Positions 1 through 64,000 of a stretch of 64,000 bases of DNA are shown here, one piece after another; within the stretch, counting starts at the first letter, position 1; the number at the start of each line of letters is the position of its first letter. Origin of the DNA: Diphasiastrum complanatum (taxonomy: Eukaryota; Streptophyta; Lycopodiopsida; Lycopodiales; Lycopodiaceae). The translations under genes and the position numbers were made by a program. The DNA lies in assembly GCA_029204225.1 (NCBI GenBank), contig MU832042.1, positions 26,233-90,232 on the forward strand. The letters are read 5' to 3'. Below the pieces are notes generated by a model. That model was not told the DNA's origin. It saw only the letters and a program-made list of their open reading frames with translations, and did no database searches.

Positions 1-3000
1 GGAAAAAACTTAAATGATTAGATACTCTATTATTATAGTGTTCATGACCAGCCAAGCAATGTAGTATGACGGAAAGAAATCTCCTATCTTTTATTTTTAC
101 AACAGCCAGCCAGCCAGCCTTAATTCATCCCCTGAACGTCTCACTCTGCGCATGTGAACGTTATCATAAAAAACTGAAATCAATGTCTCGCTCAATTTTC
201 TCTTAGAATATACATTGCTTAGTTTCCATGATCTTTCTTGAGAACTGCTCTCTTGCGATGCTTAATTCAAGAACAGATTGATGGCAGTAGTTAAATCGTT
301 ATGATAACAGCTACATTTCCTGACAAAAGCTCTGAGAAGATCTAGAGAAGGAAACTTAAAATTGTCGAAACTGCATTCCTTCTGTATCACTCCACCCATT
401 ATCCGTCAAATAACACCAACACACCAGGCAGATTTTGATACCTGACGGATAGGTTGACGATACAGACGCGAGAACATGCAATCCAGCTTTCGTCATTTTA
501 CAGATTAGTCTAGATCTCTTCACTCAACCGCTGAATATTATAAATCACAATTGGGTGGGCAATGCTCGGAAAAAGGTTTCAACCAACTTTTAAATGAAGG
601 ATTAGAAGGAAGCCTTTAACTTTAAAATTTAAATTTAGTGAATTTTTAACAAGTTAAAAACCTACAAATCTAAAATTAAGTGATAAAATGGGGGCACCCT
701 CTGAGGGCTTCCACCCAAGAATAGCATCCGCTCAAGTGCGGTGGTACCGCGCCGGAGGGCGGACACCTTTCCCCAAGGGGGCCTTCCTCCTTGTACAATG
801 GGTTTTTACTTTTAGACTTTTTTTTACATGCACTTTCTGGGTAGAAGGCACGTGTAAAAAAAGGCAAATATTTTTACGCGCACCTTTCGGCACTGGGAAG
901 GTGCCCATAAATTTTTTTTACCATAAAAAATTCTATTCTGTGACACTGCTCCAAAATGTCAAAACTGATTTTACATATATTTTAACAATTGGCATGCTGG
1001 TATTAATGAGTTTTTTTACAAGCATTAGTGGGTATATGGGATTGGCTAATATTAACAACAGTATTAACCAAGGCATGAAGGAACTTATATGTGCTTAAGT
1101 ACTTCAGTTTTTGGGGTTAATAATCAACTTGGGCTATTTTTGGCCTTGCCAATACTTGAATCAATATTTCACATGGTGAATTTTGACCCAAGCAAAACTT
1201 TCACTCGGGGGAAAAGGGGATTTGTGCTTGCATTTCAAAGATTGATCCTGTATTGTTATCCGAATGGTATCGAAAGATTTACACTATTATAAGCTTATTG
1301 CCCCCATTGGTTGTCAAAAACAAAGAACCTTTCAATACCATGTCCCGAGAATGTATGTTGTGATAGACAAAACATGATTCCTATGTTTTGATTCGTCCGT
1401 TCGAAATTAGGGTTTTGACTTATTTTGACCATAAGTAATGCTAACTATGGTTTTGACTTATATTGACCATTGACTTATCTTGACCGTAAGTGAAGTATTG
1501 CTAAATATGGTTTTGTGTAGGTGTCAATTGCATGCCTTCATGCCCTTGGAAACTTCTATTTCCAATCGTGGGAGATGCTTGGATTGAAAATAGGTTTTTC
1601 AAGAGAGAGAATTTGTTAATTTGAGACAGGTTTATGGTGGGAATTTTAGGGCGACGACTTAAAGTATGTAGAGAATGTCAGTTGAGAGAGAGATAGTATA
1701 AATGATAGTGATATTCACCCAACATTAAAATACCGTTTAGATTTAGGTAGAATGTCATATGAGCAATGTTATATTTTGTAATGCCATCTTGTTAATATGT
1801 TGTGGCTTCATATGTTGGCATTTGTGCAGCATGACATTGTCGATAATGATCAAAAAAACTTTTGACATTCCTTGCAACACATAGTATACTCTTGTCCACA
1901 ACTTTCATATCTTCCCTTTGTCAATTGCAATATATATGTTGTGCAAGCATGCAACTTGCAATAGGACTCTTGTCAATAACATTGACCCAAAAGACTTGAG
2001 GTGGCACATAAAATTAATATTATAGTCAGAATTGTCACAATCTAAGTTCTTGTAAATAAATATCTCAACATTTTTGAAGATATTTTGCAATATCTATTGT
2101 GATCTTGTTCATAAACATATTTCACGACTTGTGAGTCATTTATTATACAACGAACTTTATGCATTCTAACTGGGCTTTAATATGGAACATATTTTAACCA
2201 TCATGCCGACTCACTCACCTCCAAGTTCACTAAATTCTAACCATTTATATTCAATCCAAACATTTTTATGGGCAAGCTCTTTATGGGATTCTATATATAC
2301 GTAGATGGCTGAGAAGTATTGATGCTTTAGAGTTTCAAGAGTATTAATGGACCATCTATCAACAGTAAAGTCTAGAAATGGGAATGTGTTTAATCCACGA
2401 AAAATGTAGTGGAAATACTTAAAAACACTAGACAAATGTATGATAATAATTATAACACATTCACAACTATTAACCCACAGGGTGTAAGCAACAATATGTT
2501 TAATAATAGAAAAATGTGAATCTATAGAAGAAATTGCAATTTAAAATTTACAATGGCAATACCAAAGAAAATTTAAACTCACATAAAGGTCACGATTGAA
2601 AATTTTAACAAGAGAATATACCAAAAAATCGAAACCAATTGCTCAACAATCTATACCACTAATATATAGAGATAGCTTGATTTCCCAAAAATGCTAAAAC
2701 CAATAAAACGTGTTATTACTATCAAGCTAGTATAACATTCCTTCAATTTAACACTCATTCAACATTAGACAACAAAGTTCTAAAATGAGAGTAAAATTGA
2801 GAACAATCTCTTCTTGATTGTCTTGTCTCAAATCATTATAGAAGGTTGATTGGTTAGATAATATATAGAAATAGTTTTTTTAACTACTTTGCTACGTGAA
2901 TGTCATATGAAACACCACTCTAGAAAAAATTTAATGTCATACTATTGATAGGTGTCATGCATGTAGCCCAATTTACAATCATACGTTAGAAGGAAATGAC

Positions 3001-3926
3001 ATTTATTCTACCCTATGCACTTAATATAGCAACTTGTAATTCCAACACCCCTTTTCAAGGTGTATTTACTTTTCTCGAATAGATGTAAAGCCACCATTCC
3101 ATTTGCTCCAAGTTATCTAAGTTGTTGTAGCTTTCTCAATCTGCTAACATAACCAGATTCTCTTTTCACAAAGTTTTCTTGTAGACTGATGTAGTCGAAT
3201 TGCAAGTTTGGATCAAATATCAGCTTAACAACTTTGCAGATGTAGATCCATACTTAGAACCAAGGATGTAGATGAAACATCACAGTAATTAACTTCCTCA
3301 TCCTACTATAACAATATAGATTCCATATTTCTCTCCCATGTAACAATTACTAAGAGGTGATGAAGGGCCTTGGCAATTTGTGAGTAGATCTTCTATGAGT
3401 TTAGCAATGTCATTTGCCCAAGGAAAGGTAGCATATGGCGTGTGGCATGTATCTAGTTACACAATGTAGACATTATTGATATTTTAATAGAAGCATACAG
3501 GGAGATGAAATTCAAACACAAACTGTTAATAAATTGCTCACAGAAATCAGAAACAGTTGAACGAAAAAATGATAATGATTATTGAATGATCCGAAATAGA
3601 CGCATAATGAGGAAATCTGAGTATAGACTGTAAATCTTTCTTCTGCACTATTGGAGCAAAAGAATAAGAGGGTGTCGTGTGTGAGAAACAAAAATAGCTC
3701 GAAAAGAAAGACAAACACAAATGAGAAACGAAACTCGAACGAAAAGTGTTCATGCGCAGCGGAATGAGCTATATGACTCTTTCCCTAAGCATGTTGCGAT
3801 CTGGCTATTTTTGTCTCTTATAGCAGAACGTTCAAAATAAGCTTTTCCTTCTCATTTCGTTATAATTCTATATTTTTGTGTTGCGATCCAGTGTTTTCAA
3901 CAAATGCATCGTGAATCGTTTAAGCA
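1..3926. other. AT-rich intergenic DNA, no supported gene
   Basis: I see no gene with recognisable domains here. A plus frame is open at 688-1098 and another at 1089-1292, but both are AT-rich with no family resemblance. The only GC-rich island is at about 690-790. A short inverted pair, GCACCTT/AAGGTGC, lies near 882-906. The remaining open frames on the minus strand, for example 1905-2090 and 3512-3753, have low-complexity composition and are probably chance. Confidence 0.6.
1411..1508. repeat. imperfect tandem duplication
   Basis: Two neighbouring copies of a segment starting with GGTTTTGACTTAT and containing TTGACC and TAAGT are visible, the first at 1411-1448. The second copy, 1449-1508, carries a further internal duplication of the GACTTAT-TTGACC block. 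There is no coding potential. It is a small local duplication in intergenic DNA. Confidence 0.6.
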
Positions 3927-4511
3927 ATGATCGGAGGTGACACAGTTGATGAGCGGACGTGCTTTGTGGAGACAATAAATTTTTATTTTCAATCGGTCGA
4001 TATGCAAAAGGAAGAGGGAAAGTTGATGAACTGGCATCTTGAATGTGAGTCTGATCTGTCAAATTGGGTCACAGATGAGTGTGATGGTGATCAAAGCTTC
4101 CGGGATTCTTTCTACCACAGTGGAACGGATTGGTCTTCTCTTTACTCATTGGATGATTATGGCATTCCGTATTCAAACAATGAGGCTCACATTTGCAGAG
4201 GCGATAGTGGTGTTGTAAGAATTGTTGGTGATACTTATAAGCTGAGCTCATGGCAAGAGCAAACACAAAGTATGCAGTTATCTATGTCTGGAATAGATTC
4301 TCCCTGCTCCTCAAAAGTAGCTATCAAGGAATCCAATCTCGTAGGTCAACAACGGGGGTTATCTAAGTGGCTTCAGGTGTGGGAGGGAAGTTTGTGCAGG
4401 CTAATCTGTTTGCTTTTTTGTGGCCGAGCCTACCAGCTCGCAAGCGATCGACCATCACGAACAAGAACAGACAGATTCATTGAAAGAAAACAAGTTAGCT
4501 GTTATCCCTAA
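3927..4511 (+). CDS. orphan acidic protein, possibly a first exon
   Basis: This 194-residue frame starts at an ATG and is the only clearly gene-like ORF in the first 8 kb. The protein is acidic and rich in Trp, Ser and Asp in its first 140 residues (segments such as WHLECESDLSNW and GTDWSSLYSLDDYGIPYS), and more basic at the C-terminus. No signal peptide, membrane segment or known domain is seen. A GTAGGT near 4340 could be a splice donor, in which case the basic tail is intron read-through. A different frame is open downstream from 4534 to 4695 and could be a following exon. I do not recognise the family. It may be a young or lineage-restricted gene, or a chance ORF. Confidence 0.4.
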   Translation: MIGGDTVDERTCFVETINFYFQSVDMQKEEGKLMNWHLECESDLSNWVTDECDGDQSFRDSFYHSGTDWSSLYSLDDYGIPYSNNEAHICRGDSGVVRIVGDTYKLSSWQEQTQSMQLSMSGIDSPCSSKVAIKESNLVGQQRGLSKWLQVWEGSLCRLICLLFCGRAYQLASDRPSRTRTDRFIERKQVSCYP

Positions 4512-4699
4512 TTTTGTAGTCAAATTCAGGTGAAACAAGCCTGTCGAAGCTCTTAGTCATTCAAAATGTCAGAAGACAAGTGCTTTCAATAGTGCGGTTT
4601 CCAAAGTTCGTGGTGCAGATTCAGATGTAGGCTTGGGTCAGATATCTCGAGCTTGTCCTTTTTTTACAAGAAGATACCTTGGTAACTTTTGCTAATCGT

Positions 4700-6029
4700 T
4701 TCCAAAACTTAGATAAAATTGAGTAATAAGATCATGATTCAAAATGACTTCATGAGGAAGGGTATTTCTTTAGCATCTATTCTAGCATTCAGAATTTGGT
4801 TGCATTCAGAATTTAGTTAATAGCTAAAGAAACATGTTTGGTGTCCTACCTATGATAGGGGACCTACTCTAGAGGGATCAATAAATAACTTGAAAATACT
4901 AGTATGACTACCACATCCATCTCCTATTTTCAATTTAGGCAAAGATTTTAATAGAACAATAATTAGAAAAATAGATTAACAATTTTAATTCATAGCTTTT
5001 GTTTTTCCATGTAATTTACAAAGTAGAGTTATAAATCATTTTTGAAATACATCGCTTTTGTATATTTGCAAGAACATGAAAAAAGAATTATATAAATCAT
5101 TAGAAAGTCTAATTGAATGTAAAATTACATATGCTAACATGCTGATAATTATTTGATGCTCATAACGAATCAATTATCGATTCTAAATTGTAACCATTAA
5201 TTCAAAAATTTGAATTCCAAACGCTAAGTAACAAAATCTATTTTCATAATTTAGATTCCAAAAATATAGAATAAGGAATTATTGTTTGAAAGAACAGTCC
5301 GCAGGCTTTGTAGACTATTTGGGATATTTCATGGCAATTTGCAGATCGCAATTTCGAATTTCATTTTTCATATTGCATTGGTGTTTGGGAGAAAGGCAAA
5401 TTTCCTAGTTTATAAAATTGAGAGGAAAATCGCCACCTCTCTTTGCCATCTTACACTTGATCAAAAGGATGGCTCTTTAACAACTAACTTTTTCTAACAA
5501 ACACTAACATTGTGAAAACATCTCAAAAATTGTACAAAGCTTGCTTAGTGTTCTTTCAAAAGATTTTTTGTAAAATGTCTATGAAAAGAATAATTTCCTA
5601 TTCTGGTTTTAGATTTAGTACTACAATTTTCAAAACAAACCGATTACAATTATTTCAAGGAATTCTCTCTTTCTATCATTTGAACCATCGAGCTAGCTTC
5701 TAAAAAAGCTTTGTTTATTTCAGGATCAATCCTTGCCAATTTCAATAATTACCATGTAGAAAGATAAAGGATTAGAGTTAGTAATTGACATCAACAATAT
5801 TTTTATGTATCCTTATCAATGAAACTACAATAGATCCAAATTTAGAAATTCCATTTTAGATGTCATTTATATCATAAGATAATGCTTAGAGAAACAAAAA
5901 GATATTCTTTTTAATATTAAATCTACTTATTTTATTTTCATAGATTAGAAAGTCCACACATGTCACATACCCGCATATGCACATGTGTTTCTAAATTTAA
6001 ATCTACTTAATATATCATAAATTTTATGC
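4700..6029. other. AT-rich intergenic DNA
   Basis: No gene is supported. Short plus frames at 5282-5497 and 5512-5703 have no recognisable motif and their composition follows the surrounding AT-rich DNA. Confidence 0.6.
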
Positions 6030-6032
6030 ATG

Positions 6033-6140
<108 letters not shown>

Positions 6141-6766
6141 CCATATAGCTTTTGTAAACAGAGAAGTCTAGAATATCAATTTTTTGCTCACAAACAAAAA
6201 ACCATCACCATTACCGGTTTCTAAACCACGTTAAAACAAAAGCTCACATTGCAAATTATAGAGGGGATGAAACGAAATTCAGCGTCACAGTCAATTGTAT
6301 ACGAAGTACCACGGTATGTCCATTATCAATCTAAAACTGAAAATGGAAGCCTGTAATTTGTGTCTTACATGTTTGCTTTGTCTGCTCTAATTGTGTTGTC
6401 CGAATTAGGCGGCTTGAGTGTTGTTTTGTGTTGTGTTGTGTTGCAAGCTTGATCAAGATTGTAGGATGACGAACGATGACAGTCGATGGTGGCCAGGGTG
6501 TGCGTTTAACTCAGTCACTTGGTAGATGACTTAGCAACAAAATGAGTTTTTCTACTCAGCTTCATTTATGGAGTTCTCTTGTAGCTTTTTGTTTCTAATT
6601 GTTTGCAAATTGATTGACACTTCTGATTGTAAATAAATTAGTTTACATTTGTCAACTAAGTACCGGTGGATCTATGTTGCTGATTAGAACTCTTCAGAAT
6701 CTTTTATACACTTGTACCAGACAAATTAATATATAACGATCCTGGTGTTACACTACAATTTTTTGT

Positions 6767-6816
6767 GGCCGGGGTCGATGTCTTATGTGTGGGCCGGGGT
6801 CGATGTCTTATGTGTG
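6767..6816. repeat. 25-bp exact tandem duplication
   Basis: A 25-bp unit beginning GGCCGGGGTCGATG is present twice, head to tail, with no mismatch (6767-6791 and 6792-6816). It is GC-richer than its surroundings. The perfect identity points to a recent slippage or duplication event. Confidence 0.9.
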
Positions 6817-6819
6817 TTC

Positions 6820-8590
6820 GGTTGTGCTTTTTGTTGTAGTCTACTAGACCTTGATTTTGTATTGAGCTTCGTGCATATTTGTTTGAAACATGTTCTTTCA
6901 TTCATATTTTTGATGCTCTCCAACGAATCACGCTATAGTATGCTATTTTTCTTTTACATTGTTGTTTTAACTAGTTTGTCGATTCTTATGTTAAGACGCA
7001 TTTCTATTCAATTTCAGACATATATTGCTTGTCTTGCGCATACTTTTGTAGTAGCGAACAAACTAGTATATCATACTATATTAGACTTAGAGAAAGCAGA
7101 TGCATCTTTTTCATTTATCTTGTTCCTTTTTATAGAAGTAATTCTGTAGCTACTTATCATTATTTCATTGTTTTTAATGAATACTTAAAGATATTCACTC
7201 GCTACCTATACGTTCGTTCAAATAATAATGATACTTTGGATTTGTTTTATAAAGTGAATGTTTCATTCTCATGCTTAATAACTTGGTTGCAATATTGATT
7301 GAAAGGCCATTAAAGGTGCTCTAACTACTAATTCTTGCTAAGAATAAAAAATGTCAAACATTTTACAATTTCTTCTCATGTTTTCATGAATACATAATCA
7401 AGTGATGAAAGTTGTGAAGTTGTATATCAGTACTTGGTATTTATTATTAATATTTATAAATACATTCTATATTTATTGGAGTGATATTTTTTAAAATTAT
7501 TCAAAAAAATAGAATAGCAACTTTGTATCAATGGCAAGTTAAATATATAAAGTCAATATATGTACAAGATTATGTTAATTGCAATTTCAATTTGCTTTGT
7601 AGATGTGAAATTGAAGTGAAAGCTTTTTATTTGAAATTTGAAAATAGAAATTGAACGTGTGTTGCATTAGAATTTTTCAATATGGAATTCCATGATGCTC
7701 GCCCTCATCTCGCACTGGCTTCCTTTTGGCGTCCGAGAACATGCAATAGAGAACAGATAGCACTCTAGTCCTATGATTAGGTCAGCGCCAACAATCACAT
7801 GTTCGTTTGAGAACATTCATTAGAGAACAAAGAGCACAGTATGATTAGGTTTTGCATCGAAAGCATGGTCTCACTATTCCAAGTTTGCATATTTCAATTA
7901 CGACAAGTTGGTTTGTTCCATTTTGAGTCTATACATTCAATGTGCTTTATGTAGAGCAATATCATATCAATCATTAGTTAACCTCTATTATACTTTGAAA
8001 TTCAAGAAAGCATGGAACTATACAAAAATGCTTATACAGAACATATATAACTCAATATCGCACGATTTCAATTAGTCTTTAAAATTTTGACTCGAATTGG
8101 GACAAAATTGAGTTGCTAGTTGAGTAATATGCAGCTTCAAGCATGTCTTTGTTTAGAGTCATTGAAGAAGCAAATTACAAGAGGATTGGAGAGGTGTCAT
8201 TCGTTGCTAGAGAGCTATTTTTTTTATAAGTACGAGAAACTTCAACGTGTATTTGATCTCTCAACTACTGTAGAGACACATTCCAAGAAGATTGGGAAGC
8301 CTCCATCGCTGTCATAGGAGCTATTTCTAACTCACTAGCAATATGTTTAATCATTGTTGGATTACTGATGGAAGAAGCCTTTGCTGCTTGGTAATCATCT
8401 AGAGCAGGCCAATAGCAGAGAGCGCGGCCTCCCAGAAAACAAATAAGGAGCTAGAGAGCGATCTGCAAGCAGTAGAGAAGAAGAGCGAGGGCCGCGAGCA
8501 TAAGGACGAGCAGACCCACAGCCCACCATTTGCCACAAGCCTCGTGAGAGAGGCTTTTCTTGCCTCCTATTGGTGGTAAAAAAATTAAGG
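6820..8590. other. intergenic DNA with one diverged duplication
   Basis: No gene is supported. Around 7735-7850 a block with GAGAAC, a short spacer, TAGAGAACA and TATGATTAGG occurs twice about 76 bp apart with mismatches, so it is an old local duplication. Short open frames here (6745-7149, 7029-7298, 8120-8317) show no family motif. Confidence 0.55.
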
Positions 8591-8592
8591 AT

Positions 8593-8730
8593 TTCTGGCA
8601 TCCACGACCTACCTATGGTGGTTGTGGGATTAGTTCCGGATTGTTGGCATCCATGACCTATTGTGGTTGTGGGACTCGTTGCAGATTTTTGGCATCAACT
8701 ACCTACGGTGGTTGTTGGTTGATTACGGCA
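8593..8730 (+). repeat. three imperfect tandem units of about 47 bp
   Basis: Three consecutive units share a TGGCATC core, then ACCTA, then GTGGTTGT. They start near 8593, 8641 and 8687. All three stay open in one plus-strand frame, so they could encode a short peptide repeat (a T-Y-G-G-C-G-like motif), but no larger gene can be supported. Confidence 0.65.
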
Positions 8731-8779
8731 AGTTGCGGCAAAGTGCAAAGGTATATCTACATACAGGAGACAATAAATT

Positions 8780-9586
8780 TTGAAGTACACAGTTTGTGTT
8801 TGGCTAGTCTTGCAAGATGATTCCAACCACAAATGTCCACCTTCTCCTTCTTCTTCTCAACTGCCTAGCTCGCAACGTCTTCGCATTGATAACTCACCTT
8901 CACAACATGATTCCCACGTGTTGCAACAATTTCATCGGTCTTGCAATGCCCAACCCACCTCAGATTGCCATGCAACCAATGTTGTACAACATGCTCCTCT
9001 GGTTCCTGTTTCAACCGCGCCTACTCCACCTGTTCACCACGCTGATGTGGTTCTGTATCGCCCTCCACAACGTCGTTCCTCTGACTCTCCGGCTACTTCA
9101 AATTCCTCTCTTCGTGTTCCTTGTTCTGGTTATGGCAGATTGTATGTTCAGGGGCCAGGTTTAACTTGACATCAAAAGGCCTGCTCTGCTGTTCACCAGG
9201 TTTCTTTCTTGCTTGTGACACCTGATTCTCCACATCCATCTCCTATCTCGCCGCCTGATTCTAGTTGGGCTTGGGCTCTGGCTTGGGCTCGCTCTGTTGA
9301 TGTTCCGAGTTCTCTTCATTTAGGATTGCCTCGTCCACGCCTCTATGCTCAAATCCCATTTGATTTACGTCAAGAGGTCCAACGAGCTTTGTGTGTGCCT
9401 CTGTCTCGTTTGGCCATGGACCCTTATGATCTCGCCGCATGGCATGTTTTCCTGCATTTTTCTGTGTGGTGTTTACTACTCCCACCTCGCGGTGGTAAAG
9501 GTGTCCATCGTGAGACTAGAACTCATCTTCGTTGTTTCTTTTTTGGCGATTGGGAGGATTTGCAAGACGAATTTTACTTTCGATGA
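8780..9586 (+). pseudogene. retroelement ORF fragment upstream of a lost RT (tentative)
   Basis: Two open stretches, 8780-9169 and 9209-9586, lie in the same frame with a TGA between them at about 9168, so they are probably one broken ORF. The first part is Ser/Pro-rich. The second has the string LPPRGGKG followed by HRETRTHLRCFFFGDWEDL. From memory this resembles the proline-arginine-glycine block that precedes reverse transcriptase in some plant and oomycete non-LTR-type ORFs. More stops follow after 9586, and a Copia LTR begins at about 9816, which would have cut off the RT itself. The family assignment is inference; a protein search is needed to confirm it. Confidence 0.4.
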
Positions 9587-9815
9587 AAGGCACTTGTCGC
9601 CAAACGTGAGTTGGGTCCTCCTACTCGAGAATGTTCCATTGATGCTTGTGTTCTTCGCTAAACTTCAGTGTAAGGCACCTTCGCCTTTTTCGTCTTCTTC
9701 GCTATCTTTAGGGATTTACACATCTTAAGTCTAAGGGCACCTTCGGGAGTTGCATACCTGCAGTCTAAAGGGCACCTTTGGGTTTTTCGCATTTTTTGCT
9801 ACATTGGCAGACTGA

Positions 9816-10241
9816 TGTTGCAAACTTATTATCAACCCTAAAATAGGTGGAGAAACAAATATCCTAAGGGCGGTTACCAACTTTTGTATAGGTGCAAAAC
9901 TGAAGTAAATGGCAGTTAAGGCATATAGATATTTGTCTCTCAACATTTGTAAATATATATACTAGCTGAATCAAGCTATGTAAGTGTTAATTGAATTTCT
10001 CTTTCAATCAGAGTTATCTGTAGCCAGCGTTATCACGCTCAACAAGCTGAAGTTATTACTTCAAGCTATTGTACTCACTGTTGATTTTTATCAGACACTA
10101 CTGCGTCGTTCATTTGCACATTTTGTATGAATTCTTCTACTTGAATATTTCTGCTGTTAACTGTGGTGTTTCCGTTCCTACACGCCGCACTCTAATCCTC
10201 GAGCTTCCGCTGCCGCTCACACGTCCCGCTGTTTTACAACA
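9816..10241 (+). mobile_element. 5' LTR of Copia relic 1
   Basis: The right end is firm: the sequence ends in CA directly before a tRNA-iMet-type primer-binding site at 10242. The left end is my choice of the nearest TGTTG upstream, which gives 426 bp. A TATA-like stretch (AAATATATATACT) lies near 9950. No matching 3' LTR is found in the window, so this element is truncated downstream. Confidence 0.6.
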
Positions 10242-10253
10242 TGGTATCAGAGC
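10242..10253 (+). other. Copia primer-binding site (tRNA-iMet type)
   Basis: TGGTATCAGAGC, the standard plant Ty1/copia primer-binding site complementary to the 3' end of initiator tRNA-Met, follows directly after an LTR CA end. It sets the element on the plus strand. Confidence 0.92.
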
Positions 10254-10384
10254 GGGCATTTCAGTAATCTGCATTTCTCCTGCAGATTATCAGTCTTGTT
10301 TCTACCAAGACGTCTTTCTAGCAAACACGCAGCCAACAGTATTCCGACAATTGTTGTTTCTACCAACGAACTCGTTCAACCAGA

Positions 10385-10658
10385 ATGGATCCATCATCTA
10401 GTTCATCTCTCACTGACAAACTTGATGGAGATAACTACCATCTCTGGAAATTCAAGATGAAGGTTATACTTCTAGCCAAAGAACTATGGGACATCGTTGA
10501 TGGCACAGAGCTCAAACCAGAAGGTAATGCAGCCATCATCACCAAGTGGAGACTGAGAGATGGCAAAGCATTTGCCGTGATCACCCTCAACATCAAGGAT
10601 ACTCAGATCAGCCGAATATGTGCTGCTCAGACTGCTAAGGATGCATGGACGCAGATAG
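10385..10658 (+). pseudogene. Copia gag, N-terminal part only
   Basis: The ORF starts 131 bp after the PBS and encodes the start of a Ty1/copia gag. The segment DGDNYHLWKFKMK, and KDAW near the end, match the pattern of the UBN2/Retrotran_gag_2 family. Only about 90 residues remain. The frame stops where sequence of a different LTR family begins at about 10659, so the rest of gag, the zinc knuckle, protease and most of the integrase are missing. Confidence 0.85.
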
Positions 10659-11387
10659 TGTTTTGAGCCACCTCAACACCTTCAAGAATCTTATGATCTA
10701 GTATAGAATTTAATGGCTTACTCACAATCTAGCATGCTAAGAATCAGAGAATGATAGCTTTGATCTCAAGAGAGCAAAAGTACAAGAATTTAGTGTATGA
10801 GCATAAGCCTCAACACGAGTTAGAGAGAGAAAGAGAGAGATTTTCAAGCAAATATTGGTGTAGATCCAAAATGGCATGGAATAGCTTCAAAGCTTAGTTC
10901 TTCATCAAAGTTTATGAGAATAGCTACACATATTTATGGAGTTTGAGGTATCTCGAGGTAGAACCACATCCATCCACCTTTCATTCACATCTAAAGTGAA
11001 AACTAGAGTCCAAGTGACATTTGTCACATCTCATGCATGCATTTCTACCTATTTTTGCCAAATGACAGTTTTCTATCTAGAATTGTACAAATCACCATGC
11101 ATGTGTCCATTTCACTTTGTGCATGCCTTGCATGTCACTATGGATCACTTACAACAATTGCATGTGATATGCCACGAGTTTCTACAAGCATATTAATGCC
11201 ATTTCTATGTCTACAATCTATATGCAAGTTGTATACTACCAACTAGACTTGAGAAACCCATATAGCTCGAGTTCCTTCTAGGCCAAATTTGGCATTTACA
11301 TTATGAAACAACATACTTGCATAGTAAAAAGTTTGTAGCAAGCCTAAAGTCAAGATAGATGATTTTTCAATGTCAACACATCAGAGG
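10659..11387. mobile_element. solo LTR of the family found at 46-52 kb
   Basis: This 729-bp block begins TG and ends CA (TGTCAACA) and can be followed line by line against the two LTRs at 46068-46838 and 51400-52166. Shared features include CACAATCTAGCATGCTAAG near the left and the ACATACTTGCAT block near the right. It is clearly more diverged than those two are from each other. Flanking 5-mers (GATAG left, CATCA right) do not match, and the Copia coding sequence does not resume at the point it left off. The block therefore sits at a deletion or recombination junction, not a clean insertion. Confidence 0.8.
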
Positions 11388-12168
11388 GCCGAAGTTCAAC
11401 CCAGAAGGTCAAACAGGTCCAGACAACCTCCATCCAGATTTATGGATGATCCAGCCTGCTACTTCATGTAGGAACCAAACATAGTTGCTGAGGCGATGTC
11501 TACTCCTGATGCTGACCAGTGAAAGAAGCAATGGACACCGAATTCGATTCTCTTATGGAGAATCAAACAGGGACCTCATTGAGCTGCCAAAGGACCGAAA
11601 ACCAATTCCATGCAAATGGATATTCAAGGCAAAGCACGACGCTGAAGGAATTCTAAATCATTACAAGGCCAGGCTAGTCGCCAAAGGCTTTTCCCAGATT
11701 CCATATCTGGATTACTCAGAAACCTTCAGCCCAATCATCAAACATGCTTCGATCCGCCTACTCCTCTCCTTTGCAATCGCAGCAAATCTTGAAGTCCACC
11801 AGATGGATGTTCAGAACGCTTTCCTCAATGGAACCATCAAAGAGGAAATCTACATGACGCAGCCAGAGGGATACGAACTCAACAACAAGCAACAACACCT
11901 TGTATGCAAAATCCACAAGGCGCTCTATGGACTAAAACGGTCACCCAGAGCCTGCTTCCAGAAGATCAACGTATTTTTTATAGATAATGGTTTTATTCCA
12001 AACTCAGCAGGTTCGAATGTCTACTTCAAGTCTGTATCAGATTACTTCATCATCATCACTCTCTACGTAGATGCCAGGAATACAAGATGACTGACATAGG
12101 TCCAGCCCACTATTGTCTCAAAATTCAAATTCAATGAGATCGAACCAGCAGACTGATCTTTATCAGTC
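11388..12168 (+). pseudogene. Copia pol: integrase-RT linker and partial RT
   Basis: The sequence resumes in the linker between integrase and RT (QPRRSNRS-type residues) and runs into Ty1/copia reverse transcriptase. Visible motifs are KARLVAKGFSQ, the QMDVQNAFLNG block that holds the first catalytic Asp, and ALYGLKRSPRACF. One base is missing near 11570, where the frame changes from the KEAMDTEFDSL stretch to the LIELPKDRKPIPCKWIF stretch. The YVDD region is hit by an internal deletion at about 12075: YVDA is followed at once by the downstream TDIG block. Homology ends near 12168 where a CACTA fragment begins in the opposite direction. RNase H and the 3' LTR are absent. This copy cannot be active. 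Confidence 0.9.
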
Positions 12169-12169
12169 A

Positions 12170-13260
12170 GCAATGTAATTGGAAAATGTCGTAACACTTT
12201 TCTTGGCACTTTATCTCCTTGTACGTCATCTCGATAACATAAAGTGTTACACGTTGGACATTGAAGTTGTGCTAAATGCTCACCTTTGTATAAAACATGA
12301 TCTTTTGGACATGCATATATTGTGTCGTAATCCATCCCAAGCACGTTTATCAACTGTCGTGTTTTAGGAATCACATTTTCTTTCGGAAGTATTATATGCA
12401 ATAACTTGAAAAGAAATAAAAATGTGTGCTTTTAGAAGAGACAAAAAGATCAACTTGTAAAATAAGCTGTAAAATAAATATATTGTGTTATGCGTTAAGT
12501 ACTTGAATAATGCTTCTTGGTTTCCAAGGGGAGGCTCGAACCTGAGACCAAAGAAACTTTGGATGTCAAGCTAACCAACTGAGCCAACCCCGTTGGGTAG
12601 TACTTGAATAATGATGTGACACTATGATCACTCCATTTGCATGTTGCTTGAAGGTTTAGAATAAGAATTGACATCGCTAGTCTCGAAATAGATGCTCCCA
12701 GATATAAAGGGGTGTCTGCCTCTTTGGGTACTAAAAATCTTGCCCTCATCCATGTCAAATTGTTCGTGATCTCCATCTTCGTTAGAAGATGCGTGTGTAA
12801 CATCATTCATATTTGTTTCAAAGTAAGATTCAAACATATTGTGCATTTCATCATGTTGTACCTCATCATCATCATCATTAGAAATGAGTGCATTACTCTT
12901 TTCTCTAATTGTATTTGCCTCTTGAATTTGTTTCCTTCTTTGTTCTCTCATACGTATCAAAACTTGACAATGATTGTAACTAAACACGGATGGATCAACT
13001 CCATGGAATGGCATTCGATTTATTGGCTACACACATTAAATAAATTCAATAAATAACATACATAGAGTGATGAGCATTATAATAGAGTACAAAAAAACAA
13101 TCATATAAAATTAACAAATGTCAATGTCTTCCAAATTTGATGGTTGACCCTCATTTTTTCATCCAAACTTCCACAAATGATTTTCAACAATGCATCTGTC
13201 ACGATGCATGTGCACCATATTTTATTTTGAAAATAGTTTTTCTACAAGAAACAAAAATTA
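12170..13260 (-). pseudogene. CACTA (En/Spm) TNP2 transposase, N-terminal remnant
   Basis: On the minus strand the order is as follows. A degraded transposase-associated Cys/His motif lies at about 13260-13130 (an IVENHLWKFG-like HL block). An exon follows at about 13040-12600 with an acidic linker and LGASISRLAMSILILNL. After an intron, an exon at 12401-12170 carries ILPKENVIPKTR, then CPKD, then CPTCNTLCYRDD, then KVPRKVLRHFP. The same string of landmarks occurs in the plus-strand TNP2 at 37.9-38.6 kb, so the two are paralogous copies. A frameshift near 12710 splits the first exon. The rest of TNP2 is cut off at 12170 by the Copia relic. No SET-domain insert is present between the Cys/His motif and TNP2, unlike the 36-kb copy. 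Confidence 0.8.
12513..12598 (-). mobile_element. 86-bp tRNA-derived SINE, copy 1, with 15-bp TSD
   Basis: Read on the minus strand this starts CCCAACGGGGTTGGC and carries an exact A box (TGGCTCAGTTGG). About 34 nt later comes a near-consensus B box (GGTTCGAGCC), and the element ends in CCAAGAAG. Between the boxes is a hairpin, CCAAAG-TTT-CTTTGG. The body is flanked by an exact 15-bp duplication AGTACTTGAATAATG (12498-12512 and 12599-12613), the mark of target-primed retroposition. It is too degenerate to fold as a working tRNA, and I see no extra 3' module beyond the tRNA-like head. It sits at the exon-intron junction of the CACTA remnant. Alternative: a tRNA retro-pseudogene. Confidence 0.88.
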
Positions 13261-13299
13261 AGTACATGTCACTTTAGCATAATATTCCAAGTCTTGTTT

Positions 13300-14900
13300 G
13301 ACTTATAGTAATAAATTCTTTATCAACGTACAAACATGTATATCATTTACTCTATTGACTTGAGTAGTGTCTTCATCACTAACTGATCTAAATGTAAGTC
13401 ATCTCCTTGTGGTAAACTGCATATATGCACAAGTACAAACACAAATAACATAAAATTAGTCAATTTAGAATAAAGTTGATTCTTATGTTTTGATTTTTAA
13501 ATAATATGATTCTTATATGTAGATTCTTATATGATTCTTTTGCACCTTGTTGTAGATTATAAACGCGCGTTCATCCTTTTTTTTGTTATTGTAGGTATGA
13601 AACTCTAACTCTAATATGTATTAAAGTTTTGTAATTGATTTTTTTTTCTACTTCATTTCAACATATTTTTGGATTAAGACGTATTTAGGAGTTGGCTCCA
13701 ACTAAGTTTGGAGGCCATCTTGTAAATGTTGTGACAACTCCTCTTGGCTGATCCACATAAAACGACAATAAAATCAAGGTATTCAACTACATAAACTTAT
13801 AGAGGCTACTTGGACTTGCACCTCTAAAATAACTAACAAGATCGACATGAGTAAAACTTGCATATTGGGACTTTTACTATATGTACAGTTTTCTCTTTGT
13901 AATCTAAAACTTTTGTTGTGACATTGCAAACAACACGTCATATAGCTAGTCTATTTCCATTCACCAAACCGATTCCCTAAGAAACACTTGTCTACAAAAT
14001 TTTGTTGCATCTCATCTATGTACATGTCATCGACTAGAAGTATTATCTATACTATTAGATGATAGGAGCATAGAGATGATGAGTTCCCTAAATATGTCCC
14101 TTAACTTTATCATGCACTCAACATAGAAAAAAGAACAAAGGATCTATTCCATATGTAGAGCCCTCAACTATTCAGATCTTACAAAAGTTACAGAAGGGAT
14201 TTACAAGTTCTCCATTATATCCATTAGCTAAAAAAGAATGGTCAAAATGCACATCAAATCACTGAATAGTCCTTCAATGAGTAAAGGCGCTCGCAAAGTC
14301 CTCCTTTCCTCTCTTCAAAGTCAAGGATTTAACTTTAATCATGCTACAAAGGACATTAAAGAAAAACTTGAGGTAGAATACATGATTGAAGTAATTGGAA
14401 TTATCCAAAGCAAAGGTAAGGAAAGATGCAATGAAGGAGCTTCATGTGGAGAGCAGTGGTGGAGATGGATTAAGCCCTAATTTTGTATGAATTCCGATTG
14501 GGTTTACTTCTTAAATCATGCCTTTTGGTGCGTGTCCACATATTATGAACTATGAGATTGATCATTCGAAAGGATCTTAGTTGGATAAGCCTACTACTGA
14601 AAACCTACAAACTTGAAACCAAAAACATTCTGAAAACGACTAATCTGTTGATTTGATGACTAAAGCAAGTGGCATCTACTGTCTCCTTGCCTGGAAGGAG
14701 CTTTGATACTATGTTAACCGATATCTCAAGCCTATTTATAATTAACAAAGATCCACAGCTCGACCTAATCGAGACAAGCTAGTCAAACGCTATCATAAGG
14801 GGGGTAATATAATTAAGCATCAGGTGTGTTGAATTCCGATCCACATAGTCCCCCTATTCAAATCAACTTCACCTCATTGACTACTCACTTTTGCCACAAA
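13300..14900. other. intergenic DNA with faint Copia traces
   Basis: No gene is supported. The plus frame 14238-14480 (80 residues) has no known motif. Near 14698-14712 the plus strand reads GAGCTTTGATACTATG, whose complement resembles a mutated Copia primer-binding site (TAGTATCAAAGC), so an old minus-strand Copia 5' end may lie here. This is weak. Confidence 0.35.
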
Positions 14901-14904
14901 AGAT

Positions 14905-15055
14905 CTCTTTCCAATCACTGGAGGTGATTGGCGAATGTTCACTCCCTGGAGCAGCAGGATAAGGATCCAAAACCAACATCTTTGATCCTCTTTCCAATCA
15001 CTGGAGGTGATTGGAGCATATTCACTCCCTAGAGCAACAGGATAAGGATCCAAAT
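14905..15055. repeat. tandem duplication carrying a hairpin, about 84-bp period
   Basis: Two copies (about 14905-14971 and 14989-15055) of a block running from CTCTTTCCAATCAC to CAGGATAAGGATCCAAA. Each contains a perfect 8-bp inverted repeat, CCAATCAC-TGGAG-GTGATTGG. The copies differ at only a few positions. Function unknown. Confidence 0.85.
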
Positions 15056-15376
15056 TCCTCAATTGCAGTATTCCTCATAGTAGCCAGACCTTGAAGTGTA
15101 AGGTCCAAATGACATGAAAAACGTGAACCCATGTTCAATTAGGCTGTTCATAGTTGTGAATTGTCCATAGCATATGTACTGAAAGCCTGATCTTCAACCA
15201 ATATTCCCAGAACCAACTTTATCATTCTGGAACATGCTTCTTTCGCGCTCTAAACTTCATGCTGTTCACAGGGGAAGCACAAAATGGGTTTTGCTTACAC
15301 TAACCAATAGTCAGGCAAACAACATGCTTCTAAGTTAGTAAAATTAGCTAATAGCAAATGATTAGTGTATCAAAAC

Positions 15377-16190
15377 CATAGTTGCAGCGAATCGCGATTC
15401 GCTGGGACTGCGATTCGCGGGTCGCGATTCTACGAATCGCGATTCGCGACCCAGAATCGCAAAAAAAAAAAAAAAAAAAAAAATTGGAAAAATAGCTTAT
15501 TGCTGAAATTTTTTAGGGGATCAATTGTCAAACCAGCGTTTTGCCTCTCATAAGTGCAGTAGATGAGGCACAAACAGATCTTATTTTCAGTAGCTATCCG
15601 GTTGTCATTTGCTCTGGTTTTCAGTAAATGTTAATGCTACAGTTTGGACTATCAACTGTATGGATGATGATCACTTTTGCAATTGGTTCACTGGAGATGT
15701 GAGTGCAATGTACATACAGTTGGGGGCATAAATATTGGGCCCTTCTCGGCGCGCATTTGGACCCCATTTTTATCTAAGGGGGGCGGTGGCATTTTTATCT
15801 ACAGTGTCTATAGGGGGTTCGGGGGACAGTAGCCCCCCGGGAAACGGAGGGTTCGGGGGGCGGTAGCCCCCTGGTGGGGGGTTTGGGGGGCAACGCCCCC
15901 CAACGGCGGGGTCCAGGGGCTTCCGGTAGACCCCGGCCCCGACGGTAAGGTCTCTTCATGATTTGGCCTTCCAACTCCCCGAGTGAAAACACACTTTTTG
16001 GTGTTTCGCACCCGAAACAGTCGGCAAACTACACAATCATAATCCCCTCGATCAGAGCTTTCATCTGATACCCATATTGCCTAAAAAAATTTCAAAAAAA
16101 AAAAAAAAACAAAAATTGATTCTACACGATTCTGGGAAAATCCCGAATCGCCAATCGGAATCGCGATTCGGGAATCGCGCTGCAACTATG
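15377..16190. mobile_element. complete non-autonomous hAT-like element, 814 bp
   Basis: The element begins CATAGTTGCAGCG and ends CGCTGCAACTATG, so it has terminal inverted repeats. These extend imperfectly for roughly 90 bp as GAATCGCGATTCG-type sequence. It is flanked by an exact 8-bp duplication, ATCAAAAC, at 15369-15376 and 16191-16198. An 8-bp TSD with CA..TG ends is typical of the hAT superfamily. The inside holds A-runs next to both inverted ends and a G/C-rich repeat block, with no transposase. Short open frames inside (15795-16011, minus) come from the G/C repeats. It would need a transposase in trans. Confidence 0.88.
15816..15945. repeat. G/C-rich repeats inside the hAT-like element
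   Basis: Three imperfect units of the form GGGTTCGGGGGGCGGTAGCC with CCCCC blocks follow one another, each able to fold on itself (GGGGGC/GCCCCC). This is the most GC-rich stretch of the window and contrasts sharply with the AT-rich host DNA. Similar G/C blocks are known to me inside other plant hAT-type elements, but I cannot check that here. Confidence 0.75.
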
Positions 16191-16199
16191 ATCAAAACA

Positions 16200-18630
16200 T
16201 AAATGAATCTCTAAAAATTCCATTGGTGCTGGTCTTGGATATAAATGATGTAAATGTAGCTCAAAGAAGTGGCCATGATGGTTGAAAACCACTAGGATAG
16301 AGTTCTTTTCAAGCAAAATTTCAAAAAGCGAAATCAAATGTATGCATCTGGATTCCTGAAGAAAAGGCTTTGATACCAAATTTTGCACCCCCAAGGATCT
16401 CTATCTCTGAAGTTCATGCAACAAAAAATCAGATTGCTTACTCACCAGCCAGTAATAGCATCAATCCTGATTCACCCCTAGATTGGAGCTGCTGATATTG
16501 TGCGCCCATGAGCATCACAATCAAACTTGAAACAGTGAATACAAGGCATTGTAAGCAAACTGACAGGTGAAAGCTATACTTCAAGAAAAGTACTTCTGAA
16601 TCTGAAAACAAAACAAAGAAAGCAACACCAAACCAATTTTTCCATTCATTATACCCTCCAACCGAATGGCTGCAAAAGGTGTGATGGGATCCGAAAGCAC
16701 GGTATCAATCTTTGATAGTGTAGCAAAAGGTTCATTCCTCACCACCGCACTGATTCCACATTATAACAATGGTGATGTTATCCAAAAAAGCTTCTAAGCC
16801 AAAAAGGACTTACTTTGAAGTAAAAGAAATCAGGTAAGATGATTGGTTCACATGTTCAACTAGTTAATGCTAACTAAATTTTGAAAACACCTTTCCCTAT
16901 CCCTACATCCATGTAGGATGTGGTCATTTTGAATGCAGTAGAGCAACATCGTAAGGAGTGTGGCAAAAGATCCCACATTCTGTAAGAAACATCATCTTTA
17001 ATTACTTCTGATCTTATAAAACAGCAATAAGAGTTTTTAACTGATATGTTTTGTATGTGAAGAACGAAACGTGTCCCATACGCACATCCGCAATGTGGGA
17101 GCGAAAGAGTAATGGGTATCAATGATAATGACTAGCTTCATTTGCAACTAGGAACTCATGATGGAAACCTAGCTGAGCAAATGTTTCTGAAAGAAGTATG
17201 CATTCCTGCCCCTAGAAAAGGCAAGCTAAAATATCTGCGTTTGCTGCCAAACTACGCCAAAAGGACAAGTGAAGGTCCATCCCACCAATCCTACAGCTGC
17301 TAAGTGAGCAAGCGTCATAGTGTCGTTCACCAGATTCAAAGAATTTCAGTCTTCCATGAACATAGAATTGGGTCCACCAGCATGAAGCATTTGTTCATAC
17401 AAAGCAGGCCTGAACAGGCAGCATACACAACTGCTTATCTTGCCTATCTAGGGCTTTAGAAACATTGCCCAAGTGCTCAAGAGAACCTTTTGAAAAGCCC
17501 CATTTTGCATCTGAGTACATAAGTAGAACATTGATCCACATTTTGTGTCAGCGAGGAACAAAGGGAGGTGAAAGTCTGCATTATATCAAAGATAATTTTG
17601 ATTTACTAACAAGAAGATGGTAAGTGAGTGAGGTCGTCAAAGTATGTCCACCAGCTATTTACTGATCAAGAACTATATAATGTCAAGATAAAGAGTCCAG
17701 CATCCAAGGTAGTGAAAATGTGCAGTCCGTACACACTCTGATCAACAAACCTTGTAGGCCAATTTTCTTGTAGACATGTGTAAACATGTCTCAATCACAG
17801 TTGCAGAGGAACTGTGAAGGTGCAGGTGGGAACATTCTCTTTGTAGAGGGACAAGTTCCCACCCATAACTTTCCCCACGGTACCGGCCCCTTTCCACATT
17901 CCCTAGACAGCTTGAGGTCTGGGCACATTTATGCCGTCCCAACCCAGATATTTTAAATTTTCTGTTATGTATTGTTTGAGCGCTTTAAAATCAAAATTTC
18001 CAATTTTTACAAACATAAAGCAGCAATGTGGTGCACGCACGCCAGATGTTCCCCCATTCCTGTTCCCTAGCAACTATGGTCTCGACTCTCAATGCCTCTG
18101 TGGCATGGCTCATATGAGCCAATCTAATTGAACTATTGGCTTGGTTTTGGTCAGGATACGGTTGTTTACGTACCTGCACAAAGACCCAAGCAATTTAAGA
18201 TACACTTAAAAGCCTTTTGAAAGTGACTAAAACCTCTACAGTAAAATAACAAGACATAGTTCTAGAGCTAAGATAAAATAATAATTATATGCCAACTTTG
18301 TGTGAGCAAGACATAAAGGGTATGTGATCACAGTGCAGTCTATTTTACTCATAATCCAGCCATCAAGTCTGCTGCTGTACGGCATAAGGTACAGCCCTCA
18401 CCAAGCTTGCATGTTTGCATCAGTACACCAAATTATGGATAACAAGAGGATTGGATTCTTGATCCAATAATGATTAAGCAGAATTGAGGAATTCTGAATT
18501 CAAAAATTGAGAATGAATAGTCTCCTAGAATCTAAGACATACCATTCCACTTCTGTTCTTGCAAATCTGGCTAGCAACAGCGATGTGGTATAGTGATTAG
18601 ATGTTTTGCAGATTTCATGTAGTAATTGTA
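16200..18630. other. intergenic DNA 3' of the PPR gene
   Basis: No coding region is supported over about 2.4 kb. The plus-strand string GGCTTTGATACCA near 16365 has a complement resembling a Copia primer-binding site, but no LTR pair or gag accompanies it. The small frames around 17742-18179 overlap on both strands without motifs. The last few hundred bases should include the 3' UTR of the PPR gene, which is transcribed toward this region. Confidence 0.5.
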
Positions 18631-18635
18631 AAACT

Positions 18636-20444
18636 TCACAAAATTTGTTCTCTCTCCACTATGGAATGAGCAGGTTGCTTGTTCACTCCTCTTTTGTCCA
18701 TTGACTGTCTTAAATTGACTTTTTCATTCCACCTGCCAGCTGCAGCATACATGTTTGAGAGCATCACATAAGCAGCAGATTCTTGCGGTTGCAATTGAAA
18801 AATATGTGCAGTGACGGATTCTGCTAACTCCAAATTGCCATGCACTTTACAAGCCCCAAGCAAAGCCTTCCACAGCTTCACGTCAGGTGAAAGTGGCATT
18901 GTTGTCAGGTAGTTATATGCCTCTTGCAAACGACCAGAACGACCAAACAAATCGATCATACAGCCATAATGCTCCAACATTGGGGTAAGCTTGTATTCAA
19001 TAAACATGGATTCAAATAGAGAGCATCCTTCATCCAACAAACCCACATGGCTGCACCCAGTAAGAACACTTACAAATGTCACCTCATCTGGTTCTATGCT
19101 TTCATGCTGCATCAGCCTAAATAAATGAAATGCCTCAGCACCATCTCCATGCGTTGTGTAGGATGCGATCATGGCAGTCCAAGAAATGGTGTCGCGTTCA
19201 GGCATTTCATCAAAAACTTTGCGTGCATCTTTCAAACTACCACATTTCCCATACATATCAATTAGAGCATTGCTCACAAAGATGTCTTTCTCAAAACCTG
19301 CATCCAGGATGTCAGCATGGGCCTGCTTTCCTTCTTGTAGGGCTGCAGTGCTGGCACAAGCATTAAGAAGTGAGACAAAGGTCACCTTGTCTGGCTTCAG
19401 GCCTTCCTGCTTCATTCTTTCACAAAGTTCAATAGCCTCTTTGAACTTTTTATGCTTAACAAATCCTGCAGTTATTGTTGTCCATGATATGACGTCTCTT
19501 CTGGGTATTGCCATGAGTACATCACGTGCCTGGTCCAAACAACCACATTTCGCATACAAATTAATGAGCGCATTTCCCACGAAGATGTCAGAAAGTAACC
19601 CACATTCAAGAATTTCTGCATGGACTTGCTTTCCATACTCTAGGGCTTTTAGATTAGCACATGCATTGAGAGCATACACAAAGGCTAGTCCATCTGCTTT
19701 CAGACCTTCCCGTTTCATTTGATGAAACAGTTTTAAAGCCTCCTTGCTATCTCCATGCTTGATGGATCCACCAATTATGGTTGTAAAAGAAATAACATCT
19801 CTTCTATTCATTGAACCAAAAACTTCATGCGCATCCCTTGGACTGTGACACTTAATATACATGTCAAGAAGAGCATTCAAAACAAAAACGTCAGAGCCAT
19901 ATCCAGAGTTGACAACATCAATGTGAATCTGCTTTCCCTGCTCAAGAGCTCCTGCATTAGCACATGCCATGAGAAGACTAACAAAGGTTCTACCATCTGG
20001 TTTCAAACATTCAATTTTCATCTGCTTCAACAGCATCAATGCTGATTCGTAATTGCCTTGTTTTGCATATCCTGCAATGAGTGCATTCCATGAGGTTAAA
20101 GTCCGATTTGGCATGTTGACAAAGACATTCAATGCATCCACCAAACCATCACATCTGGTGTACATGCTCACAAGGGTATTTGCCACAAAGATGTTGGATT
20201 CAAACCCAAGCTCTACAACATGTGCGTGCACTTGCTTTCCATCTTCCAATGCTTTCATTTTGCCACACTCTTGCAAAAGACGAACATATGTGAAAGAAAT
20301 AGCCTTTGTATCCTGAGAATCCATCAGATTCAAATGCTGCAATGCCTTCTCCAAACTTCCCTGCTTGTAAAAGTTAGTCACTTTCTTGACAGCCTCCGCA
20401 ATTGTATGAGAACAACGCACAGCTAATTTTTCAATTTGCACCAT
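18636..20444 (-). CDS. PLS-class pentatricopeptide repeat protein with E-type C-terminus
   Basis: This is an intact, intronless 602-residue ORF. In plants such proteins bind organellar RNA and guide C-to-U editing or processing in chloroplasts or mitochondria. About four successive blocks of roughly 100 residues are visible, each with the P-L-S signature: a GKQVHA-type segment, then DIFVGNALINLYAKCG-type, then DVISWTTI-type, then an MKQEGLKPDKVTFVSLL-type segment. After them comes an E-type region (LWKALLGACKVHGNLELAE, AAYVMLSNMYAAAGRW). The protein ends a few residues beyond where E2 would start and has no DYW deaminase domain, so editing would need a partner in trans. An in-frame TAG stands seven codons before the ATG, which supports the start. 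The N-terminus is not an obvious transit peptide by eye. It is the only clearly intact host gene in the window. Confidence 0.93.
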   Translation of the reverse strand: MVQIEKLAVRCSHTIAEAVKKVTNFYKQGSLEKALQHLNLMDSQDTKAISFTYVRLLQECGKMKALEDGKQVHAHVVELGFESNIFVANTLVSMYTRCDGLVDALNVFVNMPNRTLTSWNALIAGYAKQGNYESALMLLKQMKIECLKPDGRTFVSLLMACANAGALEQGKQIHIDVVNSGYGSDVFVLNALLDMYIKCHSPRDAHEVFGSMNRRDVISFTTIIGGSIKHGDSKEALKLFHQMKREGLKADGLAFVYALNACANLKALEYGKQVHAEILECGLLSDIFVGNALINLYAKCGCLDQARDVLMAIPRRDVISWTTITAGFVKHKKFKEAIELCERMKQEGLKPDKVTFVSLLNACASTAALQEGKQAHADILDAGFEKDIFVSNALIDMYGKCGSLKDARKVFDEMPERDTISWTAMIASYTTHGDGAEAFHLFRLMQHESIEPDEVTFVSVLTGCSHVGLLDEGCSLFESMFIEYKLTPMLEHYGCMIDLFGRSGRLQEAYNYLTTMPLSPDVKLWKALLGACKVHGNLELAESVTAHIFQLQPQESAAYVMLSNMYAAAGRWNEKVNLRQSMDKRGVNKQPAHSIVEREQIL

Positions 20445-20465
20445 ATAATCCTTGTAATTGTCTAA

Positions 20466-20549
20466 CTACAGCAACCTGTTCTTGTATCCATACAAGCTTG
20501 TGACATTGTGAGGCTGAAATTGCTCCGTGTCTGTGCCATCCGGTTCCAT
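20466..20549 (-). CDS. upstream ORF of 27 codons before the PPR gene
   Basis: A short ATG-to-TAG frame (MEPDGTDTEQF...) ends about 21 bp before the PPR start codon. If it lies in the transcript leader it could lower or tune PPR translation. It may equally be a chance ORF; its codons show no family resemblance. Confidence 0.35.
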   Translation of the reverse strand: MEPDGTDTEQFQPHNVTSLYGYKNRLL

Positions 20550-23500
20550 TGCAAATAAAACCAGCTTCATCTGCAATTCCAAAACATGTTGATCAGCTTG
20601 GTAACAGCATTATCTGCATCAAAATCATTTGCAAAGCAAACATTGAAGATGCTACGCACTACAAAATATGTAAAAACCATCAGATAGATTTCAAAGGCAA
20701 CAGTGTATTTATACAGCCATCAGAAACCCCAACATCTAAAGTGCTCCCTAAGAACTTGGTATTGCTTAATCAATGCTCCCAACAATCGTGAATACTAAAC
20801 CCTAAACCATGTTCTTAGCAATAGGAGTTGATGGGAGCATTAACTAAGGAAGAATTCGTTCTCACAACCTTCAGTCAGCACTCAAGATTCAAACGTGATT
20901 TGTGTAAGATAAAAAAATTTGTCTTTTTTCAGGTGTTTTGTGCAAACTGGCCACACACAGGCATATGCTGCACATGCAAGCCTGTCGCAATACATCCTTG
21001 ATGTCATAAATGCTCAAAAATAGATGCGTTTCAAACCCATGAGAAATTTCAAGTTATGATCCAAAACAACAAATATAGATGGAAGAAAGGGAAAGAAACC
21101 CTAAAAAGAGTTGACAATCGAGAGGAATAAAAAGAGCTGACATGGATATTAATACAGTATACTTAAGGTTCTTCCAAAGAAGAAACCCTAACTATTACTC
21201 TCACCTACTCCACATGCTAACTTGAGCTTACTGATCTCTCATAGTATTGGCAATTTCCTTTGCGTGGGCCTCTCTTGCCCCTTTCAGCACGTGAGATGAA
21301 TGGCAAGTGAATGACAGGCAACGGACATCCCTCTTTCACACCTACCCAATAAGTGTTAAATGGAGTGTTGCTAGCTGATTGGCCAGTTTGAATCCCTACC
21401 ATGTCATTGGTCCATTTTCCTTAAGTTGCTCCTGGAAACTCAACATGCCATGCAAGGTCCTCAGATCCAAAAAAATCGCTGCCCCTATGTGGCAAGGGGA
21501 CCACGCCACCTCATGTGCCACACGGTGGCATATCAAGGTAAGCATGAAAGGGGAAAGGGCCTTATTTTTCCAATGGACCAATCATAACTCCATTTTGAAT
21601 TAGGGACTTGTCAGGCAGCTCAATGTGAAAACACTCCCAAATGAGACTTAAAGTTCTATTTAAAGTCTTCAAGAAAGATATATTTGCAAGGCTGCAACTT
21701 CAAGTGTAATGCTAGATTGTGATCTTGATAGAAAAATTGGCCGCCTCATTGTAACACCATGACCGACTTTTGAAGATCATCAAGTAGTTTGCTGGTTCGC
21801 ATAATATTGGAGCAGTACTTTGTGTTATGGGTTCATCGAGGCCCATTAGTGCCTTAATTCTAATTCCCTAATGAAGTGTTCGTTGAGGTAGATTCATTGA
21901 TGGAGCAGTGTGGGAGCCCGTTAGGCTAGTTCATCATGGGCACGCTCCTATGGTCCTATTAGGTTAGCTTTGATCATTATAATTGGCATTTATGACAACC
22001 TCAATGCTCAATATGGTGATTATAATTATGTTTCAAAAATAACCCAAATCTTGGTTATAAGGAAATTGTGAAACGGCCCTATGACACTCCATGGTTTATT
22101 GTACCAATTGATCTTATCACTAAAATCTGTCCTATAAACAAGATTTTTGTCCTTAAAAAACATTCCAACCAAAATCATGTAGAGAAAAATCTTGTCTTCA
22201 TCTTAATCTGTAGTAATGGGAGCCAAGACAGTGAGATCCTTGAAAGCTCGAAAATTTCATCCAACTGATTGTTCCATACTATAGGTGGACTTGGCTTTCC
22301 TTTCTTACTTCTCAGTTTTTAGCCATAACTATTTTGCCGTGCTTGTGTGCTCATCTATGGTGAGTGCTTGGTGATTGGATTTGCAAGTAATCAATCCTCA
22401 ATTTTTCATAGTCGTTCACCACCCTACAATCCCTATATTAACGTGCATGAAGACTCCCGTATATCCGTTTCACACAAACAAGACACAAAACTGAAAAATT
22501 TGGCTTTTACAGCGCCCAAAAGTCTGGAAATTTGCTAGAAATGACCAAAAACATGCCATGCGAATTTCCAAACACTGTTCTAATCCTTATGATAGTCAAA
22601 AGATTCTTAAAACATGCTCCTTCAAAAAACTAACTGGGAATACACAATGCACATTTACCCCTTTGGAAAGATCTAGTTGACTGACTGCTGGAGAGCATCC
22701 AAATTTGACAAACAACGTAAACCCCAAGTGTCACAGCTTCCCTCTCAGAAGCCCAGCCTTCAATCAACAAACTACATGTGCAGACAGACTAGCATGCTGC
22801 AGGGCAAAGAGTCGTTCATTTTCAGGAAAAAAACAAGCAATCTAACCAACTACGCATACCAAAATTAAAATGCATTTCAAGGTATACCAGTTTTTTTTCT
22901 GAAATGACATCTGGTGGAGATTCTTTTGTCCGCAAAGCCTGCGAAAGACAGTCCAGAACTCCTGACTGACCTTTGACAACAGTCTGCCCACCTCTGCAGA
23001 GACTCTACTTGAGGGAAAAGAAACGGCTTCTTGTTCACCGAAAATGGGATAAATCATAACATTGTTAAAACCCTAAACTAGTAAGTGAAAATCTTTGAAA
23101 AAATGGTATGATGTAGTGCTGCATGGGAAAAGTTGATTATCTTTTAATGATAATGCATTTGTCCCCTATTGATGATGGATTGGTCTTTGAGTAAATGGAA
23201 TTTCAAGGATTCGGATCTTTATATAGGCAAATACCTATGCTTGTGTACCCTTGGTATATTGGGTAATTCCCACGTCCTATAAAATGCCACCTTCAAAATC
23301 GCGCACCCTAGAGCCTGAGATGACTACTAGTCCTTATGGCTAATAAGAGCATCCATCATCACAATTAGGATTGTACTGGATCCTTAACCATTAATTGAGG
23401 TATCTCTCTACTGTTGGTCAAGGTTTGGTCAATTGGGTCTAACTGAGCACATAATAATTATATATGTCTCGAGAAACTCCTAATATCCAATGCAACTTAG

Positions 23501-24620
23501 AGCACATAATAATTATATATGTCTCGAGAAACTCCTTATATCCAATGCAACACTCTAAGTACAATGAATATGTAACTTGATAAACAACGAGGTTGTGGTA
23601 TATTAACTATATTACAACGACATTGTCAAAAGTTTCTTGGCATAATGGTAAGCATTTCATTTTCTTATCTTAAGCATTAAATTCTGATTCATAGTGCATG
23701 AGTAAAGATACAACAAAAAAAACATATATGAAATGATTTTGTGAATGCAAATAGATAATCTTTATTTCATTCTTGTTGTTGATGATGATGTTAGTGCATC
23801 ATGTAGTTTGGAACATGTAGGTTGAAAGCCTAATGATCCATGCAAGAAAAAGAGAGGGACTTGAATTTTTTGCTATTTATGACTTGCATAGAGAGGTAGG
23901 TGCATCTTAAGGACAAAGTTCTTGTAATGAAGCCCTTAGAAATGTGGCAAAGCTTTTTGTGCGTACATGCCCTTAAAATTTAAGACATTGACTTAATGTT
24001 GATTTTTGTATAAATTCCATTGACCAACTTGAACACAGTGTTGCTTTTTGCAAGGCAATGCCCACAAAATACCAATGTATCACCAATGGATAAATACACG
24101 TGTGAAATACAGTAGCTTACTGTTTTTGTACAGACAGAAACTTCATTTCATGTTTTGATTGATGTTTGATCAAGATCTATTAGAGTTTGTATCTTATTCA
24201 TAGAGTAGATGTTGATTTTTCTACATTGGCAAGGTTGGTAATTTGTTGTCTTTCTAACCAAAGATCAAAGGGATGTTTTGGATCTTACTTTGAAGCTCGG
24301 ATCCAGTAGAGCTATCATCAACTTATAGCTTGAATCTAATACACATAGATTCTTGCATTGAGGAATCTTTCCATCAAATTTCTTGACATAGTCATCATCA
24401 CACTCTACTTCGATAATACACAGGTGTTTTCAACAACAATATCAAATTGGTAAAAGATACCAAAAGGATGCTTTCTCAATAACTCGAGATGACATACTTA
24501 GAAGAAGCTCATTAGTGTCTCGAGATTCAGATCCATAGAGACAAAAACAAGAAGCTACTCTACTTGACTCAACAGATGTATATCTTCGATTTGCTTTCTA
24601 AATTCGGTTTAATGAATTCC
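20550..24620. other. intergenic DNA 5' of the PPR gene
   Basis: About 4 kb without a supported gene. The PPR promoter should lie at the low-coordinate end of this stretch, but no convincing element can be assigned by eye. TATA-like CTTTATATAGGC occurs on the plus strand near 23217 without an adjacent ORF. Short frames (21379-21603, 22068-22268, 22347-22538, 22842-23057) have no motif. Confidence 0.5.
23445..23551. repeat. 55-bp tandem duplication
   Basis: A block starting GAGCACATAATAATTATATA and containing TCTCGAGAAACTCC is repeated once with a 55-bp period (from 23445 and from 23500). It has only a couple of differences, so it is a fairly recent local duplication. Confidence 0.85.
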
Positions 24621-24917
24621 TATCATGTACTTTTAGTACATTAGTGCTTTTCAAGGCAATATAATATCCATTGTAAGCTTTGTAGGCCCAAAAGGAGCTA
24701 TTAGCCTTAAGAACAAAGCAGTTCCCTCTATAGGCCCTCCAAAGTAATTGATAAGGATAATAGGCCAACAAGGGCCCAATATAGTTTAAATAATACTTAA
24801 CAAGGGCTAACTATCCCTCAAGATAGTTAAGTAAAGTAAAGTGAGAGCATTGTCTATAACTAGGCAAGAGACATGAATTTGTGGATCTTTTGGCTCATTT
24901 GCAAGTGAGAGCTTATA
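24621..24917 (+). repeat. left LTR-like copy
   Basis: It is colinear with 31890-32181 over nearly 300 bp with roughly nine of ten bases equal by eye. Shared stretches include CAAGGCAATATAATATCCAT, TAGGCCCAAAAGGAGCTATT and CAAGATAGTTAAGTA. The presumed first base pair is TA here where the right copy has TG. Homology stops at 24917, so this copy is truncated or the right one extends further. Confidence 0.85.
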
Positions 24918-25230
24918 ATGATCAATATATCGCTTCAAGGCCACACATGACTTTGGCCAGTAACCCAAACAAAATACTCCAAGTGATGTCTGTATTCTTG
25001 ACTTCTTGGCGATTTCAGCTGTGAATTCTTCACAAATTTACCCCACGAATTCTCCTGCGATTACTCTTTGGCACCTACAACTTCCAACCTCCACGAATTC
25101 ATATTCTTTTCCCCCCTGTGATTCAGACTTTACAAATTCACCTTCCACGAATTCAACCCCCCGCCCTCCGTGACTTCTTTCATGATTTCCCCGCGATTCC
25201 TTTTTCTTCCATCCACGATTTCACACACTC
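24918..25230. other. stretch with recurring CACGAATTC/CGATTTC motifs
   Basis: No gene. Between 25020 and 25230 the strings CCACGAATTC, GCGATTAC, CACGAATTC, CGCGATTCC and CCACGATTTC recur every 20-50 bp. The last 25 bp (25206-25230) reappear at 28471-28495 with two differences, on the far side of the inserted gypsy relic. Confidence 0.5.
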
Positions 25231-26011
25231 TGTTGGCGGATTCTGACGAATCCCCAAGATAATCGGATAGAGCAACTCAAGAGCACCTCTCACCTTAGAC
25301 CGAGAAGGTCTCTGAGAAGACGAGACTAACAAAGACTGAGAGACGAGAAATGCTAGTTAGGGATGACAAGCAAGAACTGTGCAAGCCTCATGGTGAATCC
25401 CGAAAGATGGAATGACCATGTAGGAATTAGTATTTCTAGGCAAATGTAATAAATGTAAGTAGATCCCTCTTAAAGAAAGTAGAGTGAGCCACCTTTTGAT
25501 GGTGACCTCTAGGGAAGAGCATTATTCCACTTGTAGTTTGTGAAATGTGGAGATTCCACTAGGATGCCACCTAAGGAGCTCTCTTGCTTATTTAAGAGAC
25601 TCCCTCTTTGTGAAGAGGAGCTTTTTGTGTATTGTATCTACTCCATGCTGAAATGAGAAGAGCCTTCATGAGTTTGGTGCATCCATTGAGCTCCTTGATC
25701 ATGCTTGTTTCTTGAGTGATGCATTCATGATCTTGCCCTTCCCTCCTTTGTGTGTGGTTGTGGATTGTAGAGTGGATTAGATTTGCTGCTTTTCTAGAGT
25801 GGATTAGCTTTCTTTTCTTGTTTATGGATTAATGTAGGAATCAACATTCAAGTAAACTAAACAAGCTAGAAATGTGGTATAAATCTTGCATATCCTCCAA
25901 CATTCTAGTTCTTGATGTTCTTGGGATGTCCAAGAATCAAAAGACTAGTTGGTTTCTTGATTCTTGGACTTCTAAAATGTTGTAGATTAGTTCTTGTTTC
26001 AGCTTTGTGGA

Positions 26012-26915
26012 TTAATGCAAGTGTAGCTCAGTTTTAGTAAAGTGTAGGATCTTATTAAGCAACTCCAACTTAGATTTCCAAAGTTGATCTCGGGTATCCT
26101 CGATCGGCTTCGACTCATGGACAGGAGCACGTGGTGCTCTCCTTTCCCTGGATTCATCAACATCTGATCCTTCATCTTCTTCCTTGATGACATCAGACAT
26201 AGCTAATTTGAGGCTCATATATTCATCATTGGATTCAAGCTCGTGTCTAATCCATTGTGGGAGTCCAACTAGGAACCAGATGATGAGCATCTGTTCGGAG
26301 GGTTGTTCCTGTACTTGACTTTTGAGGCGTTTGAAACGCTCGATATAGTCTCGTACACGTTCATCTTTTGCCATCTTGATGTTACTCAATTTGACAAAAG
26401 GACTCTTGATCAAGCGAAAGTGCTTAAAATGCGTGATAAAGGACTCTTTCAAAATTGACCAGTCTATCTTATCTTCACGATCAAGGTTGAAAAACCAATC
26501 ACGTGCTTTAGCGATCATGTTCATCGAAAACAGTTGGACCATAGCAGCGGGAGATGTTTCGCCATACACATCACATGCATTCTCAAAGATTCGCAAAAAT
26601 CTTTGAGGGTCTGAACTACTGTCAAACTTGGGTAGATCTAACTTGGGTGTACGTCTCTCATGATGAGCACTGTGGGTAGCAAAAACTCCATAAAGGTTGG
26701 TTCTTGCCTGTGAGGGTTCCGCACCATAAAAATGGGGTCGTGCACGTGAGGACTCAGCTCTATCAGGTTCTTGTTCCTCGAATGGGTTTGTGGATGGCTC
26801 TTAGAGTTGGGGCCGCATTCGGTAGAACCTATAACATCTGATTTGTTCAACTGTAGGGGACCTTACCTCATATGGATAATCTTCTGGGATTTCATGATCT
26901 TTTTGTTGGTCCATT
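26012..26915 (-). pseudogene. Ty3/gypsy gag remnant
   Basis: The conserved core (minus strand, 26596-26012) is a Retrotrans_gag domain: AKARDWFFNL, then FKHFRL, then YIERFKRLKSQV, then FLVGLPQWIRHEL. The same reading direction continues upstream to an ATG near 26915 with at least one in-frame stop (near 26802) and a segment PKLDLPKFDSSSDP that is typical just before this domain. No CCHC knuckle or protease follows, so the polyprotein is cut off at about 26012. In intact elements Gag packages the element RNA into virus-like particles in the cytoplasm. Confidence 0.85.
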
Positions 26916-27119
26916 GAGTACTGGTGTGTCTTTTTTTTGTGTTGGGTATGTGTTTCTGGTGTGTTTGGATTTTTTGGTGTTTTTGGTGTTTTTTGGATTG
27001 TTTAAAGGTTTGTAAGGAAGGCAAGGGAAGACTTAGTATGAAACGAGCTTCCTAATGGTATGGGTTTTAACTTTTTGAAATTTGTTTGGTGTCAAATGCA
27101 AAAATGTGGGATGGAAATG

Positions 27120-28400
27120 GAATGCAATGTCGGATGCGAGTTATTGGATGTAGCATTGGAACACAACGTCAGATGCAACATTGGGTTTAAGGTCGTCAAA
27201 TGCAAGATCATTCATGTTGCAGCTTTGTTGTAGTGCAGGTGTGGTGTATTGCGGCGATAATATAGTGCGGGTGCAGTGGCAATGCGATGCTATTGCATTG
27301 GAATGTAGTGCAAGGTCAGACTGTGGTGCAAGGGCAGGCAAAAAACAGTGGATGCGGTGGGAATGTGATCTGTTGCAACAGCTGATGTGGTTGGGGTGCG
27401 GTTGAATACGGTGGCTATGGTGGAAGGCGGTCGCTACGGATCAAGAGTTGATGTGATTTGGATGTGGTGTGGTTGCGAGTGAGTGCGGTCTCTACGGATC
27501 AAGGGTGGAGGCAGTCGGTGTGCAATTTTTTTATTTTTTCACTACGGATCAATGCGAGGTTACGGGTCAAGGGTGGAGGTGGTTTGATTGCGGTCCCTAC
27601 GGTTTACGGTGGAGGTGGTTTGAATGTGGTGAATACGATAGCTGGGGTGCGGTTGTTGGCGATGGCTGCGGCTCAAGGCGATCACTACGGTTCAAGGGCG
27701 GGGGCAGTTGGGGTGCGGTTATTTGCGGTCGGTTTGCGGTGGAATGTGCTGTAGTGCGATTCAAGGGTGAATGTAGGTGGAAGGTAATAGTTTGTGGTGG
27801 AATGCGGTTTAATGCGGTTCAAAGGCGGATGCGGTGGGAGTGTAATCGTAATGGGGCGAGTGTGGACTGCGGCGGTGTGATGCGGTGGGAGTGCAGTCAT
27901 AAGGTGAGGCGAGTGCGGACTGTTGCGGGTATGCCGTGGCAAGGCAGTCGTAAGTTGGGGCGAGTGCGGACTGTTGCGAGTGTGATGGTTCAAAAGTGGA
28001 TGTGGGTGGATGGCGAGTTGTTTGCGGTTGAGGGGCGGTCTGTTGCGGTGCGGATGAATGGAGTTGTAATGTATTTGCGGTTGAATACGATAGTGGGAGG
28101 CGCGTTGCAGCTACGATGGTTGACGGTGGTGCAGTTGGCAGTTCGTGTGGGTGAATACGATAGTTGGGGTGCGGTTGTTTGCGGTCGGTTTGCAGTGGAA
28201 TGTGGTTTAATGCGGTTCAAAGGCGGATGCGAGTGGATGGCGAGCTGTTTGCGGTTGAGTGCATTTAGTTGTAGTTCAAGGGCAATTGGAGTTGGGGTAC
28301 CGGTGAATGCGGTTGTGATGCGGTGGGAGTGCAGGCTGTTGCGGTTGCAAGTGTAGTGGTAAGGCGATGGTATTGTAGTGTAATGCAGTGCCATGGCTGT
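27120..28400. repeat. G-rich, C-poor degenerate repeat array
   Basis: About 1.3 kb of the plus strand is built from variations on TGCGGT, CTACGGATCAAGGGTGGAGG and GAATACGATAGTTGGGGTGC. Some larger blocks are duplicated, for example around 27630 and 28152 (GAATACGATAGCTGGGG / GAATACGATAGTTGGGG), and the run TTTAATGCGGTTCAAAGGCG occurs near 27808 and 28206. The strong excess of G over C keeps several frames open on both strands, including a 295-codon plus frame at 27469-28356, which I do not consider a gene. Confidence 0.75.
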
Positions 28401-28479
28401 CGGAAAGCGGTGATAGATCAAAAGGCGAGTCAAAGGTGTCGCTTGAAAGTTTCGTGGTTCTGTCAACACACTCCCATCC

Positions 28480-28900
28480 ACGATTTCACAAACTCTTCTT
28501 GACATTTATCTAAAAGGAAGCGCTTGAACGTGATTTTTTTCACCATTCTCATTCGATTCAGGAAGTTCCACTGCAAGTTGAACATAGAATCTAGCATACA
28601 TCTCACAAAACGTGGGTTCCATCAGTGCTTTGTCATAAATTTGAGCTATTACTCTAGTCAAAGTGGCTGTAGTTTCAATTTGAACTCCCTTCGCCTGTGC
28701 AAACAGCTTATCGAAGTTCTGTGTAGTCAACTTATTCAAAATAGCTTTGATGAGCCTTTGTTTTAATCCTCATCAGAAATCTCAAAGACTTTATATCTCT
28801 TCTCAGCCTTGTGAATGGCTGGTCGTCCAGGATTTTGTGAGCAAAAACTCTTACTCTTTTGAACAAATGAATTTTGCTGACTTCTAGCGACATTCTCATT
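28480..28900 (-). pseudogene. EIF4G: eIF4G fragment, start of MIF4G domain (captured)
   Basis: The minus strand encodes the beginning of the MIF4G domain of plant translation initiation factor eIF4G, the scaffold that binds eIF4A and eIF3. Clear segments are AILNKLTTQNFDKLFAQ, IYDKALMEPTFCEMYARF and KCQEEF. Just upstream is the short linker with AEKRYKV and EISDED. One stop lies in the linker, and a shift occurs at a run of seven T (28534-28540), after which the FKR..LLDKCQEEF part continues in another frame. The match ends near 28486. Only about 130 residues of a factor that is normally well over 1000 long are present. It is a dead gene fragment, the lowest in coordinate of three captured pieces. 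Confidence 0.9.
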
Positions 28901-28971
28901 GCCTATACTTGAAAAATGAGAGGTGCTTGGTTAGAGATACGCTCTTGCAGAATAGCTAGTAGTTGTTTAGC

Positions 28972-29645
28972 TTATCTTTCTCTTCGAGATATTCCTAGGA
29001 AAATAGGTTCACTCAGATAAGTTGCAAGAACTTCTATCTCTTCCACAACTTCACGAATAATTTCATCAAACATTTCTGCTGCAATCTTTCCATTTACCTC
29101 ATTGTTCATCTTTGACAAACTCCCAGAAGCATCAGATTTGATACCAACTTCATCAGGCTTAGAATGACCACCAAGAAAGACAACATGGCCAGGGAATTCG
29201 CCAACATTAACACTTCGTTGTAATAAAAGATTCCGTGAATCTGCAGTCTCAAAAATTGCTCCATTGCCAAGTGGACTTGCAGTGTGCATGCATCTGGTCA
29301 CATCTTCTTCAACAGGAACAAGAAAATGCTGCCATTCATGCGACAAGTTTGTTCCAACAAATTTCTTGTAATCTGTGAGACCAAGATGAATGCACAAATT
29401 TTGTGGCTTTTCCAAGTCTCCCTCACCATCAATCATATGAAAGCCTTCGTACCTAAACTTAGAGCCATTAATAAAGAAGGTGAAACTGCAAGTTGACAAT
29501 TCCAAATATGCTCAATAGATTCTTCAAGTTTCTTATCAGATGTGGTTCTCTATCATAGGAATTCTTGAAGTCCACCGAAACCTGTGAGCGAGACAAGCCA
29601 GCTGGGCAAGCAAGGAGTAACTTGTATTATCAGTAGCAGCATAAA
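28972..29645 (-). pseudogene. NUDT9: Nudix hydrolase 9-type (NUDT9-like) fragment (captured)
   Basis: From about 29645 downward the minus strand reads YKLLLACPAGLSRSQVSV, then SYDR.PH, then a KFRYEGF segment, then CIHLGLTDYKKFVGTNL, SPLGNGAIFET and VGEFPGHVVF. These match, from memory, the plant Nudix hydrolase 9 family. The Nudix helix is present but altered: REVVEE is followed by IEV where a Gly is expected, and the preceding loop reads FLGGHSKP in place of the usual FPGGH. At least one shift occurs near 29480, and the frame ends at ISRRER before the C-terminal third. About 220 residues run on without an intron, which suggests a processed (cDNA) origin. It is non-functional as it stands. 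Confidence 0.88.
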
Positions 29646-29689
29646 TGATTGCTTGCAAGCAGAAGAAATGCCTAGCCTAGGCGAGCTGC

Positions 29690-30085
29690 TGCCTGATCTA
29701 GCTATTTTCTATACATCCGAAGTTCAATTCTCAAGTTAACAGTTCGAAGTACACTAAGAGCTTTCTCTAGAAATAATCCCATTGCTGACTTCCCTGAGAG
29801 CACCAAGGCATTTGCATGTTGTTTACTGCTTCTAAAACATCTGCAACCTCAGCTCTTGTTGGTGTTGGATATTCGATCATTGACTCCAAAAGTTGAGAAG
29901 CAACTATGAGAGGCTTATCCACCTGTCCGCATAGAGGCATTACCTTATATTGTACAGAAAGAACTTGTTCAAGAGAAATCTGTGCACCAAGATCTCCCCT
30001 GGCTACCATAACTCCATCAAATACCTGAAGAATTTCTTCCAAGGTATTCAGCATCTCAGCACTTTCAATCTTTTCAATCTTAAAT
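29690..30085 (-). pseudogene. plastid-type pyruvate kinase fragment (captured)
   Basis: Read on the minus strand from about 30085: [11 protein letters not shown], then [39 protein letters not shown] and RAEVADV. In another frame after a shift near 29815 come [10 protein letters not shown] and [15 protein letters not shown]. This is part of the TIM-barrel of pyruvate kinase. The [20 protein letters not shown] and VLRTV.LRIE strings fit plastid isoforms better than cytosolic ones. The enzyme makes ATP and pyruvate from PEP. About 130 residues of roughly 550 remain, and a stop follows at about 29700, just before the Nudix fragment begins. It is the third of three same-strand captured pieces. Confidence 0.9.
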
Positions 30086-30269
30086 TGGAAACATCTGCTA
30101 TTTAATTTTTATTTGTTACATTTTCCATTCACAACGACTTTATTTTTTGAGGACTCAGACTTTTAAGTGGGTGGAGAAGAGCAATTTTACCATCCTGTAA
30201 AATACTTTTTGAATAAATTTTAGACGGTGAATTCATAGTCCACAAGTTTCACTAGCTATTAATGATGGA

Positions 30270-31770
30270 TTACCGATATAGTGAAAACATTCAACTTCCA
30301 TCTATTGGCGAAATACAATCTGAAATCGTACGTTACAGCCTTGCATTTGACAGACAACCAATCAATCAGTATTGAAGATTGGTTAATTAAATTGAAAGTC
30401 CACTTTCACATTGCCATTATTCTAAAGAGGATAAAATTTATTTCGCTTCATTGTGCTTTCAAAGACAAGTTCGAGCATGGTGGAATACTCAAGCACATCT
30501 AATCGAAAAACTTTTGAGTAACTTCAAAAGTGCTTGCATTGATAGTTTTACAAGATTCTACGTGAACTCATTTGAATTGCTCAAGCAAACTGGATCTGTA
30601 TATCAATACAATCAACAATTTTTGGCATTGGTTCCAAAGACAAAACTTGAGTATAGAAAGTGCTATAGAAAATGCTTGGACTACTATTTAAATTCTCTTC
30701 AAACTCCTATTAGCAATGTGCTTCAACCAACTATTTCTAAATCCGTTATACAAACCGTATTATGGAGTTATATGATATGATGGATCGTGCACTTGCTCAA
30801 GAAGACTTATCTACAAACCATATCAATGAATGGTGGAAAGTCACTGCTCAACAAAAATCTTATTATTAAAACCAACGATTGTCTGAATACATTAGTCCTA
30901 CCTTTGATGGAAGCATTCACTCCATCAACGCCTCATGGATCCATTAGTCAAGAGCTTCAAGTGGCTTTTGTTGGAGAACCTTACTCCTATGGATTCTCTA
31001 CAATTCAAAAGCCAATATGTAATTCAGGTGCATATTTGGAATGTATGGATGTGAATAATGATTGGAAATATTCTCTTAGTCAACCAACACTCTATAGGAA
31101 GCTGATTTTAAAATATGCCATCAATCTATATCAGTTTCTTTGGAGAGGTTTACATTGCTCAGTGGACTCTAATGTGATCAATCCTTAATTGAGTAATGTC
31201 AACAATGATTGTTCATCAATGGTTATTTGGAACAATCAAAACGTCAAATCCCTATTTCAACTTTGGTATGTATTTTCACTATTTGGGATTGATGCTTCAA
31301 CGATTTATATGGGCAACTGCAAATTTCATATTTCAAGACAAGAGTCCATTTTTGAGGTCAATCAGGTCAAATATTTAAAAACACCTATGAATGAGGTATT
31401 GACCCAATTTGAAGAAATATATTTCGGTCAACAGTATGCCCATAATTATGTTTTATCATACCAAATTTCAATATTCATGCTTCATCAAGTTGGTTAAACA
31501 ACATGGATTTCCAGCTACGGTAGAAGAGCCAGATACAAGACAAAACCAAGAATCCAAAGAAATTGGATAAGCATCCAAATTGTTATGATGTCGAGGAAGT
31601 AGTCAAAAGAGGATATTGCGGTGACACACTTTGTTCATTCCATACAGATTGGTTACACGCAAGCAATATGGTGCTTCATCAAACTCTTCTTCGACCATCA
31701 GTTTTCCTCCATGGGAACAAAGATTACAGTTTGAAGCCAACAAAATAATTTCAATTCGACAGCTTTGGAT
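30270..31770 (+). pseudogene. degenerate LTR-retrotransposon gag/polyprotein relic
   Basis: The first 500 bp, read across two frames, resemble a plant gypsy-type gag: a SIEDWLIKL segment, a VRAWWNTQ-like Trp pair, and ELLKQTGSVYQYNQQFLAL, which is the usual GSV..Y...F motif. Beyond about 30780 many stops and shifts appear. The next 900 bp are only faintly coding and I cannot place a protease, RT or integrase. The end at about 31885 abuts a purine tract and the right LTR, as expected for the 3' end of an LTR element. It may be an internally deleted, non-autonomous copy. Confidence 0.6.
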
Positions 31771-31878
31771 TTATAATGAGGCAATACGTTTTTGACGACA
31801 CATTCTTAATCATGACTACTTAACCAAGGCGATCAAACTGATCAGACAAACGTCTTCATTTTTTAGGACAAAAATATT

Positions 31879-31889
31879 AAGTAGGGGAG
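31879..31889 (+). other. polypurine tract before the right LTR
   Basis: AAGTAGGGGAG stands directly before TGTCATGAAC, the start of the right LTR-like repeat. This is where second-strand DNA synthesis is primed in LTR elements. It fixes the plus-strand direction of the composite element. Confidence 0.75.
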
Positions 31890-32181
31890 TGTCATGAACT
31901 TTTAGTACATCAATGCTTTTCAAGGCAATATAATATCCATTGTAAGCTTTGTAGGCCCAAAAGGAGCTATTAGCCTTAAGAACAAGGCGATTCCCTCTTT
32001 AGGCCCTCCAAAGTCATTAATAAGGATAATAGGCCAACAAGGGCCCAATATAGTTTAAAAACTACTTAACAAGGGATAACTATCCCTCAAGATAGTTAAG
32101 TAAAATGAGAGCGTTGTCTATAACTAGGCAAAAGACATCAATTTGTGAATCTTTTGGCTCATTTGCAAGTGAGAGCTTATA
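31890..32181 (+). repeat. right LTR-like copy
   Basis: It begins TGTCATGAAC after the polypurine tract and is colinear with 24621-24917. Beyond 32181 the two copies no longer agree. This LTR may continue to about 32270, where the palindrome-rich block starts. Confidence 0.85.
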
Positions 32182-32280
32182 GCTTCCTCCTTGTGAATAT
32201 GAGCTATGGGGATTTCCTTTGCTAGGTCTCACACAAGAACAGATATAGCAAATATCCACACACAATACAAAGGAGGACGC

Positions 32281-32760
32281 GTGGGCAAAAATAAAATTTG
32301 CGTGGATATAGTCGTGGATTGGCGTGGATATACGCGTGGATTATCCACGTGTGGATGTTCCACGCAAATGTCTTTTCCAGCAGCAGATTGGCCGGATGTC
32401 ATGAAATTCAAAATGCGTGGATTGTTCACGCGTGGATTATCCACGCCAAGTCCGACTACCGGCAACTGGACAAACCTCCGACACCCGGAGCCGAAAATAA
32501 GAATTCTAATTTTGTGTGGATAATCCACGCCATAATAAAAATAAAATAAAAAAGGCTCGGCTTTTGCGTGGATACTGCATGGATAATTATCCACGCGTGA
32601 TTTATCCACGTGAAATTCGCTTTATCCACGCAAAATCCAGAGTGTTGAGGCCGTGGATACCGCGTGGATAATTTTTTTTTAATATCCACGCGGTATCCAC
32701 GCGAAAAGGTTTCTGGAATTTGTGTGGATTATCCACGTGTGGATAATTCATGCAAATTTT
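32281..32760. repeat. cluster of GCGTGGATAATCCACGC-type palindromes
   Basis: Within 480 bp at least 17 copies of the half-site GTGGAT/ATCCAC occur, many joined head to head as perfect or near-perfect palindromes (for example GCGTGGATTATCCACGC). Two related clusters lie at 34540-34620 and 42995-43370, and the composite GTGGATGTTCCACGC occurs in all three. Dense direct and inverted short motifs near element ends are typical of CACTA subterminal repeats, where the element's own protein binds. That role is inference. Confidence 0.85.
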
Positions 32761-33514
32761 TTTGTCCAAAAAAAAATCATTTGGCACGAACCAAGATGTG
32801 GTTCGCTCCGAAACTAGAGGTGACTTTCTAGTTTTGTGTTTGTGTGTGAGAGAGAAAAGGAGAGTATAAATGGGAGTGAGAATGAGATGAGGATAAATGT
32901 GAGTGAGAAGATTGATAGTGTTTAGGATTTTTAGTTCATTGATGGATGTTAATAGTATGTGTTTTGTGATCATAAGTTTTAAGATCTTTTTTGTTTGTGA
33001 TGTAGGTTTGGATATGAAATTGAGCTTTCATTGAAAGGATTCAAAGATCAAGTGCATGCAAAAGGAAAAGCAAAGATTGCAAAACAATGGAGATACAATA
33101 GTAAAGGTAAATTCACATTTATTTTGATTCATTTGATATTTAGTTGATAACTTAATGTGTTATCTATTTCCATTACTTTCCATTACTTTTTATTGTGCAT
33201 TCTAGCATGCAAATCATGTGCTAAAATAGATACATTGCATTGAATTCATCAATGGATACATTTGCATTGTATAGATGTGCATTAAATAGACTATACATTG
33301 CATTGAATACATCAATAGATGTATTTGCAATCAATAGATGTGCATTCAATAGAGTATACATTTGCATTCATGGATTAAAAATATATGCATTCAAAAATTT
33401 TGCAAGAATGATGTGATGCCAAAACATTATATTGATTGATTTAAAAACAAGTACATTGATGAGAGAATAAATTCTCTCTTCCTACATTGCCTTCTACAAG
33501 GTCTTACATTTAAT
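32761..33514 (+). other. non-coding stretch with one possible exon at 33006-33107
   Basis: An open stretch FGYEIELSLKGFKDQ... is bounded by TTTGTGATGTAG before and AAAG/GTAAATTC after, so it could be a plus-strand exon of about 100 bp. I found no partner exon. From 33180 to 33460 the DNA repeats ACATTGCATTGAAT/GCATTCAATAGA-type phrases several times (TTGCATT, TGTGCATT), a degenerate AT-rich repeat. Confidence 0.35.
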
Positions 33515-34229
33515 TTAAAAACCTCTACTCATTATCACTTCTTCCCTCCTCGCCTCCTTCATCTTGTTGGTGTCCACATCATCAAACTCCCCTTCACTTT
33601 CATTCACGTTCTCTTCCACATTTTCTTCCACATCACGAACACTTGAAGTTATAGAGCCTCTCTACAGAATAGAATCAAAGATTTTATTAAATTGAGATTA
33701 AACTTGTAAACCACAAAGTAAACAATCACAAAACAATAAAGGTTAAGAGTTTACGATTGGAAACAATCCATGGGATTTCATAAAAGTCTTAAGACCGGCA
33801 TATCCATGATCGTAACCTTGCTTGTACTCCGCGGCGGTCATGTGTCTTCCAAAATCACTAAGCTACATTCAACAAAAAAAACATAATTTAGCAATACAAT
33901 ATAGTTTAGCAATAAAAAAACATTAACAATATCACTACAAAAATAGAATCATATTAAAAAATATTGCACTTACAAATTGGGCCTCTAGATTGCCCCTTCC
34001 TCCCGATCCCAAGTGACTTTGGCCATGTTTTAAGAGCTTCTCGGCAGCGGCCCTACGTTGTTGTTCATACTTTTGGGAATTGTTTTGCAACTATTCTCTT
34101 TACACCTTCCTCCAATCCCTTTTGGAGCACCATCCAGGCTTTGTGGGATTCTTGGGATTCCTCACGGCTCTTCTCATCAATTGCCTTTTGTGTCGAATCC
34201 AAAGGCACATTGTATTCAAGGCCCAAGTC
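33515..34229 (-). pseudogene. unknown three-exon gene between palindrome clusters
   Basis: Three minus-strand blocks have good splice signals. Exon A is 34229-33974 (after TTTAGTAG, before GTAAGTG). Exon B is 33862-33755 (after GAATGTAG, before GTAAAC). Exon C is 33661-33515, after TTCTGTAG and ending in TAA. They encode a charged protein: a long helix with QESHKAWMVLQKGLEEGVK, a segment EQQRRAAAEKLLKHGQ, then HMTAAEYKQGYDHGYAGLK, and an acidic tail with repeated VEENV. A shift within exon A near 34075-34090 breaks it. I do not recognise the family. Its place between two clusters of the same palindromes suggests it belongs to the same transposon family, perhaps as an accessory protein. The upstream exons and start are not identified. 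Confidence 0.5.
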
Positions 34230-34539
34230 CTACTAAAAGCATTGAAGAGAGAATTCTTAATACAAAGTCTCTATTATTTTATTCTTGTCTTCAAGCGATT
34301 GGAAGGACCAAAAGCAAGAACAAAGAAGATCAATAGAGCAAGCAAAAACAAGAGCACAATCACTAGCAATGAAGAGCAACCAAAAGCAAGCAAGCAAACA
34401 AGCAAGATTTATAGAGCTTAGAGAGCAATAGCAAGCAAGGGCACTAAACACTAGATTAGAAAACCTATAAAACTTGAAAGCAAAAGAAGAAGAGCAAGAA
34501 TGCTCACGGAAATGCCATTTTATTGGCATTCAAATTTCG

Positions 34540-34620
34540 TGTGGATTATCCACGCAAAAGTTATCCACGCGTGGATAATCCACGTGATATCTATGCGTGG
34601 ATGTTCCACGCGTTTTTTTC
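34540..34620. repeat. second palindrome cluster
   Basis: GTGTGGATTATCCACGC, TTATCCACGCGTGGATAATC, CCACGTGATATC and GCGTGGATGTTCCACGCG occur within 80 bp. This is the same motif family as 32281-32760 and 42995-43370. It lies about 1.1 kb before the first exon of the SET/TNP2 unit, where the left end of a CACTA element would be expected. Confidence 0.85.
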
Positions 34621-34699
34621 CTCTCTTGGCACGTGAGAGAGTCCCCCACATGGGCTTGCATGCTTCAAATGTCATTCAATATTCTCATAATCTTTTCTA

Positions 34700-35680
34700 G
34701 ATTTTATGAAAATATTTTATTGTAGGATTTTACATAAAATATATTTTTTAATATGATGGAATGTAAAAAAAATCAATTCAAAGATCATTATGGTAGTATT
34801 TAATTGTTAAAACTAGTTTTATATTGTTCTAAATTTTATTTTTCTTGAGATTTGACATACAAGACAAAATCATGAAATAAGAAATAGTACATATTATTAT
34901 TAAACAAGCAATTTGACAAGTTTTTTAAAATTTTATGACATAATATTATGTCAAATCGGTGATGTCATAAAACATTTAGTTTATTAATAATCTAGGTGTC
35001 ATAGATATGATATAATTTGATGACATAATTACATGGTCAAATAATTTTTTTTGGTTTTGTCATGTGGCCTCTTAAATGGTTGCATGGGATCATTTAGATT
35101 CATGATCAGAAGCATTTATGTTATATTCAGGACCTTATTGATATGTGACCTATATGATAAATCTTTTTAATTGTTGATGTGTGACTTATATAACCTTATA
35201 TGAAATCATAGTAATTAGTTGAAATATCATTTAGCATTGTAATTAAGATGTTGATCAATGGTGTGTTATCTAGTAAATGATTTCTTGCATACAAAGCAAC
35301 CATAGATAGAAAGAGCGAATGCATATTGCTCGTCATGAGATACCATGGCACACTAGGCCAATCCAAAGAGATTTACCTTGAGATCATCAATCATCTTAGA
35401 CAAGAGTTTAAACTGAGAGCTTCGAACATTAACTGCTATGTGGTCTTTAAATTAGTTGAGATAGGCCTGCACACACTATCTACTGATGTCTAACATTTGT
35501 CAGTATGAACATCATTTTGATTGCTCGTCATGTGTTGCCCCACCCAAGCAATTTTCTTGATAGCAATGTCATTAGAATATTAGATTTACATTAAGCATAA
35601 GTAGAATATACATGGATTAGATGTTGGCATGTCTTTAACAAATTTTATTATATTTGTTCAGAACATACGGTCTCATAATG
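34700..35680. other. AT-rich DNA upstream of the SET/TNP2 unit
   Basis: No gene. It contains a perfect 18-bp palindrome TGACATAATATTATGTCA at 34936-34953, and further TGTCAT/ATGACA phrases to about 35070. If 34540-34620 is the left end of the element, this stretch would hold its promoter. Confidence 0.45.
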
Positions 35681-35723
35681 ATTACTTATGATGTGGTATA
35701 GAGTAGCTGGCTACAATGTGTAT

Positions 35724-37420
35724 ATGTCATCGACGATGTCATCATCAGATAGCGATTCATCTCATGATCGCAACAACAGGTATATATTGTTATTGATATT
35801 GACATCAATTGCACTTTTTTTTTTATTTAAATATGAGTGTATGATTTTTCTTGCAAATTTATTCTTACAATGACATTTGATTGGAATTATGAATTCTAGG
35901 AAAATTATCGTACCTCCACGTGATTTAGAAAAAGAAAAAAGAATTGAGCTCTATCACAAAAAAAAAAGGAGCAATCAAGACTAAAGTACAATGAACAACT
36001 ATTGACTGGTTCATCTTCGAGCTCTTCCATCAGTCAACGTAGATCGCCTATTGATCCATCACATGTATGTATATTGATTTATGTCATAATTTTTTTATTT
36101 GTAATAGTGATGTAATCCGATTTGCTCTATGAATATAGTATATTGCTCTTTGGAAAGCCAAGACACCACACCATCACAAATGAAGGTTGAAAATACACTA
36201 AATGTACAAAGACTATTTTGTCAATTTTTGTCACATGTTACAATTCGTCACATGTTAGAATTTGTCAATTTTTACTTGAATGACACTGAAAGAATTTGTG
36301 CAATTTGCAATTGGATTATTGGGCCAGTTTCAACCAGAATATGATGAGAGGATACCATGTACATGCACACAATGCAAAGGCCTTAGGATTTGGACAAGGA
36401 GGATTGCCAACGATCATATTTGGGCCAATGGAATGCACACAGAGAATCCAAGAGTACAAGAGGTAAACTCTTTAAAGTGTTTTTTGGAAATGCTTTAATC
36501 TTTGACCCTCATGACACTTCAAGTATAGTTTGGCCAATAAATATTGGGCGATAGGATGAGTGTCACGATACTTTGAAGTAAATCTCTCACTTGATTCTAA
36601 AAGGAAAAATGCCTTGTGATTCAATCCATGTCTCCAAATCTCTAGAACGTTCTTACCACCCAACCACACCTATCCTAGATGTTGCACATGAGTCCTCCAC
36701 GATACTCCACATGGATTCCACAAACTTGACCACCCTTTAAAAAAGAGAACACGTCTTGGACGTATTGTGACTAGTTTGAAAGATAATTGCAAATTACTAC
36801 GCACTGTTGATGTGTCAAAAGACATTCTAGGTTCTTTGTCTGACCTTCCTCTTCCACCTAACTTGCAACCATTAGTAAAAACTTTTATTAGAAGTAGATA
36901 TTCATGTTGGCCACTCCAATCACCATTACCATTAAATGGAACACCATTTACGTATTGGAGTCGAATGTACATGATCATGCCTAGTGAACACTTTCTTGAA
37001 GCTGGTTTGGGCCTTTTTGCATTGAGTAGTATTGAGGTCCCTCTAAATAGTGTTGTGACATTGATGCCATATGCAGGACCTCAAGACAATTGGGGTGATT
37101 GGCATGCTTTGTGTCGTCACCAATGGAGAATGCAAATATATGGCTTGAATTCAAATGCTTATTCTTTAGAAGAGCAACGCATGCAAGGAGGCAACATTTC
37201 AAGGGCAAATCGTACATACATTGATGGATGTCCAGATGTGCATGGAAACATTGCTGCATATATAAATAGTTCCATTGGCCACCCTCTATTGACGAATTGT
37301 GATTTTGAAGAACGCACCAATGGAAAAGAAGAATATTTTACTAGGAATGTAAAGGGCACTTATGTAATGGTTTGTGCCACTAGATCTATCAGGTTTGGAG
37401 AGGAATTGTTCATCAAATAG
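35724..37420 (+). pseudogene. SET-domain gene with transposase-associated N-terminus, in CACTA unit
   Basis: The proposed exons are 35724-35779 (Ser/Asp-rich), 35900-36064 (basic then Ser-rich, with a shift at an A-run), 36139-36462, and one from about 36517 to 37420. Exon 3 carries a Cys/His motif, RIPCTCTQCKG followed about 15 residues later by HIWANGM. This is the pattern of the transposase-associated domain at the front of TNP2 proteins. The last exon encodes a SET-type fold (protein-lysine methyltransferases use S-adenosylmethionine): GLGLFALSSI, LMPYAG, NIAAYINSSIGHPLLTN in place of the usual NHSC motif, and finally RFGEELFIK. The Cys of NHSC is not kept, so activity is doubtful. Three in-frame TGA codons lie at about 36556, 36618 and 36690 before the ATG at 36767. 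TNP2 follows on the same strand. Confidence 0.72.
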
Positions 37421-37771
37421 TTTCAACCGTCCTCTACCCAAATGTTTGCAAAAGACAATAAGTCAAATGTGAAGATTTAAATTTTGTTGATATGTAGAAA
37501 TGTATAATCCATGCATCTTGATTGTATTTGGTTTGTGTCATTAAATATGTCAAATGTTAGGAGTATTATTCGTCATTTGCCTAGATTAAATGTTAGGAGC
37601 ATTATTCGTCTTTGAGTTCATTGAATGTTAACAAGTTGAAAAGACAAATCTGTCTAATAGATACATTGGTATGTTAATACTTTTTAAAATAAGAGGTAAT
37701 TTATATTCATATGCAACATTTAGATCTATCAAGTATTGGGAGGAAATGTTTATCAAGCATTGTTTCAACCT
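37361..37771 (+). repeat. duplicated SET C-terminal end and small repeats
   Basis: The last 70 bp of the SET frame (ATAGATCTATCAGGTTTGGA region, 37361-37432) recur in diverged form at 37697-37771, giving RSIKYWEEMFIKH where the first copy has RSIRFGEELFIK. Between them AAATGTTAGGAG.ATTATTCGTC occurs twice about 38 bp apart (37551-37612). These are remnants of a partial duplication between the SET and TNP2 parts. Confidence 0.7.
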
Positions 37772-37779
37772 ACTTCTTG

Positions 37780-40700
37780 TTATTTTGATATATAGGATTC
37801 TTCATCCTCATTTAGTGTTAGAGACAATAATCCTCGTAATGGTTGACGTAGACGACGAATGCAATACAACAGACTACATATAAAGCAATTACCTTGTCGT
37901 CTATGTCAAGGCTTAAAAGAGATGATGGAAATTGATGAGCGCATTAATCAAGAGACTAATGCATCTGAATCTAGCTCATCTAGATCTACTTCTTCGCAAA
38001 CAAGTTCCAACGATGAAAATGAGCTTCCAATGAATGATGATTTGAAGTCATGGGAGACATGTTGGATGATATGTACGAGAACAATATTGCAGCTAGACAC
38101 AATGAACAAGATGAGGAGGCACTTTTGTCTAAAGAAGAAAGAAAATTGCGAGAAGAATCAAAGACCGCATTGTATCCTGGAGCAAAGACATCTCGTTTGG
38201 CGACTTCTCTACTTCTATTAAATCTTCAAGCCAAATATAGATGGAGTAACCAAAGCCTCACATCATTATTTGAGTAAATTTTTTTTCATCTACTTGTCAT
38301 TTTTGCTTTGAAACAAAATTTACAATTTGGACATTGAGTAATATTTTTTTTACAATGACTTCTTTTGTCATGTACAGACTATTGAAAAACAAAATTCTCC
38401 CAAAAGAGAATGTCATGCCTGAGACAAGAGATGAGGCACGAAAGATGTTGACTAACATCGGGATGGACTACAATATCATGCATGTCCAAAAGATTGTATT
38501 TTATATCGAAAAAAGTACGAATCACTCAAGAAATGTCCCATTTGTGATACTCCTCGATATAGAGATGATTTGTAAGGGGCAACCACTCCGTGCAAAGTTT
38601 TACGACATTTTCCAGTAATTCCACAATTGCAACGTTTATTTCGTTGTAAATCTCTTACACAACTTATGGACTGGCATGCACACCATACCTCTACGGATGG
38701 GATGATGAGGGTACCTTCAGATTCACCTGCATGGAAACACATCAACAAAGAGTATCCAAGCTTTGCCAATGAGTCAAGAAATGTGAGATTTGGTCTTGCA
38801 ACAGATGGTGTGAACCTCTTTGGTGTACGAGCAACTACATGCTCCATTTGGCATGTTTTCTTGGTAAATTATAATATTTCTCCTTGGTTGAGTACAAAAA
38901 AGGGACATATTATGTTGGCACTTTTAATTCTTGGCCAATGCAAGATTAAGAACATAGATGTGTATCTTGAGTCGCTTATTGACGAGTTAGAAGATTTGTG
39001 GAAGGGGATAAAAGCATATGACATTTTGTGCCCCTTACATGAGAGGGAGTTTACAATACATGTCCTTGTAATGTGGACAATGCATGACTATCCAAAATTA
39101 GGTGAATGCTCAAGTAATCATTCAAACAATGTCTATCTTGTGTACTAGGAGTTTGTTTACAGTTACATACAACTAGTAATTCTTGACATTTACATGATAT
39201 ACTACAATGGCTATAATTATTCATTGACATATACTTTTTTTAATAGTGATTGATAGTATCCATTTGTTGGACAGGCTTTCAAATGGCTGAAAAAAATGCT
39301 TATTTTATACGAGGGCCAAATCGTGTGGGAAGATACTCTTTTAGTCTCAAAAAAGTGGTTTATGAAAATCATCGTAATTCAAAAACACTCATAGAAGAGG
39401 TTTTGGAGGAAGAGTTGAGAGAGAGATGTCTCCAAAGAGGATGTTCGTGAAAGATTGGCGAATACTATGAGAAGAATCTCAAGCAAAGCCAATCGATGGT
39501 ATGAAAAGATTATCTATATTTCATCGTTTGGAATATTGGAATAACTTTTTGATTAATCACCTACTTGATCTCATGCACATATTTAAAAATGTGGGTGAAT
39601 CTATTTGGAAACACTTGATTGGTGAAAAAGATACCATTGCTGCAAGGCACGATCTAAAAGAATCAAATACCAAAAAAGAATATTGAATAAAGGATGGTGA
39701 AGATCATGCTCCAAAAGTACCTTGGACATTCACTAAAGAGGAGCTTAACCATGTGCGCTCCATTATTCATGACATTAGAACACCAACTGGTTTTGTCCAT
39801 TCTCTATGGTCATCATTCACAGTGGATGGAAAGTTGCAAGGTCTCAAATCTCATGATTGGCTGAAGATGATTCAATTCATCTATCCATTTTCAATTCATG
39901 GGTGCTTGTCAAAAGATATTTGTGAGACCATATACAAACTATCAATCATTGTCAGGTATTTACATGTATTTGGTGCATTTTTCTATTTAGTATTTATTGA
40001 TTGAAAATTCAAATAGACATAAAATGGATTGAATATGTTGCAGATGGATGTGTTCAAAAGAAATCCATGAGCTGGATCTTTGCAAGAGACATGAGGATAT
40101 GGTGGAGATTGTGTGCATGTTTGAGAGATATTTTTTGACTTCCATCATCGACTCACAAGTGCATTTATTGGTGCACTTGGTTGAAGAAGTTTCTATTGCT
40201 GGTCCAGTGCACACTAGGTATAAGTGCATAAATTATCTTTTGCATGTGTATTTAAACTAAATCAATTGATACATGAACTCATTATATAAAACACTTATTT
40301 CTAACCATTTGTGACTTTTTAGGTGGATGTTCTTTATGGAAAGGTACATGAAAGTCTTCAAGATTTTGTGTGTCAAAAGGCAAGGCCTGAAGGTAGCATG
40401 TCAGAGGGATGGTTAGTACATGAATCTCTCTTTTATGTTACTGAAATTTTGCACCAACTACATCCATCTGCTCCACTATTGTGGCGTGATGAAGAAGCTG
40501 AAGAGGTAACTAGTGAAAAACCTTAGGGGATGGGAAAGGTCCATAGCTGGCACCCTTCCAACGAGAAAAAATTTCTACATTCATGCTTTATAATTGTGGA
40601 GTTATGGATAAATGGTTAAACCTATATGAAGAAGAAAAAAAAGAGGACTTTGTCTAGAAAGCGCCAACGACAGAATAGAGGTAGACACATGGTCTCAAGT

Positions 40701-41745
40701 TCACATGATCTTGAGCCATTGCCCAAGCAATGCACTATAGAGTGGATGCATGACACACTACAAAAAGCAACAAAAGAGGGACAAAAAATATCAAACGCAG
40801 AATGTGACTTTGCAAGAGGATGCGAATGAAAGGTATTATTCTTTAGATACTTTATTATTAGAACATTCTTGTTTATAACAATATTTGCTTAATCATTTTG
40901 AAATACCATGTTCATTCACAATAATTATTTATGAGATTCATGTTTGTCATGTGGCAGTGCAAAATGTATAATGCTATAAGGGCTTTTGGTTTTCACTTTC
41001 GTGTTGAAAGGATTGATAACAAGAGACGCACACACGATTGTGGTGTAATAGCATCTTTCCAACAAGAAAGTCAAAACAGTGCACGAGATCGGAATCCCAT
41101 CTCAGAAGATATAGAATACGTAGGAACTATACAAAATATTTATGATGTGTCATTTGGTGAAAGTGGACACTATTTTTTATTTGATGTGAAATGGTTCAAG
41201 GTAGTTTGTAGAGGGCCAAATGCAACCGTAAAATCGGATCCAAGTGGATTTTTTGTGATTGATTCATCAAAAACATTGGTCATGGAGTCCTTTGACACAT
41301 TGGTGTTGCCTCGTCACTGTGAGCAAGTGCACATGCTATGCTATAATGTTTTTCATTTTATTGCAAGTGACTTCAGTATTTGAGTTTTCGATATGTTCTA
41401 AAATAGTGATTTTTGCAGGGATTTTTTCAACCAGATCGACTAAACAAGATATGATGGTTTGTAGTTCAAGTTGAACCACGTTCACGACGAGTATTTGAGG
41501 GTGCAAATGTTGAGAATGAAATGGAAAACCTTCATTTTAACTATGAGATTGAGCTACCTAGAGATGTAATAATTGTCAAACCATACTTGAAGCACCTACT
41601 TCCATAGATGTTGAGAATAGAAATTCTAATAGTCAAGATGATGAAATAATTTTTGAAAGTGAGAGCGATGATGAAAATCAACTAAGAGGAGATAAATTGC
41701 AACATGATGTCGCTGATGAAATTGATTCTTGTAACTTTGAATAAA
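37780..41745 (+). pseudogene. CACTA TNP2-type transposase, multi-exon, broken
   Basis: This is the main transposase of the En/Spm class, which cuts at CACTA-type ends. In order I see an acidic linker, LYPGAKTSRLATSLLLLNLQ (exon end near 38276), KILPKENVMPETR, the Cys cluster before KVLRHFPVIPQLQRLF, then DWHAHHTS, SPAWKHINKEYPSFANESRN, FGLATDGVNLFG, the YNISPWL segment, and TMHDYPKLGE. From 39501 come HRLEYWNNFLINHLLDLMHI, a DUF4218-type block (LKSHDWLKMIQF, RPEGSMSEGWLVHESL) and a DUF4216-type block (40958-41330; IYDVSFGESGHYFLFDVKWF). A short acidic C-terminus ends at about 41743. Several shifts and stops are visible (near 38495, 38575, 39450, 39680 and 41453), so this copy is dead, but all regions are present. 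Confidence 0.87.
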
Positions 41746-42990
41746 AATTGATTATTGCAATTCTGAATGAAATTGATTCTTGCAATACTTTCACATGATT
41801 GCTATTTAGCCAAAATAGAGTCTCATTTATGGTCAAGTAAGTGAAAAGAATAGACATAGTTTGACTTCAATCCCATTTTTTTGGAGATAATGTCGGTGAA
41901 GATAGATGTGCGGCTTCATGTTCTAAGAAAATTCTCATTTTTTAACAAATGTTGCAAAGGCAATAAATCACTAAAAGCATGTGAGTTAATGAAATCACCA
42001 CCACAAACTATGACAAAATCAAGTGTTTCATCATAGTCAATCTGCTTGAATTGAACATATCCCTTGGCAACTAGTCTTGTTTTATAATTGCTCACACTAC
42101 CATCTCGATTAGATTTGATCTTAAAGACCCATTTGCAAACAGTAACATTTTGTATCTTTGATGGAGGATCAATAATTTTACAAGTATCTCAAACAATGCA
42201 TCATGTACTCACCTCACTTTTCATTACATCAAATCACTCTTTTGTTGCTACAGTTTCATTCACACTTGAAGGAACATCATCAAACTTAAGGTAGTAATAA
42301 GGGCAATAAAAATTAAACAATCATCAACTTGTAATTGCTTCTATCTTCTTTGTATTTGAGCATTGATGGTTGCATTTGGGCTCTGATACCATGTTAAAAT
42401 CAAAGGTTATGAACCTCATTTGGATACTAAAACCTTGAAAAAACATCAAAGGTTTCACTTATATCTAATAGATAGAAAACTAGCACACAATTCAACCTAT
42501 TTTGCATCTAATTGGCAAAGGCTTTTGAATATCACAATAAAACTAGAAATAATTGATCTTCACATCTTGTCACACACGTGGAAAGTATAATACTTTGTTC
42601 AGATTCAGATCTATTCATTAGACACAAAAAATATCACATTCATCATTCATCAATTTCTCATTAAAGAGCAAACTTGCCAAAATCACCATCTCTTGATAAT
42701 CTCTCGAAGTAAGTACAAAATGAGCTCTCAATCCATATCAAATGATCTCGGATATGAGATTAGGTAGAGTGCCATTAGGGTAGATCCTAAACACCATGAT
42801 ATAATTCATTTTAGAAAAATATTTATCTAACTAATTCCATTTCATTATGAACATGCAAAAAAAAAAAAATCATCATAATATAATTCACTTTAAAAAAAAT
42901 ATATATAGCCTAATTATAATATAATTCACTTTGGAAATATATTTATTTAACTAATTTCATGTCATTATCAACATGCAAAAAAAAACAAAA
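41746..42990 (-). mobile_element. truncated Copia insertion: RT start, PBS, LTR
   Basis: The minus strand between about 42290 and 41985 encodes the N-terminal end of a Copia RT region (CKWVFKIKSNRDGS, NYKTRLVAKGY). Right next to it, at 42380-42391, the plus strand reads GCTCTGATACCA, the complement of the Copia primer-binding site, followed at 42392 by TGTTAAAATC, the LTR edge. Gag, protease and integrase between PBS and RT are missing. The far LTR end is unclear. This piece lies between TNP2 and the third palindrome cluster, so it probably inserted into the CACTA element. Confidence 0.7.
42797..42986. repeat. two direct copies of a 70-bp AT-rich block
   Basis: ATATAATTCATTTTAGAAAA...AACATGCAAAAAAA (42797-42866) is repeated with differences at 42911-42986, both ending in AACATGC plus an A-run. 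It could be a duplicated target region beside the Copia insertion or just a local duplication. Confidence 0.6.
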
Positions 42991-42994
42991 AAAA

Positions 42995-43370
42995 TGCGTG
43001 GATAATCCATGCAAAAGATATCCACGCGTGGATATCTTTAACTTTCGGTCTCGTTTGGTGAACAACTTGAAATTTGCGTGGATAATCCACGCGTGGATTA
43101 TCCACGCCAATACTACTTTCCGGCGCTGCCAACCTTCCCTCCCAAACAGTTGCCGGAATTTTTAAAATTCAATTTTGCGTGGATAATCCACGCGCATAAA
43201 TTTTTCGACGCCGTGTCAGAAAAACACCAGTAGACTGGTCGGAGGCGTGTTAAAAATTTTTTTGGCGTGGATAATCCACATGTGGATGTTCCATGCAAAC
43301 AAAATTTCGAAAAATCGACTAAGGGTCGGGTCTTGCATGGATACTTTGCGTGGATAAACACAGAGTTTTT
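42995..43370. repeat. third palindrome cluster, 3' of TNP2
   Basis: Contains GCGTGGATAATCCATGC, ATCCACGCGTGGATAT, GCGTGGATAATCCACGCG followed by TGGATTATCCACGCC, a further GCGTGGATAATCCACGCG, and ACATGTGGATGTTCCATGC. Between them lies CCGGCGCTGCC...GTTGCCGGAATTT, resembling the GCCGG/CCGGCAACTGG inserts in the first cluster (32380-32480). The layout suggests a common ancestor. It is where the right subterminal region of the CACTA element would be expected. Confidence 0.85.
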
Positions 43371-43499
43371 TAGTTGTGTCATGTGCCTTATCTACATGAA
43401 TTCATGCTCATTTCCATTGCCATGTACTCTTTCTTTCATTTCTATTGAGATTCTATCGAGATCCTTGTGTTTCTAGCTTTCTATGGATATGCTATTTTG

Positions 43500-45195
43500 A
43501 ATGTTTTGTACTTTTTTTGCTCTTAGCTTTACTTCCATTGTAATTGCTATTAGCTTAGATTTGGCACATGACAATTACAAGATTTTACGTTCTCCTATGG
43601 ATCTAGGTCTAAAACTGTCTAAAGAGCAATGCCCTCAATCTAAAGAGGAGAAGGAAGAAATGAAGGGATATCCATATTAGTCCATTATGAGAGTCATCAG
43701 ATACGTACAAGCTACTATTGACCTCTGCATCTGCTATGGAGAGACTAATTCATCCGACATCCATATATTACATGGATATACGTATGCGAATTGGGCAGGT
43801 GACATTGACACAAGAAATCCACTTCTGAATTTATCTACTTGCTCAACGATGGTTTGATATCCTAAAATAGTTGAAAGTAGACCTCCATTGCAATGTCCTC
43901 AACAAATTTGGAATACATTGGAGTTTCTCAAGCTACCAAAGAGATAGTCTAATTGACTTATCCTCGATGGTTTTCGTGTCATCCTTTCATTTGGATCGTC
44001 ATTGTCTCTTTTATCTCCTTTATCAGCTTCTGATTCTGATGACTGCATCATCGAAAGTAGTCCCTTTAAAATGATCGTACTTAATTTTTTAGATAGAAGT
44101 GAAACGTACAGTAGGACCTCTCATACTGAAGTTAATTAGGAGTTCAAGAAACTGGGTAGTGATTTCGTCGAGATATTTTTGACTCGCACTCTCACTTTGT
44201 CTTCGTAAAAATTCCTCTCTAAGCTTACGGTATCATTCTAATCGGGATTCTCTATCTGACATATACTAGAAATGGAGATGGATGTTTCACTTTTCTTATA
44301 ACTTTTCTAAGCTATCCCCGACAACGGCGCCAAAAATTGGTATATGTTGTACTATACCAACAAGATTAATATAGATTTTGTAGTAAATAATGTCGAACCC
44401 ACAGAGGATAGCTTTAGAAAGTTATGTATTTGGTACAATTTATAATTTATTTTGAGTGAAGTGGTTTCGAGTGTTATTCTGATTGTCACCAGACATTAGA
44501 AAGTAACCAGTAGTACTTACGTTGGGGTGTGTAGTGTTAATAATTCTAGAACAGTAGTCTTGCCTCTATCAAATCGAATGAAATGCATTCTACAGTTGAG
44601 ATGTTATCAGAGTAGTACAACAATACTACACTCCAGCTGATTAAGGTGTCAACGGAGAATCGAGAAATGTTCGATGTATTTATGGTTGTACAAACAATTA
44701 ATTAGTCGCATTTGCGAACTGTTCGTTTATGAACAAAAGTCCTCAACAACTTAAGTCCAAAGTTATGGTTAAAGAACACGAATAGTTTTAGAGCACGTTC
44801 GAAATTAATGTCAGTTACAAACAAGAACATAGATCAAAGACTCAATTTTTCAGACATGGACTGTCATCTCAAATGTATACATACATTTTTATTCAATGAT
44901 CGTGCTAGACTGTACCAAATGTAGACGTTATTCGAGTGCCGAAAAGAAAGTATTCGCGACAGACGAATAAGATGATTTTAAGATAGTTCCTTAGAGCATA
45001 TTTACGGATACACAGCACACGACTGTAATGCACTAGAGAGTCTGTCTGATCATAGAGTCATTCATGTAATGTGTTAGAGATTGCTAGTAGAATCAGGATC
45101 ACTCACACTCAACAGTGCGGAGAACAGAGATAAGGGAGAATAACTCTCAACACTCAATTAACTTCTTCAACCTCTTATAACAATTTCGTGGTATC
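43500..45195 (-). mobile_element. 5' end of a Tat-type Ty3/gypsy element
   Basis: At 44314-44331 the plus strand is the complement of TGGCGCCGTTGTCGGGGA, the primer-binding site used by Tat/Ogre-type gypsy elements (tRNA-Arg). The LTR lies from 44338 (edge TGG, complement ends ..CCA) up to about 45195; its outer edge is not firm. On the other side, the minus strand from about 44265 begins MSDRESRLE and continues LREEFLRRQSESASQK, which looks like the start of a gag with a stop early on. By 43500 no coding frame can be followed. The rest of the element is gone. Confidence 0.7.
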
Positions 45196-45335
45196 ACAGG
45201 ACCTGTTCGACCTTCTGGGTTGAACTTTAGTCCTCTGATGTGGGTTGATTCGTTGAGGTTCTAACTCATTGTCTGAGTCAGCATAAAATGGTCTTTCCAT
45301 TTAGTAGAAGCTTGCACTTGATTCATTTTCTCCCA
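45195..45335 (-). pseudogene. short Copia scrap of the relic-1 family
   Basis: On the minus strand, DSDNELEP is followed by the linker HQRTKVQPRRSNRS. At 11388-11440 the plus strand encodes the same linker (QPRRSNRS), and the DNA of the two matches nearly base for base (CAGAGG...AAGTTCAACCCAGAAGGTC). So this is a 100-140 bp leftover of the same Copia family as the element at 9.8-12.2 kb, joined abruptly to the gypsy LTR on its left. Confidence 0.75.
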
Positions 45336-46067
45336 AATTTCTCTTTTTTTGATCCAATCTAATATTTGAAAACTATGTATTCTTCTAGGAGTGGGTCTTC
45401 TATCCTCATGGCCATCGAAAAAAGCTTTCATGCATCTAAATCTATGGTTAGGTGGAAGAAAACATCAATAATTGTAAAGTCATCATACATGGTATTATTA
45501 ACAAATATGATAGGCTCAATAAAATTTTCAACACTGTTTCATAGCAATGCATGCATGTTAACATATGACTAAACTTGATTCACTTAATAAGCTATTGGAA
45601 ATTGGAAACATAACAACAATCAATGAAAAATAACATTAGGACTAAGCACTCATACAAAACAAAAACTCGTACATCAATTATGTGCAAAAAATGAAAAAAA
45701 AGGCTTAATCGTAACACACATTTAAACCATATGAAAATCCTCTCATAAACTCAAAACATCAACAAATACATCATAATTGTAGCACCATGAATACGTTGGC
45801 TAAAAACTAGTGAGAGAAATTTATGAATAAATGCAAGCTGTAAATTACAACATTACAATGACCACTCATAATGTGAAAACAATTCTTCACCAGCTTGAAT
45901 GTCTCTAGTGGCTATAGTCATGGTGTGCCCATAAGCTCCTCTAATAGATAGCTTAAGTGGGATTTCTGGATTCACCAATGGACCTTCACAAAAATGCCAC
46001 TCAACATTCCTCAATTCTGGTTGATCCCATGAACTAGTAATATATCCAGCCACATTTCTATAATCCA

Positions 46068-46838
46068 TGACAAATTTTCCAGATTTCACACGTGTGGGGA
46101 ATGCCCACAAGTATGATGAATCTAATTAAGCCTTGTGATTAGCACAGTAACCTGATTCTAGATTGATTAACAAGATCTAGTTCAAAAGATATGGCTTAAT
46201 CACAATCTAGCATGCTAAGCATCAGAATATGATAGCAATAAATCAATAATGAGCAAAAGTACAAGATATCAGTGTATTGGCATTAGCCTCAACACGAGTT
46301 AGAGAGAGAAATATAGAGAGATAACAAGCAAAAATTGTGTGGATCCAAAATTGCATGAGATAGCTACAAAGCTTTGGTTCTTCTACACAAATTTATGGAG
46401 TTTGAGGCAGCTCGAGGTAGAACCACATCCATCCATCATTTAATGAGATCTAAAGTGAAAACTAGAGTCTATGTGACATTTGTCACTTCTCATGCATGAA
46501 ACTCTACCAACTATTTCCAAGTGTGCTAGTTCTAACTAGAAATGTACAAATCATCATGCATGTGTCCATTACACTTTGTGCATGCCTTGCATGTCACTAT
46601 GGATCACTTACAATTAATGCATGTGAATTGCCACGAGTTTCTACAAGCATAATTTTGCTAATTCTATGTCTACAAACTATATGCAAGTTGTACTCATCAT
46701 TCTAGATGTGACATATCCATGTAGCTCGAGTTCTATCTAGGCCAAACTTGGCATTTTGCATTTATGAACAACATACTTGCATGGTACAATATTTGTAGCA
46801 AGCCTAAAGTCAAGATGGATTATTTTTCCATTTCAACA
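46068..46838 (-). repeat. 3' LTR of the 46-52 kb Copia element
   Basis: Begins TGACAAATTTTCCAG and ends CCATTTCAACA on the plus strand. It is a direct repeat of 51400-52166. The main difference is GTGAATTGCC where the other copy lacks four bases. Confidence 0.95.
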
Positions 46839-46855
46839 GTCCTCCTAAAAACAAT

Positions 46856-49460
46856 CTATATGGACTTGAACATTGATCTTGGTATTACTCCAAGATTGGC
46901 TCTATGCTTGATGAAGGAACTTTTGCTCAAAGGTTTGGTGAGCATATCAGCAATACAAGATGATGTGTCGATGTGCTCCAAGTAAATTTCCCCTCCAATG
47001 AGCTTCTCTCTCATGAAGTGATGTGCAACTTCTATATGCTTGCTCCTTGCATGGAATATCGGGTTGTTGGCAAGGGCTTGGGCCGAAATGTTGTCAAACA
47101 TGATCATAGGTAGATCCTCTTCCATGATTATCTTTAGCTCCACTAGCAGCCTCTTGATCCAAAGCACTTCCTTTGTTGTTGTAGTGAGCGCCTTGTACTC
47201 AGTTTCACATGATGAGAGTGATACAGTATCTTGCTTTTTGGAAAGCCAAGATATCAACTTTCCTCCAAGATATATGACATAAGCACTTGTAGATTTTCGA
47301 TCTGCTCTATCACTTGCAAAATCCGAGTCAGAATAACCAACAATAGAAAGATCTTCACTTTTATACAATAAACCATAATCAAAAGTTGAAGATATATATA
47401 TAAGTACTCTCTTGGCCATTTTCCAATGATAACTAGTAGGATTTTGCATAGCCTGGCTCAACTTATGAACACTAAAGCTTATGTCAGGTCTAGTTATTGT
47501 GAGCCAAATTAAGGAGCCTATAAGACGCCTAAAAAGTGTGATGTCCACGAAGGATCTTTCATCACCTTTGTTAGGGTCTTTTACATTTTTCTCCATAGGA
47601 GTTTCTATACTCTTACCATCTAACATATTGAGCTTTTTTAACATTGAAATAGCATACTTGGATTGACATACAAAAGCTTTATCTTTAAGAAAGTCAATCT
47701 CTAATCCTAGAATGTAGTGAATTTTTCCAAGATCTTGCATCTTGAGTTCTTTTCCAAGTGCAATCTTGGTTTCCTCAACTAACTTGATACAACTTCCTAT
47801 TAGAATGATATCATCAACATAAATAAGAAGGATGACAATATCTTTATCAGAAAATTTGACATATAAGGAAGGATCATAGTTACTAAGATTAAATCCTAGT
47901 GACTCAAGAAAGGTGTTAAGTCGAGAATACCATGACCTTGGAGCTTGCTTTACTCCATATAAACTTTTGAAGAGCAAGCAAACTTTGTCTTTGTCATTGA
48001 TGAACCCAATAGGCTCATCCATATAAATCTCTTCTTCTAGATATCCATTTAGAAATGCATTAGAGACATCTAGTTGAAGAACTTGCCAATTGAAAAAACA
48101 AGCAACAGAAATTATGATTGTACTGATACCATCTTTGCAACTGGAGCAAAAGTCTCCTATAATCAAGTCCATAAACTTGAGCAAAACCTTTAGCACAAAG
48201 TCTAGCCTTGTACTTGTTGATTGTGCCATCTTGATTATACTTGACTCGAAAAACCCACTTGCAACCAATGGCGTGCTTGTTGGATGGAAGATCCACAAGC
48301 TCCCATGTCTTATTGGCCATAAAAGCATCATATTCCTCCTTCATGGCAAGGTACCATTCCTTCAAGTTGAGTGCATCATATACATCCTTTGGCTCCTCAT
48401 GAGAAATAAAATAAGCACAATTAGTGGAGTTGATTTCCACTTGCTTGCCTCTATCTTCATAGGTAAGCCTCCTAGGCTCGGATCTTTCTCTTTGAGATCT
48501 CCTTGGTGAAAAGATTTGAGGTGACTCCTCCTCAATTCTCGGCCCCATCTCTCCATGATAGTCTTCAAGGGTGATGATTGGAGTATCTTTGTGAGAATTT
48601 TTGAACTCGCCCTCCTCAAGAATGTATTTTTGATCCTCATGGAATATAACATCCCTACTCTCAATTGTAGTTGAGGTAGAGGGAACATAGATTCTGTAAG
48701 CTTTCTTGTTGGATGCATATCCAACCATGATCCCTTTAATCGAGTTAGGATCATCTCTTTTCCCTGTTTCCAAGGGCACATGAACAAAGCAAGCACAACC
48801 AAAAATTCTAAGGTGATCTACCTTAGGTTTCTTCTTAAACAAGACTTCAAAAGGTGATTTTCCAACAAGTGCATTGTGAGGTAATCTATTGCACAAATAG
48901 TTTGCACAATTTATAGCTTCACCCCAATATTCAATAGGCAAAGAACCTTCAACTCGAATTGCTTTAGCATATTCACATAAAGATCTGTTTTTCCTCTCAG
49001 CAACTCCATTTTGAGATGGAGAATAAGCACATGAAAGCTCTCTCTTTATTCCTTCACCTTCATAGTATTCATGAAACTTGTTGGAGACGTATTCACCTCC
49101 TCCATCACATCTTAAAACTTTAACTTTGAATGAAAACTGTTTCTCAACATAAGCTTTGAAGATTAGGAAGTGATTAAAAACCATAGCCTTTAAAGAAAGT
49201 AGATACAACCAAGTATATCTAGTAAAGTCATCAATAAAGGTGACAAAACATGTTGCACCACCAATACTTTTAGAAGAGGAAAAATGTACATCTGAGTGTA
49301 TAAGCTCTAAAGGATGAGTAGTCTTTATAAAAGACTTCTGATATGGCTTTATGTGTGATTTTGCAATGGTAAAGTTAGGATGCCCTAATCTTCTATGCCA
49401 CAACTCCTCCTTAGATAACAAAGCAACTTCACAAAGATTTTCATTCTCATAAGAATTCAA
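46856..49460 (-). pseudogene. Copia pol: integrase, RT and RNase H
   Basis: From 49460 downward: pre-integrase ELWHRRLGHPNF; integrase core HSDVHFSS, TFIDDFTRYTWLY, YSPSQNGVAERKNRSLCEY; then the C-terminal region FGCACFVHVP. RT begins in the same frame (KWVFRVKYNQDG), but a shift near 48150 moves it into the second frame (46856-48331). There QLDVSNAFLNG, SLYGVKQAPRSW and YVDDIILIG (catalytic pair intact) are followed by RNase H YSDSDFASD, SSCETEYKAL and FDN, and the terminal HARSKHIEVAHHF. The frame ends 18 bp before the 3' LTR. Apart from the shift the enzyme motifs look well kept. Confidence 0.93.
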
Positions 49461-49503
49461 CTTGAAAATTCCACCACATCTAGATCCATCAGCTAGGATC
49501 TCA

Positions 49504-50637
49504 TCATTTTTTTTTGATAAAGCAAGTATTGGAGTTGAACTTTACATCACAACCATTATCAAGCAACTTTTCCACACTAATCAAGTTCTTTGTAAGTTTT
49601 GGAATGAAAAGAACATTAGAAAGTGCAAGAACTTTTGAAGAAGCAAGTTTCAATGGAATGTTGCCAATTCCTTCTATAGAGCACTCATGATCATTAGCAG
49701 TGTAAATAGATCTCTTAAGTCCTTTGTAAGGTGCAATTGAGTCAAATGACTCCTTTGAATAGCACATATGTGAAGAAGCTCCACTATCTATGTACCAAGC
49801 TCCATCTTTCTTGAAAGGTGATGAAGAAAAACTGGACACCATAAGTGATCCTTCTCCATCACTTGCAACAGAATCTTCTTCAATTTCTTTGGAGAGATTA
49901 GCTTGCTTGAGTTGGTTTTTCTTCTTAAAGCAATTAGAGGCATAGTGCCCCTTCTTGCCACAGAAGAAACACTTCTCTTTCTTCTTCTTGGTCTTTGAAA
50001 TAGAAGGATGAGATAAATCATCCTCTCCACCATGCTCGAGTTTGTTCATCCTGGAAAGTCTATAGCTTTGCCTAGATTCTTCAGAAATAAGAATTCCTTG
50101 GAGAGTTTCTAGATTAGGCAACTCCTCCTTAATGGAAAAAGACTGAACAAGATTATCATAGTCATTTCTTAGGCCATTTAAAATGACTTGAACTAGCTCA
50201 TCTTAATTAATGGTAACACCAACACAGGAAAGCTCTCTATGTAAATCTTTAACTCTCAGAACATATTTTGATGCACTCTCTTCACTTCTTTGGAAACTTT
50301 GAAAAATCTGATTTTTAAGAGTGAGTATTCTAGAAGTATTCTTTGCTTCATAGATGGACTTAAGTGCATCCCAAGCTTCTTTTGTTGTAGTGCAAGATCC
50401 TATCTCTCTCAGAATTTCATTAGATACATTCATCTTAATGAAATGTATAGCCATTCTAGCTCTCTTCCTATACTTAGGAATTTCAGCCTGTGCTTGAGGC
50501 TCCTCCTCAACACCAAGCACAATGTCCATAACATCCTGGAGTATCAAAATAGACTCCATTCTGAACTTCCAAATTGAGTAATTAGAAGTGTTTAGTCTTT
50601 CATTAGCTTCTAGAAGATATCCTCCCAGAGGTGACAT
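49504..50637 (-). pseudogene. Copia gag with zinc knuckle and protease
   Basis: Minus-strand gag starts at 50637 (LNTSNYSIWKFRMESIL, UBN2-type) and is interrupted by a TAA at 50203 before continuing to an ATG-led frame at 50121. This contains the CCHC knuckle CFFCGKKGHYASNC and the aspartic protease motif WYIDSGASSHM. The frame stops at about 49504 after an A-run, just before the integrase part. Gag forms the particle and protease cleaves the polyprotein in active elements. Confidence 0.93.
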
Positions 50638-51399
50638 TTTGATGAAGACTTCTTAATTATTGGACTGCAATATGTTTGAGCTTGTTCCAATCAGACTTAA
50701 AGTTACTGCTCTCTTTCACTATAGGTATTTTCAAGGATGTACTACCTTCCTATGTGAAACACTTGCAACTATATTTGAGATGGATCTCAAATATTCCACA
50801 AGACAAGTTATCTAGATCAGACACACAAAGTGGATTGAGACACTTTGGCTAGTTTGAATCCTAATTTTGGCACGTGTGAAATGTATCAAAAGAAAAGACT
50901 ATTGACACTTTGAAGGCTCAAAGGGTGTTCAATTACTTCAAACTTAGTCTTGATCTTCAGTTTCTTGTGTAGGATGCTCAAAACAATGGATTCAGAACAA
51001 AGGAATCAAATCAAAATGCTGTCACTCGGATTTTGGACCTATCCATATCCTCTTTAAAAGCTTATAACTCTTGATAGACACATCAGATTGATTTGATTTC
51101 AATTTCTATGGAAAGTACAGATCATAAGCTTTCCATCACGCTATAACATCACTATCTTTGGATATACAAGCAAGGAATTAGAAGGGACTGAAAATCTTTG
51201 ATTTTCACATGTGCAGAATTCCAGAATTTCGTAATGCCACTATTTAGGTCTGAAAATTCAGTTCCAATCTGATTTGATCCAAATACACTCCAGAGAAAGA
51301 TGAGGAAAAGTGCAAAACTGCTTTTTGCTTGAATTAGCTCTCATTCTCTTGTACAATCAGAGATGTTAGCATGCAAAGCTCAATTTGGCTCTGATACCA

Positions 51400-52166
51400 T
51401 GACAAAATTTCCAGATTTCACACATGTGGGGAATGCCCACAAGTATGATGGATCTAATTAAGCTTTGTGATTAGCACAGTAACCTGATTCTAGATTGATT
51501 AACAAGATCTAGTTCAAAAGATATGGCTTAATCACAATCTAGCATGCTAAGCATCAGAATATGATAGCAATAAATCAATAATGAGCAAAAGTACAAGATA
51601 TCAGTGTATTAGCATTAGCCTCAACACGAGTTAGAGAGAGATAGATAGAGAGATAACAAGCAAAAATTATGTGGATCCAAAATGGTATGAGATAGCTACA
51701 AAGCTTTGGTTCTTCTACACAAATTTATGGAGTTTGAGGTAGCTCGAGGTAGAACCACATCCATCCATCATTTAATGAGATCTAAAGTGAAAACTAGAGT
51801 CTATGTGACATTTGTCACTTCTCATGCATGAAACTCTACCAACTTTTTCCAAGTGTGCTAGTTCTAACTAGAAATGTACAAATCATCATGGATGTGTCCA
51901 TTACACTTTGTGCATGCCTTGCATGTCACTATGGATCACTTACAATTAATGCATGTTGCCACGAGTTTCTACAAGAATAATTTTGCTAATTCTATGTCTA
52001 CAAACTATATGCAAGTTGTACTCATCATTCTAGATGTGACATATCCATGTAGCTCGAGTTCTATCTAGGCCAAACTTGGCATTTTGCATTTATGAACAAC
52101 ATACTTGCATGGTACAATATTTGTAGCAAGCTTAAAGTCAAGATGGATTATTTTTCCATTTCAACA
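51400..52166 (-). repeat. 5' LTR of the 46-52 kb Copia element
   Basis: The plus strand begins TGACAAAATTTCCAG and ends CCATTTCAACA, and adjoins the primer-binding site at 51388-51399. A TATA box or polyadenylation site cannot be assigned with confidence by eye. Confidence 0.95.
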
Positions 52167-53199
52167 GTCCACATCTCACACAATCCTGTGCATGTTTTGA
52201 GTGCTTTTGAGACGAGTGTCGTCAATTAAAGCATATAATTGCAATCTAGGATAATACACTAACAATTTTTTCCAAGTATGATACTTGTATCTAATTCCTC
52301 CGTAAGGCATCAGCTCCTCTCCTTTTTTAAGATCTTCTTTCAAGAATAAACCAAATCCAGCCATTGCCAAGCCAAATATTTTCACTTCATAATTTTTTCC
52401 CTAATATTCGAATGTAGTAAATTTAGGAATATTAGAAGGATGTTTTCATAATCCATGCTTCGCTGAATTAAAGTTGGTGACAAGATTTCTAGAAATTTCC
52501 AGAGGTGGTGGTATGGTCGTTAGAAATCTCATGGATTCATGAGCAACATCTTCCCACATCATCAATATAGAATCTACCATGTTTTCGACTTCATTCCATG
52601 ATTTCTGTCAAAAAACTAAGATTTTTGTCAATAGATTCATGACAATTTTTTGCATATATGTCATGTCAATTATTATTGGATGTGCAAGCTTTTACTAACA
52701 CTACATCTCAACATCTATGTTTCAAAAGATAATTAGATAGCTAAATCTAGAATATTTCATTCACGATTTTTCAAAAACAATTGGTATACCTGTACGGATT
52801 TTAGTGCTTCTTCAGTACAACACATATCTACCCAAGAGTATCTGACTAAGTGCTCCTCAACTTCTTTAAATGTTTTCAATTTTCCACGACCCCTACACTT
52901 TTTGCAGGGACATGGTGCAACATCCATTTTTCGCTCTTTTGCTTCATCCATGAGTTTGTTAAGGAGGTCCTGCACTTTATCTTCATCTTTATCTGAATTC
53001 AAAGGTATGTGCATGCACTTTGTTAAAATTTTTGAAACTATTCTTGTACTAGATGAATCAAAGCATTAAAACACATAGCTTTGTGCATGAAGTGTGTATA
53101 CATACTTGACAGGCGATGGGTTGTTTTGATGCCGATGGTTGACTAGCATCACGAGCATTCATCATGGTTTTGCTAGATTCCATTATGCACAAAATGTAG

Positions 53200-54660
53200 T
53201 CTTTTATCCAAGATATATGTCTTATCCTACAAACTATTTGACAATCATACATATAATTTAATATTGAATGATGAAGATGCAAGGTTTTAAAAAAAAAAAA
53301 TGTTGCACACTTAAGCTCAAAAGAAAATTCAAAAGACATGATGGTGATTATGGAAAAAAATGCCACACAAGATGTGTACATCAGGCAAGCATTCATTAAA
53401 ATGATTTGATGTAGCCATTACAAAAATTTAGTATAAAAGATTACAAAGCACCATCTAGAATGAATTTTAATCCATCAAGTTTTCAAAAGAAGCAGTGTAG
53501 CCCTTTGCATAGTTGACTAGGAGTTCTTGCAAGTTAAGGCTGTGATTCTCATAAGACTTACCTTTCCAAGTGACAAGCCTAGTACAATTCAGAGACTCTG
53601 CCTTATGCTACTAATTACTAGAAGACATTTCAACGTGACATAAAATGTGATGTAATTGATCCTAAACGGCTTACAAAATGGAGAGACTTAATCTTTGGCA
53701 GGTTTGTAAGCTCTCTTACCTATTTTATGATCTTCAAACAAACGATATTATTTTATGTTTTGATCCTAAACCAATAATTCCTCCCAAATATGCTTATATG
53801 TCCTTTATGTCCACCACATTTTATATGACCTAAATGATGGTTGACCTCTACCTAATAACATAATGAGTTCACTATGTAAATTTGAAATCCCAATTGAAAG
53901 AGGAGCAAGCAAGAGTTCCATTTGAAGCATCACACAATATAGATTTTAGGTTGGCTTGGATTAAAAATGTCACATCACTCAAAGGTTTACTCAAACTACT
54001 CTTATTTTTCTAGGTAGTAGAACTTTTGTGGATGCTAAATCACTCGGTCAAACATACAGCCTACAACATGGTTTGTGTTAGTAATGACATGTAGTCATGC
54101 TACTAGCACATAACATACCTTTTATTGTTTTAAGTACTCCTATAATAGTAATTTACTAGTTTATCTAAAAGCTATCAATTTTTATGTATTTATTCTCCTA
54201 ACACTAGTTACGGGGACCTCCCGATAATTACGAGCTTAGATGTTGACATTCTACCTTAGTTTATCATGTACTTGTTGATATCAATTTTTAGGACATAACA
54301 TAGTTTACATTTTACGTTGCAAAAATAAGCACCTTCAATCTAAAACTACATTATTCTATAAATGTGCAAACAATCAAAATAGATATATTCTTGAATGATA
54401 GATGTTGATGTTTCTTAGTCCTTCTCATATATGACACTTCTTAAGTATGATTGTTTGTAGTGATATATACCTTTAAGATAGAAACTCTGTTACTAGTAGA
54501 AAATTACACAATGTTGGAAACTTATGATTTCAAAGCACCCATAAATCCTCAGGTCAGTGTTGCAATGTGGGAAATTGAGTGTGCTCACATGATTGCATGC
54601 TGTTGCTTACAGGCACATTCAAAGCGCAGCCAATTTTCACAATATCTTTATCGATATATT
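53200..54660. other. intergenic DNA, 5' side of the second SET gene
   Basis: No gene is supported. The region directly above 53183 should contain the SET gene promoter; an A-rich run lies at 53289-53300. The minus frame 53058-53396 is the first SET exon read through into this upstream DNA. Confidence 0.5.
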
Positions 54661-54662
54661 GC

Positions 54663-54663
<1 letters not shown>

Positions 54664-54738
<75 letters not shown>
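54664..54738. repeat. (GA)n microsatellite
   Basis: About 37 uninterrupted GA units. The Arg-Glu and Ser-Leu frames across it on both strands are artefacts. Confidence 0.98.
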
Positions 54739-54742
<4 letters not shown>

Positions 54743-54991
54743 AAGGGAAGGCAATTGCGACTACACTCTGGAGTCATGAAGCTTTACGTCATGGAGCGGA
54801 CATGGAGCTCCGCTCGGGAGTCATGAAGTAAAGATGTTAAAAGAAGGCGGCCCCCATAATTCTAGAAGGTCAAAAAAATTTTCTAATGCTTTATGCCGGG
54901 GAAGTCCTTCGTCCTTGGGCCTTCCCTGATTTAAGGTCTTGGGCAATTAGGGAAGGCCCTCTAACCTGGCCTTCTCCTACGAAATCTTACA

Positions 54992-55017
54992 CCCCCCCCC
55001 CCCCCCCCCCCCCCCCC
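54992..55017. repeat. run of 26 C
   Basis: An uninterrupted C26 homopolymer is followed by GGGG. It can form a G-quadruplex or i-motif, and its length is likely to be uncertain in the assembly. Confidence 0.97.
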
Positions 55018-55270
55018 GGGGATTGTCATGCCTGGCTGCCAGATGCCTTTGGCCCTCGGGTTCATGGCTGTCTGTCATACCTTGCATTTCTACAGTGCTA
55101 CTTCGGCTCTTTCTGGCTACTTGCTGCTGTTCCATGGCTCTGCTCTGAATGCTACTCGATTCTCCATTGCTCCGATTGCTACTCGACTGATACTCCATTG
55201 CATGCGGTCATACTCCATGCACTAAGCACATGGGACGATACTGTCTGAAACGTTTTTTTCTTGAAGACGA

Positions 55271-55520
55271 TTGATCGCTAATCTGAGCTTTCTCAATGTT
55301 AGTTTCAACGACCTTTCCGGAGAAATCTCTCTCACTATCTTCACCAACTCCACCATTGGATATCTAGTGCTGAATCACAATGGATTTAATGGGAGCATAC
55401 CAGCAGGTATTGGCAAACTTACCAAAAAAAAAACTGTTGGGACTGGCTCTAAACGAGAATGAGTTCACAGGCAATGTGCCTGAAGAAATTGGAAACATGA
55501 CAAGTTTGTTGTATGCTTAA
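55271..55520 (+). pseudogene. leucine-rich-repeat fragment (receptor-kinase type)
   Basis: Two to three plant-type LRR units are visible: NLSFLNVSFNDLSGEI, then YLVLNHNGFNGSIPAGIGKL, then, after a shift at a run of nine A near 55425, LALNENEFTGNVPEEIG and NMTSLLYA. This fits the LxxLxLxxNxFxGxIPxxIG consensus of extracellular LRR receptor kinases. No signal peptide, membrane segment or kinase domain lies nearby, and a stop ends it at about 55520. It is an isolated dead fragment. Confidence 0.8.
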
Positions 55521-55529
55521 CAAATGAGG

Positions 55530-56060
55530 AACATACATGCTAACTGTTTTTGTTGTTTTGAAAGTGTGTGGCAGTATAGGAGCTCAAGAAAGAAACGTTG
55601 CTGACAAATAGGAGGACAACTGCTCAGGAAAACAATGTTGCTGACCAATAGCAGCAAATCAAACAATGTCCAGTGTGACACAAGCTGCAGACAAAGTATG
55701 TAGATGCTTCTATCAACCCAGATTAGTTCTACACTTACACATGACAGCACATCAAATGTTCACTAGTTTTATTCTTTTGAGCTAAACTAGAATGGTAGCA
55801 CAACATATTGACATATTGACAATTGTTGAGAAGATAAAGTCCAGGTATTTTCATTCACTCACCTCAGTTTTTTCAAACTGATGTGGAGCTTGGAACCTGA
55901 TGTGATTTTGTAGGAGGTCAAGCCTGTTGCTGTTTGAGACACTATGCTGGAGTTTTCACTACAACACAAAGTAAGAAACTGCCTAAACATATGCAACAAG
56001 CATTTGACTTCTCATTTAATGGATACCTAGCCTGAAATTGGAAGAGAAAAACGAAAGGTG
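55530..56060. other. intergenic DNA between LRR fragment and minisatellite
   Basis: No gene is supported. The minus frame 55517-55750 has no known motif. ATTGACATATTGACAATTG near 55808 is a short direct repeat. Confidence 0.5.
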
Positions 56061-56370
56061 TCATTTTTTCAGTAATATTCAACATGAAAGTTAGCATTTG
56101 TTATATCATTAAATTTAAAAAGATGTATCATTTGTCAATAACATTCAGATGGAAAGATGACATTGGTCTGTAACATTCAATGGTAGACCATTTGTTAGTA
56201 CCATTGAAGTTGAAAAGCCATATTTTCTCATTAACTTTCAAGTTGAAAGGTAGCATTTGTCATTAACATTCAGTGTGGTATTGTTTCTCACATTTGTCAT
56301 TAAGATTGAAGTTGAAAAGTACCATTTGTTAGTATCATTTATTACTAACGCTAGACATGAAATGTAAGTT
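56060..56370. repeat. degenerate minisatellite, about 45-50 bp units
   Basis: Six or so diverged units combine CATTCAAGTTGAAAGGTA-like and CATTTGTCATTAACATTCA-like halves. Examples stand at about 56140, 56200, 56250 and 56305. It is non-coding. Unit order is irregular, so it is old. Confidence 0.75.
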
Positions 56371-56815
56371 GATACTTTGCCTTTCAAATGAAATGTGTAA
56401 TTATTTTGGACCTTTTGAACACTTTTTTGACTAAGGAGTTGTAGATTTCAAGATTCCCTTGTGAATTTCCTTGTAGCTTGAAGTTTTGAAGATTCCCTTG
56501 TAGATTTTTCATATTACACTCCATTCCTTTGAGAAGTACATAACGAACTAGCATATGAAGAATTTGACATGCACCCCTCTCCATTTCAGCCTGATGGGTT
56601 GTTTTTTCTTTTAGCTTTCAAATGACATGCATATTTCAAACGTACCTTTCTAATTAAAAATGTATGAACATTCCAACCACTTATACATACAATTTGTGGT
56701 ATTTAATAAAAAAAAATACAAAATTTTAAACTAGCATGGCATTTGACTTTCTAAAGTTATCTTCATATTTGCGAAGAAAGAAAAGTTAAAAGGATTGCCT
56801 AGATCAAATCTCATG

Positions 56816-56900
56816 CTTCTTGGTTTCCAAGGGGAGGCTCGAACCTGAGACCAAAGAAACTTTGGATGTCAAGCTAACCAACTAAGACAACCCCGTTGGG
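56816..56900 (-). mobile_element. tRNA-derived SINE, copy 2, with 16-bp TSD
   Basis: This copy matches the one at 12513-12598 except for two substitutions near its 5' end (in the A-box region). It lies in the same minus orientation and is flanked by an exact 16-bp duplication TAGATCAAATCTCATG (56800-56815 and 56901-56916). The independent target duplications show two separate retropositions. The body is again only about 85 bp, ending ..CCAAGAAG. Confidence 0.9.
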
Positions 56901-56919
56901 TAGATCAAATCTCATGACG

Positions 56920-58970
56920 TGACATGGTTTCTAAAGATACTTTGAAAAACCAATTGGCTGCATCTCCTCCTTCATCTATGGCTAAGCTTGTCCAATCAAA
57001 ATAGACTAGAATACTAGGCTACGTTCAGCTTACTTCCTGAAAAGCCATAGTCCATTGTGAAGTGTCCATTTTTCAAGTTTTTATATGTTGGAATTCCTCC
57101 TCTCAGAGTTTACGAGTGGACGTGGCAAAGCTTTTATAGTGAAGGGAATGGCAACCATTCAAGTACAAGGGCAATTGCTATTTCTGTCGATCCGATTCTG
57201 GCAGCTTGCTCAATTGGGGCATTGAAGAGTTCACCTCTTGTTGTAGCCAGGTTAGCAACATCAGTTTAAATCAATTCATCTATGTCCGTAAGGAAATCTA
57301 TGTCGTAATAAGTAACATTATGCCTTGGTTAAAACATATGTAAGCAGGTTTATTTTATAGAATATAGTATTGCTGTATATATGAAGGTGTTTGAGAAGGG
57401 CTCAGACCCCTTCATTTGAAGCAAATGACAAATGGACAATGAGTTTTTTAAGTTGGCCCCTTTTATAGTTTAAATTGGCCCTTGGTACATGGGTGTCCTC
57501 CATCTTAGCTATTGATCTATGCCTCTCAATGTCAATGTCAATTTGGGTCTAAACTATATGAAATATCATTTTTTAGTTGAACGACTTCAAAACTTGATTA
57601 TAGGCTCTTAGTTTGCAATTAGTGACAAGAAGCTTTTTGCAAAGCCTTTCTATTGTGCTTCTTTGGCATAAAGTACAATTGCACCAATTAGAAACGACTA
57701 ACTATACAAAGTATCTCCAACTAATTTATGAAGAGTTCTCTAAGTCGTCCATAGTTTGAGATATTGTTGATGAATATCATGACAAAGCTACTCGAGATTC
57801 ATTGCAACATTAAAAAGGTTCATATTGTTGATGTGGGTGTTTTGTATAAGTCATGATGGCATAAATATTGATAAGAGACATAGAAATTATGAATGGGCTT
57901 GGAAATCCCAATCATGATGGTTTAAAAATATCAAGATATTACTTAGTTGTACATGCGCATCCACCATTGCGCTAGCGTTTCATGCCACTCTACTCTTTCT
58001 GTGGCTTCACAAGCTACGGTATTGTAGATATCTCTTCCTAGTTAGGTCTCGGCTAGCATAAGCTTGAGGCTTTATAATTTTGGTTGCCAAAAGGTAATCC
58101 TCCATTTGCGCTAATGACGTAGTGGTACTGGTAAATAATAACTAATAATTTTCCTTAATCAATTTGTCATCAACATTGCTCACTCGTCCAATGTCTGCTC
58201 ACAAAATCTAATTAACTTATATAATCCTCATTGAATAGATCATATAGTTCCAATACAACATAGAGTAAGAAGGTGAAAGGACTGAGAGGTTCAATGAGGG
58301 CTTTAGATCCTCCTAAATGTGGTGTTTTGGTACAAAATCTAGACATTTAAATATATTTTGAATTTGATACAGCTAACCAAGTTAGGAGCACTACTTCTGA
58401 GTTAGTTGTTGGAAATCAACAATATTATTGTACTTATGAATATTGTTGTTGAAATGTATTGCTTATAACTCACAACCTTTATGGGTGAAGTTTGGATTCA
58501 TTTAAAGGTCTATATGCATAGAATACACAAGAACTTTTGGCCTTATCTTTTCCCGATTGGAAAAGATGGTATGCTATCCCAAAAGACTCAGGAGAGTTGG
58601 GTAGTTGATGGTAGCCAAAAGATAGAACCTCACGTAATGAAGTTCCGGTGAATCTTAAGTTATTTTAGATTAGAACTTAAGAGTAAATTTTAGACGTATT
58701 CTAGATTGGACCCTAACTTTGGAATGACACTTTGTGCCATGGCTAAAGTAAGGGCATTTTTGGATTACAATCTTTATATAGGCATCCTAAGTGAGTTGGA
58801 AAAGTCTGAAACTTTTCTGATGGAAAGGACTTTTTGGAACAACTCATGTGTCTTTTAAGAATTGTGATGCATTCTTATGATATGGTATGGTCTCGAGAAT
58901 CTGGAAAGTTGTGATTAGAGAATCATAACTCAGACTCCAAAATATACCAAATCAATAAGAGAGAATTGTG
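56920..58970. other. intergenic DNA
   Basis: No gene is supported over 2 kb. The plus frame 57057-57269 has no motif. A TATA-like CTTTATATAGGC near 58783 followed by CATCC could be a relic LTR promoter, but no LTR pair was found. Confidence 0.5.
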
Positions 58971-59560
58971 ATCTTGATAAGATTACCCTGAATGAATAAA
59001 CAAGATAACAAAACTTTGGTAATGATTGACATCTTGCCAAATCGATTATGTTTATTCGGGTAAGGACTATCAGGAAAGCATCTGATTTTGCTCAAGTAGT
59101 TGTAGAGCGTCTGTTTAGATTTACAGATTACCAAGTGACATTGTGAACGATTGTGATTCAAGGTTTACTGGTCACTTTTGGTCGGCCGTATTTGCTAAAC
59201 TAGAGATGACTCTGAGTTTAAGTTCTTCTTATTATTGGTCAGATGGAAAGAAAAAATTAGGTGAGGTAGAAAATGCTTCGAGCATATTTTTCGGCGACAA
59301 TCTCATTGAGAAGTGTATCTACCCTTGATTGAGTTGCCTATACTATGGTATTAAGTTCTGTTATTGAGTATAGGACAAGATTTCGATGAATTATGATTGA
59401 TGAATCATAGTTGAAATTCTAGTTATACTTGATCGTTTAAGAGAAGGATTATCCGCGTGATCAAAAGATCAGATGATATCTGCATTTTGATTGCAATGTC
59501 CTCGAAGAGGAAGTATCCTTGATGGAGATTAAGTTATAGTAAGCTTTTAACTACCGATAG

Positions 59561-60748
59561 TGTCAAAAAGTGGTGTGCAAAAGATAGGTCTAGTTCGAAA
59601 AGATATCGAACTCGAAAAAGAAACGCATGAACTTAATTTGAGTGTCTAGAAAGAAAACTTTTCATGCACGACGAAATAAACTATCTTTATCTTTCCAATG
59701 CATGACTATGCCTATCAATTTCAAACAAAACAATAGTGATAGAAATCACGTTTGAACTTATAGTAACTAACTTTGAAATCGCCAGTACTACAGTGATTAC
59801 GTAGCCAAACAATTAAGCATCGAAAATTATTAGACAAATAATTAGTCACGAAGAAACACAAAAATGCATACATTATGAGACAAAAACTGAACGCAATGAA
59901 GGATAGTATTGATTCAGTATGAAACGTAACAGAAGTAAATGAGTACAATAAGTTGTGGATCAAAGTCGCGTACTCTATGCTATCTTTGAGTGGCTAAGAT
60001 TGAAAGTCTAAATTAAGTGTAATGCTGATAAGCTGTAGCGCAATAGCAATCTCTGAAACAACTCTAAGAAGTGAGCTAGAATGCTCAGGAGTGTTCAAAC
60101 TCGTAAGCTTGAGAGAGAGAGCTAACTATTCAAAATGCTTCTGATAATCTTAACTTCTGATGATAAAATTGTATGAATATGAACAACTATTTATACTAAG
60201 AAATTAGGTCGTCATCAATTGCAATCGCCAGTTGGCTGGTGATCAGCTGACATCCATCTGGTCCTTGTTATTAATTGCTAATAAGCAGTGAAATTGGCCG
60301 TAAACATTGTGTCTGCATAAATGAACCAAAACTGTAGCTCTACAGAAATGAACTAAAACAGCCACAAGCGACATTATCGGGTTTTTTGCGAAAAAAGAAA
60401 AAGAGGAGAAGGTGCCTTTAAATCTCATTTAGGGTTGCCCCACACTTTGCTAGAGTCATTTCCTTAACATTTGAGGCTCTTTGAAAAAAAAGACGACACT
60501 GTGATTTTACACGAGATTTCTGTCAAACGAAAAATGCAAAAAAGGAGAAGCTACATTTCTTCAATGAGAATCCTGACAGGCGAAAAAGGAGAGACTGTCG
60601 TAAACTCCGTGTAATTCTGCAGACTGTGTAAAAACACTTGTGATTCTGTAGAATGTGTAAACACACGGGAAAATCTACAGAACTGGATAAACAATGGATG
60701 AAGATTAAAACCAATTAGTCGATTGGTAAGAAGGAGAATAATTTAACA
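59561..60748 (-). repeat. 3' LTR of the 59.6-63.5 kb Copia element
   Basis: Begins TGTCAAAAAGTGGTG and ends AATTTAACA on the plus strand. It is a direct repeat of 62287-63465 (shared GTGTCTAGAAAGAAAACTTT, GAATGCTCAGGAGTGTTCAA). Confidence 0.93.
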
Positions 60749-60754
60749 CTCCTC

Positions 60755-61060
60755 CTTAATCTGAATCCTTGAATGCCTTGACTTTCAAACTTAGTTCTAC
60801 ACAGAATTTTCTGCGTGACTCCAAACTTAATGTTTTAGTAAAAATATCTGCTGTCATATCTTGCGTTCTATAGTACTGCAATCTGACCTCTTCATTGAGA
60901 ACTTTGCTTCTGAAGAAATGATACTTCAGTTCAATGGATACTTTAGTTCAATGTGCTTACTCCTGGAATGAAATCTAGGGTTGGTTGATAAAGTGATGGC
61001 ACTTTGATTATCACAAAATAATGTCGTCAGAGCATATTGATTTAGACTGATCTTGAATAG
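60755..61060 (-). pseudogene. Copia RNase H C-terminal tail
   Basis: On the minus strand FCDNQSAITLSTNPRFHSRS and KHIEL are followed, after shifts, by the EEVRLQYYRTQDM-like and ADIFTK-like end of Copia RNase H. It stops at the purine tract. Everything between this and gag (protease to most of RNase H) is gone, with the junction near 61060-61180. Confidence 0.8.
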
Positions 61061-61178
61061 TGTGTGTACTATTGTCACCAAGATGAACAAATTTCTTCAT
61101 GCTGTAAGGAGTGTAGGAGTTGAGATCTCACGTTGATTGGTCATATGTTGAGTTGTTCTAGAATCCAGAAACTATGAA

Positions 61179-61990
61179 TTATCCAAAAATGCGCTTTGAT
61201 CTTTGACCATGAATGCACCTTCGTCCACTTCGACTTGGGAGATGATGAAACTGCGTTTGCTTATTGATCAAGTTGCTTGACTGCATTCTTCGCTTGAAAA
61301 ATTCGACAGTCCTTGATCTCATGGTTATTGTGGTTGCAATACCTGCAAAACATCTTCTTCTTTGATTGTGGATTCGATGATTGTTCTTGACCTTGAGTCG
61401 GCTTTTGATTGGTTTCAGTCTTTTTGGAGCTTTTCTGCTTCTGTCGCTTTGAGCCTTTGTTGACATATAGAGTCTGAGAGGAGGAAGTAGACGAAGTGTA
61501 TTGACTTCTTCGATTATCTTCTTGCAGGCAACATAGTGATAACTCTAGTAAGAGTTAAATATGAGTGTGTCAATATGATCATCACCCAATTCTCATATGT
61601 AGAGGACAAGTTTGAAAGCAATGTCATAATTGCGTCTTGATCATCTATGACTGATCTGACAGAGGCCATCTGTTGCAAGAGATTCTTAAACTGGTTAATG
61701 TGACTCTGAAGAGAATCACCAGTAGACATTTTGAATGTGAAGAAAATATGTAACTTAGTAGTTACGTCCCTCACGTCATATAGTGAGTTCAAAATGTACC
61801 AAACGTCTTTTGACGTTTTAGTTTCATCTATGTGTCCAATCTGTGTATCTGATATATTGAGGATAATAAGCGCAAAAGTTTGACCATCCTTCGATTTTCA
61901 CTTTGAGTCGTCATCTTCAAGTTTTACTTCTGTACTTGTAACAACATCTCATAAGTCGCTGACGATTAGCAAGGTCTTCATTTTAAATTT
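61179..61990 (-). pseudogene. Copia gag with zinc knuckle
   Basis: Minus strand 61792-61514 encodes SLQSHINQFKNLLQQMASVR and LLSNLSSTYENWV, the middle of a UBN2-type gag. Downstream, near 61350-61300, one frame gives the CCHC knuckle FCRYCNHNNHEIKDC. The frame shifts between them near 61510 and the N-terminal part above 61792 is degraded. This is the only sizeable protein the element retains. Confidence 0.82.
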
Positions 61991-62286
61991 TCACAAATGA
62001 TAATTGGATCCATTCAGCTTGTTTGCGATAAGACCGACTTTACTTGTGAGAATCCATTTGGAACTTAGTCTATCAATTGTATCGATGACGCTAAGATGTG
62101 GTAATGCCAACAATAGGAAATTAATTATCTGATACTGAAAGGTTGAAAAGAACTGAAGAGTATGATATCAATTTGATATTGCGAAAGATATCATTTGATA
62201 TCACGAAGGATATGAAGTATTAGAGTTTTCGCCTTTGATATCATATTGGAATAAGATAAAGTAGTAGTGAAATTGCTCTCAGACCA

Positions 62287-63465
62287 TGTCGGAAAGTGGT
62301 GTGTAGAAGATAGGTCCAGCTCAAAAAGATAACGAACTCGAAAAAGAAACGAATAAAAATAATTCGAGTGTCTAGAAAGAAAACTTTTCGTGCACAGCGG
62401 AATAAACTATCCTTTATCTTTCCAATGCATGACTACGCCTATCAATTTCAAACAAAACAATAGTAAACTTATAGTAAACTAACTTTGAAATCACCAGTAC
62501 TACAATGATTATGTAGCCAAACAATTAAGCATTGAAAATTATCAGACAAATATTAGTCGCAAATTGTTTGTGAATTAGTCGCGGAAGAAATACGGAAACG
62601 CATACATTTTGAGACGAAAACTGAATGCAATAATGATACTATTGATTTAGTATAAAAACGTAACAAAAGTAAATGAGTACAATAAGTTGCAGATCAGCTA
62701 AAATTGAAAGTCTAATTAAGCGCAATGCTGATAAGTAGTAGCGCAATACCAATATCTGAAACACTCTAAAAAGTGAGCTAGAATGCTCAGGAGTGTTCAA
62801 GCTCGCAAGCTTGAGAGAGAGAGAGCTAACTATTCAAAAATGCTTCTAATAATCTTAACTTCTGATGATAAAACTGTATGAATATGAACAACTATTTTAT
62901 ACTAAGAGATTAGGTTGTCAATTGCGATTGCCAGTTTACTGGTGATGAGCTGGCATCCATCCAGTCCTTGTCATTGATTGCTGATAAGCGGTTGAAATTG
63001 GCCATAAACGTTTTGTCCTGCATAAATGAACCAAATTGTAACTCTCCAGAAATGAACTAAAATAGCCACAGACGACACTATCAAGTTTTTCGCGAAAAAT
63101 GGAGAAAGAGGAGAATGTGCCCTTAAATTTCATTTAGGGTTGCTCCGCACTTTGTCAGAGTCATTTTCTTAATATTTAAGACTCTTTGGAAAAAGCAAAA
63201 AATGCGACAAACTGTGATTTTACCACAACATTTCTATCAGGCAAAAAATGCGAAAAAGGAGAAGCTGCCTTTTTTTCAATGAGATTCTTGACAGTCGAAA
63301 AAAGGAGATCTGCCTGTAACTCCGTGTAATTTTGCAGATTGTGTAAAAACACTTGTGATTTAGCAGATTGTGTAAACACACGGGGAAAATCCCGCAGAAC
63401 TGAGATAAACAATGGATGAGATTAAAACCGATTAATTGATTGATATGAAGGAGAATAATCCAACA
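62287..63465 (-). repeat. 5' LTR of the 59.6-63.5 kb Copia element
   Basis: Begins TGTCGGAAAGTGGTG and ends ATAATCCAACA on the plus strand, next to the PBS-like site at 62275-62286. It is colinear with 59561-60748. Confidence 0.93.
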
Positions 63466-64000
63466 GATAGTCCGCTCATGCTTATAATTAATTTTTAACC
63501 TAGATCACCTATTTTAGGAGAGAGTCGTATGATCAAGTTTCAGAAGGTAGCAAATTTTCTACATGACATGCAGGAAATGCTACGGATAGCACATGAAAAT
63601 ATCTAGTGTGCCCAAGATAGGGATTGACATTATGCTAATCTGAAATAATCACCTCGAGACTTTCAAATGAGGGTTTGGATGTATTGAATAATCCCGAAGG
63701 ATTCTAGTGTAATGCGTACCGTCAAACATTACAAATTGTCCCCTAGATATAGAGGACTGTATTAGATCATGTAAAAGATCGGGATCTTTAGCTTACTAGT
63801 TAGACCTCCCGGAAGGAACTCAAATGCATCCGGTTTTTCACATAAGCTGATTCAAGAAGAGTCTATATGAAGGAGAGCATCTTGGTTCTGGAGACCAATT
63901 GGACATGTTGGATGAATCATCGAGTACGCGGCTTGATCCATAACTTATTGTACTTCATTTACTTCTTAGCTTTCGTTTGAATCAATACTATCCTTTATTG

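Follow-up and report, generated by a model that had tools for sequence, protein, structure and literature searches.

A SET-type frame between the TAD-like and TNP2 exons of a high-copy CACTA transposon family in the clubmoss Diphasiastrum complanatum

The window, a stretch of 64,000 nucleotides that is part of contig C524, contains a whole CACTA-superfamily element of 11,147 bp on the plus strand (32232..43378) with the termini CACAA...TTGTG. The element is flanked by a target-site duplication (TSD), with the left copy TCA at 32229..32231 and the right copy TCA at 43379..43381. Its left end, CACAAGAACACATATAGCAAATATCCACGC..., is common to the window/C7, C23 and C5 copies, and its right end, ...GCGTGGATAAACACAGAGTTTTTTAGTTGTG, is common to the window/C7, C23, C4 and C9 copies; outside both ends the copies diverge. 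The independent C23 copy is flanked by TAT on either side, and the duplications were thus checked in two independent insertions. The copy at G000:C7:26.6 Mb has the same flanks as the window copy, and the two are therefore one insertion; C524 and C7 look like alternative haplotypes. The ends of the window element agree with the CACTA superfamily in showing CAC...GTG with a 3-bp TSD (window and C23), a combination that is counted as EnSpm in the available passages of PMC12730594. Subterminal repeat arrays lie at both ends, and the transposase is of the TNP2 (Transposase_21) type. The exact CACTA core is absent from the terminal inverted repeat, where the termini read CACAAG... and CACAAC.... 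In the 1.74 Gb of genome searched, 514 3' ends (up to one mismatch) and 540 5' ends (up to two mismatches) are found, while the reversed control patterns give 0. The 79 left and 100 right ends among those listed form 8 correctly ordered pairs within 20 kb and 4 otherwise arranged. The listed element at C6:65430111-65443755 has both of its ends and encloses a SET place as well as a TNP2 place. Two short elements also carry both family ends (G000:C8:41990770-41991122, about 0.35 kb, and G000:C4:50635838-50638243, about 2.4 kb) and are likely non-autonomous derivatives.

Palindromic repeats of the GCGTGGATAATCCACGC type form three arrays in the element. The 5' subterminal array (32287..32760) has counterparts close to the 5' end in C7, C23, C13 and C5, and the 3' subterminal array (42984..43360) is also present in C7, C23 and C4. 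An inner array of the same repeat (34526..34621) separates the minus-strand ORF from the plus-strand gene or genes, with the motif at the corresponding place in C23, C13, C5, C2 and C16. Its position between divergent genes makes it a possible regulatory site. The exact GTGGATNNTCCAC palindrome occurs at 12 sites on the plus strand of the window, all 12 inside the element. With up to one mismatch on both strands there are 31 matches against 0.88 expected in the whole window, and 28 of these are inside the element. The arrays are similar in several of the ten other copies; C8 is without them. Elsewhere in the window, the frames at 46856-50202 (minus strand) read as a putative copia-type polyprotein, and a 609-aa frame at 18636-20465 (minus strand) reads like a PPR protein. 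The segment 26001-28000 shows a strong GC skew of 0.315, with G-rich tandem arrays at 27.7-28.0 kb.

The minus-strand frames at 33935..34490 are the remnant of a second, divergently oriented ORF with no known domain. This ORF (MSSSGRSSGRSSGRPSRRRAREEP...) is a 242-aa frame in copy C5, is seen in five of the five other copies listed, and has an open frame at L035:6773-7498 (plus strand). It has no Pfam match and may correspond to the second protein of CACTA elements. On the plus strand, open frames at 35724..36066 give putative upstream exons, Ser/Asp-rich and then basic, with limits that we infer; the second part is present in 5/5 and the first part in 3/5 of the other copies listed. They are followed by the transposase-associated (TAD-like) exon at 36280..36462, which ends in phase 0 at a GAG/GTAAAC donor. 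The PF13963 match here covers 36280-36498 with E 2.1e-4 and 21.9 bits, below the gathering score of 27.7. An earlier note on this DNA placed a TAD-like exon before a SET domain; the order and strand stand, and the profile match stays below threshold. The same note took 36139-37420 as one translation, which does not hold, since these letters contain a TAD part at 36280-36462 and a SET part that begins only at 36692.

The SET-domain exon, broken in the window copy, occupies 36692..37417. A relic duplicate of its 3' end (37721..37756; direct repeat D12, 83%) sits just before the TNP2 exon and is also found in 10 other aligned copies, 11 sequences in all. The first TNP2 exon, a linker (37796..38277), starts in phase 0 after the TATATAG acceptor and contains a stop in the window copy. 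Next come the TNP2 transposase core (38576..39148; PF02992, E 4.8e-47), the middle part of the transposase (39471..40004, conserved in copies), the DUF4218 region (40033..40526) and the C-terminal part (40925..41383, also conserved in copies). PF13960 matches the DUF4218 region twice, with E 1.8e-12 at 40033-40260 and E 6.9e-4 for a second match below the gathering score. The TAD-like, SET, TNP2 and DUF4218 parts are all on the plus strand in that order, and TNP2 follows SET as had been proposed. Long (GA)n arrays with RERERE frames precede the SET exon in L029 (5400-6710) and L033 (5900-6710); none is seen between TAD and SET in the window.

The Pfam profile search places PF00856 (SET) at 36692-37417 (plus strand) with E 4.9e-05 and 24.1 bits, above the gathering score of 22.4, in agreement with the SET-type domain first read from the ORF. 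Two open-frame copies score 26.4 and 22.7 bits and the relative P0002 scores 24.4 bits, above the same cut-off, while the distant relatives P0003, P0006 and P0007 reach 12.4-14.8 bits and stay below it. Compared with other copies, the window frame is cut short at either end. Nine copies show where the SET exon begins, together with its splice acceptor; neither is found in the window or in C7, which represent the same insertion. Frames in other copies reach up to about 347 aa and end in ...ELFIKYSFNRPLPKCLQKTISQM and a stop. An open frame of 347 aa without a stop inside the match is present at 13 of the best 150 SET places, out of 3079 candidates. Beyond ELFIK the other copies continue to YSFNRPLPKCLQKTISQM and then stop; the window frame stops directly after ELFIK, one residue short of a Tyr conserved in relatives. 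GLGL, N..INS and GEELF..Y are conserved in the relatives; at 32–49% identity the N..N, GxEL and Tyr columns are invariant and GLGL is nearly so. We take these to correspond to the GxG, N(H)S and C-terminal Tyr motifs of SET domains, and the usual His of the NHS motif is missing from INSS. The conserved columns fit an active enzyme, as far as residues can indicate one; they are no proof of activity.

Searches for more distant likeness gave little. The PDB sequence search with the window ORF and with profile A1 returned no match up to E = 1, PADLOC and NCBIfam gave no match, and there is no relative among 39 pattern matches in viral contigs. Two AlphaFold2 predictions, with pLDDT of 31 and 44.5, are too weak to use. 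The closest named protein is P0001, a hypothetical protein of D. complanatum with 87% identity. P0003, P0006 and P0007, all from short contigs, are similar SET-like proteins whose N-terminus is rich in His; they may represent a further SET family that has multiplied and is perhaps mobile. When P0002 was the query, the best 142 of 2178 candidates were at most 50% identical and no closer single gene stood out, a result that leaves room for a host donor of the SET exon.

The arrangement of SET and TNP2 recurs across the genome. The SET query gave 3079 and the TNP2 query 5327 candidates at first look, and the best 150 of each were scored, the SET places at 82–100% identity; 3079, 5327 and the 2178 of the P0002 search are all first-look counts, with 150, 150 and 142 places scored. 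A listed SET place lies within 5 kb of 38 of the best 150 TNP2 places, where 0.13 pairs are expected. This is the genome-wide excess over random expectation that the earlier note would have looked for. In all 38 pairs among the places listed, SET is on the same strand as TNP2 and upstream of it by 968–2078 bp. The other 112 scored TNP2 places have no SET among the places listed. Twelve of these, the highest-scoring unmatched places on chromosome-size contigs rather than a random draw, were read up to 2.5 kb upstream: nine carry a complete or partial SET and three have none. Some contig pairs in the SET and TNP2 lists repeat each other, and the counts are therefore somewhat inflated.

Ten copies inspected over 17 kb, including C7 with the window's own insertion, are alike in having TAD ahead of SET and, on the strand of SET, the CACTA linker behind it. 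The TAD piece of C9 is displaced to about 6 kb, and the TNP2 core is in place in nine of the ten, with C2 as the exception and C8 partial. At 15 of 20 loci (window included, some contigs repeated) the linker or TNP2 is within 1.5 kb of SET; at the other five, L004-L008, neither is found within that distance. One neighbouring element has lost most of its SET exon by deletion. Copies without SET thus exist, as seen at the three empty TNP2 places and in this deleted neighbour. Element ends give a similar picture: 100 of the 514 right ends were compared with 114 SET places (77 of 150 and 37 of 142), and 13 pairs fall within 12 kb against 0.39 expected, 12 of them with a shared strand, and in 11 of those 12 the order is the expected one. 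Since the SET-TNP2 order recurs genome-wide, the arrangement in the window is not a matter of chance. The SET frame is a component of a high-copy family of CACTA (En/Spm, TNP2) transposons, where it recurs after the TAD-like exon and ahead of the TNP2 exons. The member of this family in the window is a broken copy.

Selection was compared in recent and divergent copies. In the recent copies, SET (21 sequences) has an in-frame dN/dS of 0.65 against the consensus and 0.67 pairwise, with 0.62–0.65 in the other frames, and TNP2 (16 sequences) gives 1.17 and 1.07 in frame and 0.36–0.63 in the other frames. Neither set carries a signal of constraint, and differences from the SET consensus are even over the codon positions (160/183/172). 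The loci L003, L009, L011, L012, L020, L015, L017 and L019, which duplicate other copies or one another, were left out of this comparison, and L001 and L002 enter it as W and C7. The missing signal is what decay after insertion would give. Because the recent copies are uninformative, divergent copies were needed. Two are available, C4b on C4 and L058 on C1, each with a nucleotide identity of 75%. Against the first, the SET consensus gives dN 0.167, dS 1.016 and dN/dS 0.16 (95% 0.10–0.26), and against the second dN 0.170, dS 1.034 and dN/dS 0.16 (0.11–0.26); the other frames of the same copies range from 1.39 to 1.59. The codon-position differences are 40/35/87 and 43/38/97.

The transposase shows the same behavior. 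Its C-terminus in the C4 element has a dN/dS of 0.17 (0.09–0.28), compared with 1.97 and 1.03 in the other frames, and the TNP2 core of L058 has 0.08 (0.01–0.16), at a dS of 1.84 that is near saturation, compared with 1.26 and 3.16. L058 keeps the order SET, linker and TNP2 at 67–68%, 58% and 62% protein identity. In the C4 divergent copy, copia-like frames come after SET, and after those the C-terminal part of the transposase at 64% identity; no TNP2 core was found downstream of this SET copy. C4b and L058 look like one subfamily, and the selection result is therefore one split sampled twice. These substitution patterns show that SET and TNP2 travelled together for long and that both were kept functional, so that SET is a selected, co-inherited transposon gene. 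Purifying selection on both SET and transposase in a subfamily at dS of about 1 implies that the SET protein mattered to the propagation of the element. The earlier suggestion of a joint movement of SET part and element is now supported: the SET part sits in a single TSD-flanked element with matching subterminal arrays, it keeps a similar distance and orientation to TNP2 genome-wide, and both genes are under purifying selection in the divergent subfamily. That note had also named two outcomes as speaking against it, the lack of a significant SET match and SET paralogues with no association to TNP2 or element ends; both were looked for and neither was observed.

The splice sites bear on how the SET exon could be expressed. 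The GT of the TAD donor is kept in 10 of 11 sequences, in phase 0. The SET exon also begins in phase 0, after TTTTGCAG or TTTTGTAG, and its AG is kept in seven of the nine copies with an acceptor. The SET stop TGA is present in 11/11 aligned sequences, as is the AG of the TNP2 acceptor (TATATAG), again in phase 0. With phase 0 throughout, the SET exon would sit in the TAD-to-TNP2 intron and either junction would keep the frame. The predicted gene model is then one transcript with two splice outcomes. The shared TAD exon spliced to SET would give a DNA-binding TAD-SET protein ending at the SET stop, and the same exon spliced to TNP2 would give the transposase. Maize Spm provides a precedent, as PMC1636069, in the portion at hand, describes TnpA to TnpD as produced from one unit by alternative splicing.

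SET could instead be an independent gene with its own promoter and start codon and no shared TAD exon, or its substrate could be the transposase or another non-histone protein, a reading that we regard as possible on balance but as the less probable one. It touches the gene model and the substrate only, and it overlaps with the best explanation. The proteins P0002 and P0010, both 272 aa and 47–49% identical to the SET frame, have no TAD part, and the D. complanatum annotation models P0001 as SET alone (232 aa). Both observations agree with a separate gene, whereas the conserved and in-phase TAD donor and SET acceptor point to splicing from the TAD exon.

Self-regulated silencing has plant precedents in Vandal/MuDR elements and in the TnpA of Spm. 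By analogy, the SET protein may be the element's own chromatin regulator, with a role like that of TnpA in En/Spm. It is predicted to be a lysine methyltransferase acting on element chromatin, perhaps aimed by the TAD at the subterminal and inner palindromes, and it would keep the element promoter expressible despite host silencing. In Spm, TNPA reactivates a methylated promoter, according to the part of PMC1636069 consulted. As past selection kept SET intact, the gene is probably of use to the element, either for its survival or for its escape from silencing. We infer the anti-silencing role, and likewise the substrate, the splicing and which way the effect goes. The joint explanation, a selected CACTA SET gene with TAD-SET and TAD-TNP2 splicing and a methyltransferase that keeps the element expressible, is the one we favor, with some confidence. 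A bolder form is only tentatively put forward: an autonomous plant CACTA family in which alternative splicing joins a shared DNA-binding exon either to the transposase or to a self-addressed SET enzyme, a methyltransferase binding the family's own palindromic arrays and rewriting the chromatin at these sites.

The effect could also have the opposite sign. SET may act as an element-encoded repressor or copy-number regulator that sets repressive marks, either on its own element or at genomic targets, with less host damage or insertion steered into heterochromatin as the outcome instead of silencing being countered. The selection evidence fits either sign, the SET domain alone gives no direction, and the available passages of PMC1636069 describe Spm TNPA as activating methylated and repressing unmethylated promoters. 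A gene that only limits its own element should nevertheless be harder to maintain by element-level selection, and we consider a repressor rather improbable.

The SET exon might, on the other hand, be a passenger fragment, a host exon captured by Pack-CACTA-style transduplication and multiplied with the element while functionless for it. CACTA elements are reported to capture host exons in the sections available from PMC13317346 and PMC8978399, the recent copies show no selection signal and some TNP2 copies have no SET. Against this stand the in-frame purifying selection relative to the divergent subfamily, seen in both the dN/dS of SET and its codon-position differences and matched by 0.08–0.17 for the transposase, the 347-aa frames that are still open, and the same gene order in both subfamilies. 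A passenger is already disfavored by these data and we judge it unlikely. A chance neighborhood of a host SET gene family beside CACTA insertions is rejected as extremely improbable by the single TSD-flanked element, the recurrent order and orientation with 38 of the best 150 TNP2 places paired and 9/12 further places with SET, and the shared selection in the divergent subfamily.

A selected SET gene of the element, as we favor it, has partial parallels in several known systems. With CACTA/En-Spm elements of plants the clubmoss element shares TNP2 (PF02992), the TAD-like and DUF4218 parts, CAC...GTG ends, the 3-bp TSD and the subterminal arrays; it differs in ending in CACAA rather than CACTA and in having a SET exon between TAD and TNP2 that is under purifying selection. 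SET in CACTA elements was not found in the open-access papers searched, and term look-ups in a 2026 gene-capture review and a CACTA survey returned no SET-carrying CACTA. The earlier statement that no CACTA case is known thus stands within that literature; for other DNA-transposon superfamilies SET is in print. PMC12730594, in the passages available, describes SET genes carried by HarbingerS and MuDR families of Phytophthora. These are also DNA transposons that encode a SET-type histone methyltransferase, but they belong to other superfamilies and to another kingdom, and the likeness is one of gene content. The clubmoss transposase is of the TNP2 and not of the Harbinger type.

The same passages report fungal DNA transposons, EnSpm among them, with a TET/JBP dioxygenase that is proposed to let them escape silencing (PMC12730594). 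They resemble the clubmoss element as EnSpm-type carriers of an epigenetic enzyme, but theirs acts on DNA methylation instead of protein methylation, and in fungi. DNMT-carrying retrotransposons of dinoflagellates and charophytes are likewise mobile elements with an acquired epigenetic methyltransferase (PMC5890265, in the part seen), though they are retrotransposons and the enzyme is a DNA methyltransferase. In accounts of SETMAR/Metnase of primates available in part, SET is also joined to a DNA transposase; this is a single host protein derived from the mariner-type Hsmar1 and not the gene of a multi-copy mobile element. Comparable in the way it works is TnpA-TnpD of maize Spm/En, with one transcription unit, alternative splicing and an element protein regulating its own epigenetic state. 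TnpA is not described as an enzyme in the portion of PMC1636069 at hand, whereas the clubmoss regulator would be a SET enzyme and its splicing is predicted. Plant element proteins regulating their own silencing are covered, for Vandal/MuDR and for TnpA of Spm, in the available parts of PMC12730594 and PMC1636069.

At issue more widely is the extent to which transposons bring along chromatin enzymes of their own for dealing with silencing by the host. In the clubmoss, a non-seed plant, a SET gene with measurable past selection is part of a high-copy family. Some members of this family have SET and others in the same genome lack it, which makes the question directly testable. If the bolder form of the explanation is true, the hundreds or more copies of this family would amount to a self-directed epigenetic system inside the host.
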